A stretch of DNA of 64,000 nt from Nitrospirota bacterium. Lineage in GTDB: Bacteria > Nitrospirota > Thermodesulfovibrionia > UBA6902. This document shows, piece after piece, positions 1 through 64,000 of the stretch. Position 1 is the first letter of the stretch, and each line of letters opens with the position of its first letter. The notes under the pieces are model-generated. The model worked only from the letters and a program-made list of their open reading frames with translations, ran no database searches and was not told the origin of the DNA. The DNA is taken from the NCBI GenBank assembly GCA_016215115.1, contig JACRLN010000044.1:1-64000 (forward strand), in the 5' to 3' direction. Both the position numbers and the translations under genes were made by a program.

Positions 1-274
1 ACTATCCAAGGACATTACCCTTGATCCTTCCCCCCTCTTGTTCCATAAAGATACCCCACCTCCTTAAAAAGAAGAAACCGCCCTGATTCAAAAAATAACA
101 TCTGAGGCGTGTTGCTTCCACCTTTCACTGAAGGGTTACACTTCGCAATAAAAACTTCTGACAAGGTAAAATAGAAATATCTTTAAAAAACCTGCCTTAA
201 AATGATGCCTGAGGCCAATGAGATATTATATAAATTGAAGTGTATATTTTAAAATTGCTATACTTATTTCAGCC
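1..274. other. intergenic, left window edge
   Basis: No convincing gene, RNA or strong promoter was seen. The stretch is AT-rich towards the start codon at 275, and an upstream gene may end just outside the window. Confidence 0.4.
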
Positions 275-1021
275 ATGAAACTGATCATCCTGGGAAGCGG
301 CACCTGCGTGCCGTCATTGAAAAGAAATGCACCAGGCTATTATCTGGAAGCAGGAAGCTGGCAAGTACTTGTTGACTGCGGCAGCGGAACATTGCTTCAG
401 CTTGAACGGGCAGGCAAAAGCTATAAAGGCATCAACGCCTTATTCATCACTCACATGCACCCGGACCATTTCGCTGACCTGATGCCTTTAATACAGGCAT
501 TATTTTATACGCCGAAGTTTAAAAGGGAAAAAGACCTTTTTATTGTTGCGCCGGCAGGTTTTATTCAATATTATGAAAAATCTGTCGTATCCATTTTGGG
601 CAAACCGGGAGATTTCTCTATTAATATCATCGAAATTCAGGATAAACTGGACCTTGGACCATTTAATGTATTTACTGCAAAAACACTTCATTCTACCAAT
701 AGCATTGCATACAGGTTTGAACAGGGAGGCAAGTCTATTGTATTTACCGGTGATGCAGATTATGATCAGGGCATAATTGAACTATCTATAAATACCGACC
801 TTCTCATTGCAGATTGTTCGTTTCCGGATACCATGAAGGCAAAGGGACATCTTACTTCAAAGGAATGCGGCCTTGTCGCAAAAAAAGCAGGAGTAAAAAA
901 ACTGGTCCTGTCCCATCTTTATCCCGCCGACATTCCTGATATTGACAGGGTCAAAGAAGCTCAGGAAGTTTTTGACGGGAAGGTCTTAGTGGCAGAGGAC
1001 TTGATGGAAATTGAAGTTTAA
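275..1021 (+). CDS. MBL-fold metallo-hydrolase, ribonuclease Z-like
   Basis: A 248-residue metallo-beta-lactamase-fold protein. It has the strand/Gly-rich start LGSGTCVPS (6-14), the di-metal motif HMHPDH at 60-65, a later metal-ligand region FTGDAD and a terminal SHLYP histidine. The layout resembles RNase Z/ElaC and related phosphodiesterases, but it lacks the long exosite arm of true tRNase Z, so the substrate (RNA, cyclic nucleotide or other phosphodiester) cannot be assigned. No signal peptide is visible, so it is probably cytoplasmic. It precedes the deacetylase-like gene by 36 bp in the same direction and may share its transcript. The ATG at 275 has only a weak Shine-Dalgarno, but the N-terminus matches the fold. 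Confidence 0.85.
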   Translation: MKLIILGSGTCVPSLKRNAPGYYLEAGSWQVLVDCGSGTLLQLERAGKSYKGINALFITHMHPDHFADLMPLIQALFYTPKFKREKDLFIVAPAGFIQYYEKSVVSILGKPGDFSINIIEIQDKLDLGPFNVFTAKTLHSTNSIAYRFEQGGKSIVFTGDADYDQGIIELSINTDLLIADCSFPDTMKAKGHLTSKECGLVAKKAGVKKLVLSHLYPADIPDIDRVKEAQEVFDGKVLVAEDLMEIEV

Positions 1022-1057
1022 ATAATGATCTTTTGAGAGGAGTATTAGAGTTGCATC

Positions 1058-1906
1058 ATGAAAATATTTTATTCCCCGAAATGTCTTGAATATTCTCAGC
1101 CCGGTCATCCGGAATCTCCTTTGCGGGTATCGGCTGCTTATGATTACCTCCAAGAGAAAGGATTTGAATTTATTGAACCTGTCCCCTGCACAGATGATGA
1201 TATTCTGCTTGCACACACGCCTGCGTTGCTTGACAGCATAAAGAAAGAAAATTTCTTTGACTTTGATACGCCTTCTTTTCCCGGCATATACAACATTGCA
1301 AAATTATCCGCCGGAAGCGCAGTCGATGCAGCCATGCATTGTTTAGCTACAGGTGAAAAAACATTTTCTCTTATGCGTCCTCCGGGCCATCATGCTGCCA
1401 GGAAAGGACTTGGAGGCTTTTGTTATTTCAACAATATCGCCATTGCCGCTTTAAAGGCGAAAAAGAAAATTGGAAAGGCAGCAATTATAGACTTTGACTG
1501 CCATCACGGCAATGGCACTGAAGACATTTTCCTTGGTAAAAAAGATTTCCTGTATCTCTCTCTTCATCAAAGCCCATTATACCCTGGCACGGGGCTCAGA
1601 AGCAGGGAAAATTGTATTAATTATCCACTCCCTTCGCAAACAAGCCCTGGTGAATATTTATCTATTCTGGAGCAGGGGCTTGAAAAAGTGGAATTATTTG
1701 ACCCTGACTTACTGGCAATCTCTGCCGGTTTTGATACATATAAACTCGACCCCATAACCAGCTTTTCTCTCGAAAAAGAAACATACGGTGAGATAGGAAG
1801 AATGCTTGCCGGTTTACAAAAACCCACGTTTGCTATTCTTGAGGGCGGGTACAGCAGAGACCTTGCCGGATGTATCTATGAATTTCTTATTGGTCTCGAA
1901 GAATAG
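1058..1906 (+). CDS. histone deacetylase family (AcuC/class II-like) amidohydrolase
   Basis: A 282-residue arginase/deacetylase-fold enzyme. The full active site is visible: RPPGHHA with the charge-relay histidines H111-H112, zinc ligands in DFDCHHGNGT (D147 and H149), SAGFD with D226 as third ligand, and LEGGYS with the transition-state tyrosine near 265. Bacterial relatives remove acetyl groups from protein lysines, acetylpolyamines or acetoin-pathway proteins; the substrate here is unknown. A purine-rich GAGAGGAG lies about 15 bases before the ATG, slightly far for a ribosome site. It probably forms a two-gene unit with the MBL-fold gene upstream. Confidence 0.92.
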   Translation: MKIFYSPKCLEYSQPGHPESPLRVSAAYDYLQEKGFEFIEPVPCTDDDILLAHTPALLDSIKKENFFDFDTPSFPGIYNIAKLSAGSAVDAAMHCLATGEKTFSLMRPPGHHAARKGLGGFCYFNNIAIAALKAKKKIGKAAIIDFDCHHGNGTEDIFLGKKDFLYLSLHQSPLYPGTGLRSRENCINYPLPSQTSPGEYLSILEQGLEKVELFDPDLLAISAGFDTYKLDPITSFSLEKETYGEIGRMLAGLQKPTFAILEGGYSRDLAGCIYEFLIGLEE

Positions 1907-1925
1907 CACATAGTGTTTTCCTCCA

Positions 1926-1953
1926 TTGACATTACTGGATCCTATTGTATAAC
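1926..1953 (+). promoter_or_regulatory. sigma-70-type promoter for the REC-PAS gene
   Basis: TTGACA at 1926-1931 and TATAAC at 1948-1953 with a 16-bp spacer, about 55 bases before the ATG at 2007. The perfect -35 box in an intergenic region in the correct orientation supports it; the -10 deviates at its last base. Confidence 0.55.
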
Positions 1954-2006
1954 ATTTAGCTGATAAAACTTATTTATTTATCTTAGCGTTAGTTTAAAAA
2001 ACAAAA

Positions 2007-2741
2007 ATGAAGTCCCAAATCAATATTATCGTTGCTGAAAATGATAATAATTTTAATCAGTTGATACAGGAATCCTTACAGAAAGAAGGCTTTCACGTTA
2101 TAGGTGTTTTTAATGGAAAAGACACCATTGATAAAGTAGCTGAAAATCAGGACTCGGTATTATTATTAGATTGTGACCTCCCTGATATGACAGCCGGGCA
2201 GGTTATTGAAACTCTTTCTGAGAGAAAATGCAGCGTTCCTTATATACTGATTATTGAACATGGAAACGAAAAAACAGCGATAGAACTGATGAAAATGGGC
2301 GCCAGCAATTACATAATTAAAGAACCTGTCTTTAAAGATATGATCCCGATTTTAGTGAAAAAAGTTCTAAAAGGTTTAGAATGGGAAAAGGAGATAGTGG
2401 AAGTAGAGGAGATCCTGCAGAAAAGATCTTACCTGAACCAGATAATTCTTGACAGAATGCCTTGCATAACTCTTCTACTCGAATCATATACACGTGAGAT
2501 AATTGCTTCTAATGCGGCTGCAACAAAAATTGGCGCTGTTCCCGGCAAGAAATGCTTTTCAACATGGGTTCAAAGGGAAGACCCATGCCCCTGGTGCAGG
2601 GCTCCCATTTTATGGGAAAGTGGAGAGGAGCAACGTCTTGAATTTGAAGCATCAGGGTCAACATGGGACGCCTATTGGGTGCCTGTAGAGAAAAATATGT
2701 ATTTGCACTATGCATTTAAAATTTCCGACTGCATACACTGA
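2007..2741 (+). CDS. response-regulator receiver with C-terminal PAS-like domain, no output domain
   Basis: 244 residues. The N-terminal 120 are a CheY-like receiver with an acidic pocket near residue 11-13, a phospho-acceptor Asp in LLLDCDLPD and the conserved Lys in YIIKEP. The rest is PAS-like and carries a cysteine cluster, KKCFSTW followed by DPCPWCRAP. This Cys-x-Cys-x2-Cys arrangement recurs in PAS domains of anaerobic bacteria and could hold a metal or thiols; that role is inference. There is no kinase, DNA-binding, GGDEF or EAL part, so it probably acts by protein contact. It has its own promoter and sits alone, convergent with nagZ, whose stop lies 2 bp beyond its own. Confidence 0.8.
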   Translation: MKSQINIIVAENDNNFNQLIQESLQKEGFHVIGVFNGKDTIDKVAENQDSVLLLDCDLPDMTAGQVIETLSERKCSVPYILIIEHGNEKTAIELMKMGASNYIIKEPVFKDMIPILVKKVLKGLEWEKEIVEVEEILQKRSYLNQIILDRMPCITLLLESYTREIIASNAAATKIGAVPGKKCFSTWVQREDPCPWCRAPILWESGEEQRLEFEASGSTWDAYWVPVEKNMYLHYAFKISDCIH

Positions 2742-2743
2742 TA

Positions 2744-4243
2744 TCAGATCCCGAACTGACTTTTCAGTTCAACCGGCAATCGTCCCGGAAAACCCACCTC
2801 CCCTTTCAAACATTTAATAACTGATAACTGTGCCTGTACAGCCGTGTCATATGCAGCAATAAGCACATCGGCGCTCATGAAATGCCTGAGCACATAAGGA
2901 CTTCCAAAAGATATCACGATGGAGTGTCGAGATGTTTTGATGAGTTTTATTATGCCATGAATCTCCTCTTCCCTAATGCCTGAACTTCCCCTCCATGCAG
3001 CGATATTTGTGAAGATTGCAATAATAATTGTAGGGGCAGGTTTAAAACCTGCCCCTACAGAAAAAGAGGAATTATCCGGTATAAAACCTCTAAGCGGTGT
3101 CCCTTTATAAACACTCTCATCACCCACAAATGCAAGATAAACACCTTTAACATCATTTATCGGCAATACTCCGGAGGTATCTTTCACAAGGGTAACAGAT
3201 TTATCAGAAATTATTGTGGAAAGTTCCCTGTGACTTTCATAGTCGGCTTCCTGTATTTTAATATTTTTTATCCTGGCCTTCATTCTCAAAATTCTCTCGA
3301 CAGCGACATTTATCTTGATCTCATGAACTTCACCTGAATCAATGGCATGCTCTAACTCCTCAACTGTTAAATCAGCATCTGCCGGATGAAGCAGGATATC
3401 AGCTCCGGCATTTATACACTGTGCGGGGACATGTTTTTCTTTATTCAATGCGCTCATATTTAATGCATCCGTAAGGACGAGCCCTTCATAACTCAGATCC
3501 TTCCTCAGCAGATTAGTTATTATCTTTTCTGAAAGAGTAGCGGGCAGTATATCAATTGCCGGGATGCTGAGATGACCAATCATAATGCTGCTTACACCGG
3601 CCTTTACAGCTTCTACGAAAGGCAATATATCTATATCCACCAGATTGTTCAAAGATTTTGAAATCACCGGAAGTTCAATGTGAGAATCAATAGATGTGTC
3701 ACCATGTCCGGGAAAATGCTTTGCGCAGCTTATTAAGCCTGTATCTTCAAGAATCCTGATATAAGCATTTCCATACCAGGCAACTTCTTCCGGATTATCA
3801 GAAAAAGCCCTCGTACAGATTATGGGATTATCAGGATTCCTGTTCACGTCCAGAACCGGAATTAATGGCATGTTGATCCCGATATCAATAGCTTCCTGAG
3901 CTACGGCATGAATTGCATCATGGAGGATTTTCACATCATCGATTTTGTTTTTATTAATTGCAGCTGATACAGCCATCTGGCAGGGGAAATGTGTTGAGCC
4001 TTCAATTTGCTGCCCAACTCCACGCTCTATATCTGACGCCATAAAAAGAGGTATTTCCGAAACAGTCTGCAGGTTATCGATAAAACTTTTTACTTCATCC
4101 TTTTTACCGCCAAAGATTATGAACCCTCCGACCCCTTTTTGAACAAGTTCTATAGCCTTCTCCCGGTAAGAACTTAAGGAGAGTTTTACACCATCGAGTC
4201 TGTTGATGATGAGTTGGTAGAGTTTCTGTTCAAGGCTCAGCAT
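2744..4243 (-). CDS. nagZ: beta-N-acetylhexosaminidase, glycoside hydrolase family 3
   Basis: A 499-residue GH3 enzyme expected to release GlcNAc from peptidoglycan fragments during cell-wall recycling. The NagZ signature KHFPGHGDTSIDSH is at 175-188, including the loop Asp-His acid/base pair, and the nucleophile Asp lies in VLTDALN near 259. Unlike the short (~340 aa) proteobacterial NagZ it has a C-terminal GH3 domain, as in Bacillus-type enzymes. No signal peptide is visible. Residues about 395-405 read VGAGFKPAPT, the in-frame translation of a palindromic repeat at 3030-3058, so the inter-domain linker has been invaded without breaking the frame. It is the last gene of the YeeE-ccsA-resB operon, 11 bp after resB. 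Confidence 0.92.
   Translation of the reverse strand: MLSLEQKLYQLIINRLDGVKLSLSSYREKAIELVQKGVGGFIIFGGKKDEVKSFIDNLQTVSEIPLFMASDIERGVGQQIEGSTHFPCQMAVSAAINKNKIDDVKILHDAIHAVAQEAIDIGINMPLIPVLDVNRNPDNPIICTRAFSDNPEEVAWYGNAYIRILEDTGLISCAKHFPGHGDTSIDSHIELPVISKSLNNLVDIDILPFVEAVKAGVSSIMIGHLSIPAIDILPATLSEKIITNLLRKDLSYEGLVLTDALNMSALNKEKHVPAQCINAGADILLHPADADLTVEELEHAIDSGEVHEIKINVAVERILRMKARIKNIKIQEADYESHRELSTIISDKSVTLVKDTSGVLPINDVKGVYLAFVGDESVYKGTPLRGFIPDNSSFSVGAGFKPAPTIIIAIFTNIAAWRGSSGIREEEIHGIIKLIKTSRHSIVISFGSPYVLRHFMSADVLIAAYDTAVQAQLSVIKCLKGEVGFPGRLPVELKSQFGI
3030..3058. repeat. palindromic repeat inside nagZ
   Basis: Two 14-base arms, GTAGGGGCAGGTTT and its exact reverse complement, are separated by one base. 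Read on the minus strand it encodes VGAGFKPAPT in the nagZ frame. A related double hairpin starting GTAGGGGCAGGT lies at 8577-8631. Confidence 0.9.
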
Positions 4244-4254
4244 AGGACACCGAT

Positions 4255-4983
4255 TTACCTTTCCATGTTAATCTTCAGGGCGATAAGAGTAATGATACCT
4301 ACCATGAATAAAATACTGCCGGCCAGAGCCCAGACAGCGCCTGGTTCCCTGCTTATCTGGAGAAGAATTGCTTTATAAGGATATTCCTGCAAATTTTTAA
4401 CATTTATATTAAACCCCATCCGCACCGAAGGGCTGTTTGGTACAATTGTATCTGTCTGAAACATTTTCCCTTCTTTGAGATATTCAACGCCGACCTTCCA
4501 GTCAGTAATATATCCGTTGTAATCTGACTGAATATTTATATCCTTAATTTTTAAAACTGCGTTATCTGAAATCCTGAACATATTGCCTTCCAGGGCAACT
4601 GCAAACTGCTGGTAACTTCCGACTGCGCTCATTAAATGTGCAAGCAACATAAAGAGGAACCCGATATGTATTATCTGCGGGGAGATCAGCAGTAGCCATT
4701 GAGTAACCTTTCGCTTCTTTATAATAGATTCAACACTGCAGAAAAGTGTATTGACAGTAAGGAACGTGAGTATGCCTATCAAACCCCACAGCCACCATGT
4801 GATTGTAATCGGCTGGATTTTCAGCCATTCAAACATCGGGATTGAATGAATTGTCTCGAATTCCTGTTGAGCCGGCATGATAAAAGCGCCTGCAAGCATC
4901 AGCACCAGCATGAAACCCAACAACCACAGAGTTGTTTTGAGGGAGAAGAAAAAGTTTGCAAGATGTTTAAGTAATTTTTTCAT
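4255..4983 (-). CDS. resB: ResB-like cytochrome c biogenesis protein (short form)
   Basis: 242 residues with three N-terminal membrane helices (about 12-35, 62-82 and 95-118), an extracytoplasmic segment of roughly 90 residues and a last helix near 213-235. This is the ResB/Ccs1 topology, but about half the usual length (~450 residues). With CcsA it forms the System II haem-handling and cytochrome c synthetase complex. The opening FFFSLKTTLWLL is typical of ResB. It follows ccsA in the same direction after a 187-bp gap holding a palindromic repeat, and nagZ begins 11 bp after it. Whether this short form is sufficient without a second ResB part cannot be judged here. Confidence 0.82.
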   Translation of the reverse strand: MKKLLKHLANFFFSLKTTLWLLGFMLVLMLAGAFIMPAQQEFETIHSIPMFEWLKIQPITITWWLWGLIGILTFLTVNTLFCSVESIIKKRKVTQWLLLISPQIIHIGFLFMLLAHLMSAVGSYQQFAVALEGNMFRISDNAVLKIKDINIQSDYNGYITDWKVGVEYLKEGKMFQTDTIVPNSPSVRMGFNINVKNLQEYPYKAILLQISREPGAVWALAGSILFMVGIITLIALKINMER

Positions 4984-5039
4984 CAGTTTTCTTATTCTTG
5001 CAGTATAACTGTCATTTACCCGAAAACACCTTTTAGCTT

Positions 5040-5119
5040 GTCATTCCGGCAGGTCGTAAGCCGGAATCCAGTTCCTTGAAAAGATTCTGGATTCCCGCTC
5101 AAAGGACTGCGGGAATGAC
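5040..5119. repeat. GTCATTCC...GGAATGAC dispersed palindromic repeat
   Basis: An 80-bp element bounded by GTCATTCC and GGAATGAC. It contains two sub-hairpins (CCGGCAGGTCGTAAGCCGG, and CCCGCTCAAAGGACTGCGGG) around a CCAG/CTGG pair. Relatives lie at 62618-62723 and inside the larger elements at 48047-48219 and 59046-59207. Here it sits between ccsA and resB. Confidence 0.8.
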
Positions 5120-5170
5120 GGACAAATAGAAGTTATCTACAGATATTTATTATTCATTACTCGATTTTCA

Positions 5171-5947
5171 TCAAAAACTGTGCGAGCTCTTCATTAAAAG
5201 ACTCACCCCGAGATATGTAAACATTGTAATGACAAATCCTGCGATACCGAGGTAAGCCATCGGCCTGCCGGTCCACCATTGCCTCAGTCGTGCATGCAGG
5301 TAAAAACTGTAAAATAACCACAAAATGCTGGTCCACAATTCCTTGGGCGTCCACATCCAGTAAGTTCCCCATGCAAGATATGCCCATATACCTCCGAATA
5401 TCATGGACAGGGTAAACAGACAATAGCCAATAAGTGCAGCCCTGTATTGCAGTCCTTCAGTTGTATTCTGCCTCTCGCGGGAATGATTTTCAAATCCCGC
5501 CTCACCCTCCTTTGTCAAAGGTTGGATGGGAGGTTGCTTATCATTCAAATAAATATAACCAAGTATCGCCGCAATCCCAAAAAGTGCATACGACATAAAT
5601 GCAAGCACTACATGGCATTCAAACCAGAATGTTTTTAATACCGGTGGAAGCGGTGAATTATGCTGTTTGGAGATCATTACAAATACAGTATATAGAGAAA
5701 CCAATACGGTGACAACGTTAAAAAACTGTTTTCTGTCCTTCAAAAGAAAACCAAACGGGATGGAGAATGCAGCAATTGAAGCAGAGAGAAAAAGAAGCGT
5801 GTCATGAGGCCCAACAAGCGGCAACCGTTCCAGTTGTATCCCTCTTGAGATTATATATGCGACCTGAAGAACGAGCCCGATATGTAGCAGAGGCCTTTTC
5901 CAAAGCGCAAACAGAAAAGAAGCGAGGGAAAGAGCGAGTATTATCAT
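5171..5947 (-). CDS. ccsA: cytochrome c assembly protein CcsA (System II)
   Basis: About 258 residues from the ATG at 5947, which overlaps the preceding YeeE stop as ATGA and has GGAG upstream. The longer reading from 6067 adds 40 residues in the YeeE coding region and is rejected. A multispanning protein carrying the WWD-type haem-handling motif as WGTYWMWTPKELW; the usual Asp after the third Trp is Thr. CcsA works with ResB to carry haem outward and ligate it to CXXCH apocytochromes. A hydrophilic loop holds QPPIQPLTKEGEAGF, the translated form of a dispersed palindromic repeat (5505-5545), so the gene has taken up repeat DNA in frame. It is translationally coupled to the YeeE pair. Confidence 0.85.
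   Translation of the reverse strand: MIILALSLASFLFALWKRPLLHIGLVLQVAYIISRGIQLERLPLVGPHDTLLFLSASIAAFSIPFGFLLKDRKQFFNVVTVLVSLYTVFVMISKQHNSPLPPVLKTFWFECHVVLAFMSYALFGIAAILGYIYLNDKQPPIQPLTKEGEAGFENHSRERQNTTEGLQYRAALIGYCLFTLSMIFGGIWAYLAWGTYWMWTPKELWTSILWLFYSFYLHARLRQWWTGRPMAYLGIAGFVITMFTYLGVSLLMKSSHSF
5505..5545. repeat. diverged CCTTTGTCAAAGG repeat inside ccsA
   Basis: The sequence contains CCTCCTTTGTCAAAGGTTGG, a degenerate copy of the palindrome seen intact at 30923-30943. It encodes PPIQPLTKEG in frame on the minus strand. Confidence 0.6.
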
Positions 5948-6471
5948 AGTCCCTTTTTCTCCAGCCAGTAAAACAGCCCCAACCCTCCAGCAACAAATAT
6001 GATAATGATAAACCAGTCGTTGATTCCGAATACCTGAGGCAATGTTATGGAGCCTTCTTTGCCCCATGTTAAAATAGTATCACTTATTACAGGAAATACC
6101 TCGGCAAAAAGCGCAGCGCCAACCAACATCCCCATGATGCCCCATAATGCATCGATCCTTCCTTCCCCTAATGCCCCGAGGGCTGTACCCGGACAATAAC
6201 CTATGATTGCCCAGCCGATACCAAAAATAAGACCTCCTATTATGTTTGCCCCGATATTTACCGGTAAAATAAGTGAGGGACTTATTCCGAGTTTATGGAG
6301 AACTGTTACTCCTATCATTCCGGTCAGGATTGCCGAAAAATAGAATTTAACGATAGTCATATCCATCAGCCGAAGTGCACCCATCTGTTTATCGTAACGA
6401 ACCACTCTTCCTTTCTGTAAAAGGAATCCAAAAAAAATCCCTGTGATCAATCCATTTACCAATATATTCAT
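5944..6471 (-). CDS. YeeE/YedE-family sulfur-compound transporter, half protein (second)
   Basis: A 175-residue membrane protein with about four or five helices. N-terminal signature GFLLQKGR; central conserved GYCPGTALGALGEGR, whose cysteine corresponds to the thiosulfate-path cysteine of YeeE/TsuA. Half-size proteins of this family occur as adjacent pairs that together equal one full-length YeeE, and that is the case here: the start overlaps the stop of the upstream half by 4 bp. The likely role is uptake of thiosulfate or a related sulfur species; the substrate is inferred from the family. A 4-bp overlap with ccsA follows. Confidence 0.85.
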   Translation of the reverse strand: MNILVNGLITGIFFGFLLQKGRVVRYDKQMGALRLMDMTIVKFYFSAILTGMIGVTVLHKLGISPSLILPVNIGANIIGGLIFGIGWAIIGYCPGTALGALGEGRIDALWGIMGMLVGAALFAEVFPVISDTILTWGKEGSITLPQVFGINDWFIIIIFVAGGLGLFYWLEKKGL

Positions 6472-6992
6472 TTTCTTTCACTTCTGCGAAAAATTATGTT
6501 TGCAAAAATTATACCGCCTGCAAAAAAACAGCCGACGACTATCAGTCCGCTTACTGCAAGCTGGACCATCGCCCCCAGTCCATAACCACTTGGGCAGCCA
6601 CCGGCCAGTCTTGCCCCGAACATCAGTATTATTCCGCCTATAAAGGCAAACATACCTCTCTTAAGCGGGCTGGGGCCAAAACGTTCCGCCCACATATCAG
6701 GTACCGCCTTTATCTGAAAACTTCCGTCAGTCATGGATGAAATGAAGGCCCCTATGAGGATACCAAGCACCATCATTACCTGCCAGTCCACATACGGCAC
6801 AACCCGGTTGAAATACTCAGAACTAACCACATGTTCGGCAGAGAAAATCTGTTCTATGAAACCAGCCATGCGCACAAAACAGGTAGAAGCGCCAAAATAT
6901 TGCTTTGCAATCCCGGCAGATAATATTATTAACACTCCCGTAAGAGCGCCTGCAAGATAAGGGTTCCAGCCTTTGTCTCCTTTATTATCCAT
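6468..6992 (-). CDS. YeeE/YedE-family sulfur-compound transporter, half protein (first)
   Basis: 174 residues, about four membrane helices. The conserved motif ARLAGGCPSGYGLGA holds the family cysteine. The N-terminal part contains an extra loop (about 35-68) between the first and second helices. It is the first gene of the minus-strand unit YeeE-YeeE-ccsA-resB-nagZ and is preceded by a good sigma-70 promoter and a direct-repeat array. An AGGAGG lies about 9 bases upstream of its ATG. Coupling of sulfur uptake to cytochrome c assembly genes suggests a respiratory sulfur role, which is inference. Confidence 0.85.
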   Translation of the reverse strand: MDNKGDKGWNPYLAGALTGVLIILSAGIAKQYFGASTCFVRMAGFIEQIFSAEHVVSSEYFNRVVPYVDWQVMMVLGILIGAFISSMTDGSFQIKAVPDMWAERFGPSPLKRGMFAFIGGIILMFGARLAGGCPSGYGLGAMVQLAVSGLIVVGCFFAGGIIFANIIFRRSERK

Positions 6993-7054
6993 ATATTCAA
7001 ACCTCCTGATTTCAAATCTGTAACAAGGCAGATAATTCTCAGTTGTTTTCTCAC

Positions 7055-7083
7055 ATTTTATTTCTTGTCCGGGGCAATGTCAA
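7055..7083 (-). promoter_or_regulatory. sigma-70-type promoter of the YeeE-ccsA-resB-nagZ operon
   Basis: On the minus strand TTGACA (7083-7078), a 17-bp spacer and TAAAAT (7060-7055), about 63 bases before the first YeeE start at 6992. A perfect -35, ideal spacing and one mismatch in the -10 make this one of the clearest promoters in the window. Confidence 0.65.
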
Positions 7084-7125
7084 TGAATCACGCTTGACAT
7101 GAATCACGCTTCAAGTGCCAAGCGT
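7083..7125 (-). promoter_or_regulatory. direct-repeat operator abutting the YeeE promoter
   Basis: The 13-mer AAGCGTGATTCAT (minus strand) occurs exactly twice, at 7111-7099 and 7095-7083, with a 16-bp period. The second copy touches the -35 box. An inverted ACGCTT at 7125-7120 makes a partial palindrome with the first copy. The placement suits a transcription activator; the regulator is unknown. Confidence 0.6.
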
Positions 7126-7159
7126 AATAAATTTACAACAAACGGTTCCGGATTATTTA

Positions 7160-8506
7160 TTATTTAGGAAGGATGAAATAGAAATTGTTTCCATATTGGG
7201 TAGGCTCATAACCTGCCACGCCGCCGTGGATCTCAACAGCGTTTTTAATGAAAGAAAGACCATGGCCGGTACCGGGCTGGCTTGAAACATTGCCGCCGCG
7301 ATAACCCTCGTCAAATAATTTATCACCGTCTTCCGGAGGGACATGCGGTCCTGTGCTGAAAACATTGTATTTGACTCCATCTTTCCCTTTGCCGAAATAA
7401 TCGCTGATAATCTCATGCCCATACGTTATGTATTTTACTGTTTCGCCTGTATCTGTAGTGACCCCCTGGGTGTATTTCACCGCATTTGAAAACAGGTTGG
7501 CGTATACCTGCGCAATCAGACCTATGTCAACAACAGTAATAATCTCTGCTTCCGGGATGCCGCTGAGCCGGTCATTTACCGAGATACCCATCTTTTTGAA
7601 TTGCTCCACATAACGTTCAAGCTGCGGCTGAACAACATCTATCAGCATATTGCATGGTTTGGTGCGGGGCGTCAGGCGGCCCTGGTCGAAGTGGCTTTTC
7701 CTGAACAGGGTTTCAATAAACAGACTCATGTTCTTGTAATGTTTCTCAATATTCTCCAGTTCTGTGGTCAACCCCTGATTGATGTCACTTAATTCCTTAA
7801 CAAAATTTCTCATGCAGGCCTCATCACACATGCCGGCGGAGGATTTCTCGGTAAAGACCTTTTCCATTTCTATGTTCTTCATAATTTTCCTTTTCAGCCC
7901 TCTTAAAAAGAGTTTATACACCATGTTGGGAACAATTATATTATGCTCAATGTCGGCAACAAGGGAGCGGATAAATCTGAGGTGTTCAATATTTTTCTCA
8001 ATGAGAAACCTGTTATGTATATTAAAACCAATGCGGTTTGCATATTTCTGGAAAAATAGTTCCTGATGCTCATTGAAGCTTTTAGCAGTATATATTTCCA
8101 ATAATCCAAGCACGTCGTCTTTAATCTCAAAGGGCAATTGGTCAATCAATGGCTCTTTCCCGCGAATAGTCAACACGAGACTTTTTCTGTCTGTATAATA
8201 AGGCCAATCATTTGGTTTTACATCATCCGGCGGGGGCGTGCACAATTCATCGCCTATATCTTCTGTCTTTGCAACAAGCTTCATGATATTTAGTTTGGGA
8301 TCTACAATATAAAGACATGTCTCCACGCCAAAAAAGCTCTTGGGGACTGCCACGCACAGATAATAGAAATCCTCAATCTTGTCAAACTCCTGCGAAAGAT
8401 CAAAGAAGCTTTTTAAAGCGCTGTTCTCCGTCTGGGTAAAATTATAGTCCTGGTAATCATATTTTTTACCTTCAATCCGGTTATAAATATATTCCATATT
8501 CTTCAT
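7160..8506 (-). CDS. soluble histidine-kinase-like protein (GAF-like sensor, HATPase)
   Basis: 448 residues without visible membrane helices. The N-terminal half (about 30-165) looks like a GAF-type sensor. A helical segment with DIEHN near 186-190 may be a divergent phospho-acceptor region. The C-terminus is a HATPase domain with N-box NLFSNAVKY and G2 box GTGHGLSFI. The canonical H-E/D phospho-acceptor pattern is not obvious, so it may be an atypical kinase or a phosphatase. A cysteine pair CDEAC lies near 228-232. It stands alone; no response regulator is adjacent. A TATAAT lies about 35 bases upstream of the start. The weak ribosome site makes the exact start less certain. Confidence 0.75.
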   Translation of the reverse strand: MKNMEYIYNRIEGKKYDYQDYNFTQTENSALKSFFDLSQEFDKIEDFYYLCVAVPKSFFGVETCLYIVDPKLNIMKLVAKTEDIGDELCTPPPDDVKPNDWPYYTDRKSLVLTIRGKEPLIDQLPFEIKDDVLGLLEIYTAKSFNEHQELFFQKYANRIGFNIHNRFLIEKNIEHLRFIRSLVADIEHNIIVPNMVYKLFLRGLKRKIMKNIEMEKVFTEKSSAGMCDEACMRNFVKELSDINQGLTTELENIEKHYKNMSLFIETLFRKSHFDQGRLTPRTKPCNMLIDVVQPQLERYVEQFKKMGISVNDRLSGIPEAEIITVVDIGLIAQVYANLFSNAVKYTQGVTTDTGETVKYITYGHEIISDYFGKGKDGVKYNVFSTGPHVPPEDGDKLFDEGYRGGNVSSQPGTGHGLSFIKNAVEIHGGVAGYEPTQYGNNFYFILPK

Positions 8507-8576
8507 GATAAATTACCAACCCATTTTTGCCTATTCTACCACAATTATATCATTTCAGTTGAAACCGGAATAAATA

Positions 8577-8631
8577 GTAGGGGCAGGTCTTGCACCTGCC
8601 CTATTAGGGCAACCGCAAGGGTTGCCCCTAC
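8577..8631. repeat. double-hairpin palindromic repeat
   Basis: Outer arms GTAGGGG and CCCCTAC enclose two hairpins, AGGGCAGGT...ACCTGCCCT and AGGGCAACC-GCAA-GGGTTGCCC. Same family as the repeat inside nagZ. It lies between the Smr gene and the kinase-like gene and could also act as a transcription terminator or RNA-stability hairpin. Confidence 0.8.
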
Positions 8632-8637
8632 TTCTTA

Positions 8638-9303
8638 TCACCGCAAGAGCACATATAAAGCGCCAAGTCCTCCATCGCATTGTCTTGCAGTAACAAAGGC
8701 TATTATATTCTTTCTGTAGCGGCGCAAAAGCCAGGAAATAAGTGCCTGTTTCATCACAGGACCTTTCGCAGAGCGTAGTCCCCTTCCATGAATAATTTTA
8801 ATACAGCGATATCCCTTTCTTAGCGCCCCCCTGAGAAAAATTTCAACTTCTTTTTCTGCTTCTTCAACGATAATTCCATGAAGATCCAGGCAGTCTTGAA
8901 CAGAATACTGGCCCTTATGGAGTTTTTTAATAATATCTTCACGATAATCCTGATTAATCCATTCAATATATTCCTGTGTGTCGGAAAGGTTGATCACGCT
9001 CCGGCCTTTAACAATCTCTTCAAGTGCCTCCAGAGCTTCCTGATCAGATTGAGTATTTTTGCTTTTGCAACTAAATGAAGTTTTTTTCTGGTATACCGGA
9101 ATCTCCCTGAATTCCCTGATTTCCCGTACTTCTTTCATGGCATCACGGAAAAGTTCCTCATCAGTAAGTCGAGTGTCTTCTTCTATCCCGGGAACCGGCC
9201 CCCTTTTAATTCCGGTTTTCTTTATCCTCTTTTGCATAAGTTTTTTCAGGTCTTTAAAAGGCTGGTGCAAAATTGCTTCAAAGCTACGTTTCTCTGACCG
9301 CAT
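8638..9303 (-). CDS. Smr-domain protein
   Basis: 221 residues. The C-terminal ~85 residues are a Smr domain with the motifs LDLHG and HGRGLRS and the end GGLGALYVLLR, as in stand-alone Smr proteins (YdaL type) and the C-terminus of MutS2. Such domains nick or bind DNA or RNA; the E. coli relatives SmrA/SmrB are nucleases and SmrB cleaves mRNA at collided ribosomes. The N-terminal half is charged and not recognised. It is divergent from pepA with only 46 bp between the starts. Confidence 0.88.
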   Translation of the reverse strand: MRSEKRSFEAILHQPFKDLKKLMQKRIKKTGIKRGPVPGIEEDTRLTDEELFRDAMKEVREIREFREIPVYQKKTSFSCKSKNTQSDQEALEALEEIVKGRSVINLSDTQEYIEWINQDYREDIIKKLHKGQYSVQDCLDLHGIIVEEAEKEVEIFLRGALRKGYRCIKIIHGRGLRSAKGPVMKQALISWLLRRYRKNIIAFVTARQCDGGLGALYVLLR

Positions 9304-9349
9304 ACTAATTACCCCTTTATTTCATTATAATAATATAAAATAATTACTT

Positions 9350-10798
9350 ATGAAAGTTTTTGTCCGCTACATAAATGAAGCTGAATTTGCTTGCGACGCT
9401 TTAATACTTCCCATGCTTGAGGGAGAAGGAACAGGCTATTATAATAATATAGATAACTCCCTCAATGGTTTAATAAAAAGGGTAATAGTTTCCAAAGAAT
9501 TCAACAGCAAACATAATGAAGTCTGCCTTATTCACACAGAAGGGAAAATAAAGCCGGACAGGGTTTTATTAATCGGTCTCGGTAAGAAAAAAGATATTAC
9601 ACGCGATAAACTGCGTCAGGCCGGAGGCAAGGCGGCTTCCCATCTGAGAAATTTGAGTATCAAAGATGCCGCCCTTTCAACAGGAACAGTCCATTCGCTA
9701 AAACTTTCACCTGTTGATTTTATTGAAGGCAGCCTGCTTGCCGATTACGATTTCACGAAATATAAAAAAGAAGAGGTTAGCAAAGGCATTAAAAAAATCA
9801 CTATTCTTTCAGGTGAAAACTTATATAAGCAAGTCAGGCGGATTGAGAAGACAGCGAGTGCCGCGCATTTTGCACGCAATCTGGTCAACACACCGTCAAA
9901 CGACATGACGCCGTCTGCCCTTGTAAGGGCTGCGCGCTCTTTGAAAAAGGTTTCAGTAAAAGTGATTGACAGGAGGCAGGCTGAAAAACTCGGCATGGGC
10001 GCATATCTTTCTGTTGCAAAAGGCTCCAATGAGCCCCCTAAATTTATTGTAATTACATATAAAAATAAAAACATTCAGCCTATAGCGCTTATAGGAAAGT
10101 CCATCACATTTGACAGCGGCGGTATTTCTCTTAAACCAAGCGAGGGAATGGAAAAGATGAAATATGATATGGCCGGCGGAGCTGCTGTGCTTGGGGTAAT
10201 AAAAGCTGCATCTGAAATGCACATGCCTGTCAATATAGTCGGTATCCTTCCTGCTGCTGAGAATCTGCCGGGCGGCAGCGCATCAAAGCCCGGGGATGTA
10301 GTAAGGACTATTGGAGGGAAAACCATTGAGATTGTCAGCACAGACGCCGAAGGCAGGCTTACACTTGCCGATGCAATTGAATATGCAAAACGTTTTAAAC
10401 CTTCTGCAATTATCGATATAGCAACCCTTACAGGGGCCTGTTCAATAACTTTTGGAAATGAGGCAATTGCAATGATGGGGAATAATGAATCCATGATGGA
10501 GAAGATGAAAAAGGCTTCCGAGGAAACCGCTGAAAAGGTATGGCAGATGCCGCTCTTTGATGAATATAAGGATTATATTAAGAGTGATATAGCGGACTTA
10601 AAGAATTCAGGCGGCAGATCAGGCTCTCTCACTTCTTCAGCATACTTCCTCAAGGAATTCGCAGGCGATACACCATGGGTTCATCTCGATATCGCAGGCA
10701 CTGCATGGATTGATAAAGACAGGCCGTATATCCCAAAAGGGGCAACGGGGATAGGGGTAAGGCTGCTGTTGAGTTTTTTGAAAGCTAACAGCTTATAG
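9350..10798 (+). CDS. pepA: leucyl aminopeptidase, peptidase family M17
   Basis: 482 residues. All metal and catalytic residues are recognisable with the spacing of E. coli PepA: K250, D255, D273, D332 and E334, plus catalytic R336 in the STDAEGRL signature. It removes N-terminal residues from cytoplasmic peptides as a two-metal hexamer. Its start lies in the short AT-rich gap shared with the divergent Smr gene. The end is followed by short AGCTTATAGCT-type repeats and convergent purC. Confidence 0.96.
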   Translation: MKVFVRYINEAEFACDALILPMLEGEGTGYYNNIDNSLNGLIKRVIVSKEFNSKHNEVCLIHTEGKIKPDRVLLIGLGKKKDITRDKLRQAGGKAASHLRNLSIKDAALSTGTVHSLKLSPVDFIEGSLLADYDFTKYKKEEVSKGIKKITILSGENLYKQVRRIEKTASAAHFARNLVNTPSNDMTPSALVRAARSLKKVSVKVIDRRQAEKLGMGAYLSVAKGSNEPPKFIVITYKNKNIQPIALIGKSITFDSGGISLKPSEGMEKMKYDMAGGAAVLGVIKAASEMHMPVNIVGILPAAENLPGGSASKPGDVVRTIGGKTIEIVSTDAEGRLTLADAIEYAKRFKPSAIIDIATLTGACSITFGNEAIAMMGNNESMMEKMKKASEETAEKVWQMPLFDEYKDYIKSDIADLKNSGGRSGSLTSSAYFLKEFAGDTPWVHLDIAGTAWIDKDRPYIPKGATGIGVRLLLSFLKANSL

Positions 10799-10859
10799 CT
10801 AATAGCTTATAGTTCTGAGACTGGATTCTCTGCCAAGATCATTAAATAACTTTAATGAC

Positions 10860-11738
10860 TTACCCTGTCAATATCCTCAGTATCTCCTGATACCTTTCAA
10901 ATGTCTTTTTCACTATATCAGGAGGAAGTTCCGGTCCCGGCGGGGTTTGATCCCAGTCCAGCGTAAGCAGATAGTCCCTCACGATCTGTTTGTCAAAACT
11001 GTCCTGGCTTCTGCCCGGCGCATAATCCTTTATGCTCCAGAAGCGGGAAGAATCGGGAGTGAGCAGTTCGTCTATCAGAATTATTTCATCATTGAAGAAA
11101 CCAAACTCCATTTTTGTGTCAGCAATAATTATCCCCTTTTTCTCTGCAAAATCCCGGGCCTTTCCATATATCTGCAATGTCAGGTCTTTAAGACGCTGCG
11201 CAGTGTCTTCACCGACTATCTTTTTCATTTCATCAAAAGATATATTCATGTCGTGCCCTGATTCAGCCTTTGTGCTCGGCGTAAAGATAGGAGATTCAAT
11301 CTTTGAAGATTCAAGCATTCCGGCTTGAAGTTTGATTCCGCAGACCGTGCCGTCATTCTGATACGACTTCCAACCGCTTCCTGAAAGATACCCGCGGACT
11401 ATGCATTCAACTGGTAGAACCCTCGCCTTTTTTACAAGGAGGCTCCTGCCTTTAAGAATATCCCTGTATTTCTGAAGTTTTTGCGGGAAGTCTTTTACAT
11501 CGATTGCTATAATATGATTACTGACAAGGTCCTCCATCATTTTGAACCAGAATACAGATATAGCGGTAAGGACTTTCCCTTTCCCGGGAATGCCGTCAGG
11601 CAATACAACGTCAAAAGCCGAAACCCTGTCTGTTACAACCAGAAGAAGGTGCTCACCGAGATCATAAATATCCCTGACCTTGCCGCGCCTCGGCGTTCCA
11701 ATATCCGGCATATCAGTCTTAAGTACAACACCTTTCAT
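10860..11738 (-). CDS. purC: phosphoribosylaminoimidazole-succinocarboxamide synthase
   Basis: 292 residues; the purine-pathway enzyme that joins CAIR and aspartate with ATP to give SAICAR. The N-terminal [10 protein letters not shown] and [10 protein letters not shown] motifs, the [20 protein letters not shown] block and the [14 protein letters not shown] motif are characteristic. The length matches the longer SAICAR synthetases of the yeast/Nitrospira kind rather than the ~237-residue E. coli form. It lies 16 bp downstream of the phosphohexomutase gene, and the two probably share a transcript. Confidence 0.96.
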
Positions 11739-11754
11739 GACATGAAAATATACA

Positions 11755-13392
11755 TTATTGGAGGTTTTTTATCAAAGCCTCTCTTGTCATCCTCTCCGCT
11801 GTTGAAAAGACCGCCTTCTTCCCCTCCTCTATCCTTGCTTCAATGTAAAATCTAACCTTTGGCTCTGTGCCGGATGGACGTATCATGAGCCATGAGCCGT
11901 CATCAAAGACAAGCTTTGTACCGTCCACGGTAATTACTTCCTTAACGGTCCTTTCCGACCCGTTTATATCAACCACTGTTCCCACTTTGAAGTTTTCCCT
12001 GATACCCGAAAGTTTTTTCAGGAGAGGTTCCCCTGCAAGAGACCGGTCCACCTCAATCCCCGAGCGGTCCGGATAGTAGTATCCGAATTCGTTCATTATA
12101 TCTTTCAGATAATCGCTCAGGTTCTTCCCTGTTACCGCCATCGTCTCTATCGCAAGCAGGATCCCGAACAATGCATCCTTTTCGAGCGTGTGGTTAAACC
12201 CCGATATCCCGTCTGATTCTTCAAAAACAACAACAGCCCTTTCTATTGCATTTTTGATCATATAGGGCCTGAAATTCTTGAAACCGACCTTTGTTTCTCT
12301 CACGGGTATCCCGAGTTTTATTGCTATAGCATTCACGAGATTGCTTGTCCCGACAGATTTGACTGCAACGCCGTTGAATCCTTTATATACATGGAGAAAA
12401 TGCAGGACCATTGCGCCGAAGTAGTTCATCGGGATTATCATGTTGTAATCAGCATGACGGATTCGGTCACCATCGGGGTCGAGAATAACTCCAAGCCTGA
12501 ACAGCGCATTGCTTTCTTTCAGGATCTTTTCCAACCCCTTCATATTCCTGTCAGACGGCTCAGGAGCTACGCCGCCGAATAAATAATCGTCTTCCGTCCT
12601 GAGATATTTTATTTTATCGCTCTCCCCAATGATCCTCTGGATCCGCCCCCTCGATGCACCGTGAACATTGTCGATACAGATAATACAGTCTTCCTTTTTG
12701 ACAAACTCACGGATTTTATCGAGATCAAGTGTTTTTCTTTCTGTTATATAATCAATATACAACCTGGTGAGGTCAACCTTTTCAATCTCTTGAGGTTGAA
12801 CGGTTTGAAGCATAGGTGATCCAGCCATCATACTGTTGGCAATCTCTTCAATTTTTGTAGTAATCTCAGAACCTGCGGGCCCGCCGTCAGAAGGATTGAA
12901 TTTAAAACCGCCGTAATTTGCAGGATTGTGTGACGGGGTAAGATTAATGGAACATGCAGCATTCAGCATCTCAATGCCTGCTGAAAATTCAGGCGTTATC
13001 GCTTCGCCTGCATACCATGTCCTTATACCTTCTTGCTGGAGAAGTCCTATAACCTCCATTGCAAAATTCCTGCCAAGGAACCTGTTGTCATGTCCAATGA
13101 TAATGCCTCTCTTTTGTATATCTTCAAAACCCGAGACTCCCATGGCACGCATTACAGAAGGATCATTTTCTTTGAACATCTGAATAATTGCAGAAGTCAC
13201 GATCCTCAAATTGTTAAATGTGAAATCCGTCCCTATCTCACCCCTCCAGCCGGATGTGCCGAATACTACTCTGCTCGGTGTTGTATTTTCCCGTGCAAAT
13301 TTTTCGATAAGAGTCAGCAACCCTCTGTTCTTTGAAACATCAGACAGTATCGCCTTCCAGCATAAGGTGGCATTTTCAAATTCCTGAGTCAT
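11755..13392 (-). CDS. alpha-D-phosphohexomutase (phosphoglucomutase/phosphomannomutase)
   Basis: 545 residues with the four hallmark loops of the family: phosphoserine loop LTPSHNP (S154 expected to be phosphorylated), metal loop DPDGDR, sugar-selectivity loop EESDG, and the C-terminal phosphate-binding [11 protein letters not shown]. It interconverts hexose 1- and 6-phosphates, feeding glycogen or nucleotide-sugar synthesis. The glucose versus mannose preference cannot be settled by eye. It is followed by purC after 16 bp. GGAGGAATAGCAG lies just upstream of the start. Confidence 0.92.
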
Positions 13393-13541
13393 CGTTCTGC
13401 TATTCCTCCTGTGCCTTCTAAAGATTATCTTCTAATATAAATAATATCAAATTGTATGTCTAATTTTTCGGCAAAAAATCATACAACTTGATTGTTATTT
13501 TTTATTTGTTTTCAAAAAAACAATAAGTTAACATAATCACC

Positions 13542-13991
13542 ATGATAATCTCTGTCATTGGCGCTGGCTCATGCGATAAAGACATATATAGAATCGCTGA
13601 AGAAGTTGGGAAACTTATTTCTCAAAAAGGCGCAACACTTATAACAGGCGGGCTCGGTGGAGTGATGGAAGCAGCGTCCAAAGGCGCAAAAGAAGCAGGA
13701 GGAATTACTGTAGGAATACTTCCTGGCTTCAGCAATAAGGAAGCAAATAAATATGTGGATATCCCGATAACAACAGGGCTCAGTCATGCAAGGAATATTA
13801 TTGTTGCCAGATCAGCAGATGCAGTAATAGCGATATCAGGCGGATATGGAACGCTTTCCGAGATTGCAATTGCACTGAAGCTTGGAAAACCGGTAATAGG
13901 GATTGAAACATGGGAAAATATTGAAGGGGTAATTCTCGCAGCTTCACCTGAGGAAGCGGTACAAAAGGTTTTTGAACTAATGCAAACGTAA
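13542..13991 (+). CDS. SLOG-fold protein, TIGR00725/LOG-like
   Basis: 149 residues of Rossmann-like SLOG fold. GGLGGVMEAASKGA and GGYGTLSEIAIAL are the two signature loops shared with lysine-decarboxylase-like (LOG) phosphoribohydrolases and the TIGR00725 group. LOG enzymes use PGGxGTxxE; here the second loop reads SGGYGTLSE, which fits the TIGR00725 subgroup of unknown function. Possibly binds a nucleotide or a nucleotide-derived ligand. It is a single gene with an AT-rich upstream region containing a TTGTATG/CATACAA inverted repeat (13452-13486). Confidence 0.85.
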   Translation: MIISVIGAGSCDKDIYRIAEEVGKLISQKGATLITGGLGGVMEAASKGAKEAGGITVGILPGFSNKEANKYVDIPITTGLSHARNIIVARSADAVIAISGGYGTLSEIAIALKLGKPVIGIETWENIEGVILAASPEEAVQKVFELMQT

Positions 13992-14003
13992 TAAGTAAAC
14001 TTA

Positions 14004-14085
14004 CAAAATCCCCCTTAATCCCCCTTTTACAAAGGAGGACTGCTAATCCCCCTCTTTTCGAAAGAGGGGTTAGGGGAGATTTTAT
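14004..14085. repeat. CCCCCTTT/AAAGGGG palindromic repeat cluster
   Basis: It contains CCCCCTTTTACAAAGGAGG-like and CCCCTCTTTTCGAAAGAGGGG hairpins (the second at 14049-14069). Same family as the repeats in ccsA and the TMTC-like gene. It lies between convergent genes and could also terminate transcription from either side. Confidence 0.75.
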
Positions 14086-14119
14086 AAACTTTAACAATTC
14101 CTTTTGAGTTTGCATTAAT

Positions 14120-15595
14120 TCATGAAGAATAAGCATAGTCATTATATGCCATTAATGTCAGGACCGTTGATATCCTTACGCGCTTTAGAAATACTTTCGG
14201 CAGTATCTTGAGAATAAACCAGGATCTTTTCAGGTTGAAAGAAAACAGTAATGTAAAAAGCCTGAAAGCAAAAAGAAGACGGTATTTAAACTTTATAGGA
14301 TCTTTCTCATTGGAATGTTTCCAGAAGTCAATATCCCAGTAATATTTAAGCTTATTATATATGGAATCATATGAGTAAATGTGTCTAATCACCCTCCTGT
14401 GTTCCCCAAATAGTTCTTCCGGCGTCAGCAGTGAAGGAGAAAAGACAACATTCTTTGCATCATATTTACTCCAGTCTTTATGGATGATCCGCCCTTCCTT
14501 TTCAAGGCGGGTGAACAGCTTTGTGCCAGGGAACGGTGTAAGAATATTAATCAACGGCATTAACAGCCTGGCGTCATCAGTAAAATTTATAAGCTCATCA
14601 AATGATGCCCGGGTATCAAAATCATATCCTAATATAAAAGATCCTTGCACCAGTATCCCGTAGGACTGTATCTTCTTAATTGCTTCAGTAAAATCATGTT
14701 TCCGGTTGATCCCCTTGTCCATACACGACAGGTTTTTCTCTGATATGGATTCAAGCCCGATCAATATCGCTCCGCAGCCGCTCTCTTTCATCAAGGCAAG
14801 AAGTTCATTTTCCTTTGCAATATTTATTGAGGCCTGACAGGACCAGTTGATTTTGTACGGTTTTAAGGCGATAAACAGTTCACGGGCAAACTTCTTATTT
14901 GCGATGATATTGTCGTCAGCAAAGAATATGGACTTCTTCTTATAGCCTGCAACTGCACCACTTACCTTCCTGATCTCCTCAAGGACCTGATCAATTGTTT
15001 TGTTTCTAATCCTCTGTCCGTCAAAGGCATGAACAGAGCAGAATTCACAATGAAAGGGACACCCCTTTGTGGTCTGGATAATATTTGCGAGGTATTTATC
15101 TCCTGAAAGGGTTGACCTGTCCGGAACAGGGAAGGCTGTCAAATCAACTGTCTTTTCAGCTTTATATATCCTGTTTAAATTATCATTCTGCGCATCTGCT
15201 AAAAGTTTTTGCCAGATTTCCTCAGCCTCCCCGATCACTACAGTATCACAGTGCTGAAGCGCCTCCTCGGTACACATTGACGGGTGTATACCTCCCAATA
15301 CGGTTCTGACGCCTCTTTTCCTGAAGTTTTCCGATATGCTGTAAGCTCTTTTTGCAAACATAGTCCTGACAGTTATCCCCGCTAAATCCGGAGCCCATTC
15401 ATAATCAATGTCTTCTATATTTTCATCAAATACCCTTACCTCGTGTTCAGACGGAGTCAAAGCCGCTAACGCAGGAACAGCCAGAAGGTATGAAAAGCTT
15501 TTTTTTGAAAGCAGGAACGTAGAGACAAATTTAAGATCGTAAAAACTCTTTTCGTCTGCAGAACTGTTACGTGGAATAATCAGCGCTATTTTCAT
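14120..15595 (-). CDS. B12-binding-domain radical SAM protein
   Basis: 491 residues. Residues 1-150 form a cobalamin-binding-like domain (without the DxHxxG base-off motif). The radical SAM cluster motif is C179-x3-C183-x2-C186 (CPFHCEFC). The C-terminal region resembles the DUF4070-type tail found in hopanoid methylase-like and other class B enzymes. GGIHPSMCTEEAL is typical of this group. Possible roles are methylation or rearrangement of lipids, tetrapyrroles or small molecules; the substrate cannot be read from the sequence. No neighbouring pathway genes help. Confidence 0.85.
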   Translation of the reverse strand: MKIALIIPRNSSADEKSFYDLKFVSTFLLSKKSFSYLLAVPALAALTPSEHEVRVFDENIEDIDYEWAPDLAGITVRTMFAKRAYSISENFRKRGVRTVLGGIHPSMCTEEALQHCDTVVIGEAEEIWQKLLADAQNDNLNRIYKAEKTVDLTAFPVPDRSTLSGDKYLANIIQTTKGCPFHCEFCSVHAFDGQRIRNKTIDQVLEEIRKVSGAVAGYKKKSIFFADDNIIANKKFARELFIALKPYKINWSCQASINIAKENELLALMKESGCGAILIGLESISEKNLSCMDKGINRKHDFTEAIKKIQSYGILVQGSFILGYDFDTRASFDELINFTDDARLLMPLINILTPFPGTKLFTRLEKEGRIIHKDWSKYDAKNVVFSPSLLTPEELFGEHRRVIRHIYSYDSIYNKLKYYWDIDFWKHSNEKDPIKFKYRLLFAFRLFTLLFSFNLKRSWFILKILPKVFLKRVRISTVLTLMAYNDYAYSS

Positions 15596-15681
15596 TTATT
15601 AAAAACTTCCGTTTTGAATAGTAATCTAAAAATTTGACAATTTACAACTGTCCTTCTGTCTCCCCTGTCTATCGCTTTTCC

Positions 15682-15710
15682 TTGACATATTAAAATACTT
15701 TGCTTTAATT
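15682..15710 (+). promoter_or_regulatory. sigma-70-type promoter upstream of rlmB
   Basis: TTGACA at 15682-15687, a 17-bp spacer, then TTAATT (or TTTAAT with 16 bp) ending at 15710, about 44 bases before the start codon. Perfect -35, weaker -10. Confidence 0.5.
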
Positions 15711-15753
15711 TGGATAAGTTTCGTATTCTATGAATAAATTACCGGAGGAATAA

Positions 15754-16497
15754 TTGGCTAAAAACAGGATGTATTTATACGGGAAGAATTCTGTCTGGGA
15801 ACGGCTGAAGGCAGATCCTGACAGCATCAGCAAAATCTATTTACAGGACAATTTTGATGCCCCGTATATAGTGAAGCTTATTAATGCTGCAAGCATACCT
15901 GTTACCAGAGTAAATGAAAAAGAATTAATCAAGATTAAACGCGCTGACCGATTGCAGGGAATTGTTGCTGAGGTAAATAAATATACCTATACGTCTTTTG
16001 AGAAATTATTGCTCTTGCCTGAAAACGAGCGCCTGTCATTCATCTTTCTGGATAGTTTGAACGACCCGCACAATTTGGGATCAATCATGCGTATTGCAGC
16101 ATGTTTCGGAGGTTTTGCAATCGTAATCCCACAGCACAGTTCCTGTGAGGTTAACGAGACCGTCATACACGTTGCCTCCGGCGCTGAGAATTATGTACCT
16201 GTATCATTGGTAACCAACCTCACAACAACTTTGATAGAAACTAAGAAGGCGGGATACTGGGCTGTAGGTACTGTCATTGAAGGCGGAGAGGATATAAATA
16301 AAGTTTCCCTGCCTTTCCCGCTATGCCTGGTATTAGGGTCTGAAGGGACAGGCATCCGCTACGGACTTCAAAAACATCTCGATTTAAAGATCACTCTCCC
16401 GATGAGAGGAGCACAGCTTTCATTTAACGTAGCTATGGCCTGTGCTATATTTGCTCATGAGATTGCGAAACAGAGAGGCAAAACTAATCAGGGTTAG
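15754..16497 (+). CDS. rlmB: TrmH-family 23S rRNA 2'-O-methyltransferase (RlmB-like), TTG start
   Basis: 247 residues of the SPOUT/TrmH class. An N-terminal substrate-binding domain (1-75, YGKNSVWERL) is followed by motif 1 LNDPHNLGSIMRIA, motif 2 LVLGSEGTGI and motif 3 MRGAQLSFNVAMAC, which make the knotted SAM site. RlmB methylates a guanosine of 23S rRNA domain V; related proteins act on other rRNA or tRNA sites, so the exact target is inferred. GGAGGAA ends four bases before TTG at 15754, and the first ATG (15769) lies within the conserved N-terminus, so TTG is preferred. Confidence 0.9.
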   Translation: MAKNRMYLYGKNSVWERLKADPDSISKIYLQDNFDAPYIVKLINAASIPVTRVNEKELIKIKRADRLQGIVAEVNKYTYTSFEKLLLLPENERLSFIFLDSLNDPHNLGSIMRIAACFGGFAIVIPQHSSCEVNETVIHVASGAENYVPVSLVTNLTTTLIETKKAGYWAVGTVIEGGEDINKVSLPFPLCLVLGSEGTGIRYGLQKHLDLKITLPMRGAQLSFNVAMACAIFAHEIAKQRGKTNQG

Positions 16498-16547
16498 TAG
16501 ATGATAGCGCTCTCATTGTCTGTTTTCTTAACCCGAATAATGAAATT

Positions 16548-16738
16548 AACCACTGAGAACACAGAGTAACATATTGTTACAAAAAGAAGAAAATAGATTT
16601 TTTCTGCTTCTCTCTGTGCACTTTTTTATGTAAGATTTAGTTTCATTATATTTATTATTATTAAAGAGAGGACACAGAAAATTGCTTGATAATATAAGTC
16701 TTTTAAAATTTAATAATCTCTCTGTGTGCTCTGTGGTT
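16548..16738. repeat. ACCACAGAG...CTCTGTGGT dispersed element, copy 1
   Basis: The left end AACCACTGAGAACACAGAG and right end CTCTGTGTGCTCTGTGGTT are near-perfect inverted repeats, with further internal CTCTGTG and GGACACAGA copies. A second copy is at 43171-43281. It fills most of the gap after rlmB; the minus-strand open frame here is repeat-derived. Confidence 0.75.
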
Positions 16739-16777
16739 TTATTTAACTGCATTTTCTGGGTTAAATAACAAAACGGC

Positions 16778-17101
16778 TTATTGTAAGGTTTCTATAAATG
16801 TTTTATATTCTTGAGGTGGGTTTATAATTTCCATACCGATGCTGTAAGTTAAGCTATGAGGCGGATTTTTATATGACCATAATACACGGCAATTTAAATT
16901 TAATGTTTCTCCTAAAACGTGTTGAAGTTTCATCTCAAATATTGTTCCAGGAGAAACATCTATTGAAGTCTGAGCAGGGAAAGTTCTCATATACATACCA
17001 TTCACAGAAAGATTATCTATAAATCCTGTATACATCATACTGCCGGAGATAATCTCAGCATCTAACCTGACAATTTTTCTCTTTGAGCGTCTTCTTTCCA
17101 T
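16778..17101 (-). CDS. PilZ-domain protein
   Basis: A 107-residue single-domain PilZ protein. The N-terminal arginine-rich segment ERRRSKRK supplies the RxxxR element and DNLSVNGMYM supplies D/NxSxxG, the two parts of the cyclic-di-GMP site. It is expected to be a small c-di-GMP receptor controlling motility, polysaccharide or another target by protein contact. No GGDEF or EAL gene is in this window, so the partner is unknown. Confidence 0.88.
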   Translation of the reverse strand: MERRRSKRKIVRLDAEIISGSMMYTGFIDNLSVNGMYMRTFPAQTSIDVSPGTIFEMKLQHVLGETLNLNCRVLWSYKNPPHSLTYSIGMEIINPPQEYKTFIETLQ

Positions 17102-17157
17102 GTAGATAATTTTAGCATATTATTCTTTTGAAATCTGAAGAATTGTAAAGAGAGAGG

Positions 17158-17198
17158 CGCAATGCTCCATACCGAAGGCTCCGGGACGGAGCATTGCG
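17158..17198 (-). terminator. hairpin after the usp-YeeE operon
   Basis: Exact 11-base arms CGCAATGCTCC (17158-17168) and GGAGCATTGCG (17188-17198) lie 37 bp after the YeeE stop on the minus strand. They are followed by a short pyrimidine-rich tract rather than a clean T-run. A terminator is the simplest reading. Confidence 0.5.
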
Positions 17199-17234
17199 AA
17201 AGTGACTATTTATTGAAATCTATTTATTGATCGG

Positions 17235-18323
17235 TCACTCTTTCATAAATTTGAAGTAGACCATCGTCCAGTTGCCGAGGACGATCGAGGTGATCGCTAC
17301 AAGACTGGCAACGGACCCGGTTGACATGCCGGTAATGCCGTGCCCAAGATTGCATCCACCGGCAATTACCGCACCTATCCCCATGAGGATACTTCCAAAG
17401 AATACAGTAAGGACTTCCTTTGCCGGCGGCACCTTCCATTGAAACTCTTTGAGGCCTAATGAACTGATGGCAGCTCCAAGAGGAACGGCAAAGATGAAGA
17501 ATACACCCCATGTGCCTCTGAATATCCCAAGGAAACTGAATTCCTGAAATGAAGAATGCGTACTGTTGGTAAGCATTGAATTGAATAACTCCCTCAAGGG
17601 AGTGGTTATGGCAAGACCTCTCGGGGCGCCTCCAAAGACGGAAGATATCTCCCATGCAAGTATGGTCAGCAAGCCTATAAGGACTCCTGTCAGTCCCCAT
17701 GAGTAGCCCTTGCCATTTTTGCCGAAAGTAGGTTTTCCCTTAAAGACAAAGGCTAATAATAAAATTGAAAGAATTACGATAGTGGTCCACTTCGCTATGG
17801 GCCCACCTCCGAAAAGGTCCCAAAAGGCAGGGTTGCTTACTCCGAAGATCTTAACATTGTAACTCTTTAAAAAATCACGAATCGGACTGAGCATGCCGTC
17901 TGTGGTCATGGCAACACCAAAGAAGAACCCGACGATGGCTACAAGGGCCGCTATCTGTCCCTCTCCAAGCCTGTAAACAATGCCGCTTGCGCATCCTCCG
18001 GCAAGCACTATGCCTAACCCGAACAGAAAACCGCCGAGGATATTGGCAACGGGCACGAAATTTTGGCGCAATAGTCCGGTTGAAACAAAGTGCCCCATTC
18101 CCTGATCAAATCTCATTATAAGACCGGTGTCTTCGATGAGGTTTGTGCCGATTAAAGCCACCACCACACAGAGGAGATATGACCGGAAGAGATCGAATTC
18201 CTTCATGAATATGATGTCTCTGAATGCGGAATTGAGACAAAAACGCCCTCTCTGAAGGATAAACCCGAGGGACAACCCCATAATAACTGCTGACAAAGCT
18301 GAGATAACACTACTAAAGGGCAT
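17235..18323 (-). CDS. full-length YeeE/YedE-family sulfur-compound transporter
   Basis: 362 residues from the ATG at 18323, chosen because GGGAGGG lies just upstream and the protein then begins at the first helix. The longer frame from 18503 runs through the upstream stress-protein gene. About nine or ten membrane helices in two inverted halves: GFILQRGRFC at the N-terminus, LAGGCASGIVYRLGEGQ and IAGGCNLGHGITG carrying the family cysteines that pass thiosulfate in TsuA/YeeE. It overlaps the upstream usp stop by 11 bp, so the two are translationally coupled. With the sigma-54 promoter at 20110 it forms the end of a usp-usp-usp-YeeE operon. Confidence 0.88.
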   Translation of the reverse strand: MPFSSVISALSAVIMGLSLGFILQRGRFCLNSAFRDIIFMKEFDLFRSYLLCVVVALIGTNLIEDTGLIMRFDQGMGHFVSTGLLRQNFVPVANILGGFLFGLGIVLAGGCASGIVYRLGEGQIAALVAIVGFFFGVAMTTDGMLSPIRDFLKSYNVKIFGVSNPAFWDLFGGGPIAKWTTIVILSILLLAFVFKGKPTFGKNGKGYSWGLTGVLIGLLTILAWEISSVFGGAPRGLAITTPLRELFNSMLTNSTHSSFQEFSFLGIFRGTWGVFFIFAVPLGAAISSLGLKEFQWKVPPAKEVLTVFFGSILMGIGAVIAGGCNLGHGITGMSTGSVASLVAITSIVLGNWTMVYFKFMKE

Positions 18324-18828
18324 ATGCTTCCCTCCCGGTCCACATATGTGCATGCTTACCACAGCCGTTATTTTTTGTGATGAGTACACGGACCCTGGAG
18401 TTTTTCTCCACATCCCTGGATGTGCACCCGGTGGTGAACTTCCTGAGCCGAGATTTCCCGCTGCATCCCACAATAATGAGATCAACTTTTTCTTGTTCTG
18501 CAACCTGCAGGATTTCGTCCGCTGGATGTCCTGACTTTATCACACATTTAATATTTTTCATGCCTCTGTCTTCCAGTGCTTTTCTGTAATGCGTCAGGAC
18601 CTTTTCCGCTCTCCTGTCCAATGCCTCTTTATGCTCCGTCCCCTCGATAGACTCCTTCATGGTCTCTATCTCGGAATAACTCATCATGGCAGTCATAGTG
18701 GAGTTGCCTACCAACTGCTGGACGTGCAGCAGGATTATGCTGTCCGGTGATGTTACAACATTGTTCATTGATGATAAAATCTCTTCTGAACCTCTTACAT
18801 TGTCCGCTGAAATCAAGACCTTATTCAT
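18313..18828 (-). CDS. universal stress protein (third in operon)
   Basis: 171 residues from the ATG at 18828, preceded by GGGAGGG at 4-base spacing; an upstream in-frame ATG at 18840 has no such site. UspA fold with N-terminal NKVLISADN and the GCSGKSRLRKFTTGC loop, a version of the G-x2-G-x9-G(S/T) ATP-binding motif ending in Cys. The tail CGKHAHMWTGREAYAL extends past the domain and overlaps the YeeE start. It is a clear paralogue of the two preceding usp genes but the most diverged. Likely a nucleotide-binding stress or metabolic regulator. Confidence 0.85.
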   Translation of the reverse strand: MNKVLISADNVRGSEEILSSMNNVVTSPDSIILLHVQQLVGNSTMTAMMSYSEIETMKESIEGTEHKEALDRRAEKVLTHYRKALEDRGMKNIKCVIKSGHPADEILQVAEQEKVDLIIVGCSGKSRLRKFTTGCTSRDVEKNSRVRVLITKNNGCGKHAHMWTGREAYAL

Positions 18829-18855
18829 TATCCCTCCCATGTTCTATATTTATTT

Positions 18856-18896
18856 CGTAAGAAGACCCTGCTACTTATAGAGTGGGTCTTCTTACG
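18856..18896 (-). other. 13-bp-stem hairpin between the second and third usp genes
   Basis: Perfect arms CGTAAGAAGACCC (18856-18868) and GGGTCTTCTTACG (18884-18896) around a 15-base loop. No T-run follows on the minus strand, so it looks more like a processing, attenuation or mRNA-stability element inside the operon than a strong terminator. Confidence 0.6.
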
Positions 18897-18928
18897 GAGT
18901 TTATTTCCTGGCCTTCTGAAAGCGGTGC

Positions 18929-19444
18929 TTAACTGAACTGAGGTGAAACAGTTTCTTTTATCCCATGAATTATTTCTTTTGTTTCGGGTTTTTCTACAAT
19001 TACAGGTACCGTGGCATTTCTTTCAACATAATTGATTACGCATCCCGTGATAAGTCTGTTGAGTCCTTTCTTACCGTTGCTGCCAACAACTATAAGGTCG
19101 ACTTTCTCTTCTTCTGCAACTTTCAGGATTTCGTCTGCAGGTATGCCTTCCCTTATAATGGTTCTTATACTGAAAAGACCTGCGTTTTCAAATTCCTTCC
19201 TGTAATAATTCAGGATCTTTTCGGCATGCCTGTCCAGTTTTTCTTTATATTCTGTGCCCTGCAACGATTCTTTTAATGTCGACAGTTCAGCATCACTGAG
19301 CATGTCTATCATCAAGGACCTTCCTTCAAGGCGTTGCACATGAAGTAGCAAAACTTCCTGAGGCGGCCTGACCAGATTCTGGAAGACCCCTAACACGTAC
19401 TTTGAACCTTTTGTGTCGTCCACTGCTATCAATACTTTATTCAT
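18929..19444 (-). CDS. universal stress protein (second in operon)
   Basis: 171 residues, UspA fold. N-terminal NKVLIAVDD and the ATP-binding loop VGSNGKKGLNRLITGC; the last Ser/Thr of the motif is Cys. GGAGGG lies 4 bases before the ATG. It is close in sequence to the gene on either side (shared PPQEVLLLHV and GRSLMIDML blocks), so the three arose by tandem duplication. The operon context with YeeE and a sigma-54 regulator suggests a role in sulfur or redox stress, which is inference. Confidence 0.88.
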   Translation of the reverse strand: MNKVLIAVDDTKGSKYVLGVFQNLVRPPQEVLLLHVQRLEGRSLMIDMLSDAELSTLKESLQGTEYKEKLDRHAEKILNYYRKEFENAGLFSIRTIIREGIPADEILKVAEEEKVDLIVVGSNGKKGLNRLITGCVINYVERNATVPVIVEKPETKEIIHGIKETVSPQFS

Positions 19445-19484
19445 TTTTCCCTCCTTTATTGTTTCTCACATTATTGTGAAAATA

Positions 19485-20066
19485 TTAATGGAGCGCACCT
19501 CTCTGAAGGATTACTCCTATGAAAAACATGGCAAAAACAATTACGGTCGTTACAGTAATGGCGGCATATGCGTCTTTCCATCTGTAAGGTTCTTCACACA
19601 TACGAGGTCTGCTTGCCAAAAGCACGGGAATCTTCGCACTTTTTTGCACATCTTTAGTAACAGATCCGGTTAAAAGCCTGTTCCACCCTTTTAGTCCGCT
19701 GTAGCCGAGAAGTATCAGATCGACATTTTCTTCATTTGCAACTTTAAGGATTTCCTCTGCAGGGCGTCCGGCCCGTATCACCGTGGTAACGCTGAAAGAT
19801 CCGATATTTTCCAGTTCCTTCTTATAAAAGGAAAGAATCCTTTCAGCCTCCTTATCAAGCGCCTCTTTATGCTCTGTCCCTTTCAATGATTCCTTTAATG
19901 TGGACAGCTCGGCCTCACCGAGCATATCGATCATTAAGGATCTTCCCTGAAGTCTTTCCACATGAAGAAGCAAGACCTCCTTAGGCGGCCTAACCAAATT
20001 TTGAAAAGTCAACACTACTGCTTTTGAGCTCTTTGTATCGTCTACTGCAATCAATACTCTGTTCAT
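19485..20066 (-). CDS. universal stress protein with C-terminal membrane tail (first in operon)
   Basis: About 193 residues from the ATG at 20066. The longer frame from 20114 would begin inside the sigma-54 promoter and is rejected. UspA fold with RVLIAVDD and loop GYSGLKGWNRLLTGS. Unlike its paralogues it carries a C-terminal transmembrane helix, followed by IGVILQRGALH. That end resembles the first helix of YeeE proteins (GFILQRGRFC in the operon's own YeeE). It may be membrane-anchored through this tail. First gene after the -24/-12 promoter. Confidence 0.85.
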   Translation of the reverse strand: MNRVLIAVDDTKSSKAVVLTFQNLVRPPKEVLLLHVERLQGRSLMIDMLGEAELSTLKESLKGTEHKEALDKEAERILSFYKKELENIGSFSVTTVIRAGRPAEEILKVANEENVDLILLGYSGLKGWNRLLTGSVTKDVQKSAKIPVLLASRPRMCEEPYRWKDAYAAITVTTVIVFAMFFIGVILQRGALH

Positions 20067-20109
20067 TTTTCTTTTTTTCCGCCTGTTCAATTGTTTTTCT
20101 ATAATAATG

Positions 20110-20125
20110 AGCAAATTTAGTGCCA
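20110..20125 (-). promoter_or_regulatory. sigma-54 (-24/-12) promoter of the usp-YeeE operon
   Basis: Minus-strand TGGCACTAAATTTGCT: GG and GC separated by exactly 10 bases and a near-perfect match to the RpoN consensus. The predicted start is near 20099, giving a leader of about 33 bases before the ATG at 20066. A sigma-54 activator gene lies directly upstream, divergent. Confidence 0.8.
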
Positions 20126-20167
20126 GTATTTTAATAAATAAGAATATTAATAAAAATCAATGTGTTA

Positions 20168-20271
20168 CTTAACATTTTATCTTTTTTTATTGACTTTCAT
20201 GTGTTAATTTGTTAATTTTTATCTATTAACATACGTTAACAAGTACTTAATTATATTAACACTCTATTAAC
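20168..20271. promoter_or_regulatory. phased TTAAC/GTTAA array in the divergent control region
   Basis: TTAAC or GTTAA elements occur at about 20168, 20203, 20211, 20226, 20235, 20255 and 20266. TTAAC ends at 20230, 20240, 20260 and 20271, with a degenerate TTAAT at 20247-20251, so the unit repeats near every 10 bp. It lies 45-160 bp upstream of the -24/-12 promoter, the usual place for enhancer sites. Confidence 0.55.
20190..20218 (+). promoter_or_regulatory. possible sigma-70 promoter of the sigma-54 activator gene
   Basis: TTGACT at 20190-20195, a 17-bp spacer and TAATTT at 20213-20218. The leader would carry four TTAAC elements, which could allow autoregulation. The -10 is weak. Confidence 0.4.
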
Positions 20272-20288
20272 GTCTTAATTATTTAATC

Positions 20289-21635
20289 ATGATTGACAAA
20301 TTTTTGAGAAACCCTCAGTTTTTACCTGAGGTATTTGAGACTATGAGAGATGGTCTCATGGTTGTGGATAACGAAGGCTACATACAGTTATTTAATCGTG
20401 CGGCTGAAGAGATAACCGGCTATAAAAGAGAAGATCTTATAGGTAAAAAATGTACTATTTTTGATTGTGATGCATGTATAATCCTGAATGAATCTAAAAG
20501 CCAACGAGACTCCCAGCTTGTAAAATTCGGTGCCATTTACAACAAAGAATGCAGAATACGGTCAGGTGACGGGAGGTCTGTACGTCTTTTAAAAAATGCC
20601 GCTGTCTTACGTGATGACAGTGGAGATATAATAGGCACGGTTGAGTCAATGACGGATTTCACGTCCTTCTATAAAAAGGAAATGGAGCTGCAGGATATAA
20701 AGCTGGAATTAAGACAGGAATACTGGTTTATGGGGTTGCTGGGGAAGAGCATCCCTATGCAGAAATTATACTATCACATACGGAATGCCTCTAATAGTGA
20801 AGCCACTGTCCTGATTTGCGGAGAAAGCGGCGCCGGAAAAAACCTGGTGGCCCATGCATTACACAAACTGAGCAGACGTAAAGATGGACCCTTTATACAG
20901 ATGAACTGTGCTTCTCTTAATGAGCAGCTTCTTGAAAGCGAGCTCTTCGGCCACAAGAAAGGTTCCTTCACGGGAGCTGTAAGTGACCGGATAGGAAGAT
21001 TCGAGGCATCAAATAACGGGACCATATTCCTGGACGAAATTGGAGATATGCCGATTACAATGCAGGTAAAACTGCTCAGGGTCCTTGAAGAAAAAGTAGT
21101 GGAGCTCGTTGGAGACCATAAGCCGATTCCAGTGGACATCCGGCTTATTTCAGCCACGAACAAGGATCTCAACAACTTGATGAATACCGGCAAGTTCAGG
21201 GAAGATCTCCTTTACAGAATAAATTCAATTGTCATCAAAGTACCGCCGCTCAGGGAGAGAAGAGAAGACATACCTCTCATTGCCTTCCACTATCTGAAAA
21301 AGATCTCCTTTGTAAACAACAAGGATATCCACAGTATCAGTTCTCCCGCAATGGAGATTCTGATAAATTTCCCATGGCCGGGCAATGTGAGGCGGCTCAT
21401 CAATGCCCTGGAGCACAGCGCGGTTACCTGTAAAGGCGATACTATTGAAGTCTCTGATCTGCCGGATTATCTTGTCCATGAGAAAATACATGAGGTCAGT
21501 GAAAACCATCTTGACAGGGAGAGGATATATTCTATCCTTTCTCAGTGTAATGGGAATAAAACTCTTGCCGCAAAGCATCTTGGAATCAGCCGGGTTACTC
21601 TGTGGAAAAAACTGAAGGCGTTGGGCCTTGAATGA
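20289..21635 (+). CDS. sigma-54-dependent transcriptional activator (PAS-AAA+-Fis)
   Basis: 448 residues. A PAS domain (about 10-125) bears a cysteine cluster KKCTIFDCDACII (C55, C60, C63). The AAA+ domain has Walker A GESGAGKN (178-185), the sigma-54 contact loop GSFTGA (225-230; usually GAFTGA) and Walker B TIFLDE (245-250). The C-terminal Fis-type helix-turn-helix ends GISRVTLWKKLKALG. There is no receiver domain, so signal input is through the PAS domain or by protein contact with the kinase gene 92 bp downstream. It is divergent from the usp-YeeE operon, whose promoter has a sigma-54 consensus, and is probably its activator. Confidence 0.93.
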   Translation: MIDKFLRNPQFLPEVFETMRDGLMVVDNEGYIQLFNRAAEEITGYKREDLIGKKCTIFDCDACIILNESKSQRDSQLVKFGAIYNKECRIRSGDGRSVRLLKNAAVLRDDSGDIIGTVESMTDFTSFYKKEMELQDIKLELRQEYWFMGLLGKSIPMQKLYYHIRNASNSEATVLICGESGAGKNLVAHALHKLSRRKDGPFIQMNCASLNEQLLESELFGHKKGSFTGAVSDRIGRFEASNNGTIFLDEIGDMPITMQVKLLRVLEEKVVELVGDHKPIPVDIRLISATNKDLNNLMNTGKFREDLLYRINSIVIKVPPLRERREDIPLIAFHYLKKISFVNNKDIHSISSPAMEILINFPWPGNVRRLINALEHSAVTCKGDTIEVSDLPDYLVHEKIHEVSENHLDRERIYSILSQCNGNKTLAAKHLGISRVTLWKKLKALGLE

Positions 21636-21727
21636 TTAATAAAAAGTTCAGTTGACGATGCATGTGCAAACTGCGCTTAACATAATTCGGAACAGTATAT
21701 AGCGGATTATAAAGAAAAGGAAATAAA

Positions 21728-23764
21728 ATGAAGAGTTATATTGCTATCATAGGAGTTCTCGTTATTATAATCGCTTCTCTAATTATATTGAACGTCTCTT
21801 TTCATCGGACACTCCAGATGGAAATGGCAGAACAGTTCAATAAACAGCAGTTGCTCCTTGCCAAGGCAGAGGCATCCAACATTCAGGCGTACATTGGCAA
21901 AGTAAAAGACGAAATGCTCCGTATCACTCAGTTTGAATCCATGTCTCAGATTAATAAAGAGACGCTTTATGCATTTTTTACAGATGAGTTTTTTAAGGAA
22001 GTCGGCAAGGTGAAATTGGGGATCAAATTTCTGGACAATGAAGGGAAGGTGATCTTCACTCAGGGCAACCTTGCCATCGAACGACCCTATAATAAGGATT
22101 TTATTGAAATGGCTAAAGGTGTTTGCCCGAGTGAAGTACTGATAAAGCAGGATACGAAGATGGTTTATATAGTAACTCCTGTGTGCCGTTATAGGTCTCT
22201 TATCGGCGCTGTTGTCATTTCCATTAACATACAGGATATAGCGAGAGAAGTCCTCAGCCCCATAACATCCGGGGCACGAGGGTATGCATGGATGATGGAC
22301 GGCAGCGGTGATCTCCTTTACCATCCTACTCAACCTGCCATGGTAGGCAGGAATTTGTACAAGACCGACACTTCCTGCTTTCAATGTCATAAATCCTTTG
22401 ATTTGGAGAAGAAGATCATCGAGGGGAAAGGCGATTATTATGGAAAATACCTTGCACCTACAGGGGAAGACAAGGTTCTTGCCTTTTCCACTGCATCTAT
22501 TGGAGATGCAAAATGGATCGTAGTGGTATCGGCTCCATATTCCGAGGTCACCATGCCAATTCAGACCTCCATGCGATTTCATTCATGGCTCATTATCTTA
22601 ATCTTTATAACTACAAGTGTTGTATCTGCAATGCTGATCGTCTTGAACAGAAAAAGGGTAAAAGCTGAAGAACTTGCAAAACACCAAAAGGAGCTTGAGA
22701 AATACGCTGAGGATCTTGAGGAAAAGGTTGATATCAGAACAAAGGAACTCACTACAGAGAAGGAAAAGCTTTATACCATTGTAAGTGCGATCGGAAGCGG
22801 TATCATTCTAATTGATAATCACAGGAAAATACAATGGATAAACCAGACGATGAAGGATATCATAGGAAAGGATATCACCGGCATGTTATGCGATGATTTT
22901 TTTGCAGATTGCACAATCATAAGCTCCTATACGGCTAATTTCACGCAAACGGACATACTGTCAAATCTTTTTGGCCAGGGGAATAAATTTTTCCAGGTTA
23001 CAACTGCGCCGGTGAGGGGTGTGGACGACGGGGTGTACGGCTACATCAGACTGGTACATGATGTGACGGAGATGAAGAGGATGGAAGAACAAATGATGCA
23101 CTCCGAGAAACTGGCGTTACTCGGAAGATTGACTTCGGGCATAGCACATGAAATAGGGAATCCCTTAACGTCGGTATTCTCCATTGTTCAGGTATTAAAG
23201 GAGATGGAGCAGAATGAATTCAAAAAAGAGAGTATCGAGACCATATATTTATACATGAAAAGAATTGCCGATATACTGAAGCAACTTTCCGGTTTTTCGA
23301 AGATGCCACCTGTAGAACTCAAACCATGGAAAGTAAACAGTCTCATAGAGGCTTCCCTGTCCCTCTTGCAGTACGACAAGAGGGTAAAAGATGTCACTGT
23401 TGTGAGAGATCTCATGCCTGATATGCCGGAGATCACCATAGATGGGAACCAGCTCTCACAGGTTATCGTGAACATTGTATTGAATGCAGCCGATGCAATG
23501 CCGGATGGAGGAACGCTCACTATACGCAGTTGGGTAAAAGATAAAAGTATAGTCATCGCTTTTAAGGACACCGGGGTTGGCATTCCCCCGGAGAATCTCG
23601 TCAGAATATTCGACCCCTTTTACACAACGAAGGAGAAAGGAACAGGCCTGGGGCTTGCGGTGAGCGAAAGCATCATGGAGAAACTTAATGGAAGCATCAC
23701 GGTAGAAAGCGAACTCAACAAAGGCTCCACATTTATGATAATCCTTCCTACAGATAAAGTCTAA
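21728..23764 (+). CDS. membrane histidine kinase with Cache-like, CXXCH-bearing sensor domain
   Basis: 678 residues. Helix 1 (about 5-23), an extracytoplasmic sensor (24-285) of double-Cache type, helix 2 (about 286-306), coiled coil, PAS (about 350-455), HisKA with H474 in GIAHEIGNP, and HATPase with NIVLNAADAM, DTGVGIPP and GTGLGLAV. The sensor contains C217-F-Q-C220-H221, a c-type haem attachment motif placed in the second Cache-like half, plus C133 and C153. This suggests sensing of redox state, a gas or a sulfur compound through covalent haem. It is co-oriented with the activator gene, but the activator lacks a receiver, so how the signal is passed is open. Confidence 0.92.
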   Translation: MKSYIAIIGVLVIIIASLIILNVSFHRTLQMEMAEQFNKQQLLLAKAEASNIQAYIGKVKDEMLRITQFESMSQINKETLYAFFTDEFFKEVGKVKLGIKFLDNEGKVIFTQGNLAIERPYNKDFIEMAKGVCPSEVLIKQDTKMVYIVTPVCRYRSLIGAVVISINIQDIAREVLSPITSGARGYAWMMDGSGDLLYHPTQPAMVGRNLYKTDTSCFQCHKSFDLEKKIIEGKGDYYGKYLAPTGEDKVLAFSTASIGDAKWIVVVSAPYSEVTMPIQTSMRFHSWLIILIFITTSVVSAMLIVLNRKRVKAEELAKHQKELEKYAEDLEEKVDIRTKELTTEKEKLYTIVSAIGSGIILIDNHRKIQWINQTMKDIIGKDITGMLCDDFFADCTIISSYTANFTQTDILSNLFGQGNKFFQVTTAPVRGVDDGVYGYIRLVHDVTEMKRMEEQMMHSEKLALLGRLTSGIAHEIGNPLTSVFSIVQVLKEMEQNEFKKESIETIYLYMKRIADILKQLSGFSKMPPVELKPWKVNSLIEASLSLLQYDKRVKDVTVVRDLMPDMPEITIDGNQLSQVIVNIVLNAADAMPDGGTLTIRSWVKDKSIVIAFKDTGVGIPPENLVRIFDPFYTTKEKGTGLGLAVSESIMEKLNGSITVESELNKGSTFMIILPTDKV

Positions 23765-23791
23765 ACTATTTCACCTTTGCTACACTGTAGT

Positions 23792-25717
23792 TTAAGTTCC
23801 TGCCCTCTCAGCATCTTTCACCATCAATCTCGTCACTGCGCCGGCAAAGGCAGCAGGGTCTTTGGGCTTGGAGCCTTCGAGCAGAAGCGCCTGGTCATAC
23901 AGTAGTTTTATATATTCTTCGAGAACAATGCTTTTCCGGTCTCTTTCAAAGATCTTATTCATCGCCTCAAATATGGGATGTGACGGATTAATTTCGAGTA
24001 TCCGCTTGTTTTCCGGTATCTTCTGACCCATCTGCTTGAGAAGCTTCTCCACCTGCGGGTCCATTCCGCCTTCATCAGCAACAAGACAGCAGGCAGTGTC
24101 TTTCAGCCGTCCGGAAAGCCGTACATCTTTCACCTCGTCCTTCAACTGGTTTTTAATGAGTTCGATGAGGACGCTGAATTTTTTCTTTGCCTCTTTCTCA
24201 GTTTCACCTGATTTATCAAGTTTAATATCGCCTTTGATGACAGATTTTATCTTCTTCCCTTTGTATTCCTGCAATCCGCTCATGACAAAGTCATCCACTT
24301 CATCAAGCATGATAAGAACGTCATACCCCTTGTCTTTGAATGCTTCCAGATAGGGGGACTTCATAACCTCATCACGTGATGTGCCAAGAATATAGAATAT
24401 CTCTTCCTGCCCTTCTTTCATATTGTCAATATATTCGTGAAGCGTTGTATACGTATCTGCAGCCTTTTGCATTGTCTGAAATAGAAGCAGTTCGGCGATT
24501 GTCTCTTTTCTCTCAAGGTCGTAGTGAATTCCTTCCTTCAATATCCTGTTGAATTCTTTGTAGAATGAAAGATACTTGTCGTATTCATTTTTCTTCATAT
24601 CAGACAGCGTGTCGAGCACTTTCTTCGTGATATTCTTATTGATAATCTCAACCTGACGGTTCTTCTGCAATATCTCGCGGGAAACATTTAAAGGCAGGTC
24701 GGATGAATCAATTACACCTTTAACAAATCTTAAATAAAGGGGAAGCAACTGCTCGCAGTGGTCCATTATTTGAACCCTCTTTACATAAAGAGCAGGACCG
24801 AACTTGTAGTCCTTGAAATAAATATCAAAAGGCATTCTTGAAGGAATGTAAAGAAGCGCGGTGAATTCGGATGTCCCTTCCGCCCTGAAATGAACCACCT
24901 TCGCAGGGTCGGAGAAATCATGAGAGATATGTTTGTAAAATTCATTATACTCGTCTTCAGTGATAGCAGATTTATCCTTGAGCCAGATCGCCTTTCCTGA
25001 ATTTAAAGTTTCTTCTTCCCGTATCTTAACCTTCTCGCCCTTTTTTAGTTCACTTTCTTTTTCACGTTCTATTTCCATTACAACAGGATGTTCAATATAA
25101 TCAGAATATTTTCTTACAATTTCCCTGATTTCCCATTCTTCGAGATATTTCGTTTCATCCGGTTTGAGTTGAAGAATAACATCAGTGCCCTTTGTTTCTT
25201 TCTCCACATCTTCTACCGTAAAGGTTCCGTCGGCCGTTGATTCCCACTTTACCCCGTTCCTGCGGTCATTGCCCGCTTTTCTCGAGATGACCGCAACCTT
25301 ATCCGAAACCATAAAAGAGGAATAGAATCCAACTCCAAATTGACCTATGAGTTCCGGGTTATCTTTTATTTCCCTGCTCTGTAATGCAGAGAGAAATGCT
25401 TTTGTGCCCGAATGAGCAATGGTTCCAAGAGCCTCGATCATTTCATCTTTAGTCAGGCCAATGCCGTTATCGCTCACTGTCAATGTTCCGGCTTCTTTGT
25501 CTGCAGTTATTTTAATCTGCCATCCACTCTCGTTCTCCATAATGACGCTATTAGTAAGCGCCTCATAACGTGCCCGGTCTATAGCATCCGATGCATTGGA
25601 AATAAGTTCTCTCAGGAATATCTCCTTATGAGAATAGAGTGAATGGATCATTAAATCGAGCAGTTGTTTAACCTCAGTCTTAAATTCAAGATTTGTCTTT
25701 GTCATTTTTGTATTCAC
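23792..25717 (-). CDS. htpG: Hsp90-family chaperone HtpG
   Basis: 641 residues, the length of bacterial Hsp90. The GHKL ATPase domain has LRELISNASDAIDRAR, DNGIGLTKDEM and the lid GQFGVGFYSSFMV; the middle domain contains LPLNVSREILQ. It is an ATP-driven dimeric cytoplasmic chaperone. A strong sigma-70 promoter (25755-25783) precedes the start with GGAGAGGTG as ribosome site. It is convergent with the histidine-kinase gene. Confidence 0.97.
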   Translation of the reverse strand: MNTKMTKTNLEFKTEVKQLLDLMIHSLYSHKEIFLRELISNASDAIDRARYEALTNSVIMENESGWQIKITADKEAGTLTVSDNGIGLTKDEMIEALGTIAHSGTKAFLSALQSREIKDNPELIGQFGVGFYSSFMVSDKVAVISRKAGNDRRNGVKWESTADGTFTVEDVEKETKGTDVILQLKPDETKYLEEWEIREIVRKYSDYIEHPVVMEIEREKESELKKGEKVKIREEETLNSGKAIWLKDKSAITEDEYNEFYKHISHDFSDPAKVVHFRAEGTSEFTALLYIPSRMPFDIYFKDYKFGPALYVKRVQIMDHCEQLLPLYLRFVKGVIDSSDLPLNVSREILQKNRQVEIINKNITKKVLDTLSDMKKNEYDKYLSFYKEFNRILKEGIHYDLERKETIAELLLFQTMQKAADTYTTLHEYIDNMKEGQEEIFYILGTSRDEVMKSPYLEAFKDKGYDVLIMLDEVDDFVMSGLQEYKGKKIKSVIKGDIKLDKSGETEKEAKKKFSVLIELIKNQLKDEVKDVRLSGRLKDTACCLVADEGGMDPQVEKLLKQMGQKIPENKRILEINPSHPIFEAMNKIFERDRKSIVLEEYIKLLYDQALLLEGSKPKDPAAFAGAVTRLMVKDAERAGT

Positions 25718-25754
25718 CTCTCCAGATTAAAAATTTAAAGAAGGAAGATGTTTT

Positions 25755-25783
25755 ATATAATAAAAATCTTATTAAAAAGTCAA
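25755..25783 (-). promoter_or_regulatory. sigma-70-type promoter of htpG
   Basis: Minus-strand TTGACT (25783-25778), a 17-bp spacer and TTATAT (25760-25755), about 38 bases before the ATG at 25717. Confidence 0.6.
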
Positions 25784-25864
25784 TGTTAAAACTGTAGCAT
25801 ATTCAACACATTAGCGGGTAATAAATACAACTAATCAGGTGAAATAACGGCAAGATGTTGGTAT

Positions 25865-25943
25865 TTATGCCAAATTTTGTCCATCAAATCAATGAGATTT
25901 TCAACAATTACGTTCAAAATCAGTGCCTTAATATTTGGCATAA
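25865..25943. repeat. 11-bp inverted repeat overlapping a sigma-54 promoter
   Basis: TTATGCCAAAT (25865-25875) and its exact complement ATTTGGCATAA (25933-25943) are 57 bp apart. The right arm covers the -24 element of the promoter at 25935, so a protein binding both arms could block or loop it. Confidence 0.55.
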
Positions 25944-25951
25944 CAATTGCA
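25935..25951 (+). promoter_or_regulatory. sigma-54 (-24/-12) promoter of the small CXXCH ORF
   Basis: TTGGCATAACAATTGCA has GG and GC separated by exactly 10 bases and matches the RpoN consensus apart from T for C in TGGCAC. The predicted start, about 25962, leaves a leader of only about 12 bases, which still contains AGGAGA. Confidence 0.65.
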
Positions 25952-25973
25952 GTATAATTCTTAGGAGATAAGA

Positions 25974-26120
25974 ATGGCAGCTTTAAATAGTTGTGAAATA
26001 TTAGACGAATTAAAGAAACTCGGTATAGAGCTTCCAGCAGATATTATCGAATATTTAGAAGATTATTCAATTTATTGTTCCTATAAAGACTGCGTTATAT
26101 GTCATGAAAAGGATAAATAG
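25974..26120 (+). CDS. 48-residue cysteine-rich small protein with CXXCH
   Basis: An ATG with AGGAGA (25963-25968) at 5-base spacing opens a 48-codon frame ending TAG at 26120. The protein has an acidic helical-looking N-terminus (EILDELKKLGIELP) and the tail YCSYKDCVICHEKDK, with C35, C40 and C43 followed by H44. CVICH is a c-haem attachment motif, but no signal peptide is present, so a zinc or redox knuckle in the cytoplasm is more likely. The sigma-54 promoter and good ribosome site support expression. I do not recognise a family. Confidence 0.6.
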   Translation: MAALNSCEILDELKKLGIELPADIIEYLEDYSIYCSYKDCVICHEKDK

Positions 26121-26155
26121 GCAAAGTTTTAAAAGCTGACAGCTATCAGCTTCTC

Positions 26156-28556
<2,401 letters not shown>

Positions 28557-28557
28557 G

Positions 28558-29259
28558 TCAATCCTCCTTTCGTAACAAAATCATGGTTATTGCAAGGAGC
28601 ATCCTTATTACATACACAAACGGCTTCATACCGCTATGCATCGTGTTACTCTTAACATTTGAGAGCATATGCACAGGCGCCTCTACCACCTTAAATCGCT
28701 TTTTGTGCAAGAGCAGAATGATATTAACATCAGGATAATCAAGAGGATAACTTTCCTCATTGGCGAGGCATGAAAATGCTGTAAGGTTGAGCAGTTGAAA
28801 ACCTGAGGTAGGATCAGTGAACCTGTATCCGGTATAGGCCCTTGCAACACCGGCAAAAATCCATGCGCCGATACGCCTTATGAAACCCATCCTGTAAATG
28901 CCGCCTGAAAACCTGGATCCTATAATTACATCAGCTCCAGTTGTGCTTAAATGTTTGAACAATTCCGGTATTGACGCTGGGTCATGCTGTCCGTCTGCAT
29001 CCATTGTGACCACATATTCATAACCTCTGATTACAGCAAATCTGAAACCTGTCTGCAGAGCTGCGCCATAACCGAGATTGTAAGTGTGGCTTATAACCAT
29101 AGCCCCCATTTCCCCGGCTATGTCTGCCGTCTTATCTTTCGAACCATCATTAACAACAAGTATGTCAATACTTCCATTAACTTTACTGATAGCGGATATT
29201 ACCGATCCAATAAACCTCTCTTCATTAAGAGCAGGTATAATCACAAGATGCCGTTTCAT
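28558..29259 (-). CDS. GT2 glycosyltransferase, dolichol/undecaprenyl-phosphate sugar synthase-like
   Basis: 233 residues of GT-A fold: IIPALNEERFIGSVI, VVNDGSKDKT, and the DxD metal motif in TMDADGQHDP, then GSRFSGG and DPTSGFQ. The best match is to polyprenyl-phosphate mannose/glucose synthase-like GT2 enzymes, which load a sugar on the lipid carrier for later transfer. It lacks the C-terminal helices of the DPM type, which the adjacent DUF2304 protein may supply. Probably co-transcribed with DUF2304 and near the TMTC-like gene. Confidence 0.88.
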   Translation of the reverse strand: MKRHLVIIPALNEERFIGSVISAISKVNGSIDILVVNDGSKDKTADIAGEMGAMVISHTYNLGYGAALQTGFRFAVIRGYEYVVTMDADGQHDPASIPELFKHLSTTGADVIIGSRFSGGIYRMGFIRRIGAWIFAGVARAYTGYRFTDPTSGFQLLNLTAFSCLANEESYPLDYPDVNIILLLHKKRFKVVEAPVHMLSNVKSNTMHSGMKPFVYVIRMLLAITMILLRKED

Positions 29260-29313
29260 TTTTTATTATAACCGTTAGCCTAAATCAGGACAACCTTCTA
29301 CTGTCCTCTGCTG

Positions 29314-31323
29314 TTACAGAGGCCGGAGTTTTTTCTGAACGACAAAGAGATTATTCTGCGCCTCGAAATAATCGGGTTTCAGTCTCAATGCGAGACTGAA
29401 CTGCTCCAGCGCCTGATTATACATCTCTTTTGATCCATAGGCAACCCCAAGACTGTTACGGGCCTCTGCATAGTCAGGATTCAGCTTCAGGGCTCTTTGA
29501 GCATATTCGATGGCCTGATCATAAAGGCCCTCTGACGCATAAACTATACTGAGATTGTTAAATGCACCGGCATCATCCGGAGCGAACCCAAGGGCGCTTA
29601 TGAATTGTTGTTTTGCCAGGTCTTTCAAACCTTTTTCATAGTAGGAAATTCCGAGATTGTTGTATGCATCTACATAATCGGGCTTTAAATGAAGAGCGAT
29701 CGAAAGATATTCTATGGCCCTGTCCGGCATACTCTTTTCGTAATAGGAAGCGCCGAGATTGTTGTTAGCCCTTGCATTCTTTGGACTCTTGCTCACTACA
29801 TCCTCCCATAGAGTAATCTTGTCCTTCCACACGGCATTCCTGGCATAGGTAGCTGTCGCAAGAACAATAACGATCAATGAAAATAAAGATACGGTTGCCT
29901 TCCCTATCTGTCGCCATCTAACCTTGAGTCTCTCTATAATTATAAAAACAACTGTAGATATAGCAATGAAAGCCCCTGCCGACGGCAGGTAAACCCTGTG
30001 CTCAAATATCACATCAACAATGGGTATAATACTCGATTCAACAGAGAGGGTTATAAAGAACCAGAGAATACCGAAAGCTGCAAGTCGGAAGTATGGATTA
30101 AGGGGTAAGGAATAAGCAGCAGGGGGATTATTGTTGATAGCTGACATCTGATAGCTGATAGCTCTGGTTTTAAACATCAGATATACCGCAATCCCCAAAA
30201 TCGACAGCAGCAAAAGGAAAGAAAGAAATACTGGTAGCGTGAATAGTGAATGATATGCCGGGTAGTCATAATCAAGGTTCTGGTTTATTGGAAGGAAGAG
30301 AAGCCTCATATATGTCACTATCACCCTGAACTGTGTCAAGAGATAATCCCATCTCGACATCTCTGTCTGAACCCTTATCCTTTCACTCAGGTCCGACAGT
30401 ATCTCTCCAAGTGGCTTATCTATACCCATAATGCCTGACGGAATGATTATCAGGGTAAGTAGGAGCGGCAGAAGGAAAAGAAGCTTCTTCTTCAGTGAGG
30501 ATCTGAAAAAAGTAAATTCATAAAGGATTATCACTATCGGAAGTGTAAAGGACATCTCCTTTGTCAGCATGGCAAGAATGGCAGAAACCAGAGACAGGAA
30601 AAAATAGCAGGCAGTAGGCAGTAGGCAGTAGGAGGCAGAAGACTGCTTTCTGCTTACTGCATATTCCCTACTTTCTTCTCCTAACTGCTGTCTACTGTCT
30701 ACTGACTGCTGATCGCTGACCGCTGACCGCTGAGTTATCAGTCTTGCCTTTATATACATTACAATAGATAAGAGATAAAACATTGTGGCGAGCGAGGTAA
30801 GCCTCTGAACTATATATGTTACAGCCTGAGTTTGCACAGGATGGGATACAAAAAGGAGGGCTGAAAAAAGGGCGATAAAGACCGTGATTCGTGATTCGTG
30901 ATTCGTGACAAATCCCTCCTTGCCCCCCTTTGTCAAAGGGGGGATGGGGGGATTTTCTGACTGCTGATCGCTGATCGCTGACTGCTGACTCCTAAAATAA
31001 GGCGTCTTAAAGGTAAGGATAACGAGGAAATAAACCAGGATAGCATTGGCTATATGGATGATAAGGTTCACTATGTGATAGCCGGTTACTTTAAGACCTC
31101 CAAAGTAATAATTCAGGGCAAAAGAAAAGAATCCAACAGCCCTCGGAAAGTAGCCCTTATAACCTCCGGGAGGCAGAATAAAGTTGTCGAGTTTTTTTAT
31201 CAGGGGGTTATCTACGATGTTAGCATCGTCATCAAAGACAAAAGGAAAATTGAATGTATTTGAGTAAGCTATAAGGCCGACTAATACAATTAGGAAAAGG
31301 GAGAAGATTCGAGAGGCTTTCAT
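29314..31323 (-). CDS. TMTC-like membrane protein with TPR repeats
   Basis: 669 residues. The N-terminal ~480 hold many membrane helices with the motifs VFDDDANIVDNPLI, HPVQTQAVTYIVQR and EHRVYLPSAG. This is the architecture of the PMT-like TMTC family, whose animal members are O-mannosyltransferases. The C-terminal ~150 residues are four TPR units (NNLGASYYEKS and so on). The acidic FDDD pair near the N-terminus is the likely catalytic part. Three soluble loops are swollen by translated repeats: SAISDQQSENPPIPPLTKGG, SAVSDQQSVDSRQQ and ISYQMSAINNN (see repeats). A role in surface-glycan or protein glycosylation is inferred. Confidence 0.82.
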   Translation of the reverse strand: MKASRIFSLFLIVLVGLIAYSNTFNFPFVFDDDANIVDNPLIKKLDNFILPPGGYKGYFPRAVGFFSFALNYYFGGLKVTGYHIVNLIIHIANAILVYFLVILTFKTPYFRSQQSAISDQQSENPPIPPLTKGGKEGFVTNHESRITVFIALFSALLFVSHPVQTQAVTYIVQRLTSLATMFYLLSIVMYIKARLITQRSAVSDQQSVDSRQQLGEESREYAVSRKQSSASYCLLPTACYFFLSLVSAILAMLTKEMSFTLPIVIILYEFTFFRSSLKKKLLFLLPLLLTLIIIPSGIMGIDKPLGEILSDLSERIRVQTEMSRWDYLLTQFRVIVTYMRLLFLPINQNLDYDYPAYHSLFTLPVFLSFLLLLSILGIAVYLMFKTRAISYQMSAINNNPPAAYSLPLNPYFRLAAFGILWFFITLSVESSIIPIVDVIFEHRVYLPSAGAFIAISTVVFIIIERLKVRWRQIGKATVSLFSLIVIVLATATYARNAVWKDKITLWEDVVSKSPKNARANNNLGASYYEKSMPDRAIEYLSIALHLKPDYVDAYNNLGISYYEKGLKDLAKQQFISALGFAPDDAGAFNNLSIVYASEGLYDQAIEYAQRALKLNPDYAEARNSLGVAYGSKEMYNQALEQFSLALRLKPDYFEAQNNLFVVQKKLRPL
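30115..30168. repeat. AGCTGATAGCTG-type repeat inside the TMTC-like gene
   Basis: Contains GATAGCTGACATCTGATAGC and further GATAGCT units, read in frame as ISYQMSAINNN. Related short units occur at 10785-10812 and 26128-26150. Confidence 0.7.
30606..30742. repeat. GGCAGTA / CTGCTGATCG minisatellite inside the TMTC-like gene
   Basis: Tandem GGCAGTA units at 30610-30635 and tandem CTGACCG/CTGATCG units at 30705-30735 flank a unique segment. All are read in frame as a hydrophilic loop rich in Ser and Gln. Confidence 0.75.
30883..30995. repeat. composite repeat (GTGATTC, CCCCCC palindrome, CTGATCG) inside the TMTC-like gene
   Basis: Three GTGATTC units, then a perfect palindrome CCCCCCTTTG-T-CAAAGGGGGG (30923-30943), then CTGCTGATCGCTGATCGCTG. 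The minus-strand reading gives PPIPPLTKGG and SAISDQQS without a frame break. Confidence 0.85.
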
Positions 31324-31476
31324 ACAAAAAAAATATTACAACCATAATACCGAGTCTGTCAAGGAAAGGAACCCCGCTTTAAATTTATTAATAATATAGA
31401 TTTTAACAGGTTAAATCGTTACAATAAACGAAGTTAGTAAAATTCGCGGGGTTACCTGCGATTTACAATTGCGGGA

Positions 31477-32250
31477 ATGTATAAATACTTAAAAGAAATA
31501 TCAGAGATTATAAGGTATAAAGAACTCCTGAGAAATCTTGTATCTACGGACATTAAGGTCCGGTATAAAAGGTCGGTGCTCGGTTTCATCTGGGTTATGC
31601 TCAACCCCCTTCTCATCATGCTCGTCCTCTACATTGTCTTTTCAGCCCTTTTTCATGTCTCTGTTGTTTACATCCTTTCAGGTATTATTTTGTGGAATTT
31701 TTTCTCTCAGAGCACATCCACAGCCCTGAACAGTTTCATAGGGAACAGCAACCTTATCAAGAAGGTCTATCTGCCAAAGGCCATATTCCCCCTTTCAGTG
31801 ATTATATCCGCAATGGTTAATTTTGCCTTTTCTCTTGTACCCCTCTTCATAATCCTTTCCATTACGGGCTTAAACCTTAGTCCCTATCTCTTTCTTCTTC
31901 CCGTTGTGCTTCTTATGATTGCCATATTCTCTTTTGGCATCGCCCTTATCCTTTCGACCTTAACCGTTTTTTTTCAGGACACAAAATATATATATGAGAT
32001 ATTCCTTCTTGCATGGATGTATATGACGCCGGTATTTTGGCCTGAATCAGTACTATCCGGAAAATTCAGCATCATACTCCATTTAAATCCCAATTATTAT
32101 TATATAAGCATATTCAGGGCGGCCTTATCTCCGGATGTCCCCTTCATGCCTGAAAAGCTTCTTTACGGCCTTTTATCATCGCTTATGGCATTGGCTCTTG
32201 GATGGTTCTTCTACATCAGATACAGGGACAGAATTGTATATCACCTCTAA
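31477..32250 (+). CDS. wzm: ABC-2 polysaccharide export permease (Wzm)
   Basis: 257 residues with six predicted membrane helices and the family start LVSTDIKVRYKRSVLGFIWVMLNPL. It forms the inner-membrane channel that exports undecaprenyl-linked O-antigen or capsule with the ATPase encoded 12 bp downstream. A weak ribosome site GCGGGA sits almost on the ATG. It is the first gene of the plus-strand glycan operon and diverges from the TMTC-like gene. Confidence 0.92.
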   Translation: MYKYLKEISEIIRYKELLRNLVSTDIKVRYKRSVLGFIWVMLNPLLIMLVLYIVFSALFHVSVVYILSGIILWNFFSQSTSTALNSFIGNSNLIKKVYLPKAIFPLSVIISAMVNFAFSLVPLFIILSITGLNLSPYLFLLPVVLLMIAIFSFGIALILSTLTVFFQDTKYIYEIFLLAWMYMTPVFWPESVLSGKFSIILHLNPNYYYISIFRAALSPDVPFMPEKLLYGLLSSLMALALGWFFYIRYRDRIVYHL

Positions 32251-32262
32251 TCGAATATCGCT

Positions 32263-33015
32263 ATGAATGACCTGACTATAAAGATTACCGACGTCTCTCT
32301 TAAATATCGCCTTGCAAGAGAAAGGCCGAAAACCCTTCAGGAATATATAGTCCAGAGACTAAAGGGCAAGAGGCTCAACTATGAAGATTTCTGGGCCCTG
32401 AGGGATATAAATCTCGAAATCCGTAAAGGAGAAACACTCGGCTTGATCGGCCCTAACGGCGCTGGGAAAAGTACTCTGTTAAAAGTCATAGCAGGTATAC
32501 TGATACCAGTAGTAGGGGATGTCACGGTAAATGGCAAGATCGCTCCCCTGATCGAACTCGGATCGGGCTTTAATATGGAGCTTACAGGAAAGGAAAATAT
32601 CTATCTGAACTCCTCGATCCTCGGCCTTTCACGAAAAGAGATAGATGACAGATTTGAAAGGATCCTCGCGTTCTCAGAACTCGGAGATTTCATCTACAGC
32701 CCTTTAAGGACTTATTCCTCAGGCATGGTCGCGAGGCTCGGGTTCTCCATCGCAACAGAGGTGGACCCTGATATATTGATTATAGATGAGATATTGTCTG
32801 TAGGAGATGAGCATTTCAGGGAAAAATGTGATGAGAGGATATTGAGTTTTAAAGAAAAAGGAGTAACGATACTTTTTGTCTCACACAACATGCCCGATAT
32901 AAAAAAGCTTTGTGACAAGGCTATCTGTCTGAAGAAGGGGCAGATTGTTTTTGAAGGAACCAGCGCCGATACCGCTGATTTCTATATGGAACAGATTTCA
33001 AAGGAAAAAATTTGA
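32263..33015 (+). CDS. wzt: ABC polysaccharide export ATPase (Wzt), short form
   Basis: 250 residues. Walker A GPNGAGKST, signature YSSGMVARLGF, Walker B ILIIDEILSVGD and H-loop VSHNM. It powers the Wzm channel. The C-terminal carbohydrate-binding domain that E. coli O8/O9a Wzt uses to recognise finished chains is absent, so export here is probably not gated by a terminal cap bound to Wzt itself. A hydrophobic-rich tail DFYMEQISKEKI ends the protein. The downstream methyltransferase starts 19 bp later. Confidence 0.94.
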   Translation: MNDLTIKITDVSLKYRLARERPKTLQEYIVQRLKGKRLNYEDFWALRDINLEIRKGETLGLIGPNGAGKSTLLKVIAGILIPVVGDVTVNGKIAPLIELGSGFNMELTGKENIYLNSSILGLSRKEIDDRFERILAFSELGDFIYSPLRTYSSGMVARLGFSIATEVDPDILIIDEILSVGDEHFREKCDERILSFKEKGVTILFVSHNMPDIKKLCDKAICLKKGQIVFEGTSADTADFYMEQISKEKI

Positions 33016-33034
33016 TGAGTTTAGAGGAAATCAA

Positions 33035-34441
33035 ATGAAAAAATTAGAATGGACTGGTGAAAGATATGTGCCATGGGCCGATGATTTTGTGACCGCATAC
33101 GAACATTTACATCGTTATGGATTCGTTAGGGAATTTGTTCATGGAAAAAAGGTCTTAGACCTTGCCTGTGGTGAAGGATACGGAAGTTTTATGCTTTCTG
33201 AAGCTGCCGATTCTGTTACAGGCATTGATATAGATGATTTAAGCATAACGCATGCTCAGGCAAAATACATTAAAGAAAATTTGAGTTTTATACAGGGGTC
33301 AATAACACAAGTGCCTGTGGAAGGAAAGGGAATATTCGATGTCATAGTATGCTTTGAAGCTCTGGAACATATAGAAGAGCATGATGAATTAATGAAAGAG
33401 GTTAAAAGATTACTCAAGGAAAACGGAATATTCATAGTCTCGACACCAAATAAATACATCTATTCGGACTTACCTAATTATCACAATCCATTTCATGTGA
33501 AAGAACTCTATCTCGAAGAATTTAATAAACTTCTTTCTGATATCTTTAAAAATGTTTATTTATATGGTCAAAAGGTATATCCGTCTTCGAACATATTTCC
33601 TCTTTTTAAGATTTCGGAACCTTCAACGGACTTAGTGGTCGAAATGACAGGCAGTAACGAGTTTGCCTTTTTATCCACGGAGAAGAAAATTGCAAGATAC
33701 TTCATAGCCGTAGCCTCAGATGCCAAGCTAACAAGGGGTAAAATGATCGGAAGCTCATATCTTATTGATCAGTCAGAGAGTACTTTTCGTCAGAAGAATG
33801 GTCGTATAGCCGATCTTGAAGGCATTGTAAGACAGAAAGAGGAGCAATTTAAACAAAAAGAACAGCAGGTGCTGCAAAAAGAAGACCGGATAAAGGCATT
33901 AGAGACGGATGTAAAAAATAAGGAATCTGTGCTTTCAGAGAAGGGCGAACAGTTAAAGCAAAAAGAAGATAAAATAAAGACCCTTCAAGATGTTGTTGAT
34001 GAAAAGGATGAAGAAATCATAAGGATGTCTAAAGAGAGAAGTGTTGAGAGACAGAGGTTAGAAGAGAACCTCCGGCAAAGAGATGAACAGATTAAGCTGT
34101 TTGAGGCCGGTTTGACAGAAAAGGAAGAGGATATCGTTCAACTGAAAGAGACTATTGAGGAGAAAGACGACATATTAAGGCTTAAAGATAATCTTATCAA
34201 GCAGATGTATGAGAAGATAACGGCCCTCGAGGATGAGAAGATCGGATCTCTGGAAGAGGAGATAAAGAAACTGAGTGACAAGCGCAGACTTTTAGAGGAA
34301 GAAAGTCGCATCGAAAGGCAGAAGCTTGAAAATGAAATAAGCGACAGAGACAGGCGCATTAATGACCTCCTCAACAGCAAGAGCTGGAAGGTAACGAAGC
34401 TGTTGAGGACGATTCATGAACTATTTATTGGGTCGAAGTAA
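33035..34441 (+). CDS. SAM methyltransferase with long C-terminal coiled coil
   Basis: 468 residues from the ATG at 33035 with AGAGGAAA upstream; a longer frame from 32945 lies in wzt and is rejected. Residues 1-235 are a class I methyltransferase with motif I VLDLACGEGYG (40-50) and D65-I-D67. Residues about 250-445 are almost unbroken heptad-like charged coiled coil (QKEEQFKQKEQQ, LKQKEDKIKTLQ). The end has DLLNSKSWKVTKLLRTIHELF, a motif also present in the next gene. Methyltransferase plus coiled coil beside wzm-wzt is the architecture of WbdD, the O-antigen chain terminator and length ruler of E. coli O8/O9a, but the kinase domain of WbdD is not seen. Function as a capping enzyme is inference. 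Confidence 0.8.
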   Translation: MKKLEWTGERYVPWADDFVTAYEHLHRYGFVREFVHGKKVLDLACGEGYGSFMLSEAADSVTGIDIDDLSITHAQAKYIKENLSFIQGSITQVPVEGKGIFDVIVCFEALEHIEEHDELMKEVKRLLKENGIFIVSTPNKYIYSDLPNYHNPFHVKELYLEEFNKLLSDIFKNVYLYGQKVYPSSNIFPLFKISEPSTDLVVEMTGSNEFAFLSTEKKIARYFIAVASDAKLTRGKMIGSSYLIDQSESTFRQKNGRIADLEGIVRQKEEQFKQKEQQVLQKEDRIKALETDVKNKESVLSEKGEQLKQKEDKIKTLQDVVDEKDEEIIRMSKERSVERQRLEENLRQRDEQIKLFEAGLTEKEEDIVQLKETIEEKDDILRLKDNLIKQMYEKITALEDEKIGSLEEEIKKLSDKRRLLEEESRIERQKLENEISDRDRRINDLLNSKSWKVTKLLRTIHELFIGSK

Positions 34442-34485
34442 ATTTAAAATGAAATAACTCCCAGATGTATCGGTAAAAAATTATA

Positions 34486-36735
34486 ATGATAAAATTTGTG
34501 ATATTCAGTCACCCAAGGAGCGGCAGCAATTATCTTTGCAGTCTGCTCGATTCCCATCCGGAAATACTATGCCATTTTGAACTCTTTCATCCTGACAAGG
34601 CCTATTATTCTCTTGCTTTTAATGACGAGGAAATGCTTCCTTATCCTTTGGAAAGGCGGGATAATAATACAGGTGAATTCATAAACAAGGTGTTCAAAAA
34701 TAACATGGGAAGGAGGGCTGTAGGATTTAAGATTTTTATATGGCAGTCCGATGAAGCCCACGATATCCTGTTGAACGATAGAACCGTTCTCAAAATCATG
34801 CTTTCAAGAAGGAACGTAGTCCAGGCTTTTGTTTCGGAAAAGATAGCCGAGAAAACGGGGATTTTCACTCAACCTATCTACGAACCTGAGCTTCAGGGTC
34901 CTCAGGTTAAAGTGAACATAAATGTAAATGACCTGATGATTTTTGATAATGATATAAGGAATTATTTTATAAACATTAAAAAAAACCTCGACGATTCCGG
35001 CCAAAGGTATCTTGAGCTTTACTTTGAAGACCTCTTTAATCAAGTTACAGTTGATTCGATATTTTCGTTTCTTGGCATTGAGAAAGGAGAGCATAAACTG
35101 TCATCTTATACAACGAAGCAGAACCCTAAGCACCTTAAAGAAAAGGTGGAAAATCTCGAAACCCTCAAACAGGAACTGAAAGGCACGCACCTCGGAATAT
35201 TCCTTGATGAAACCGCGTACAGAAGGCATCAACGTGAAGAAAGGATTAAAGCCCTGAAAAAAGAGATAAGGATGATGAACGAAGCCATCGGGCAGAAGAA
35301 TGATAAGATCAGTTTCCTGAAAGAGAAAATAAAGATAATGAATGAAGATATTACGATCTTGAGCAAAGAATGGTTTGCCGAAAAGCTTGGGTTTGAAGAG
35401 GAGTCATGCAGCAGGGAAAGACGTCTGAACGACCTCCTTGGCAGTAAGAGCTGGAAGCTCACATTACCCATGAGATTTTTATTAGACAATTATCATAACT
35501 CCTCCGGCAGAATAAACTCTTTTGCTTCAAAAGTGGAGTATCTCACAGACGATTTGACGCGATCCATCAGGAATCCTGTGTATTCTTTGAAGACATTAGC
35601 CAGAAAAGTTACTTTATCCCTTTCCCATCAAAGACCAAAGGATATTAGCATCCTGGTAATCGACAGGGACCTGCCCAGATATGACATGGATTCCGGGGGG
35701 TTAAGGATGTATTCCATATTGAAGATATTAAGGAATCTCGGGTATTCCGTAACCTTTCTTCCTGATGACCTGAAGGCTGTAGAACCATGCAGGACTGAGT
35801 TCCAGAATTTTGGGATCAAGGTTCTCTGCGGGGACATTGATGTTGAGAAATATCTTGCGGACAACGGGCCTTCTCTCACACATGTAGTAATGTCCAGGCC
35901 GGAGCAGGCTTATAAGTTCATTTCGCTCGTCAGAGCCTATGCCATAAACAGTACTGTAATATACGATACCGTTGATCTGCACTGGCTGAGATTTGAGAGA
36001 GCCTCGACGTTTTCAGACAGTAACGAGATGCTTGATAAGGCAGCGCATTATAAAAAGTTGGAACTCCTGTGCGCTTCATGTGCTGACATCGTTCTTACCG
36101 TCACAGAAGATGATAAGAAATTTTTACTTATAGAGGACCCCCGATTGAGAACAGAAGTCTTGCCCAACATCCACGAAACGGTCAAAAATGTAACACCCTT
36201 CAGGAAAAGAAAGAACCTTATGTTCATAGGGGGGTTCTACCATAGGCCGAACGTGGATGCTATGTTATTCTTTGTTAGAGAAATATTACCAATTATCAAA
36301 CAGGAAATACCGGACACAAAATTGTTCATCGTCGGAAGCAACCCTCCAAAAGAGATACTGGAACTCAAATCTGGTGATGTCGAAGTTACTGGTTACGTAA
36401 GGGACGTTTCGCCTTATTTTGAAAACTGCAGAGTGTTCGTATCCCCATTGCGATACGGGGCTGGTATGAAAGGAAAAATCGGCCACAGCATGGGCTACGG
36501 CCTGCCCGTAGTAACCACCACAATCGGGGCAGAGGGCATAGGACTTACGAATTTCAGGAACGCCCTGATATCGGATGAACCAAAAGAGTTTGCTGAATTT
36601 GCAATAAGGTTATATAAGGACAAAGAGTTATGGAACAGGATTTCCAGGAACTCCATTTTGCATATTAAGGAGAATTATTCTCCCATAGTTATTGAGAACA
36701 TTGTAAGCAGGATATTCGAGGTTAACGATAAATGA
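34486..36735 (+). CDS. sulfotransferase-coiled-coil-glycosyltransferase (GT4-like) fusion
   Basis: 749 residues. The N-terminal ~240 form a PAPS sulfotransferase of Stf0/NodH type: 5'-phosphosulfate loop SHPRSGSNYL at 8-17 and the later LYFEDLF segment. A coiled-coil linker (about 245-325) ends with LNDLLGSKSWKLTLPMRF, the same motif as the upstream methyltransferase. From about 385 a GT-B glycosyltransferase follows: DMDSGGLRMYSILKIL, GGFYHRPN, and PLRYGAGMKGKIGHSMGYGLPV near 650. One polypeptide may thus add a sugar and sulfate it. The end overlaps the next start as ATGA. The reading frame is continuous with no sign of an assembly join. Confidence 0.85.
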   Translation: MIKFVIFSHPRSGSNYLCSLLDSHPEILCHFELFHPDKAYYSLAFNDEEMLPYPLERRDNNTGEFINKVFKNNMGRRAVGFKIFIWQSDEAHDILLNDRTVLKIMLSRRNVVQAFVSEKIAEKTGIFTQPIYEPELQGPQVKVNINVNDLMIFDNDIRNYFINIKKNLDDSGQRYLELYFEDLFNQVTVDSIFSFLGIEKGEHKLSSYTTKQNPKHLKEKVENLETLKQELKGTHLGIFLDETAYRRHQREERIKALKKEIRMMNEAIGQKNDKISFLKEKIKIMNEDITILSKEWFAEKLGFEEESCSRERRLNDLLGSKSWKLTLPMRFLLDNYHNSSGRINSFASKVEYLTDDLTRSIRNPVYSLKTLARKVTLSLSHQRPKDISILVIDRDLPRYDMDSGGLRMYSILKILRNLGYSVTFLPDDLKAVEPCRTEFQNFGIKVLCGDIDVEKYLADNGPSLTHVVMSRPEQAYKFISLVRAYAINSTVIYDTVDLHWLRFERASTFSDSNEMLDKAAHYKKLELLCASCADIVLTVTEDDKKFLLIEDPRLRTEVLPNIHETVKNVTPFRKRKNLMFIGGFYHRPNVDAMLFFVREILPIIKQEIPDTKLFIVGSNPPKEILELKSGDVEVTGYVRDVSPYFENCRVFVSPLRYGAGMKGKIGHSMGYGLPVVTTTIGAEGIGLTNFRNALISDEPKEFAEFAIRLYKDKELWNRISRNSILHIKENYSPIVIENIVSRIFEVNDK

Positions 36736-37463
36736 TGAATCGTTCAATCCACGAACCATCAAATTCAGTTCTTGTAACCGGGATCTATCTTTCCGACCAG
36801 AAAAACAACATTAATCACATTGTGGAAGAATTCAGAAAGAGTGCAGACTGGAATATTAAACAGAAATGGACCTCCATCGGTACTAACTTTCAGGAGAACC
36901 TCAGCGATATTACTGCAATGAGGCTTATTGAGGGCCTGCCAAAATTTGTTTTGTTAAATAAAATGCTTGGGGAGGAAAAGCTGAGTGACTACAAACATAT
37001 AATAATCTGCGACGACGATATCTCTATGCCAAAGGACTTTATCGACAGGTACCTTTATTATGTCAATAAATATGATTTTGCCCTCGCACAGCCGGCAAGG
37101 ACGCATAACAGTTATATTGACCATCATTTTGTCGAAGTGCTGGATGGATTAAATGCCAGAAGAACACTTTTTGTGGAAATAGGCCCTCTTTTTTCTGTAA
37201 GAAGTGACATATATCCCAACATATTTCCCTTTGATGAGACCACGTACATGGGCTGGGGTTATGACTATGTATGGCCCTGCATAATCGAGAAACTGGGGCT
37301 GCGGATGGGTATAGTCGATGCAACCCCTGTGGAACATAGTATGCGCAAGCCCGTCAAATATTATGCATATAATAGTGCAGTAAAGACGATGGAGGATTAT
37401 CTTTCAAAAAATTCCCATCTTCTCAAGGACGATTCGTTCAGGATATTGGAGTCATATGCATAG
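36732..37463 (+). CDS. DUF707-like putative glycosyltransferase
   Basis: 243 residues. It shows IICDDDISMP, a DxD-like metal motif, EIGPLFSVRSDI and the GWGYDYVWP...GIVDATPVEHS block typical of DUF707-like GT-A proteins. Such proteins are found in glycan clusters but the sugar is unknown. ATG at 36732 overlaps the upstream stop by 4 bp; a second ATG follows at 36735. Confidence 0.72.
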   Translation: MMNRSIHEPSNSVLVTGIYLSDQKNNINHIVEEFRKSADWNIKQKWTSIGTNFQENLSDITAMRLIEGLPKFVLLNKMLGEEKLSDYKHIIICDDDISMPKDFIDRYLYYVNKYDFALAQPARTHNSYIDHHFVEVLDGLNARRTLFVEIGPLFSVRSDIYPNIFPFDETTYMGWGYDYVWPCIIEKLGLRMGIVDATPVEHSMRKPVKYYAYNSAVKTMEDYLSKNSHLLKDDSFRILESYA

Positions 37464-37505
37464 GCCTTTTGGGGGAATTTATATAGAGTTAGAGGCGGTG
37501 AATTT

Positions 37506-38528
37506 ATGAAAACAACTTTGCCGTTAAGTGTCATAATCTGTACCTTTAACCGGGCTGATTACCTCAAACAGGTGTTTCAGAGCCTGATAAGTCAGACATT
37601 GATGAGAGAAAAATATGAAATCGTTGTTATAGACGATGGCTCTTCTGATAATACAAAAGAAGTCGTTGCATCCTACATAAAGGCGATTCCGATAAAGTAT
37701 TTTTACCAGAATAATGCCGGACTGGCATCTGCCAAGAACCACGGCGTATATGCATCTTGCGGTGAAATATTGCTTTTCCTTGACGACGACGATATAGCCG
37801 ATCCGAATTTGTTCGGGGAGCATTTGAAAACCCACGGGAACTACCCGGAAAAGTTTTATGCTGTTCTTGGCTATACTGATTGGGCATTGCATCTTAATGT
37901 TACGCCGTTGATGAGATACGTAACCGAAGTTGGCTGCTTTATGTTTGCATACCCGTATATCAAAAACGGAGATATTCTGGATTATCCCTTCTTTTGGGGC
38001 GGAAGATCCTCCTGCAAGAGGACTTTTTTAATAGAACACGGTGTCTTCACCCCCGTATTCCGCTTTGGTTGTGAAGATATTGAACTCGGATACCGACTTT
38101 CAAAGCACAATCTTAAGGTAATTTACAACAACGAGGCCATAAGTTACATGATACGGCCTGTCGGGTTCGACGATTTTTGCAAACGCCTTATAAAACAGGG
38201 CCGCTCGCAGTACCGTTTCAGCAGGATGTATACTGAAGAAGAAGAGGTGCAAAAATGGTGTGAAATGCCAGGCCACGAAAAGGCTTGGGAGGAGACAAAG
38301 CCGATTTTTGATGCAAAAAGAAGGTCAGCCCTGGCACTCGAGGAGATTGCACAGATGAAACTGGATATGGGTCTTGGGCTCGATAAGCAGACGGAAACCC
38401 TTTTGCACCAGGCATACAGGTGGGTATTTAAGGCATGTAAAATCAAAGGAATTGTGGAAGCAAAAGAAGAACACGCCTGCACTTTGGCATCTTTACCCAA
38501 TAGCGCATACGGCTCGAAGAATAAATGA
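37506..38528 (+). CDS. GT2 family glycosyltransferase
   Basis: 340 residues. GT-A fold: SVIICTFNRADYLKQVF, VVIDDGSSDNT, the DxD motif in LFLDDDDIADPN, then FRFGCEDIELGYRL (the ED base region). The C-terminal ~80 residues are helical. AGAGGCGG lies about 10 bases before the ATG. The stop overlaps the next start by 4 bp. It likely extends the surface glycan; linkage and sugar are unknown. Confidence 0.9.
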   Translation: MKTTLPLSVIICTFNRADYLKQVFQSLISQTLMREKYEIVVIDDGSSDNTKEVVASYIKAIPIKYFYQNNAGLASAKNHGVYASCGEILLFLDDDDIADPNLFGEHLKTHGNYPEKFYAVLGYTDWALHLNVTPLMRYVTEVGCFMFAYPYIKNGDILDYPFFWGGRSSCKRTFLIEHGVFTPVFRFGCEDIELGYRLSKHNLKVIYNNEAISYMIRPVGFDDFCKRLIKQGRSQYRFSRMYTEEEEVQKWCEMPGHEKAWEETKPIFDAKRRSALALEEIAQMKLDMGLGLDKQTETLLHQAYRWVFKACKIKGIVEAKEEHACTLASLPNSAYGSKNK

Positions 38529-39547
38529 TGAAAGTTCATTTTCTAAATGTGCGGACAGAGCATCATTCTCCACATTCAGGGTATGACAGGTTGATGGATT
38601 ATATACCACATACTCCTCTACCAAAATCCTGGAGATGGAAAGTAATGTCCGAATCAACAACTAGACAGCTTTTCAATAAGGCTGCATCTGCCGTCACCTG
38701 GTATGGAATGCACGATCTGGAGAGTGAAACTAACACTAACAAACTGAAGCCCTGGCTGCAGAAACATGTGTGCCACTTTCTTTACGGTGAGAACTCTGTC
38801 TTCCATATTGAAAAGTCCGCAACTAACAAAAAAAAAATATTTGTTACCTTCCATCAGCCGCCTTCTGCGCATCAGGAATTCGTAAGGACTCGTGAACCAC
38901 TCAAGAATATAGATGGGATTATTGTTGTAGGAACCAATCAGATCCCCTTTTTTTCTCAGTATGTTGATCAATCAAGAATATTTTTTGTTCCCCACGGAAT
39001 AGATACCGACTTTTTTAAACCAAATGACTCAATAAAGAGAAACAAGAGAAGAATACTCTTTGTCGGAAACTGGTTGAGAGACTTTGAAATAATTAAGAGT
39101 GTTGCAGAAATCTTGAAAAGGGTTAAGCCGGAGATTTTGATGGAAGTCGTGACCCTTGAAAGGAACAGGTCGATCTTTGAAGGAATTGAAAACATAAAGT
39201 TCTATTCAGGGATCCCTGAGAATGAGTTGCTTGCAAAATACCAATCAGCTTCGCTTCTCCTCATGCCCATGAAAGATTGCACAGCCAATAATTCGGTGCT
39301 GGAGGGAATGGCTTGCGGTCTCCCTGCAATAACAACAGACATAGGAGGCATCAGGGATTATGTTGATGATAAATGCGCAATATTGTGTAAACCCGGTGAT
39401 GCTGAAATGATGGCATACGCAGCAATAGATTTACTTGGTGATACGGAGCGGCTTGTTTTAATGAGCAAACAGGCAAGAAAAAGGGCAGAGATGTTTTCAT
39501 GGCATAGAGTCTCTGAGGCTATTTATAAGGCATATCAGAAGGCATAA
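38525..39547 (+). CDS. GT4 family glycosyltransferase (short N-terminal domain)
   Basis: 340 residues of GT-B fold. The C-terminal half is clear: FFVPHGIDTDFF, RILFVGNWLRD, and MKDCTANNSVLEGMACGLPAITTDIGG, which keeps the second Glu of the EX7E motif but has Asp/Cys in the region of the first. This loss suggests altered donor binding or a retained fold without the usual geometry. It starts by a 4-bp overlap with the GT2 gene and is 11 bp from the next GT. Confidence 0.85.
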   Translation: MMKVHFLNVRTEHHSPHSGYDRLMDYIPHTPLPKSWRWKVMSESTTRQLFNKAASAVTWYGMHDLESETNTNKLKPWLQKHVCHFLYGENSVFHIEKSATNKKKIFVTFHQPPSAHQEFVRTREPLKNIDGIIVVGTNQIPFFSQYVDQSRIFFVPHGIDTDFFKPNDSIKRNKRRILFVGNWLRDFEIIKSVAEILKRVKPEILMEVVTLERNRSIFEGIENIKFYSGIPENELLAKYQSASLLLMPMKDCTANNSVLEGMACGLPAITTDIGGIRDYVDDKCAILCKPGDAEMMAYAAIDLLGDTERLVLMSKQARKRAEMFSWHRVSEAIYKAYQKA

Positions 39548-39558
39548 AGAAGGCATGT

Positions 39559-40890
39559 ATGGCAAACCGATTTTCTTTAGCAATAGAAATCCTTCGTAAT
39601 GAAGGTTGGAGCAGTTTATGGCGTCAAGTTAACTCAGCGCTAAAACAGACATTTCGTATTTATAAAAATGTCGACAAAATCTCGGAAGAAGAACTTAAAG
39701 ACGTCAGAACCCGATTTATGATGGTCATCCCTACAATGGAAATGGGTGGAGCGGAACGGTGCGCGTCCATTTTACTGAAACATCTGAACAGGAGGGATCT
39801 GAGGCCCGAACTTGTCGCAATTTTTGATAGAAAAGCGTTCTACCCAATCCCCGATGATATTAAGGCTTATGTATTGGAAAACCATAGACCTCTTAAACCT
39901 CCGCCATCTTCCCTCATATTACCACATGAGTTACACGGATTTATGAATGACCTTGCCTGGCTGGAGATGACCGCTCTTAAGCTGGCAAATGTAATAGCCA
40001 AACGACAACCTTCTGTTATTTTAGCCCAGGACTATTTCGCCTCAATAATTGCACTGCTTGCTAATAGATATATACATTCGTCAATAAAGTTAATTGTAAG
40101 CACACATAATTCTCCTGCCAGATTATTCTCCACGGACAGAAAGGGAGAACTTTATTCCTGGTTGGTTCAAACACTATTTAATGAGGCTGATAATGTTATA
40201 GCCGTAAGTAATGGAGTAGTTCAAGAATTAATAACCGCCTTTAAATTGCAGCCTGAAAAAATTATGGTATTCCATAACCCTATTGATCTCCTGCAGATAC
40301 GGAAAAATGCAGAAGAAGATGTATCAGAACATCCCTGTCTTAGCGAAGATGTCCCCGTCATACTATTTGTAGGGCGTCTGGCGTCATATAAAGGATTGAA
40401 CTATCTGCTCAAGGCTTGTTCTATAGTAAATAAATCAATCAAACTCCGTTGTGTCCTGATAGGTGAGGGGGAAGAAAAGGAAAATCTCCAGCAATTAGCA
40501 AAGGAGTTAGGGATTGCAGCGGATGTGGTTTTCCTCGGAAAGCAGCAGAACCCTTTCAAGTTTATGAGAAGGGCTGCAATCTTTGTTCTGCCATCACTGA
40601 CAGAGGGGCTTCCGTATGTCCTGGTTGAAGCGCTTGCCTGCGGTTGTCCGATAATTGCGACTGATTCTCCGGGAGGCGGTCCGGCGGAGATATTAAAGAA
40701 TGGTAAGTACGGCTTGCTGGTTCCGCCGGGAGATGAGAAGGCTCTAACTGAGGCAATAATAAGACTGTTGCAGGATGACGGATTACGAAACAGGTTCTCC
40801 GGAACGGCATTGGAACGTGCAAAGGATTTTGATCTGGACAAAACCGTGAAGGCATACGAAGATATTATCTTAGGAAATCAAATTAAATGA
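39559..40890 (+). CDS. GT4 family glycosyltransferase
   Basis: 443 residues with an N-terminal extension of ~55 residues before the GT-B start MVIPTMEMGGAERCASIL. C-terminal donor domain: NVIAVSNGV, FHNPID, ILFVGRLASYKGLNYLL, and the EX7E motif in LTEGLPYVLVEALACGCPIIATDSPGG. Retaining transferase on a lipid-linked glycan, probably at the cytoplasmic face. Overlaps the next gene by 4 bp. Confidence 0.9.
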   Translation: MANRFSLAIEILRNEGWSSLWRQVNSALKQTFRIYKNVDKISEEELKDVRTRFMMVIPTMEMGGAERCASILLKHLNRRDLRPELVAIFDRKAFYPIPDDIKAYVLENHRPLKPPPSSLILPHELHGFMNDLAWLEMTALKLANVIAKRQPSVILAQDYFASIIALLANRYIHSSIKLIVSTHNSPARLFSTDRKGELYSWLVQTLFNEADNVIAVSNGVVQELITAFKLQPEKIMVFHNPIDLLQIRKNAEEDVSEHPCLSEDVPVILFVGRLASYKGLNYLLKACSIVNKSIKLRCVLIGEGEEKENLQQLAKELGIAADVVFLGKQQNPFKFMRRAAIFVLPSLTEGLPYVLVEALACGCPIIATDSPGGGPAEILKNGKYGLLVPPGDEKALTEAIIRLLQDDGLRNRFSGTALERAKDFDLDKTVKAYEDIILGNQIK

Positions 40891-42032
40891 AACGGCTAAA
40901 GGTCTTCTTTTTTATATCCTCTATTGACGGCGGCGGTGCAGAGAGGGTAATGGTTGATATCATTTGCCATATCGATAAAAGCAGGATCGAGCCTGTCCTT
41001 GTTCTGCTTTACTCAACCGAGAATTCTCCATACCGTGAATATTTACCACAGGATATTCGAGTTATTATTACGAAACGAAAGTCAGACAGCTTACCTGAAA
41101 AAATAAAGCAGTTTATTGCCTTTGTCAGGATTGTCCGCAGAGAAAGACCACGGTCAATATTGAGCATGTTGACCCACAACAATATTATGGCGATCCTAAC
41201 GGGGATGCTTTTCAAAATCAAGGTTTTTGCCTGTGAGCACAGCACGCTTGGTGAGGTAATAAAGACGAAAGATGGTAAAAAGATGTTAGGAGTCCCTACG
41301 TCAATCTTAGTGAAGGCATTATATAAATTTGCGAGTAAAGTCATTGCCGTTTCTGAAGGCATAAAAGCCAATCTGATTGAAGAATTCAAAATATCTCCGG
41401 AGAAGATTGAAGTAATTTACAACCCTGTAGATATTGACCGGATTATTAAATTAAGCAGTATGCCCGCAAAGAACTTTTTTATTGAAAACAACGCTCCGCT
41501 TATCATTGCTATGGGCCGGTTAACACGGATAAAGGGTTTTGATGTACTTATAAAGGCATTCAGCAGAGTTGTTAAGGAGATGGATGCACAGTTAATCATT
41601 CTTGGCGAGGGTTCTGAGAGAGGGTCGCTGAAAAGACTTACTGTTGAGCTTGGGTTAACTGAAAAGATTCTACTCCCGGGTTTTCAAAAGAACCCTTACC
41701 CATTTTTATCCGGCGCCGACATATTTGTCCTTTCGTCGCGCTACGAGGGACTGCCAATGGCGATCCTTGAGGCAATGGCGTGCGGCTTGCCTGTTATTGC
41801 CACAGACTGCAAATCAGGTCCCCGTGAGATATTGCAAAACGGCAGATGCGGTTTGCTGGTCCCTGTTGAAGACGAAGCCGCCCTTGCAGAAGGGATACTG
41901 AAGTTACTGAGAGACAGTGCGCTAAGAGAGAAATTTGCAACATTGGGGAAGAAACGGACAATGGATTTTTCTGCCGACAAAATAGTCAGGCGGTATGAAA
42001 ATTTGTTTTTTGATTTTATAAAAGAGAAATGA
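40887..42032 (+). CDS. GT4 family glycosyltransferase
   Basis: 381 residues. N-terminal FISSIDGGGAERVMVDI, then VIAVSEGIK, VIYNPVDIDRI, IIAMGRLTRIKGFDVLI and EX7E in RYEGLPMAILEAMACGLPVIATD. The pattern matches PglH/PglJ-like GalNAc- and GlcNAc-type transferases but donor specificity cannot be read. It overlaps both neighbours by 4 bp. Confidence 0.9.
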   Translation: MKRLKVFFFISSIDGGGAERVMVDIICHIDKSRIEPVLVLLYSTENSPYREYLPQDIRVIITKRKSDSLPEKIKQFIAFVRIVRRERPRSILSMLTHNNIMAILTGMLFKIKVFACEHSTLGEVIKTKDGKKMLGVPTSILVKALYKFASKVIAVSEGIKANLIEEFKISPEKIEVIYNPVDIDRIIKLSSMPAKNFFIENNAPLIIAMGRLTRIKGFDVLIKAFSRVVKEMDAQLIILGEGSERGSLKRLTVELGLTEKILLPGFQKNPYPFLSGADIFVLSSRYEGLPMAILEAMACGLPVIATDCKSGPREILQNGRCGLLVPVEDEAALAEGILKLLRDSALREKFATLGKKRTMDFSADKIVRRYENLFFDFIKEK

Positions 42033-43162
42033 AAATCCTCCATCTTCTTTATGAAAGCCGCGGTGATTATTTCGGAACCGGCGGGGTCGGGACAAGGGCC
42101 TATGAGATATATAAGCATCTAAAGAATAGGCATGAGATAACACTTTTGTGCAGAAAATATCCCGGCGCTAAAGACAGAGAGATAGAGGGACTGAAGCATG
42201 TATTTTTTGGAGCGGAGAGCAAAAGCTTTACAAAAGCGCTGTTGTCCTATGCCTTTAATGCAGCTCTGTTTGTTAAGAGATACGGTGACGGGTTTGATAT
42301 TATAATCGAAGAATTCTCTCCTGCCATACCGACATTTCTGCATTTCTTCACAAAGAAACCCGTAGTTCTCCAGATACAGGGATGTACGGGAGGGCTCTAT
42401 TTCAGAAAATACAATCCTGCCTATGCTTCAATGTTATATTTTCTGGAGAAGTTACGACCTCTTTTCTATGATAATTTTATTTTTATAAGTCAGGAGACGG
42501 TAAAAAGATTTAGTAAGGGGGGAATGGGGCGATTATTTGCATTGAAAGGCAGTAAATGTATAGAGATCATTCCAAACGGGATTTCTTCTGAAATGCTGAG
42601 TGTTATTCCCGAAGAAAATAATTATATCCTTTATTTCGGCAGGATAGATATTTATGCAAAGGGGCTTGATATTCTTATTGATGCGTATAAGGATTTCTGC
42701 AAATCATTTCCAGAGATCAGACTCTTTATAGCAGGGGATGGAAGGGAAATGAAAGAGTTTAAAGACATGCTTGTGAAGCTGCCTGATGATTCGCGAAGGA
42801 ATATAGAATTGTTAGGCTGGGTTTCCGGTGATAAAAAGATTGAAGTTATAAGTAAGGCATTATTCGTGGTACTTCCTTCAAGGCATGAGGTTCAACCCAT
42901 ATCCATTCTTGAACAGATGGCATGCGGGAAAGCAATTATAACGAGTAACATCCCGGAGCTGAGCCATATAACAAAAAATATAGTCGGCATCTCCTTTAAG
43001 TCCGGTGATGCGGTTGCTCTTGCCCAGGCCATGAAAGACCTTACTGTCAGAAAGGACATCCGTGAGATGGGACAGAGGGGAAGGGATTTGGTTAAAGACC
43101 TTACATGGGATAAAATAGCTTTACGGTTTGAAACGTTTCTGGAACGAGCAAGAAAAAAATAA
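42029..43162 (+). CDS. GT4 family glycosyltransferase, tandem paralogue A
   Basis: 377 residues. MKILHLLYESRGDYFGTGGVGTRAYEIYKHL start, IIPNGIS, YILYFGRIDIYAKGLDILID and EX7E in PSRHEVQPISILEQMACGKAI. Very similar throughout to the gene at 43293-44399, with the same LRHVFFG/ESKSFTK-type blocks, so the two come from a duplication. A dispersed repeat (43171-43281) separates them. Confidence 0.9.
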   Translation: MKILHLLYESRGDYFGTGGVGTRAYEIYKHLKNRHEITLLCRKYPGAKDREIEGLKHVFFGAESKSFTKALLSYAFNAALFVKRYGDGFDIIIEEFSPAIPTFLHFFTKKPVVLQIQGCTGGLYFRKYNPAYASMLYFLEKLRPLFYDNFIFISQETVKRFSKGGMGRLFALKGSKCIEIIPNGISSEMLSVIPEENNYILYFGRIDIYAKGLDILIDAYKDFCKSFPEIRLFIAGDGREMKEFKDMLVKLPDDSRRNIELLGWVSGDKKIEVISKALFVVLPSRHEVQPISILEQMACGKAIITSNIPELSHITKNIVGISFKSGDAVALAQAMKDLTVRKDIREMGQRGRDLVKDLTWDKIALRFETFLERARKK

Positions 43163-43170
43163 AAACATTT

Positions 43171-43281
43171 AACCACAGAGGTCACAGAGAAAACAAGAAA
43201 GTGCAAAAGTAACAACTTATATTTTTAGTTTTTTTATACTATTGCACTCTTGCTCTATTTTATCTCTGTGTTCTCTGTGGT
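43171..43281. repeat. ACCACAGAG...CTCTGTGGT dispersed element, copy 2
   Basis: The 19-base ends ACCACAGAGGTCACAGAGA and TCTCTGTGTTCTCTGTGGT are inverted repeats with two mismatches. A shorter relative of the 16548-16738 element. It occupies the gap between two paralogous glycosyltransferase genes and breaks the run of overlapping genes. Confidence 0.8.
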
Positions 43282-43292
43282 AAAAATAGCAA

Positions 43293-44399
43293 ATGAAGAT
43301 TCTGCAACTTATATATGAAAGTCTCAACAATCCCTTCGGCACCGGAGGGGGCACCATAAGGGCCTATGAGATTTATAAGAGATTGAAGGATAGGCACGAC
43401 ATTACCCTTGTCTGCATGAAATACCCGGGGGCAAGGGACGGTGAGATCCAGGGATTAAGGCATGTTTTTGTTGGAACGGAGAGTAAATCCCTTACGAAGA
43501 GTGTTATGGCTTATACACTGAAAGCCTCGGAATATGTCAGAAGATATGGAAGTAATTTCGATGTCATCGTAGAAAATTTCATTCCTATGACGCCGTTTTT
43601 CAGTAAATTTCTTACAAAAACACCTTCAATACTGCAGGTTCAGGGCATTACAGGATTTCACTCTTTTAAAAAATATAATCCCCTTTACAGCCTGCCGATG
43701 TACATAGTAGAGAAGATCTATCCGCTGCTATACGATAAATTTATATTTGTTACAGATACAGGTATGGACAAATTGAAGAAAAGGTCTCAAAAAAACGCCA
43801 TAATACCAAATGGTATCGAAAGAGAACTTCTCCATGTCAATACTGAAGAGGTAGATGATTATATCCTCTTTTTAAGCAGGATCGACACTTATACCAAGGG
43901 ACTTGATATCCTGATGGATGCCTTTGTGTCTGTGTCTGACATATTCAAAGAGCTGAAGCTGATCCTTGCAGGATATGAATTTAACAGCATAGCCGAGCTT
44001 ATTAAGAGGGTGCCTGAAGGGTTGAGGGAAAGGGTGAGCTATGCGGGCTTTGTCCTGGGAGAACAAAAGATTAAGTTATTAGCAGGGGCTAAAGTATTTA
44101 TTCTTCCTTCACGACATGAGGCGCACCCTGTAAGCATCCTTGAGGCACTGGCCTGCGGAAAGGCCGTCATTGCAAGCGATATACCGGAACTCGGATATAT
44201 CGCAGAGAACGGGATAGGTCTCACATTCAAGAGTGGTTCCTCGCAGGATCTGGCCGACAAGCTCTCCGTTCTCCTGGAGGATAAAGCGTTAAGGAAACAA
44301 CTTGGGGACAAAGGACGAAGATACGCCTCTCAGTTCCTGTGGGATGAGATAGCATTAATGTTTGAAAGGTTTCTAATTGAGATCCACAAGTTCAATTAG
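43293..44399 (+). CDS. GT4 family glycosyltransferase, tandem paralogue B
   Basis: 368 residues. MKILQLIYESLNNPFGTGGGTIRAYEIYKRL start, IIPNGIE, YILFLSRIDTYTKGLDILMD and EX7E in PSRHEAHPVSILEALACGKAV. Paralogue of the preceding gene. It has no 4-bp overlap with it and ends by overlapping convergent pncC for 27 bp, so its C-terminal nine residues are encoded opposite the pncC end. Last gene of the glycan island. Confidence 0.9.
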   Translation: MKILQLIYESLNNPFGTGGGTIRAYEIYKRLKDRHDITLVCMKYPGARDGEIQGLRHVFVGTESKSLTKSVMAYTLKASEYVRRYGSNFDVIVENFIPMTPFFSKFLTKTPSILQVQGITGFHSFKKYNPLYSLPMYIVEKIYPLLYDKFIFVTDTGMDKLKKRSQKNAIIPNGIERELLHVNTEEVDDYILFLSRIDTYTKGLDILMDAFVSVSDIFKELKLILAGYEFNSIAELIKRVPEGLRERVSYAGFVLGEQKIKLLAGAKVFILPSRHEAHPVSILEALACGKAVIASDIPELGYIAENGIGLTFKSGSSQDLADKLSVLLEDKALRKQLGDKGRRYASQFLWDEIALMFERFLIEIHKFN

Positions 44400-44858
44400 A
44401 AGCCTCAAAGCTGCAAGCGCAGCATCTTCTTTATTTGCCTCCCTGTCGCCTTTTAATTTCAGTTCATGCGAAACGGTTTTCCCTTCCCTGCTTGCCGCTA
44501 TGTAGATGAGACCTTTTTCTTTTCCTTCGAGAACATCAGGTCCAAGGTTGCCTGTAGTAGATAAGGCATAATCTGATTTTGAGAGTATTCGGATTTTTTC
44601 AGCCATTTCGCGTGCCGTATCTTCACTCACAACTCCGTATTTTAATATTGTCTCCGGTGAAACGCGGAGGATATCTTTCTTGATTACTTCCGAATAAGCA
44701 ATAATCCCGGAGATAAAGAAAGCGCTTGCGCCGGGGAGGCTGGTTATGTAATGACTTACAAGTCCGCCTGTGCAGGATTCAGCAACAGAAAGTGTCAGCC
44801 CTTTGTTTTGGAAAAGCTCATGAACTCTTGCGACTCTTTGTAATATCTCATGCTTCAT
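44373..44858 (-). CDS. pncC: nicotinamide-nucleotide amidohydrolase, CinA C-terminal family
   Basis: 161 residues, a stand-alone PncC domain that deamidates NMN to nicotinate mononucleotide in pyridine-nucleotide salvage. SVAESCTGGLVSHYIT holds the catalytic Ser region, and TTGNLGPD replaces the commoner ATGIAGP. It overlaps the end of the convergent glycosyltransferase gene by 27 bp. Confidence 0.9.
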   Translation of the reverse strand: MKHEILQRVARVHELFQNKGLTLSVAESCTGGLVSHYITSLPGASAFFISGIIAYSEVIKKDILRVSPETILKYGVVSEDTAREMAEKIRILSKSDYALSTTGNLGPDVLEGKEKGLIYIAASREGKTVSHELKLKGDREANKEDAALAALRLLIELVDLN

Positions 44859-44909
44859 AGCGTTAATTGTAACGTTCCCTCTTTCTCACTTCCTGACTTC
44901 ATCACTTCT

Positions 44910-47090
44910 TCACTTCAGTATCTCCCTTATCTTAGATAAAAGATGCTCAGGCGACACTGGTTTTGCAACAAACATCGTCCCACCATCCTCTATTCCCGGT
45001 ATATTTATCTTTTCACCTGCGTACCCGCTTGTAAGTATAGCCTTTATTCCGGGCATCACCTTTCTTATTTCTTCTATTGCCTTATGTCCGCTCATTCCGG
45101 GCATTACCACATCAAAAACAAGGAGATCAATCTTGTCCTTATGTATCATGAAATTTTTAACAGCATCCTCTCCATCCACAGCCTCTATCACCCTGTAGTC
45201 AAATTCTTCAAGTATTTTTTTTATTGGTTCTCTCACTGTCGGCTCGTCCTCTGCTAAAAGGATGGTTTCCCCCCTGCCTTTCAACTGTAAAAACGTAGCC
45301 TCCTCCTCTTCCGGATCAAACTCATCCTTGATTGTGGGTAAATATATCCTGAACGTTGTGCCTTTGCCAGGCTGGCTGTAAACATTGATATACCCGTTGT
45401 GCTGTTGTACGATACCGTACACAATGGCAAGACCAAGCCCTGTGCCTTTGCCCATCTCTTTGGTTGTAAAGAAAGGCTCAAATATCTTCTGTCTTGTTTC
45501 TTCGTCCATCCCTGTTCCTGTATCTGTCACAGATAAAAGTGTGTACATTCCAGGTCTCCCAAATCCGTGGATCGTTATAAAGCTGTCATTCAGCTCAACA
45601 AGTTCTGTCTCTATTGTTAGTACGCCTCCATCAGGCATTGCATCACGTGCATTAGCGGCAAGGTTCATCATAATCTGCTCTATTTGACCGCGGTCAGCTA
45701 TTATCGTGAGGTCTTCTTCTGTGAGTATTGTTTCGATTTTTATGTCCTCACCAATAAAATTTTTCAGGAAACTATTTATTCTCTGAATTTCATTGTTAAG
45801 TCTGAGCGGCACCGGTTTTATATATTGTCTCCTGCTGAATGTCAGAAGCTCACGTGTTATCTTTGCAGCATTGTCTGACAACTGGATTATTTTATCAACT
45901 ACATCACTTTGTGAACTGCCTTCCCCCATGCCTTTTTTAAGAAGATAGGAGTAGTTCATGATTGCGCTGAGGATATTATTAAAGTCATGAGCTACGCCTC
46001 CTGCCAATTGGCCCACTGCTTCCATTTTCTGCGCATGAAGGAGCTGGGCCTCAAGTTTCTTTCTATCTGTAATATCCAGAGCCACCACGATAATACACGG
46101 CTCATTTTCTATATCGATCATTTCAGCAGAGAGCAGCGCGGTAATAACTTCTCCATTTTTTTTACATAATACAGCCTCAAGATTCTGAACAATCCCCTGT
46201 TCTTTAAGCTGCTGGAGCATTTTATTGCGGTCGGAATATTTATCCCATATTCCAAGCTCTAATGAAGTGTGGCCCAGCACCTCTTCCTTCTCATATCCAA
46301 ATGCATTCAAAAAGGAATTATTTGCATCTATAAAACGTCCATCCTTCAGAATGCTAATTGCCATAAGCGTAGGACCTGAACGAAAGGCCTTTGAAAATTT
46401 CTCCTCCGACTTAATTAATGCCTCCTCCCCACGTTTGCGTTCTTCTATCTCAAGAAGCAGAGTTTTATTTATATCATTCATTTCCCTTGTACGCTCCTGT
46501 ACTTTTATTTCCAGCTCGTCTTTAACTTTCCGGAGCATCTCCTCAGCCTGTCTGCGTACTGCAATTTCCTTCTCCAACGGCTTCAAAGCCATGGTCCGCA
46601 GGCTAAACCATAACGCTGCTCCTAAAATCATTATTAATACAACCGACCCGCCGATCAACTGCCTTTGAAGCCCGGATAAAATTTTCTCTTCAGGTGTAAA
46701 ATCTCTGACCACATTCAAGGCCAGCAGGTCCATGCCTCCATACCGAACCTGCTTTTCCTGAACAAAAGAATGCAATGACGGCTTAGCGCTCCTGTATTGA
46801 ACCAGTATAAAATTATTGGAAGCTACGGCCTTAACTTCTAAAACATCATCACTTTTTTCAGCCCACTGAAAAAGAAAATTTTCAATGTTTGCATATTCAT
46901 GCTTAAGAAGCGCTTCAGTGATGGATATTCCTATCAAATCCAATTCTGACTGCCACTGCTTTTTAAGTTCGCTTAACATCTGCCTGCGTTGATTGGACAC
47001 AATCAACACATCAGTAAAAATTAAAAAAAACATTAATATTGCCATGAAAGAGACAAAGGCGCGTTTATATTTAAAAGGGATCGGGCTCAT
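44910..47090 (-). CDS. hybrid histidine kinase (TM-PAS-HisKA-HATPase-REC)
   Basis: 726 residues. Two helices (about 10-31 and 142-163) bracket a ~110-residue extracytoplasmic domain. After a coiled coil come PAS (about 225-340), HisKA with the His in GGVAHDFNNI, HATPase (NLAANARDAM, DTGTGMDEE, GTGLGLAIV) and a receiver with Asp in LLVFDVVMPGM. The start ATG shares one base with the stop of the upstream binding-protein gene (TAATG), so the two are co-translated. The binding protein is likely the ligand sensor for this kinase. Confidence 0.93.
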   Translation of the reverse strand: MSPIPFKYKRAFVSFMAILMFFLIFTDVLIVSNQRRQMLSELKKQWQSELDLIGISITEALLKHEYANIENFLFQWAEKSDDVLEVKAVASNNFILVQYRSAKPSLHSFVQEKQVRYGGMDLLALNVVRDFTPEEKILSGLQRQLIGGSVVLIMILGAALWFSLRTMALKPLEKEIAVRRQAEEMLRKVKDELEIKVQERTREMNDINKTLLLEIEERKRGEEALIKSEEKFSKAFRSGPTLMAISILKDGRFIDANNSFLNAFGYEKEEVLGHTSLELGIWDKYSDRNKMLQQLKEQGIVQNLEAVLCKKNGEVITALLSAEMIDIENEPCIIVVALDITDRKKLEAQLLHAQKMEAVGQLAGGVAHDFNNILSAIMNYSYLLKKGMGEGSSQSDVVDKIIQLSDNAAKITRELLTFSRRQYIKPVPLRLNNEIQRINSFLKNFIGEDIKIETILTEEDLTIIADRGQIEQIMMNLAANARDAMPDGGVLTIETELVELNDSFITIHGFGRPGMYTLLSVTDTGTGMDEETRQKIFEPFFTTKEMGKGTGLGLAIVYGIVQQHNGYINVYSQPGKGTTFRIYLPTIKDEFDPEEEEATFLQLKGRGETILLAEDEPTVREPIKKILEEFDYRVIEAVDGEDAVKNFMIHKDKIDLLVFDVVMPGMSGHKAIEEIRKVMPGIKAILTSGYAGEKINIPGIEDGGTMFVAKPVSPEHLLSKIREILK

Positions 47091-47950
47091 TATTTAACGC
47101 CCTCTTTTTCAAGCCGTTGAAGGATAACGCGGAGGTTGTCGTAATCCTCATCAACTGCCGGCGCCATTCCGGTTAAAAAATCCCTGAGAGTTGACAGAAT
47201 AACTCTGCCCTTTTCATCGTCCTTAAGATGATATAATGCTTCCCGTAATACACGCGCCTTTTGAGGCGGAAACGCATTGCTCGTAACGAACACATGTTCC
47301 GAGATCTCAGGGGTTCTCGCAAGTTCCTTAAGGCCACGTTTTTCAAATTTGTAGAAGACGTCTTCTTTCACAGCCCCTGCGTCATAATCTCCCATTAGCA
47401 CTCCCAGTGCAATGTTGTTGTGATTTGTGAGAAATACATGGCTCGCCAGATCCTCAACCCTTATACCCGCTTTTAATAATACGAAACGTGGCACATGATG
47501 ACCCATGGTGGACTCAGGGTCTCCAAAAGCAAAACGCTTTCCCTGCAAGTCCTTCAGAGAACGCAATGGGCTTTCTTTCTTAACAATGATTATTCCCTGA
47601 AAAGTGGGTTTGCCGTTAATCTCTAAACGTGCCAGAAGAGGCTTCCTGCCGTATAGTGAGACCATCTTTACATAACTTGCCGGCCCCATAAAAGCGATAT
47701 CTATTTTGTCTTTTCCAACTTTGTCTATTTGGTCCCGATAATCCTTTGCAATCTCCAATGTAACAGGATGTCCCATTATCCTACTCAGGTACTCTGCAAG
47801 AGGGGTAAAACGATCAATCAATTCGGTAGCAGGCAGGTATGGATGAATCCCGAGAACTAAAGACTCATTTGCAAGAGCCTTCTTCGTCAGACAGAAAAAT
47901 AAGGTTATCAACAGTATGCATAAGAAAACTTTAAATATCCTGACGAACAA
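47090..47950 (-). CDS. PhnD-like periplasmic substrate-binding protein
   Basis: 286 residues with a signal peptide (about 1-27, cleavage after KKALA) and the PhnD/SsuA/TauA-like fold: LGIHPYLPATELIDRFTPLAEYLS, DIAFMGPASYV and GDPESTMGHHVPR. No ABC permease or ATPase gene is adjacent. It is coupled to a histidine kinase, so it likely delivers a bound phosphonate-, phosphite- or other oxyanion-like ligand signal rather than feeding transport. Ligand identity is unknown. Confidence 0.88.
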   Translation of the reverse strand: MFVRIFKVFLCILLITLFFCLTKKALANESLVLGIHPYLPATELIDRFTPLAEYLSRIMGHPVTLEIAKDYRDQIDKVGKDKIDIAFMGPASYVKMVSLYGRKPLLARLEINGKPTFQGIIIVKKESPLRSLKDLQGKRFAFGDPESTMGHHVPRFVLLKAGIRVEDLASHVFLTNHNNIALGVLMGDYDAGAVKEDVFYKFEKRGLKELARTPEISEHVFVTSNAFPPQKARVLREALYHLKDDEKGRVILSTLRDFLTGMAPAVDEDYDNLRVILQRLEKEGVK

Positions 47951-48046
47951 GATTACCCTTCTTTTATTTTGTGAATCTAAATGGGTTTACATACTTATTC
48001 TATTTTATAACAATCATATTTTATTTCAACCTGTTATTTGTAATGT
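47951..48046. other. AT-rich gap upstream of the PhnD-like gene
   Basis: No clear promoter consensus or gene seen. The remaining part of the gap up to 48316 is taken by the TIR element and the leader hairpin of the HesB-like gene. Confidence 0.4.
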
Positions 48047-48219
48047 ATGAATCTCTTGCAAAAGTCTTTATTCGTCATTCCCGAGGTCTTTATCGGGAAT
48101 CCAGCTTTATTTAAAAGCAAAGATTCTGGATACCCGCAGGAGCCTGCCCTCGAATGTCTTAATCGGGGGCGGGTATGACGGCAAAAACAATTCCCTCGAT
48201 ACTTTTGCAAGAGGCTCAT
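48047..48219. mobile_element. MITE-like element, copy 1
   Basis: About 173 bp bounded by near-inverted ends ATGAATCTCTTGCAAAAGT and ACTTTTGCAAGAGGCTCAT (13 inner bases exact). Inside are the GTCATTCCCG/CGGGAATCCAG hairpins of the dispersed palindrome family. It encodes nothing credible. A second copy is at 59046-59207. Confidence 0.75.
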
Positions 48220-48270
48220 GATGTTTGCTTTTTCAGGTGTATTTCCTTTAATCTAAAACTAAATGGTCAT

Positions 48271-48293
48271 CTCAAAAATATCAGATTTTTGAG
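48271..48293 (+). other. leader hairpin of the HesB-like gene
   Basis: CTCAAAAAT (48271-48279) and ATTTTTGAG (48285-48293), perfect 9-base arms with a 5-base loop, 24 bases before the ATG. Could be an operator or mRNA hairpin; a terminator from upstream is less likely because of the A-rich sequence after it. Confidence 0.4.
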
Positions 48294-48316
48294 GACAAAA
48301 ATAAGGAGGATTATAC

Positions 48317-48640
48317 ATGGTAACAATAACAGATACTGCCGCAGAAAAGGCAAAGGAAATATTATCCGAAGAAGGAAAGGCTGAATGGGCGCTCAGATTT
48401 TATACGGCAGGAAGCGGCTGCTGCGGACCTTCATATGGAATAGATATTGTTGAAGAGCCTTCTAAAGGAGATAAGACCCTTGAGAAGAACGGTCTCAAAG
48501 TTTATATCGATTCAGATACGTATAAGAGCCTTGAGGGTATGAATATTGATTACGTTGAAGAAGGCGAGAGGGAAGGCTTTGTGCTTACCGGAGGCCAGCC
48601 TCCATCATGTGGTCCGGGCTGCGGTTCTTCATGCGGGTAA
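48317..48640 (+). CDS. HesB/IscA-like iron-sulfur carrier family protein
   Basis: 107 residues with AAGGAGG 8 bases before the ATG. ITDTAAEKAKEIL start, C35-C36 in GSGCCGP, and a C-terminal C98-x3-C102-x3-C106 tail. Canonical IscA proteins have one central Cys and a CGC pair; here the tail is a wider Cys-x3-Cys-x3-Cys. It may carry an Fe-S cluster or metal differently from ErpA/IscA. Single gene. Confidence 0.82.
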   Translation: MVTITDTAAEKAKEILSEEGKAEWALRFYTAGSGCCGPSYGIDIVEEPSKGDKTLEKNGLKVYIDSDTYKSLEGMNIDYVEEGEREGFVLTGGQPPSCGPGCGSSCG

Positions 48641-48729
48641 TTGATTCAACAGTTATTCCCCGCTCCTGAGCAGCCCTTTTTGCATATTTGTGAACAATGA
48701 AGATTTGTCCCTGATTTTCTCTCAAATAC

Positions 48730-48790
48730 AATAACAATGCAAATTTAAAATGCCACTTTAAATTTGCATTGTTGTGAAATTATTGTTATT
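48730..48790. promoter_or_regulatory. nested palindromes upstream of the DUF4143 ATPase
   Basis: ACAATGCAAATTTAAA (48734-48749) and its exact complement (48757-48772) enclose 7 bases. Outside them AATAACAAT (48730-48738) and ATTGTTATT (48782-48790) form a second inverted pair. They end 8 bases before the ATG at 48799, so this could be an operator or a translation-controlling hairpin. Confidence 0.6.
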
Positions 48791-48798
48791 CTATTGCC

Positions 48799-50007
48799 AT
48801 GAAGTATATTCACCGTCAGATTGAGCGGAAGGTAAAGCATCTTGTGCGTTCGTTTCCGAGCATTGCGATAACAGGGCCGAGACAGTCGGGCAAATCAACC
48901 CTTCTCATTAATACGCTCAAAGGATACAGGTACATTACATTCGACGACCCGCTGACACGCGAACGTGCAATCTCCGATCCGCAGTTCTTTATCGACTCGC
49001 TCGGTGAAAAGACAATTATTGACGAGATACAGTATGCGCCGGGCATCCTTTCATACATCAAGATGAAAATAGACGGAAACAGGGATAGAAAAGGCATGTA
49101 TATTTTCACCGGCTCGCAGCAGTTTACGATGATAAAGAATTTAGGGGATTCCCTTGCCGGCAGGATTGCGTTATTGGACCTGCTGCCGTTTTCGGTCGTC
49201 GAGAAAAAAGAAAGCGTAAGGCTCAAAACCACCCTTGATTATTTTGTAAATGCAGCCCTGACCGGCTCATATCCCGAGCTTATCGTTGATCCGTCTATGG
49301 ACCTCTATTCATGGTATGGCTCTTACATACAGACCTACCTTGAGCGTGACATAAGAAGCCTTTATCACATCGGCAATCTGAGGGATTTCCAGCGGTTCAT
49401 GCAGCTTCTTGCGGGCCGATGCGCTCAAATATTAAACCTCTCCGATTTTGCAAAGGGTCTGGGCGTGAGCGTGCCTACGATTAAAAACTGGCTTTCGGTG
49501 CTTGAGGCGAGCAGAATTATTTACCTGCTGCCCCCTTACTATAATAATCTGGGGAAAAGAATAACCAAGTCACCCAAAATCTATTTTACGGATATAGGCA
49601 TAGTCTGCTATCTTACTGGCGTCAGGGACAAGACCCATCTGCTGCAAGGCCCTATGGCAGGCGCCCTGTTTGAGAATTTCTGCATACAGGAGGCGCTAAA
49701 AGTGTTTTTCAATCAGGGACAAAGCCCGAGGCTCTATTATCTCCGAATGGGCAACAACCTCGAAATTGACCTTCTTATAGAAAGGTCGGCAAGATCGTTA
49801 ATACCGATGGAGATTAAACTTAGCAAGACGCCGTCCCTTGGCATGGGATCAGCCATCTCACGATTCAGGAACCTGTTCTCCGCTTTTGACGTCGGAAAAG
49901 GATTTATCGTCTCATTGGCTGAGCAAACTATTCCCTTAGGCAGAGAGTTGACGGCGATAACCTTTGATGATTATCTGAAAGAACTGACAAAAGTCACTGT
50001 GGCATAA
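48799..50007 (+). CDS. AAA-type ATPase with DUF4143 C-terminal domain
   Basis: 402 residues. Walker A GPRQSGKST (26-34), Walker B TIIDEIQ, sensor FTGSQQF, then the DUF4143 domain with a winged-helix-like DFAKGLGVSVPTIKNWLSVLEAS and a PD-(D/E)xK-like NNLEIDLLIER...PMEIKLSK. These widespread orphan genes are often seen in accessory regions and next to toxin-antitoxin loci; function is unproven. The nested palindromes upstream suggest autoregulation. Confidence 0.88.
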   Translation: MKYIHRQIERKVKHLVRSFPSIAITGPRQSGKSTLLINTLKGYRYITFDDPLTRERAISDPQFFIDSLGEKTIIDEIQYAPGILSYIKMKIDGNRDRKGMYIFTGSQQFTMIKNLGDSLAGRIALLDLLPFSVVEKKESVRLKTTLDYFVNAALTGSYPELIVDPSMDLYSWYGSYIQTYLERDIRSLYHIGNLRDFQRFMQLLAGRCAQILNLSDFAKGLGVSVPTIKNWLSVLEASRIIYLLPPYYNNLGKRITKSPKIYFTDIGIVCYLTGVRDKTHLLQGPMAGALFENFCIQEALKVFFNQGQSPRLYYLRMGNNLEIDLLIERSARSLIPMEIKLSKTPSLGMGSAISRFRNLFSAFDVGKGFIVSLAEQTIPLGRELTAITFDDYLKELTKVTVA

Positions 50008-50322
50008 AGCACCTGATCCCTTTATTTTCTAATCTTTCCGGGTCAAAGAAATAGATTTTCCTCCTGATAATGAACCTCTCTTTTGCTGACAAAGAAGGGG
50101 GTAAGAGCTATCCAGGGTCAATGTGCGACCCCTTTATGTTTTCTTTATGCTTTTTCTTTATTCACTCCCGCAATGCTTGAAAATCCAACCTTCAGGCGTT
50201 TATGATATGAAATAATTTATTGCCTGCTTGGTAATAGGGGGGTGGCTAAATAGAATGTATCTACTTGTATATCATTTTTAAAAGATATTTAAGCCTTTTA
50301 AACTCAACTAATCAGGAACTAT
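50008..50322. other. intergenic gap before the STAND-like gene
   Basis: 315 bp. An AT-rich stretch with no gene. Small GC-rich tracts (GGGGTAAGAGC, TGCGACCCC) do not form a clear hairpin. No convincing promoter for the 50323 gene was identified, and no AGGAGG precedes its ATG (CAGGAACT only). Confidence 0.4.
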
Positions 50323-53300
50323 ATGGGAACTATTTTTGAAATCAAGAATGAAGACCTTCAGCGTTTAAGGCCTATCGAAGCTGTTAATTTTTTTCGCGAA
50401 TTAATATGGGCTGAAGCCAGAATAAAAAAAATCCCTATCAGTAAAATCCATATATCAATTCTTACTAATATCCCCGATGGTGGGATAGATGCTGTTGTTG
50501 AGGAAAGCAGTTTAGAATATTCAGATTTAATCAAGTCAGGTCAAACAGCATACCAGATAAAGACAGGCACTTCTTTTAAGCCGTGGCAGGACTCGGCAAT
50601 AAGAGCTGAATTGTTCAATACTCATGACCCAGAAAGGAAGTATTTAGCCAGTGGGATTCGGAATTGCCTTGATAATAATGGCACCTATATATTAGTTTGC
50701 TTTGGTTTAGACCTGGTTGATTCTCAGCACAGAAAGGCTGTCGAATTAATTGAAAATCATCTGAAAGGATGCGCATATAAAAATCCGAAAGTGGAAGTGT
50801 GGAGTTTAAATAATTTAATAGGCTTTCTTAAACCTTTTCCATCATTGTCATTGAAAGTTAATAGACGAGGCGAGTTAATATTCCAGACTTATCAAAGCTG
50901 GAGCCGGGATTCTGAAATGAGGAAGGATTTCATAGCAGGGAAAAAGCAAACTGAGTTTATCTCGAACATTCAAACAGAGCTGAGACAAAGCACAGATGCA
51001 GTGCACATAAGGGTATGGGGCGAACCAGGAATCGGCAAAACAAGACTTGTCTTTGAAGCCACTAGAGTGGATGATTTACGGGCGCTCGTCATTTATTGCG
51101 ACACTGCCGGGAAGTTCAGAGACAGTGAGTTGATGAGCGAAATTTTAAGGGATGACAATACTTTTTCTGTAATTTTAGTTATTGATGAGTGTGACCCTGA
51201 CAGCAGATCCTACATTTGGAACAAAGTTAAATATCTCGGACCAAGAATTAAAATCATAACGATTTATAACGATTATGAAGAAACTTCGGGAAAAATCAAT
51301 TATATTGATGTACCTCCCTTGGAAGAAGAGCAGGTGGGTGAAATAATTCAAAATTATGGTGTCCCAAAAGACCAGGTTAGACGGTGGGCGGATCTCTGCA
51401 GCGGCTCTCCCCGAGTAGCTCATGTTTTTGGTCAAAACCTGATCAGTAATCCTGAAGACCTATTGAAGTCTCCAGATACAATAAATATTTGGGATCGCTA
51501 TATTGTAGGAAGCGATGATTCAGGAAGTAGTGAAGTACGGCAAAGGAAACTAGTACTTAAATATCTTGCATTGTTCAGAAGATTCGGTTATGGGAAACCA
51601 GTTATTGAAGAATCACAGGCCATAGCTGCAAAAATTGCAGCCGCCGATGCATCAATAACATGGTCAAGATTTCAGGAAATAATAAATGAATTAAAACAAC
51701 GAAAAATTCTTCAGGGTGAATCCACCTTGTATATTACCCCAAAAGCACTTCATATAAAGTTATGGATCGACTGGTGGAATGTTCACGGAGAGGGATTCGA
51801 TATCGAAAAATTTTCTGATGGCCTCCCCGGTAAATTACTTGAATGGTTTTATGAAATGTTTAAGTATGCTGCAAGCTCGCAGGTTGCCTCTCGTATCGTT
51901 AAAGAACTTCTCAGTGAGATAGGACCATTTTATAGGAATAAGTATTTGGAAACTAAACTTGGGCCGCCTTTTTTTTTAGCACTGTCTGAAGCTGACCCTC
52001 AATCAGCATTGGATTTCCTGAAAAAAACTATAGGCCGGTTAAATAAAGAAGAGTTACTCCAATTTACAACTGGTCGCAGAGAGGTTGTCTGGGCTCTTGA
52101 AAGAATGGCAATCTGGAAAAATCTGTTTGCCGACGCGGCAAGATTACTACTCATTCTTGGTGAAGCTGAAAACGAAACGTGGGGCAATAATGCCAGTGGT
52201 GCTTTTGCTGATTTATTCTCGATGGGGTATGGAAGGGTTGCGTCTACAGAGGCCCCTCCTGAGGAACGCCTTCCCATATTAAAGGAAGCACTATATTCAG
52301 ATTCCAGAGAGATGAGACTTCTTGCATTACGCGCCTGTGAAAAGGCTTTGGAGTCACAGCATTTTAGCAGAGTTGTTGGTGCAGAATACCAGGGTTTAAG
52401 AAAGGAACCGGAATTATGGATGCCAAAAACTTATGGTGAAATCTTTAATGCTTATCGAAGCATATGGGAGCTATTGTCAGAGAGACTGGGGACTTTGCCC
52501 GATGACGAAAAGCAGCAAGCAGTAGACGTTCTGGTCAATCGCTCCCGCGGTTTACAAAGAATGGAAAACTTAGCGGATATGGTGATGGATACTTTTAATG
52601 ATTTAATACAGAAGCCTTATGTTGATAAGAAAAAAATTCTTACTAAAGCTGTAGAAGTCCTTCATTATGAAGGAAAAGAATTGACTGAAAAAACCCGTAA
52701 GGGCTGGGAAAAATTAAGAAACGATCTGACCGGGACAGATTTTTCTTCTCTTTTAAAGCGTTTTGTAGGAATGAGTCTCGTTGAGGATGATTATGATTTG
52801 GAAGGCAAAAGGACTAATTTATCGGAGAAGCGAATTAAAGAGTTGGCAGAGCAGGCTAAAAATGATATTAGCTTGTTGAAACCGGAGTTAAAGTGGGTAG
52901 TTACAAACGACGCTCAAAACGGCCACTCATTCGGTTATGAATTGGGAATAATTGACAATAATTTTTCGCTCTTACCTTTACTTCTTAAAGTTCAGCGGAA
53001 TTCAGGAGAAAACGGAAGCGTATTCTTTATCGGCGGTTATTTTCGTGCTTTGTTCGAAAAAGAGCAGAAAACGTGGGAAAAAGAGTTAACCGCCTTGGCA
53101 GGAGATGATACACTTAACAAATGGTTGCCTGAAATTATCTGGAGATCAGGCATGTCTGACGAGGCTGCTTCTCTACTACTTAATTTAGCAAGAAAAGAGG
53201 TTATTAAAATTAATCAATTCAAAATATTCACGTACGGAAATTCTATTAAGTCTGTATCCGAGAATGCGTTTCACGAATGGATATATTTCTTGCTTGATAA

Positions 53301-54111
53301 TGCAGATAGTGAAACCATTTCAATGATGTTAAGGTTGTTTCATTATTATTATCTTCATCATAGAAAAAACCTTATTTTGCCTGAAAAATTAACATTTAAA
53401 TTATTAACACACCATTCTCTTTTTCAATTTGAAAGTCAAAAGGCACGGGAGCAAAGGGATGAGTATGACTGGACTGAAATAGGTAAGGAATTCGTTAAAC
53501 TTTATCCAGGTAGAAGTTTTGAAATTGCGGATGTAATGCTTGAGCATTTGGGAGATGATAATTCAATATTTGATGATTATTTTTCACAAACTCTTGAAGT
53601 TTTGAATGCTATCCTTTTAAAAAATCCGGGGGAGATTTGGAAACGGGTTACAAAATATATTGGCCCCCCGATCGATTCAAGAGCCTATAATATTACACAG
53701 TGGTTACGTGGTGGTGAGCATCGTGCATTAAAGGAAGGGGCAATATCTGTCATCCCTCTTGATAATATCTGGGAGTGGGTCGATGAGGATGTTAATCAAC
53801 GTGCATGGTATCTGGCGAGCTTTATTCCTAATAAATTATATATAAGAACCGGGGAAATATGCCTTTCCAGGGAAGTGCTCATCCGTTATGGAGAGGATGA
53901 ACATGTCCGCCGTAATTTAAGATCAAATTTTTCAACGGAGAGCTATTGGGGACCCAGAAGCGAACATTTATCTTCAAAAGCAGACGACTTATTGAAAATA
54001 AGAAATATTGAAAGTAACGAGAATGTTAAACAATGGATTGATGAATACGTATCAATTCTGAAAAAAGAAATAGTGCAAGCCAGAATAGACGAAGAAAGAA
54101 GGGGATATTGA
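50323..54111 (+). CDS. PD-(D/E)xK nuclease-STAND-type NTPase, candidate defence protein
   Basis: 1262 residues. The N-terminal ~180 show a restriction-endonuclease pattern like Mrr/DUF4297: D56 in DGGIDAVVE and Q78-I-K80 in YQIKTG. The NTPase domain follows with Walker A GEPGIGKT (233-240) and Walker B VILVIDECD (283-291), then a helical arm and winged-helix-like region (to about 480). Residues 500-1262 are alpha-helical without a recognised domain, in the place where antiviral STAND (Avs) proteins keep their TPR-like target sensor. Membrane helices are absent. The combination suggests a sensor that activates DNA cleavage on phage infection. I cannot match it to a named Avs type. A cyclase-like gene lies convergent, 28 bp after the stop. 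Confidence 0.75.
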   Translation: MGTIFEIKNEDLQRLRPIEAVNFFRELIWAEARIKKIPISKIHISILTNIPDGGIDAVVEESSLEYSDLIKSGQTAYQIKTGTSFKPWQDSAIRAELFNTHDPERKYLASGIRNCLDNNGTYILVCFGLDLVDSQHRKAVELIENHLKGCAYKNPKVEVWSLNNLIGFLKPFPSLSLKVNRRGELIFQTYQSWSRDSEMRKDFIAGKKQTEFISNIQTELRQSTDAVHIRVWGEPGIGKTRLVFEATRVDDLRALVIYCDTAGKFRDSELMSEILRDDNTFSVILVIDECDPDSRSYIWNKVKYLGPRIKIITIYNDYEETSGKINYIDVPPLEEEQVGEIIQNYGVPKDQVRRWADLCSGSPRVAHVFGQNLISNPEDLLKSPDTINIWDRYIVGSDDSGSSEVRQRKLVLKYLALFRRFGYGKPVIEESQAIAAKIAAADASITWSRFQEIINELKQRKILQGESTLYITPKALHIKLWIDWWNVHGEGFDIEKFSDGLPGKLLEWFYEMFKYAASSQVASRIVKELLSEIGPFYRNKYLETKLGPPFFLALSEADPQSALDFLKKTIGRLNKEELLQFTTGRREVVWALERMAIWKNLFADAARLLLILGEAENETWGNNASGAFADLFSMGYGRVASTEAPPEERLPILKEALYSDSREMRLLALRACEKALESQHFSRVVGAEYQGLRKEPELWMPKTYGEIFNAYRSIWELLSERLGTLPDDEKQQAVDVLVNRSRGLQRMENLADMVMDTFNDLIQKPYVDKKKILTKAVEVLHYEGKELTEKTRKGWEKLRNDLTGTDFSSLLKRFVGMSLVEDDYDLEGKRTNLSEKRIKELAEQAKNDISLLKPELKWVVTNDAQNGHSFGYELGIIDNNFSLLPLLLKVQRNSGENGSVFFIGGYFRALFEKEQKTWEKELTALAGDDTLNKWLPEIIWRSGMSDEAASLLLNLARKEVIKINQFKIFTYGNSIKSVSENAFHEWIYFLLDNADSETISMMLRLFHYYYLHHRKNLILPEKLTFKLLTHHSLFQFESQKAREQRDEYDWTEIGKEFVKLYPGRSFEIADVMLEHLGDDNSIFDDYFSQTLEVLNAILLKNPGEIWKRVTKYIGPPIDSRAYNITQWLRGGEHRALKEGAISVIPLDNIWEWVDEDVNQRAWYLASFIPNKLYIRTGEICLSREVLIRYGEDEHVRRNLRSNFSTESYWGPRSEHLSSKADDLLKIRNIESNENVKQWIDEYVSILKKEIVQARIDEERRGY

Positions 54112-54139
54112 CTTAATTAATTTGGTCTGTGGGAAATAG

Positions 54140-54994
54140 CTATAATGGGGTTTCAAGATGTTCCAGTTGTCTCTCATATTTTTCGACATCGAAGGTCAGA
54201 TGGGGAAAGTTTACTTCGGCACTAGTAACCCACTTATTATGGTATTTCGCAAAGTATATCAGCTTACCAAGTTCTTTAACATTATTGAAGTTACTTTCTA
54301 TACAGAGTTTAATGCCCTCTTTGACATGCGTTAATAAATCTTCTTTAAGATCACCCCAAATGCGGAGTGCAGTATAAATATTAAGACAATAATAGCCGTC
54401 TTCATCTTCGTAAAAGAATTTATGGATGTTAGGATATGAAATCTCCTTTAGATAAAGTTGTAGGTTTTTATCCATAACTATGCGGGGGTTTACTGCCTTT
54501 TTGGTCTCCAGAGTAACTGCCCGGTTGTGTGCTTCACTGAATACAAACAGTTGTTGGTCACGATCACTTTCGTAATGTTTGCCAATCGAGATGCCTCCTC
54601 TCAACAGATAACCCATCTTGGAGATAAAAAGAGTGGTGAACATCGTCATTAATGAGAAGTAGGTCTCAATGCAATTCAGAACAGTTGTTTTCTCATCAAA
54701 AGACGTACTCCTGAAATTGATTTCAGAAACCGGCAAAGTAAAAATAAAGCTATCAGCATTGTTTCTCACATGTATGGCGTTTGTAATTTTTTGGAAGTAT
54801 TGCTGTTCCTCCTCATCTGTTTCTTCAACAACCTTGGTAAGGTCTATTCCTCGCAATCCCTTTAATGTCCCAATGGAAACACCATAGAACAAGTTCTCGA
54901 GATCCTTGACAAGTTCTGCACGTCCCATTGCTCTTTCAACTAGATCTTGATAACCCAGGATATCGATATAACCTACCATAGTATTAACAAACAT
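54140..54994 (-). CDS. class III nucleotide-cyclase-like protein
   Basis: 284 residues, not a canonical member. VGYIDILGYQDLVE matches the first metal-binding strand (D11), NNADSFIFT supplies a second Asp (D81), LRGGISIG (131-138) the next strand and VFSEAHNRAVTLE (151-163) the FGxAxNxAxxLE helix. The usual transition-state Arg in that helix is Thr or Val here and the gap between the metal Asps is long, so activity may differ or be lost. Pycsar-type cyclases share this fold, but no effector gene lies beside it. A TTGACT-N17-TAATTT promoter-like pair lies just upstream of the ATG. Confidence 0.6.
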   Translation of the reverse strand: MFVNTMVGYIDILGYQDLVERAMGRAELVKDLENLFYGVSIGTLKGLRGIDLTKVVEETDEEEQQYFQKITNAIHVRNNADSFIFTLPVSEINFRSTSFDEKTTVLNCIETYFSLMTMFTTLFISKMGYLLRGGISIGKHYESDRDQQLFVFSEAHNRAVTLETKKAVNPRIVMDKNLQLYLKEISYPNIHKFFYEDEDGYYCLNIYTALRIWGDLKEDLLTHVKEGIKLCIESNFNNVKELGKLIYFAKYHNKWVTSAEVNFPHLTFDVEKYERQLEHLETPL

Positions 54995-55298
54995 AACTTT
55001 ATAAATTAACTATCTTTTAGATCGAAGTCAATTATAAGTACTGTGTATGTGATTTTCAGGAAGATGTCTTTGAATATAAATTTGTAATCGAATTTACAAT
55101 TGTCAGATGAAATTACGATATCAAACCTGTTACTTTCATGCCGTACTTTTCAGACAACTACCCAATAATAAAATCTCTTTTTATCTAAGAAAGCATGCTT
55201 CGGGATATACGACAATACTTAAGAGTGGTTAGAAGGCAGTAGCCGGCAGTACAGATAAGAAACGGAGACCGGCGAAGAAAATAACAGAGCCGGCGCCC
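54995..55298. other. intergenic gap after the accessory region
   Basis: 304 bp, mostly AT-rich, with a GC-rich end (CCGGCAGT, GACCGGCG, AGCCGGCG). No gene or strong hairpin was seen apart from a weak TTGTAA/TTACAA pair. Confidence 0.4.
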
Positions 55299-55793
55299 TT
55301 ACAGTTCATAGAAGGTTTCATCGATTTGGGGTCGCGGCTTTTTACGACCCCTTATTCCCTTATTTTCTATGATAAATGGTTCTTCCCCTTCCAGAATATC
55401 ACCCATATCTTCTTCGATCTTATCAGGATCTTCCCCACGTTCCATACGGCGCAATGCTTCTTCCATCCCCGCACCCATCGAGACACCTGTTGCTTCAGAT
55501 AGTTTTTTCATCAGCATGGCTGCCTGACGGGGGTCATTCTCATTAATATTGCCTGCTTCGCCGGCAAGCATATTCATCGCCTTTTCCAATTTCGCCTCAT
55601 CAAAATCCGGCATTGTCGCATCATTTTCCCCGCCCTCTTTTCTTCCTGAAACAGAAGCAAACCTGGACATCTTGCGTATTAACTTAATATTTTTACAGCG
55701 CGGGCAATCCGGAATTTTCTCTGTATTAATGGTTCTGGAAAAGAAGTTGTAGATCGTATTACATTTCTTGCAATAGAACTCATAAATCGGCAT
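55299..55793 (-). CDS. FmdB-type zinc-ribbon protein
   Basis: 164 residues. The first ~50 form the FmdB/CxxC_CxxC zinc ribbon (YEFYCKKCNTIY...CPRCKNIKLIRKMS). The rest is acidic and helical with no known motif. FmdB was named from a formamidase regulator; most members have unknown roles. It lies 20 bp after the neighbouring hypothetical envelope gene and may be co-transcribed with the envelope operon. Confidence 0.82.
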   Translation of the reverse strand: MPIYEFYCKKCNTIYNFFSRTINTEKIPDCPRCKNIKLIRKMSRFASVSGRKEGGENDATMPDFDEAKLEKAMNMLAGEAGNINENDPRQAAMLMKKLSEATGVSMGAGMEEALRRMERGEDPDKIEEDMGDILEGEEPFIIENKGIRGRKKPRPQIDETFYEL

Positions 55794-55813
55794 TGCATTT
55801 CACCTCGAAATGA

Positions 55814-56470
55814 TCATTTATAGATGATGTTTTCAGATTTTTCTTCTAAAGACCAGTAGACGAAGCGGGCATCTTCTTCGCTCAATACTAAATAGATTGA
55901 AGTAAACGGGCTGCCTTTAATTGAATTCCATATTGTAAGTATGGGACGGGATAAATACCAGCCGGTGTAGCTGCTCATTTTATAAAGTCTTGAAAGAAAT
56001 CCTGCCCCTTTGGGACTTATGGATATAAAAATTCCTTCATGAAATTCGAGACGGTAGGTTGTCGGCATATCCTTCAGCTCCAGAGCTTCGATCTCGAATG
56101 CACCGGGAGTTGTAGTTGTATTTGTGCTGGTCTCTTCTTTGGCTTTGTTGGGATCTATATTTACTCTTTTTGGTTCTTTAAACAAGGCGCTCTTCTTAAG
56201 CATGGTCCGCGGCGCTGCATCAACAGGCTCGCCCCAGAATTTTATATCCTCAATCTTCATTTCCTTGAGTAAAATTCCCCGTGATTTTAGCAGTATCTCT
56301 TTGTCTTTCAGGTTGAAGATAAAATATATAACCGGTTTTTTAGCTACTTTCAATTCCGCTTCAAGCAGATTAATCTCATTTTTAGTACCGGCAGAATATT
56401 GAGATATTGCTTCTGTCTTAACAACAACTGCAAGGAAAATAACGAGGAGGGCACTGAAGAGGATTTTCAT
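55814..56470 (-). CDS. exported hypothetical protein in the L,D-transpeptidase operon
   Basis: 218 residues. A signal peptide (about 1-22, VVVKTEA) precedes a soluble domain with no recognised motif. A Thr-rich stretch (TSTNTTTTPGAF) at about 114-126 looks like a linker. It starts 1 bp after the stop of the L,D-transpeptidase gene, so a role in envelope or peptidoglycan maintenance is suggested by position only. Confidence 0.6.
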   Translation of the reverse strand: MKILFSALLVIFLAVVVKTEAISQYSAGTKNEINLLEAELKVAKKPVIYFIFNLKDKEILLKSRGILLKEMKIEDIKFWGEPVDAAPRTMLKKSALFKEPKRVNIDPNKAKEETSTNTTTTPGAFEIEALELKDMPTTYRLEFHEGIFISISPKGAGFLSRLYKMSSYTGWYLSRPILTIWNSIKGSPFTSIYLVLSEEDARFVYWSLEEKSENIIYK

Positions 56471-56471
56471 G

Positions 56472-57098
56472 CTAAAAGATTATTACCTTGGTGCCTATTG
56501 AAATTGTATTATAAAGTTCTTTAAGGTCTGCATCTCCAACTCTTACGCATCCGTGTGTTACGTTGCGGCCCAGAAGCCTTGTATATAGAGTGCCGTGTAT
56601 CATATATCCGTCACCGAGATGAAAAGCATAATCTCCGAGCACGCCTTCTTCCATCCTGTCTTTGTAGCTTTTAGGGACCTCCTCTCCTTCTTCAATGAAG
56701 GCCCAGTCAGGCTTGGTCCATACAGGATTTGTTGTCTTTGACTGGATTGAAAGTTCACCTCTTGGGGTGTCAAATATCCATTGCCTGTTGCCGGCAGGGT
56801 CATTAAGGATGCTGCCGCTTCCGGTAGAAACTACAACTTCTTTCAAGGTCTGCTCCCCTTTTTTTACATAGAGCCTGTTTTTTGCCGTATCTATCACGAG
56901 ATAAGTTCCTTTTGGAGAAAGATTGGAGATGCGTTTTTTTAAGTTAGCATTTCTTGAATTTAGATATTGCAACGACTTTATACTTTCTGTTTTATGTGAA
57001 ACATTCCCGCGTCCGGAAAGATAAATGCCACAGGCTTCCAGAGCGAGAAAGACACCGAAAATTACAAGTATTGTGACAATCACTATTTTCTTTTTCAA
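56472..57098 (-). CDS. L,D-transpeptidase (YkuD), membrane-anchored
   Basis: 208 residues. An N-terminal helix (about 5-24) anchors the protein. A YkuD domain has YLVIDTAKNRLYV and the catalytic motif HGTLYTRLLGRNVTHGCVRVGD with the His pair and C184. It forms 3-3 cross-links in peptidoglycan or attaches lipoproteins. It starts 2 bp after the stop of the larger paralogue, within one operon. Confidence 0.9.
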   Translation of the reverse strand: MKKKIVIVTILVIFGVFLALEACGIYLSGRGNVSHKTESIKSLQYLNSRNANLKKRISNLSPKGTYLVIDTAKNRLYVKKGEQTLKEVVVSTGSGSILNDPAGNRQWIFDTPRGELSIQSKTTNPVWTKPDWAFIEEGEEVPKSYKDRMEEGVLGDYAFHLGDGYMIHGTLYTRLLGRNVTHGCVRVGDADLKELYNTISIGTKVIIF

Positions 57099-57100
57099 AT

Positions 57101-58207
57101 TTATAAGTCCTTTATTGTTGAAGATATTATGTTGTCGTAGTCAATGGCTCCTACAATTGTGACAGGAGTGCCAGCGTCAACTAAACTGTAGAGTTCAGCC
57201 ATCTGATTGTTTTCCATAGCAATGCATCCATATGTCATCCCTTCGGTACCGCCGCCGTGTATTTCGATAAGTCCGCCGATACCAACCCTCGAGGAAATGA
57301 GTCCGTTCTTCCTGGCCCTTGCAAATTGTCTTTGGTCTTCATCATTAGGATAATTTATAAGCAGTGCTTTATAATAGCGGCTTCTTGGCAGCTTTTTAGT
57401 TATATAATATTTACCTTCAGGAGTTGCCAGGTCGCCGGCATGGATTTTATCATGAAAACCGTTTTTTCCAAGCCCTATTAAATAAGTTTTATAAGGAACG
57501 CCGTTTTTATATAGAACCAGTTTCCGGTCAATTTTGCTTACAAAAATTGAGTAGATGCCTTTTTCTCTCGAGGTTTCAATAGTATCATTTACCCATGTGC
57601 GCCACTTTGCTATCTGCTCTTTATTGGCATATCTGTTGAGTACAGGAGATATTGACTCTGTTGCCGATGCTGTGTATACAGGTAAGATCTTAAGTTTTTT
57701 CTCTGCCTCCGGATATTTCCCTTTTTCAGCAAGGCGTTGCACCTCCTTTAAAAGGAGTTCCGCACTTATTAATTGTCTCCTTGAAAGTCTTCCTTCATTG
57801 ATAAGAGAGGTCAATTTTTTAAGTGTATCAATCCTGCCCTGGAAAAAAGCAATCTGACTTGTTAGGGCGGATAATTTTATACGCTTCAGCTCCCGGATGT
57901 TATTGAGGAGGTTGTTACCAGTTAAAAGAACATCGCTGAATTCCTTCTGGATGGATTCATAATCCCTGAACCATGCAAACCTGCTCTCTTCGGCTATAAG
58001 ATGGTCTTTACCGTTTCTCAAGGATTGCTTATAAGTCCTGTACTCCTGCGGTGTATAAATGTCTGCACCAGACCTCCAGAGTTCATGTTCCTGCGTTTCC
58101 GCAATCGCGACCTCTGGAGGTACTGGAGCAGTGTTACAACCGATGAGAATGCTCAGGCATACAAGAAGAAACGTACTGATGATGCCATGAACAAAACGTA
58201 ATTGCAT
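57101..58207 (-). CDS. L,D-transpeptidase lipoprotein with N-terminal helical domain
   Basis: 368 residues. A lipoprotein signal ends in LIGC (C24). Residues 40-215 are helical and charged. The YkuD domain follows: SKIDRKLVLYKNG, then IHGGGTEGMTYGCIAM with C328 as catalytic Cys. Likely lipid-anchored peptidoglycan cross-linking enzyme. Starts 4 bp after the stop of the preceding lipoprotein gene. Confidence 0.9.
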   Translation of the reverse strand: MQLRFVHGIISTFLLVCLSILIGCNTAPVPPEVAIAETQEHELWRSGADIYTPQEYRTYKQSLRNGKDHLIAEESRFAWFRDYESIQKEFSDVLLTGNNLLNNIRELKRIKLSALTSQIAFFQGRIDTLKKLTSLINEGRLSRRQLISAELLLKEVQRLAEKGKYPEAEKKLKILPVYTASATESISPVLNRYANKEQIAKWRTWVNDTIETSREKGIYSIFVSKIDRKLVLYKNGVPYKTYLIGLGKNGFHDKIHAGDLATPEGKYYITKKLPRSRYYKALLINYPNDEDQRQFARARKNGLISSRVGIGGLIEIHGGGTEGMTYGCIAMENNQMAELYSLVDAGTPVTIVGAIDYDNIISSTIKDL

Positions 58208-58211
58208 TCCC

Positions 58212-58835
58212 TTATTTTTTCTTCTCAGCCTTCGGAGCTGCCTTTGCTGGTTTTGCCTTTTCCATAGCTGCTGTGATCTGGCCGGCTACTTCTGCTGCCT
58301 TGTCTTTTGCGCCGTTTGCCTTGTCAGTTGCGGCTAAATAGTCTTCACTGTCGATCAGGCCCTGTGCTTCGGTCAATGCCGCCTCAAGTCCGGCAACATC
58401 TGCACGCATAGCTTCGATGTCAGCCTTTGTGCCTTTTCCTTTAGGCGCCTTGCCTAACAATGCCTTTGCATCACTTACAGCGGTCTTGGCAGCATCGAGT
58501 GCCGCAATGGCGTCATTCTTGGCTTTCTCTTTTCTTGCCGGTATTTCAGCTTTCAGAGTGTCTGCGCTGCTTTTTACTTTAGCAAGAATCTCTTTTGCCT
58601 TATCATAGTTCTTGAAGAATTTTCCATCCTGAACCTTGACTTCATCCATTGCCGCTGTTAACTGATCATTCAGTGACTTTACTTCCTCTTTTGCATATTT
58701 TTCGCCGCCCTCTGCAAGTACAGCATCAATTGATGCCTTTGAATCGTTCATTTCCTGTGTAGGCTGTTTTGCACAGGAAGTAAGTACAACAAGCATGGCC
58801 ATAACTACTGTTAAAGATAGTAATAGTCTTTTCAT
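58212..58835 (-). CDS. alpha-helical lipoprotein (DUF4398-like)
   Basis: About 207 residues from the ATG at 58835, which has AGGAGG 8 bases upstream; the in-frame ATG at 58856 adds seven residues and has no such site. The lipobox LTSC gives C21. The mature part is almost all alpha-helical with Ala/Lys heptad-like repeats and a Lys-rich end (KPAKAAPKAEKKK), as in cell-wall-binding lipoproteins. The neighbouring L,D-transpeptidases could attach it to peptidoglycan. First gene after a sigma-54 promoter. Confidence 0.75.
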   Translation of the reverse strand: MKRLLLSLTVVMAMLVVLTSCAKQPTQEMNDSKASIDAVLAEGGEKYAKEEVKSLNDQLTAAMDEVKVQDGKFFKNYDKAKEILAKVKSSADTLKAEIPARKEKAKNDAIAALDAAKTAVSDAKALLGKAPKGKGTKADIEAMRADVAGLEAALTEAQGLIDSEDYLAATDKANGAKDKAAEVAGQITAAMEKAKPAKAAPKAEKKK

Positions 58836-58897
58836 GTCTTGTTCCTCCTTTCTCATAGGTTATTAATTAATACCAATGGTATTCGGAAGCACAAGAT

Positions 58898-58913
58898 TGC
58901 AAATTAAGTGCCA
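58898..58913 (-). promoter_or_regulatory. sigma-54 (-24/-12) promoter of the lipoprotein-L,D-transpeptidase operon
   Basis: Minus-strand TGGCACTTAATTTGCA: GG and GC separated by 10 bases, a full TGGCAC-N5-TTGCA match. The predicted start is near 58887, about 52 bases before the ATG at 58835. Confidence 0.75.
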
Positions 58914-59045
58914 CATATAACATATTGTAAAATAACGAATCAAAAAACTTCAATTATCCTGAAATGGGAAACTATTCCTCATTTGGGGAAGTTCTGCAAA
59001 AGCCATCTAAGGCCGAAAGAATTATTATCTTCTTATCCCTTGAAG

Positions 59046-59207
59046 CTCTTGCAAAAGTCTTTATTCGTCATTCCCGAGGTCTTTATCGGGAATCCAGTAT
59101 TCTTTAAAAGCAAAGCCCCCCGATTAAGGCCTTCGAGGGCAGGCTTCTGGATACCCGCTTTCGCGGGTATGACGGCAAAAACGATTTCCACGATATTTTT
59201 ACAAGAG
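59046..59207. mobile_element. MITE-like element, copy 2
   Basis: Left end CTCTTGCAAAAGT (59046-59058), right end ATTTTTACAAGAG (59195-59207, two mismatches to the complement). The centre has the same TTCGTCATTCCCGAGGTC block as copy 1 and a related but altered second half. Both copies have GCTCATG directly after the right end. Confidence 0.7.
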
Positions 59208-59214
59208 GCTCATG

Positions 59215-59242
59215 TTGTTAGCTCGATTATTCCTGCTATAAT
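59215..59242 (+). promoter_or_regulatory. sigma-70-type promoter of the GH13 gene
   Basis: TTGTTA at 59215-59220, a 16-bp spacer, and a perfect TATAAT at 59237-59242, 19 bases before the ATG at 59261. It begins 8 bases after the MITE-like element. Confidence 0.6.
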
Positions 59243-59260
59243 GATAGCGGAGATTATAAG

Positions 59261-60751
59261 ATGAAAAACAATCCGAAACTGTATGAGATAAATACTATTG
59301 CGTGGCTGTATGAACTTTCCAATAAATACGGAAGGCAATTCACTATAGGAACCGTACCCTCAGAAGAGTGGGACCGGCTTGAGAAAGCAGGCTTTGATTA
59401 CATCTGGTTAATGGGTATCTGGAAAAGGAGTAAAGCCGGCATACGGATATTTCAAAATGAGCCTGAGTACGCAACTTTTAAATCACTGTTTGATTCTGTG
59501 CTTCCGGAATGGAGTGAAGAGGAAGACCTTGTCGGCTCTCCTTATTCAATAGCTTCTTATGAGCCTGACCCCCTCATCGGCAGTTGGGAGCAGATCGATA
59601 TTGTCAGATATGAACTCCGTAATCGGAAAATGGGCCTTATTCTCGATTTTGTCCCGAACCATACAGCGCCTGACCACCCATGGATTTTTAAGCATCCGGA
59701 ATATTATATTCAGGTGAGAGAGTCCGACTATAAACAAAACCGCATTGCATACCTGCCAATCCATAAAGATGAAAAAACCCTCTATATGGCACACGGAAAA
59801 GATCCGTATTTTCCCCCATGGACAGATACAGTGCAACTGAACCATTTTAATCCCGAGATGCGCTTTGCCCTTACAAGAGAGCTGAAGAAAATTTCAGAAC
59901 ACTGTGACGGAGTGCGGTGCGACATGGCGATGCTCGTTTTGAATGACATCTTTAACAGGACCTGGGCATGGGTAAAAAGATATTCAGCATATGAACTGCA
60001 GGAAAGTGAATTCTGGAAAGAGGTCAGACACGATATGCCGGAACTGTTGCTGATAGCAGAAGCATACTGGGATACTGAAGCAACCCTTCTCTCTCTCGGG
60101 TTTGACTATGTATATGACAAGCGTCTCTATGATCATTTAGTGTATGCATCACCCTCAGGACTTCTTTCTTACCTGAAAGCTGACAAATCCTATCAGAAAA
60201 AACTCGTCCGTTTTATCGAAAACCACGATGAACCAAGAAGCGCTGAAACTTTCGACAGGGGGAAATTGCTGGCATCGGCAGTGTTGTTTTCAACTCTTCC
60301 TGGAATGAAGCTATACCATCAGGGGCAACTTGAAGGGAAAAAGATCCGCCTTCCTGTACAGCTCCGGAGAGTAAAACCTGAAGAGACTGATAACGAACTG
60401 TATGAATTTTATGAAAAGCTGCTTGCAATTACGAAACTGGATATTTTCTCCCTCGGCAACTGGGAATGTAAAAATATCTCTCCCGCATTTGATGACAGCT
60501 TCCAGAATCTCATTGCATATTTATGGACTTCGAAGAAGGATTTGGTGCTTGTCGTCGTGAATTTAAGCCGGCATGATTCACAGGGAAGGATTTCACTGGA
60601 AAAGGAGACCGCTGCCGAAGCCGATTATATCCTCGTTGATGAATTAAACAAACAGGTGTACAGGAGGAGCGGGAAGGAAATGATGAATCCCGGGTTACAC
60701 GTAATACTTGAAGGTTTCCATTCCCATATTTTTTATATAACGTTGGAGTAA
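59261..60751 (+). CDS. GH13 alpha-amylase-family enzyme
   Basis: 496 residues. The GH13 motifs are present: LDFVPNHTAPDHP (region I), GVRCDMAM with nucleophile D221 (region II), LIAEAYW with acid/base E267 (region III) and ENHDEPR with D323 (region IV). No signal peptide. It resembles the maltosyltransferase/trehalose-synthase-like cytoplasmic members more than secreted amylases; the exact reaction (glucan hydrolysis or transfer) is not readable. It is followed by rlmI after 9 bp. Confidence 0.88.
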   Translation: MKNNPKLYEINTIAWLYELSNKYGRQFTIGTVPSEEWDRLEKAGFDYIWLMGIWKRSKAGIRIFQNEPEYATFKSLFDSVLPEWSEEEDLVGSPYSIASYEPDPLIGSWEQIDIVRYELRNRKMGLILDFVPNHTAPDHPWIFKHPEYYIQVRESDYKQNRIAYLPIHKDEKTLYMAHGKDPYFPPWTDTVQLNHFNPEMRFALTRELKKISEHCDGVRCDMAMLVLNDIFNRTWAWVKRYSAYELQESEFWKEVRHDMPELLLIAEAYWDTEATLLSLGFDYVYDKRLYDHLVYASPSGLLSYLKADKSYQKKLVRFIENHDEPRSAETFDRGKLLASAVLFSTLPGMKLYHQGQLEGKKIRLPVQLRRVKPEETDNELYEFYEKLLAITKLDIFSLGNWECKNISPAFDDSFQNLIAYLWTSKKDLVLVVVNLSRHDSQGRISLEKETAAEADYILVDELNKQVYRRSGKEMMNPGLHVILEGFHSHIFYITLE

Positions 60752-60760
60752 ATTAAAAAC

Positions 60761-61936
60761 ATGATTAACCTGAAAGTTAAGAAACAGAAAACCGGACCGG
60801 TAATAAACCGGCATCCCTGGGTTTTTTCCCAGGCCTTAGAAAATATCCCTGACAATCTGAAGCCTGGAACCCATATTAAATTGATGAATGAAAGCGGCGT
60901 CTTTCTCGCAAGCGGCTATTTTAATTCCTACTCCCAGATTGCAATCCGTATATGGGGCTATGATGAAAATGAGAGGATTGATAAAGATTTTTTCATAAAA
61001 CGAATCAAGAAAGCTTCTGAAATCAGAAAAAAGTATATTGAAAACGACGGGACCGATTCATATCGTTTAATAAACGGTGAAAACGATTTTTTGCCCGGGC
61101 TGATTGTTGACAAATACAATGCTTCCCTCGTTATTCAATGCCATACACGCGGTATAGAATTCTGGAAGGATAGTATTGTTGAAGCTCTTATCGAAACAAT
61201 AAAACCCGGTGGACTTTATGAAAGGTCTGATAGTCCTTCAAGGAAAATAGACGGGTTAGGGAATCAGTCGGGACTGCTATACGGAAATATTCCTGATTTA
61301 ATAACAATAAAAGAAAATGGTTTTAAATTTCTTGTGGATATTAAAAAGGGTCAAAAGACGGGATTTTATCTGGACCAGAGAGATAAACGTCAGGCATTGT
61401 TGAAGTATGTTCAGGACAGATCTGTTTTGAACTGTTTCTCTTATACAGGCGGGTTTTCAGTTTATGCCCTAGCCGGCGGAGCGCAGAGAGTTGTCTGCGT
61501 TGATGCGTCTTCTCCTGCATTGGAGTTGGCGAAAGAAAATATTAAATTGAATAATCTGGATATCGGCAAATGCGAATTTGTCTGTGACGATGTAAAAAAG
61601 TATCTTAAGAACGTTCCTTCTGAAGCATTCAATCTGATCCTCCTGGACCCCCCTGCCTTTATCAAAGACAGGAGAAAGAAAAAAGAAGGAATGATAGGAT
61701 ACAGAGCCATTAATGAAATGGCGCTCAGGATATTGCCGGAGAAGGGCCTTCTTGTGACCTGTTCATGTTCAGCCCATTTATCCCTTCAGGATTTTCGCTT
61801 CCTGCTTGTGGAAGCAGGCGGCAGGGCAAGAAAATCCCTTCGGTTTTTGGAAACCTACACCCACGGGATGGACCACCCCGTGCTGGCCCCTTTTATTGAA
61901 GGAGAATATTTGAAGTGTTTTATTTTTATAGTCTGA
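60761..61936 (+). CDS. rlmI: 23S rRNA cytosine-5 methyltransferase, RlmI-like
   Basis: 391 residues. An N-terminal PUA domain (1-80, INRHPWVFSQALENI) and a class I methyltransferase domain: NCFSYTGGFSVYALAGGA (motif I), VCVDAS, DDVKKYL, LILLDPPAF (motif IV) and the CSCSAH stretch with a catalytic Cys. It methylates a cytosine of 23S rRNA in E. coli (C1962). Likely in one transcript with the GH13 gene. Confidence 0.92.
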   Translation: MINLKVKKQKTGPVINRHPWVFSQALENIPDNLKPGTHIKLMNESGVFLASGYFNSYSQIAIRIWGYDENERIDKDFFIKRIKKASEIRKKYIENDGTDSYRLINGENDFLPGLIVDKYNASLVIQCHTRGIEFWKDSIVEALIETIKPGGLYERSDSPSRKIDGLGNQSGLLYGNIPDLITIKENGFKFLVDIKKGQKTGFYLDQRDKRQALLKYVQDRSVLNCFSYTGGFSVYALAGGAQRVVCVDASSPALELAKENIKLNNLDIGKCEFVCDDVKKYLKNVPSEAFNLILLDPPAFIKDRRKKKEGMIGYRAINEMALRILPEKGLLVTCSCSAHLSLQDFRFLLVEAGGRARKSLRFLETYTHGMDHPVLAPFIEGEYLKCFIFIV

Positions 61937-61941
61937 CAATA

Positions 61942-62517
61942 CTAAAACTTTACCTTCGGAACCTCTTTCTCGGCCTTGGGTATTTCATAATACTCTGCTT
62001 TAGATATGCTTGCCAGCGCAGCAAAGAACCTGCCGAAAACGGTCCTTATATATGTATTCAAGATCTGTACGGTCTCGTTGTATCTCTTCCTCTCAACAGA
62101 AATCCTGTTTTCTGTGCCTTCGAGGCTGTCCTGGAGTTTTAAGAAAGACTCGTTTGCCTTAAGTTGCGGATAATTCTCCTGCAATAAAAGCAGTCTGGAC
62201 AATACCCCTTCAAGCTGCCCGGATGCCTGAATCTTTTCTTTCACGGTATTGGCCTGGAAGTATTTGGTTCTTGCATCTGCAATATGTTCAAAAAGCTCTT
62301 TTTCATGAGCTGCGTATCCTTTCACCGTCTCAACAAGATTCGGTATCAGGTCATATCTTCTTTTCAACTGGTTTTCGACCTGCGCCCACTGCGCCTTTAC
62401 CTGCTCATCCATAATAATAACATTGTTATATCCGCTGATTACCCATTTCCCAAAAACTAATCCAATAACCACTAAAATGCCCAAAACAATCAGTGTGATT
62501 TTCAATCCTTTTGACAT
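61942..62517 (-). CDS. lemA: LemA family protein
   Basis: 191 residues. One N-terminal helix (about 5-26) then a helical bundle with the family motifs GYNNVIIMDEQVKAQWAQVENQLKRR, YDLIPNLVETVKGYAAHE and SLEGTENRISVERKRYN. The AAGGAGG lies 6 bases before the ATG. LemA proteins are often encoded next to TPM-domain proteins, as here; function remains unclear, with an envelope or signalling role suggested. Confidence 0.95.
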   Translation of the reverse strand: MSKGLKITLIVLGILVVIGLVFGKWVISGYNNVIIMDEQVKAQWAQVENQLKRRYDLIPNLVETVKGYAAHEKELFEHIADARTKYFQANTVKEKIQASGQLEGVLSRLLLLQENYPQLKANESFLKLQDSLEGTENRISVERKRYNETVQILNTYIRTVFGRFFAALASISKAEYYEIPKAEKEVPKVKF

Positions 62518-62617
62518 TGAATACCTCCTTTTTAAATTAGTTTTAGTTGTTTGTTGTTAGTTTTAACTATACAGAGCGACATATTTTATTGCGAATAGAG
62601 TCTCTTCTATCTGAGTT

Positions 62618-62723
62618 GTCATTCCCGAAGTTTTTTATCCCCGATAAAGACCTTCGGGGACGAATCCAGTATCCTTTCAAATCAACTGCTTCTGGATTCC
62701 CGCTTAAGGACTGCGGGAATGAC
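62618..62723. repeat. GTCATTCCCG dispersed palindromic repeat
   Basis: Starts GTCATTCCCG and ends CGGGAATGAC, with a CCCCGATAAAGACCTTCGGGG internal hairpin. It sits between lemA and the TPM-domain gene, filling a 273-bp gap that holds no gene. Confidence 0.8.
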
Positions 62724-62790
62724 GATTTATGCGCAGTTATTTGTGACGCTATGTATAATTACTAACAACTGACAACTATTCACTGATATA

Positions 62791-63669
62791 TCACCAGCTC
62801 CCTGAAGCTCCACCTCCGCCGAAACCTCCGCCACCGCCACCTCCAAAACTGCCGCCACCTCCGCCGAAGCCGCCACCTCCGCCCCACCCGTCTCTCCTTC
62901 CTCCGCCTATCATATTCATCATGAATAGAAAAAGCAGGAGACGCGGATGTCTTATGAACATGTAAATTAAACCTATAAAGATAAGTATACCGAAAATACT
63001 GCCTAACAATGAAGGTTTCTTAAATTCCACTCTACCGGAGGGAAGTTGTCTTCGCAACTTCGGCATACCTGTTATTTCAACACCTGCATCAACGGCAATT
63101 ACATTACTGACTGCCAGTACCGCTGTATAAATTCCTCTTGAATAATCGCCATCGCGAAAATACGGTACAAGATATTCTCTTCCCATGCTGCCGACAAGAC
63201 TGTCCGGCAGTATGCTTTCAAGGCCATACCCGACTTCAAACCTGTACTTCCTGTCCTGAAGAGAGACGAGGAGAAGGACTCCATTGTCTTTGCCTTTTTG
63301 CCCCAGCTTCCATTTTTCATGGGCTATTTTAATAGAGAAATCATCAAGGGATTCCCCTTCAAGAGAATTAATAGTCAGCACAATAAACTGGGCAGTGGTT
63401 TTTTGTTCGAGTTCAAGAAGATATCCATTCAGTTTGGCTTCAACATCATCATTTATGATCCCTGCAAGATCTACTACATGATTGTAAGGTTTATCAGGGA
63501 TGACAATTTCAGCAAACGAGGTGACCGCATTCAGGCAAGACAGGCTGCAGAAAAAAAACAAAATAATACAGGTGTTGAGAAATAAATGCAGGCCATACGA
63601 AGTATGACTATTTAAAAATAAAATCTCCTTGCATTGAGGCGAAGCTTCTAATTTATTTTTCGATCTCAT
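62791..63669 (-). CDS. TPM-domain protein (YgcG/PsaA-like)
   Basis: 292 residues. After a long N-terminus (about 1-52) with a hydrophobic signal-like stretch near 28-50, a TPM domain covers about 60-195 (VVDLAGIINDDVEAKLNGYLLELEQKT, VLLLVSLQDRKYRFEVGYGLE, DGDYSRGIYTAV). A membrane helix (about 225-252) and a Gly-rich tail (GGGGGSFGGGGGG) follow. The start is uncertain: the ATG at 63669 overlaps the next gene by 17 bp and is not directly before the signal. Members are often paired with LemA. Confidence 0.85.
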   Translation of the reverse strand: MRSKNKLEASPQCKEILFLNSHTSYGLHLFLNTCIILFFFCSLSCLNAVTSFAEIVIPDKPYNHVVDLAGIINDDVEAKLNGYLLELEQKTTAQFIVLTINSLEGESLDDFSIKIAHEKWKLGQKGKDNGVLLLVSLQDRKYRFEVGYGLESILPDSLVGSMGREYLVPYFRDGDYSRGIYTAVLAVSNVIAVDAGVEITGMPKLRRQLPSGRVEFKKPSLLGSIFGILIFIGLIYMFIRHPRLLLFLFMMNMIGGGRRDGWGGGGGFGGGGGSFGGGGGGGFGGGGASGSW

Positions 63670-64000
63670 CCACTATCCTTACCAGCTTCTCGGTAGCAGT
63701 ATAGTAATCTTCAAATATGACATTAAGTTCCTGTATGGAGAGTTTTATTTTTTCCTGCTTTACTCTAAATATCTTTGTAAATGCATCGGTATTAATCTTT
63801 GCCGCTTTTGAGAGGACTTGAATCACATCGTTTTGCCTTTCAGGGGGCTGTTTGCCTAATAAAACAATTATCCCCCTGAAAAGAGGCATGTAGCCGGTAA
63901 TATGTTTTGCAAGCCCTTCTGTCAGTATTTTCCTGTCGCCAAGGGATGAAATATATCCCTGCCTTAATGAGATCAGCATGACCTTCAGTTCCCTTTCGCA
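63653..64000 (-). CDS. partial gene, possibly the C-terminal part of a nucleotidyltransferase-like protein
   Basis: The frame is open to the window edge, so the ATG at 63979 is probably internal. The visible 115 residues include YMPLFRGIIVLLGKQPPERQNDVIQVLSKAAKI and a helical tail ending VRIVDEIEK. The pattern recalls helical tails after nucleotidyltransferase domains, but the catalytic part is outside the window. Overlaps the TPM gene by 17 bp. Confidence 0.45.
   Translation of the reverse strand, partial: CERELKVMLISLRQGYISSLGDRKILTEGLAKHITGYMPLFRGIIVLLGKQPPERQNDVIQVLSKAAKINTDAFTKIFRVKQEKIKLSIQELNVIFEDYYTATEKLVRIVDEIEK

Follow-up and report, generated by a model that had tools for sequence, protein, structure and literature searches.

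A conserved sigma-54-linked microprotein of Nitrospirota and its possible relation to PilZ receptors

The window, by which we mean the whole 64,000-nucleotide stretch of DNA analysed here, contains a small gene that is preceded by a conserved sigma-54 promoter and by an enhancer-like site (positions 25974–26120, forward strand, 48 codons). To our preferred reading we assign a probability of about 0.4: the product would be a protein-binding microprotein, switched on by sigma-54, that acts in trans, probably on PilZ receptors. HtpG or another partner of the microprotein is a serious rival to PilZ.

The 48-residue frame described by the sequence-only reading is present at 25974–26120, and its product ends as stated there, in C35-x4-C40-x2-C43-H44. 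Both genes flanking it in the window are on the opposite strand, and the microprotein gene is thus a single-gene unit, with htpG pointing away from it and ligA pointing towards it. Of 24 loci of the htpG type, 21 have a divergent htpG 220–809 bp upstream of the microprotein gene; downstream, a gene for a TPR protein (TPR families assigned with Pfam) or ligA faces the microprotein gene in most of the loci. This gene order is consistent with a sigma-54-switched protein that has a target other than PilZ and serves HtpG (Hsp90), or the TPR protein encoded next to it, as an adaptor or regulator, and a gene read from its translation as an HSP20-like small heat-shock protein also stands behind a sigma-54 site in the genome. 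However, the microprotein gene and htpG are on opposite strands and therefore do not form an operon; the htpG strand carries no sigma-54 match above 9/11 in 11 loci, the three matches of 9/11 differing in place and sequence; and the TPR gene is missing from the window and from G006, in both of which the microprotein is retained. We regard a role with HtpG or the TPR protein as possible, though doubtful.

The 48-aa protein was used as a query against 150 related genomes. Each of the nine further genomes of the same genus that were searched contained an ortholog (E = 8.5e-10 or better), as did much of the family. In the combined searches, the conserved module of the protein (residues 1–36) occurs in a short frame at E ≤ 0.01 in 30 of the 37 genomes of family f1 (G000–G036); the match in G035 is borderline (E = 0.0115), and none was obtained in G014, G016, G019, G021, G028 and G032, G021 having been searched with the single-protein query only. 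Across a phylum sample of 395 genomes, 44 gave a match at E ≤ 0.01, a threshold that admits short stretches of long proteins, and many of the matches are of this kind. Matches in loci L143 and L145, which we take to be UPF0175-like, were judged convergent. Eight named records with the microprotein are Nitrospirota MAGs. A mobile or phage origin was rejected on the basis that no relative was found in viral contigs (profile A2) or plasmids.

The dN/dS ratios of the window sequence against its orthologs were 0.13, 0.14 and 0.20; only these three could be used, since dS was saturated in 17 of 20 comparisons. Seven other ortholog pairs gave 0.07–0.21. The microprotein ORF is a real coding gene under purifying selection, and the ratio near 1 that the sequence-only reading had named as contrary evidence was not observed. 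The same values bear on the idea that the locus works through a small RNA or a leader peptide, the ORF being incidental. A short transcript is expected, and the stem AAGCTGA-CAGCTA-TCAGCTT lies 3' of the stop codon, but dN/dS of 0.07–0.21, an RNA folding z-score of 0.30, the lack of an Rfam match and the position of the next gene on the other strand argue against this idea. We consider it extremely improbable.

The sigma-54 (−24/−12) promoter TTGGCATAACAATTGCA at positions 25935–25951 of the forward strand has the exact GG-N10-GC spacing reported by the sequence-only reading and ends 22 nt before the ORF. As a 17-mer it occurs once in the 2.82-Mb genome, in which the pattern TGGCAYN5TTGCW has 22 matches versus 3 for the reversed control pattern. 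The best match within 90 bp upstream of the start codon is at least 9/11 before all 21 orthologs and at least 10/11 before 20 of them, whereas of 204 ORFs elsewhere in these regions, which form a better control than base-composition shuffles, 6 reach 9/11 and 1 reaches 10/11. The distance from the −12 box to the ATG is 18–25 nt across the 21 orthologs. The genome encodes RpoN (PF04552, E = 2.2e-61) and 25 enhancer-binding proteins (PF00158 matches). To judge from the translations, the genes that stand behind these pattern matches presumably include flagellar, pilus, nif, cytochrome c and HSP20-like genes; the HSP20-like gene has its sigma-54 site at L190 (G000:C10:5803–5818), and a gene for an enhancer-binding protein lies about 600 bp upstream of this gene.

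With the ATG at 25974 and a predicted transcript start near 25962, the leader would be about 12 nt long (25962–25973, forward strand), and half of it is the AGGAGA ribosome site at 25963–25968. This agrees with the short distance and the AGGAGA site given by the sequence-only reading, the start itself being a prediction.

Besides the promoter, a second element, TGcCAaATTtTGTC at 25868, is conserved upstream of the gene. A motif search in the 21 orthologous upstream regions gave 15.8 bits, compared with 8.6–9.6 bits in three shuffled sets, and returned the consensus TGcCAaATTtTGTCaat, which in the window corresponds to TGCCAAATTTTGTCCAT (25868–25884, forward strand). In 17 of the 21 orthologs the motif scores above 10 at positions −98 to −108 relative to the ATG; the other 4 do not have it. 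Located about 80–95 bp ahead of the predicted transcript start, 25868–25884 would be a candidate position for an enhancer-binding protein. The promoter, the RpoN and enhancer-binding proteins that the genome encodes and the upstream site together support the assignment of the microprotein gene as a putative sigma-54-dependent transcription unit, and its predicted regulatory anatomy is unusually complete, with an enhancer-like site, a sigma-54 promoter and a leader that starts at the ribosome site.

The enhancer-like site, which the sequence-only reading did not contain, overlaps one arm of an inverted repeat that it did describe. This 11-bp repeat (first arm TTATGCCAAAT, 25865–25875; second arm ATTTGGCATAA, 25933–25943, overlapping the −24 box; both forward strand) is indeed exact in the window, but in the other 20 orthologs no such repeat that includes the −24 box exceeds 7 bp. 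Since the exact copy is confined to the window among the 21 orthologs, we judge the repeat to be coincidental rather than functional and reject it as an operator.

Searches for the activator and for other genes under the same site were made with the motif and by gene order. The neighbouring enhancer-binding-protein and kinase pair (20289–23764) is not supported as the activator, only paralog-level matches being found near the orthologous loci. The 25 loci that encode enhancer-binding proteins in this genome have no convincing motif copy that would point to autoregulation (best scores 13.6 at L119 and 11.8 at L129). With one mismatch allowed, the enhancer pattern has 52 matches in the genome against 89 for the reversed control, and the one place where it matches exactly is the site in the window, a partial source of the pattern; the pattern search therefore names no regulon. 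Nor was the motif found before the tandem PilZ operon of the genome or before the microprotein's paralog there, where the best score, 9.3, is at a different position.

Two more sigma-54 sites were seen in the window. The first, TGGCACTAAATTTGCT (20110–20125, reverse strand), heads a group of genes that read as universal-stress-protein and YeeE-like genes and is divergent from a gene for a PAS-type enhancer-binding protein, which is followed by one for a histidine kinase whose sensor part contains a CXXCH (SCFQCHK) (20289–23764, forward strand); the two groups are likely a regulator–target pair. The second, TGGCACTTAATTTGCA (58898–58913, reverse strand), lies upstream of a gene for a 214-aa lipoprotein-like product (58212–58856).

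Single-gene sigma-54 units with one enhancer motif are already known, as are PilZ receptors. Haft et al. (2006, PMC1569441) describe sigma-54-controlled single-gene PEP-CTERM units with PrsK/PrsR, in which one enhancer motif, sometimes repeated, is located about 50–60 bp before the −24/−12 promoter; their motif 1 is 17 nt long, ends in TTTACA and is reported there only in proteobacteria. The microprotein gene resembles these units as a single-gene unit with one enhancer-like motif at a comparable distance upstream of a −24/−12 promoter. It differs from them in other respects: the microprotein has neither a signal peptide nor a PEP-CTERM tail, its upstream motif is TGcCAaATTtTGTC and not one ending in TTTACA, and its promoter ends 22 nt before the start codon versus a mean of 71 in the PEP-CTERM units (PMC1569441). 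Neither the tail with an export signal nor the TTTACA motif 1, the marks of the PEP-CTERM/PrsR regulon, was found for the microprotein.

Nearly all of the conservation in the protein is within residues 1–36, the module encoded at 25974–26081 (forward strand), where M1, L4, E8, L13, G17, Y31 and Y34 do not vary across an alignment of 27 copies. AlphaFold2, run on nine sequences, predicts a helical hairpin with helices at residues 6–15 and 21–42 (mean pLDDT 78.7); the pLDDT is about 91 over residues 11–30 and about 52 at the C-terminus. The remainder is a variable cysteine tail of low model confidence, CSYKDCVICHEKDK (residues 35–48; 26076–26117, forward strand). No hydrophobic N-terminus or export signal is visible in the 48-aa sequence. 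Nothing in Pfam or NCBIfam matches the protein above the curated cut-off, in agreement with the earlier statement that it has no known family, and the gene defines a conserved family of microproteins for which neither database has a match above cut-off.

The sequence-only reading proposed a small RpoN-controlled metal or redox protein. The prediction of a small RpoN-controlled protein is supported, but the metal or redox part is not. A small protein that binds metal, possibly heme, through C35, C40, C43 and H44 would fit the cysteine-rich tail in the window, the three tail cysteines also found in G006, G005 and G001, and C7, which is kept in all 21 htpG-locus orthologs. On the other hand, CXXCH occurs in only 2 of the 21 orthologs (the window and G020), so that a metal, heme or redox role inferred from it is unsupported and was rejected; 12 of the 21 have no tail cysteine, and copies of the module outside these orthologs carry K, R, Q, N, S, E or G at the position of C7. 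The attachment of c-type heme needs an export signal, and the microprotein has neither this nor the conserved CXXCH of a c-type cytochrome. We consider a metal or redox function very unlikely.

The hairpin could also have a role elsewhere, for example as a sigma-54-switched nucleic-acid-binding protein or anti-activator. Like GP16.7 of phage phi29 (PF06720), the microprotein has a short helical stretch, and there is weak sequence similarity between the two (best E = 0.0012; 7 of 23 members at E ≤ 0.1), along with a match to a GP16.7-like phrog (E = 0.029). All matches to GP16.7 are nevertheless under the curated cut-offs (20.3 bits versus 27), the microprotein has no phage context and is acidic by sequence, and Foldseek against the PDB returned three matches, none at E ≤ 0.001. 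The PDB sequence search gave weak matches only, the best to calcium-dependent kinases and RecG. Such a role is rather unlikely, at about the level of the HtpG or TPR connection.

The evidence for PilZ as the target, which our preferred reading assumes, comes from other copies of the module. The module forms the N-terminus of a PilZ protein (PF07238) in L137 (Pfam E = 1.2e-5) and L136 (E = 1.1e-4), and in L141 (E = 1.3e-12) and L151 (E = 3.7e-15) a PilZ gene is directly downstream of the module on the same strand, which makes 4 cases of fusion or adjacency among the 38 module-bearing regions scanned. A profile built from the htpG-locus orthologs only finds the modules of L137 (E = 2.4e-12), L151 (E = 1.5e-10) and L141 (E = 3.6e-8); the L136 module is weak with this profile (E = 0.064) and reaches 3e-5 with a broader profile built without L136. 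RxxxR and D/NxSxxG are the c-di-GMP motifs of PilZ, and RxxxR and NxSxxG are present in all four module-linked PilZ domains. In a tree of 29 PilZ domains, from which one row was dropped as a duplicate gene, the four fall within one 10-row clade (support 98/94), without forming an exclusive clade (4 label changes, the same as in shuffles). The PilZ profile was built after skipping 3 of 29 PilZ loci for odd length.

Given that PilZ domains of the c-di-GMP type, all of one subfamily, either carry this hairpin at their N-terminal side or are encoded just downstream of it, the microprotein is a probable partner of such domains in trans within the limits of the probability given above. Unlike the PilZ receptors, it has no PilZ domain (no PF07238 match) and therefore cannot bind c-di-GMP by the PilZ fold. 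The strongest points against PilZ as a target in trans are that the htpG-locus microprotein never adjoins PilZ in the 38 regions and that the sigma-54 promoter is missing from 3 of the 4 PilZ-linked modules.

The sequence of events that our preferred reading would involve is as follows. An enhancer-binding protein would bind at 25868 and open the sigma-54 promoter at 25935, giving a short transcript from about 25962, with the ribosome site for its translation lying at the 5' end. The product would be a cytoplasmic microprotein consisting of the 36-residue helical hairpin and a variable tail, which in trans may serve as a switchable binding partner for the receptors of one PilZ subfamily, so that c-di-GMP output would be adjusted whenever the sigma-54 signal is active. 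Should the PilZ link be right, two global systems, sigma-54 and c-di-GMP, would be joined through a free-standing regulatory hairpin, and one PilZ subfamily is named as the candidate. An open-access literature search found neither the microprotein family nor its relation to PilZ. That a free N-terminal hairpin of PilZ receptors under sigma-54 control adds a regulatory subunit in trans, and thereby represents a new form of c-di-GMP control, is a tentative proposal that we hold with low confidence.

A sigma-54 promoter is also found before other copies of the module. A paralog in the same genome (L108, G000:C15:22806–22922, reverse strand) has its own promoter with a match of 10/11, and paralog-like small genes occur in related genomes as well. 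Among the 22 module copies labelled class 2, 16 have a match of at least 9/11, this set including G017b, G011 and G040, which by gene order belong to the htpG-type locus (G040, on a short contig, by its TPR and methyltransferase neighbours). L108 is followed by a 199-aa gene, which also follows the G006 copy (L056), and then by PEP-CTERM-like proteins.

Consistent with the PilZ reading, the genome of the window also encodes a tandem PilZ operon (L161, G000:C23:8679–9338), with a sigma-54-like site (10/11) located 73 nt ahead of the first ATG; such a site is found at the same distance before the tandem PilZ pairs of G005 and G022, and the second gene of L161 resembles the module-linked PilZ. 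Upstream of L161, there is a vague resemblance between TGTCAAAATATTTACGG and the PEP-CTERM motif with the TTTACA end (PMC1569441). The window itself also contains a PilZ-domain gene (16793–17098, reverse strand, E = 6.6e-8), one of 23 PilZ matches in the genome.

Follow-up and report, generated by a model that had tools for sequence, protein, structure and literature searches.

The window, that is, the whole stretch of 64,000 nt of Nitrospirota DNA that was analysed, contains on its forward strand an open reading frame that runs from an ATG at position 50323 to a stop at 54111 and encodes a protein of 1262 amino acids (Table 1). The gene has no internal stops and is present as a single copy in its own 2.82-Mb genome. 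For the analysis of the protein we relied on 18 aligned homologues that are between 56% and 18% identical to it, and on AlphaFold2 (AF2) models that were confident both for residues 1-500 (pLDDT 80) and for residues 345-1262 (pLDDT 85). A previous sequence-only reading had proposed that a nuclease, a STAND NTPase and a helical C-terminal region are joined in this protein, and this composition was borne out by the motifs, hhalign, Foldseek and AF2.

Table 1. Features of the gene encoding the 1262-aa protein and of neighbouring genes. Positions are those of the window.
Feature	Position	Strand	Basis
AAA_14/DUF4143 ATPase	48799..50007	+	PADLOC phage-defence candidate PDC-S01, E 5.5e-97
Complete gene, 1262 aa	50323..54111	+	Solo, diverged member of the PD-λ-4_A family
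Mrr-like PD-(D/E)xK nuclease domain, residues 1-180	50323..50862	+	hhalign to Mrr_cat; AF2 strand/helix order
DGGID, residues 52-56, first catalytic motif (D52/D56)	50476..50490	+	D52, G53, G54, D56 invariant in 18 homologues
QIK, residues 78-80, second catalytic motif, QxK variant of (D/E)xK	50554..50562	+	Q78, K80 invariant; aligned with QxK of Mrr
STAND NTPase core, residues 206-345	50938..51357	+	Foldseek matches; AAA_16 in 13/18 homologues
Walker A GEPGIGKT, residues 233-240 (K239)	51019..51042	+	G233, G238, K239, R241 invariant
Walker B ..VIDEC, residues 284-290 (D288)	51172..51192	+	D288, C290 nearly invariant
Helical and probable winged-helix part of STAND module, residues 346-500	51358..51822	+	AF2 models; within NLR-type structural matches
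GSPR, residues 361-364, putative GxP-like motif as in STAND/NB-ARC proteins	51403..51414	+	G361, P363 nearly invariant; motif identity inferred
HEAT-like alpha-solenoid, presumed sensor arm, residues 501-1262	51823..54108	+	AF2 all helical; Foldseek
Best-conserved stretch, residues 585-704	52075..52434	+	GRR, E616, NN622-623, T642, G686, QG690-691, P701
Convergent 284-aa gene, no recognised family	54140..54994	-	In 3/101 related genomes including its own

The DUF4143 ATPase gene has a G+C content of 0.466, compared with ~0.41 for the region. Just upstream of it, positions 48733-48773 hold a 41-nt inverted repeat (19 pairs, loop of 3) that could be either a terminator or an operator. At the other end, the convergent 284-aa gene is accessory and sporadic. 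The sequence-only reading had described the surroundings as an accessory block. The DUF4143 protein does match PDC-S01, but neither it nor the 284-aa gene, which that reading called cyclase-like, is a conserved partner. Both were considered as functional partners and discarded, since neither recurs beside any relative. Further downstream, a block at 55814-58856 is conserved in eight same-genus genomes. None of the genes lying between 43 and 55.8 kb adjoins this block in those genomes, weak histidine-kinase matches excepted, indicating that the gene under study lies in a variable region. No full defence island was found around it in the window, where most of the surrounding genes are housekeeping ones and the DUF4143 ATPase is the exception.

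Nuclease domain, STAND module and helical arm

The residues singled out by the sequence-only reading, D56, QIK (78-80) and K239, had been placed correctly and are invariant in the 18 homologues. Inside the N-terminal domain, invariance extends to D52, G53, G54, D56, Q78 and K80, down to 18% identity. We aligned with hhalign a profile of residues 1-201 built from the 18 sequences and a Mrr_cat alignment comprising 20 sequences from 20 genomes. The score was 33.2 (E = 1.8e-4), with DGGID falling on DGGIDG and QIK on QAK, followed by the downstream strands in order. As controls, 200 column shuffles scored 12.5 ± 2.5 (mean ± sd) and never exceeded 25.5, reversing the alignment gave 13.9, and other, unrelated segments from this protein family stayed at or below 20.6. 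In the AF2 model the domain consists of helix 17-34, strands 42-44, 57-61 and 73-80, helix 110-117, strand 121-126, helix 133-149 and strand 156-160, an order that fits the one expected for a PD-(D/E)xK nuclease core. Given the invariant motifs, the hhalign score against the shuffle controls and the confident AF2 models, the motifs and the nuclease-type alignment of the protein are well above chance. The sequence-only reading had made its case depend on a nuclease fold, and both the shuffle-controlled alignment to Mrr_cat and the AF2 order are compatible with one.

Direct searches of this region were less informative. Pfam gave nothing convincing for residues 1-200 in any of the 18 homologues, Mrr_cat itself having no direct match, and PDB sequence searches matched no solved nuclease, the profile matches being designed proteins and P-loop proteins. 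When residues 1-500 were compared by Foldseek, the NTPase dominated and no nuclease appeared among the 50 matches listed. Cap4 and DUF4365 were considered as other nuclease yardsticks, the sampled genomes holding too few sequences of them for a comparison. Between the 1262-aa product and the Mrr-type restriction endonucleases (PF04471), the nuclease core and the DGGIDG/QxK motifs can be aligned in the same order; the difference is that a STAND switch and a solenoid are attached to the nuclease here.

The top structural matches of residues 1-500 were STANDs of the NLR/APAF-1 type, namely NRC2, APAF-1, CED-4, SSO1545 and MalT, and Cdc6/ORC and RuvB were also matched (E values from ~4e-8 to 3e-6). 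Whole-model TM-scores were low, as expected for a model whose nuclease has no counterpart in the NLR-type matches. Apart from AAA_16 (Table 1), Pfam detected NB-ARC and nSTAND weakly and in few homologues. The conservation of K239, D288 and G361/P363 together with the fold matches to NLR, APAF-1 and MalT identifies the module as a STAND NTPase. The likeness to the NLR/APAF-1-type proteins is at the level of the fold (~9-16% identity), and the effector here, unlike theirs, is a nuclease.

The rest of the protein, residues 345-1262, was modelled by AF2 as essentially all helical. Foldseek matched the C-terminus to SF3b, PP2A-A and importins, and also to condensin and cohesin subunits, with TM-scores so low (~0.3 or less) that the term HEAT-like names a class and not a relative. 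Among seven close relatives, residues 601-700 showed the highest mean pairwise identity of any 100-residue segment (0.59), above the NTPase core (0.46) and the nuclease (0.42), and they were also the best conserved segment in the 18-member set. Conservation of the stretch comprised between residues 585 and 704 suggests a conserved ligand or interface of the solenoid. The possibility of a hypervariable C-terminal sensor was rejected, because identity declines only mildly beyond residue 700 (0.35-0.44) and no hypervariable block is present. In a relative encoded by a haloarchaeal plasmid (L024:9968-13766), the protein is split after the NTPase into two overlapping genes of 353 and 914 aa, which may correspond to a natural domain boundary or to a frameshift.

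Relationship to PD-λ-4 component A and distribution

PD-λ-4 belongs to a set of 21 systems that were obtained by selection from E. coli isolates and confirmed in phage challenges (Vassallo et al. 2022, PMC9519451). A 2023 review lists it with the P-loop NTPases but does not include it under PD-(D/E)xK (PMC10952713). The PADLOC model PD-Lambda-4_A (PDLC03991) matched residues 3-769 of the 1262 (E = 8.1e-30), the only other PADLOC match to the protein being a second PD-Lambda-4_A model. An Enterobacter plasmid protein matches the PD-Lambda-4_A model end to end (1-1283), a cyanobacterial relative does so over 5-1245, and in the 18-member alignment both match the 1262-aa protein along their entire length. 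Through these intermediates, the C-terminal half can be placed in the PD-λ-4_A family although the model match ends at residue 769. The C-terminus, which the sequence-only reading had not recognised, is a HEAT-like solenoid common end to end to that family, and the new trigger suggested by that reading would be no more than a possibility. Judging from these homologies, the protein is already classifiable as a remote relative, standing alone, of component A of PD-λ-4 (PADLOC PDLC03989-PDLC03991), to which it is homologous in the nuclease, the NTPase and, via the intermediates, the full solenoid. The DGGxD...QxK motifs and the Walker A and Walker B residues are common to both. Compared with the enterobacterial PD-λ-4_A, identity is ~20% and the protein falls into a separate clade; compared with PD-λ-4 as a system, gene B is absent here and in nearly all relatives, whose hosts include archaea.

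Searches with the component B model (PDLC03992) gave no match in the protein's own genome, and the gene downstream of A in the window is convergent and unrelated to B. Among 27 genomes or records carrying A, B was present in one, an enterobacterial prophage DNA (L045) in which it starts 46 bp after A; it was not found on the Enterobacter plasmid that carries A. Since B was looked for and is absent, the locus is not a complete PD-λ-4 system. It can be described, on sequence grounds, as a solo variant of the PD-λ-4_A family, placed in a clade apart together with archaeal, poribacterial and plasmid-borne members. The A allele of L045 was present in 151 of 5426 E. coli genomes, and in 131 of these the match spanned 80% or more of the gene length; the DNA of the Enterobacter PD-λ-4_A gave no match in E. 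coli genomes. In an E. coli control genome the PD-Lambda-4_B model found a match and the A model did not, so relatives of B occur without A. L045 also encodes, at 787-4533 on the reverse strand, a 1248-aa protein whose gene is divergently oriented to that of PD-λ-4_A and which has no Pfam or PADLOC match.

Relatives sharing 49-58% identity were found in Methanophagales/Methanosarcinales archaea and in Poribacteria, and more distant ones on plasmids of Pseudanabaena (cyanobacteria), haloarchaea, alphaproteobacteria and Enterobacter, as well as on IMG/VR contigs. In the tree, where bacteria and archaea are intermixed, the protein grouped with sequences from archaea, Poribacteria and cyanobacteria, and the enterobacterial PD-λ-4_A proteins formed a branch away from it. 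The gene was detected in none of the 36 genomes of the same genus and family and in 14 of 396 across the phylum, its own included. Curated phage records gave no match; with viral contigs, one of several family queries gave no match and the others did match.

A descriptive tally of individual loci showed that relatives may have an Eco57I-type methylase or a type I specificity gene directly upstream, and that SspC and phosphorothioation-associated genes as well as PD-T4-5/AbiD-like and ABC-three-component genes also occur as neighbours; one relative lies in prophage-like DNA. On one IMG/VR contig, a relative is found with a SIR2-STAND-like protein and a Mrr-like nuclease gene. The SIR2-STAND-like protein of this contig (L039:3113-7426) has 1438 aa and long helical repeats. 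No neighbour gene recurs beside A across the diverse loci. Overall, the relatives are sporadic, horizontally spread and often defence-associated, in agreement with the sequence-only reading. That reading had also held that homologues confined to housekeeping contexts would speak against it; several in fact have R-M, Ssp, Abi or SIR2-STAND genes next to them or belong to prophages.

Proposed function and alternative explanations

Avs proteins are composed of an effector, a STAND switch and a C-terminal sensor (summarised in PMC12931631). The 1262-aa protein resembles Avs1-Avs4 in its nuclease effector, its STAND NTPase, its long C-terminal repeat sensor and the trigger-then-cut logic proposed for it. 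It differs from them in that its repeats look HEAT-like, and it is not known to recognise a terminase or portal. Membership in Avs was ruled out, since no AVAST model matched in PADLOC and no Avs was present among the PDB profile matches. Hence, of the antiviral STAND of Avs type proposed by the sequence-only reading, the general layout stands and the family does not, PD-λ-4_A taking its place. By analogy, the protein probably works like an Avs protein without being one.

We consider it likely that the gene encodes an antiviral sensor-effector that acts as a single protein against phages or plasmids and is a distant homologue of PD-λ-4 component A. Due to its relationship with the component A of an anti-phage system and to a family that is common to bacteria and archaea, the protein probably acts, by analogy, as a sensor-triggered nuclease alarm, virus-triggered and DNA-cutting. 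At rest, the STAND protein would be nucleotide-bound and inactive. The HEAT-like arm would then meet an intruder-derived molecule, either through the conserved 585-704 surface or through the more variable remainder, and nucleotide exchange or hydrolysis at K239/D288 would lead to oligomerisation in the manner of NLRs. This would gather the N-terminal Mrr-like nuclease domains and DNA would be cut via D52/D56, Q78 and K80. We infer the DNA substrate, the oligomerisation, the virus-derived trigger and the outcome, be it cell death or direct immunity. The ~20% identity to enterobacterial PD-λ-4_A, the missing B and the lack of a full defence island in the window count against the sensor-effector reading, as do the failure of the sequence searches to match any solved nuclease and the low TM-scores of the C-terminus.

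The main rival is a direct-acting, NTP-gated, restriction-like nuclease, whose solenoid would bind foreign DNA or a DNA-protein complex and which would cut the invader alone. In its DNA-binding version, ends, replication forks or modified DNA would replace a viral protein as the target of the solenoid. It deserves this place because 7 of the 11 DNase-like systems in the selection that yielded PD-λ-4 confer direct immunity and not abortive infection (PMC9519451). The resemblance of the nuclease domain to Mrr, a restriction endonuclease family, the HEAT solenoids of condensin and cohesin among the fold matches and the R-M genes beside several relatives point the same way. Still, a STAND module followed by a long solenoid is the layout of protein-sensing NLR/Avs proteins and no known DNA-binding domain was detected, and we regard direct restriction as unlikely. 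A PD-λ-4-like system that depends on another gene product, unlinked or unrecognised, to stand in for B appears more improbable still: the B gene lying 46 bp after A in L045 shows that at least one branch has a partner, but B was found neither in the protein's own genome nor in 26 of the 27 genomes or records with A, the Enterobacter plasmid among them, and no other gene recurs beside A in distant relatives. Finally, a nuclease-ATPase with a role outside defence, be it in DNA repair, in the maintenance of plasmids or in rivalry among mobile elements, would suit the many plasmid-borne relatives and the mostly housekeeping neighbourhood in the window, and is made very improbable by the homology with a defence protein that has been validated, the sporadic presence, the chromosomal and prophage copies and the repeated defence neighbours.

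We tentatively raise a broader proposal, possible though on the doubtful side, in which the protein would represent a solo class of nuclease-STAND receptors of bacteria and archaea not described before. The arm surface 585-704, better conserved than the catalytic domains, would bind either a trigger that bacterial and archaeal viruses have in common or a ligand that the host itself sets free when infected.

Taken together, these findings indicate that A is usually found without B and that the PD-λ-4_A family crosses the boundary between bacteria and archaea. They tie the validated but poorly understood PD-λ-4 to a testable design, composed of a Mrr-like nuclease, an NLR-type switch and a HEAT-like arm, and flag one conserved surface of the solenoid where a trigger or a partner may bind.
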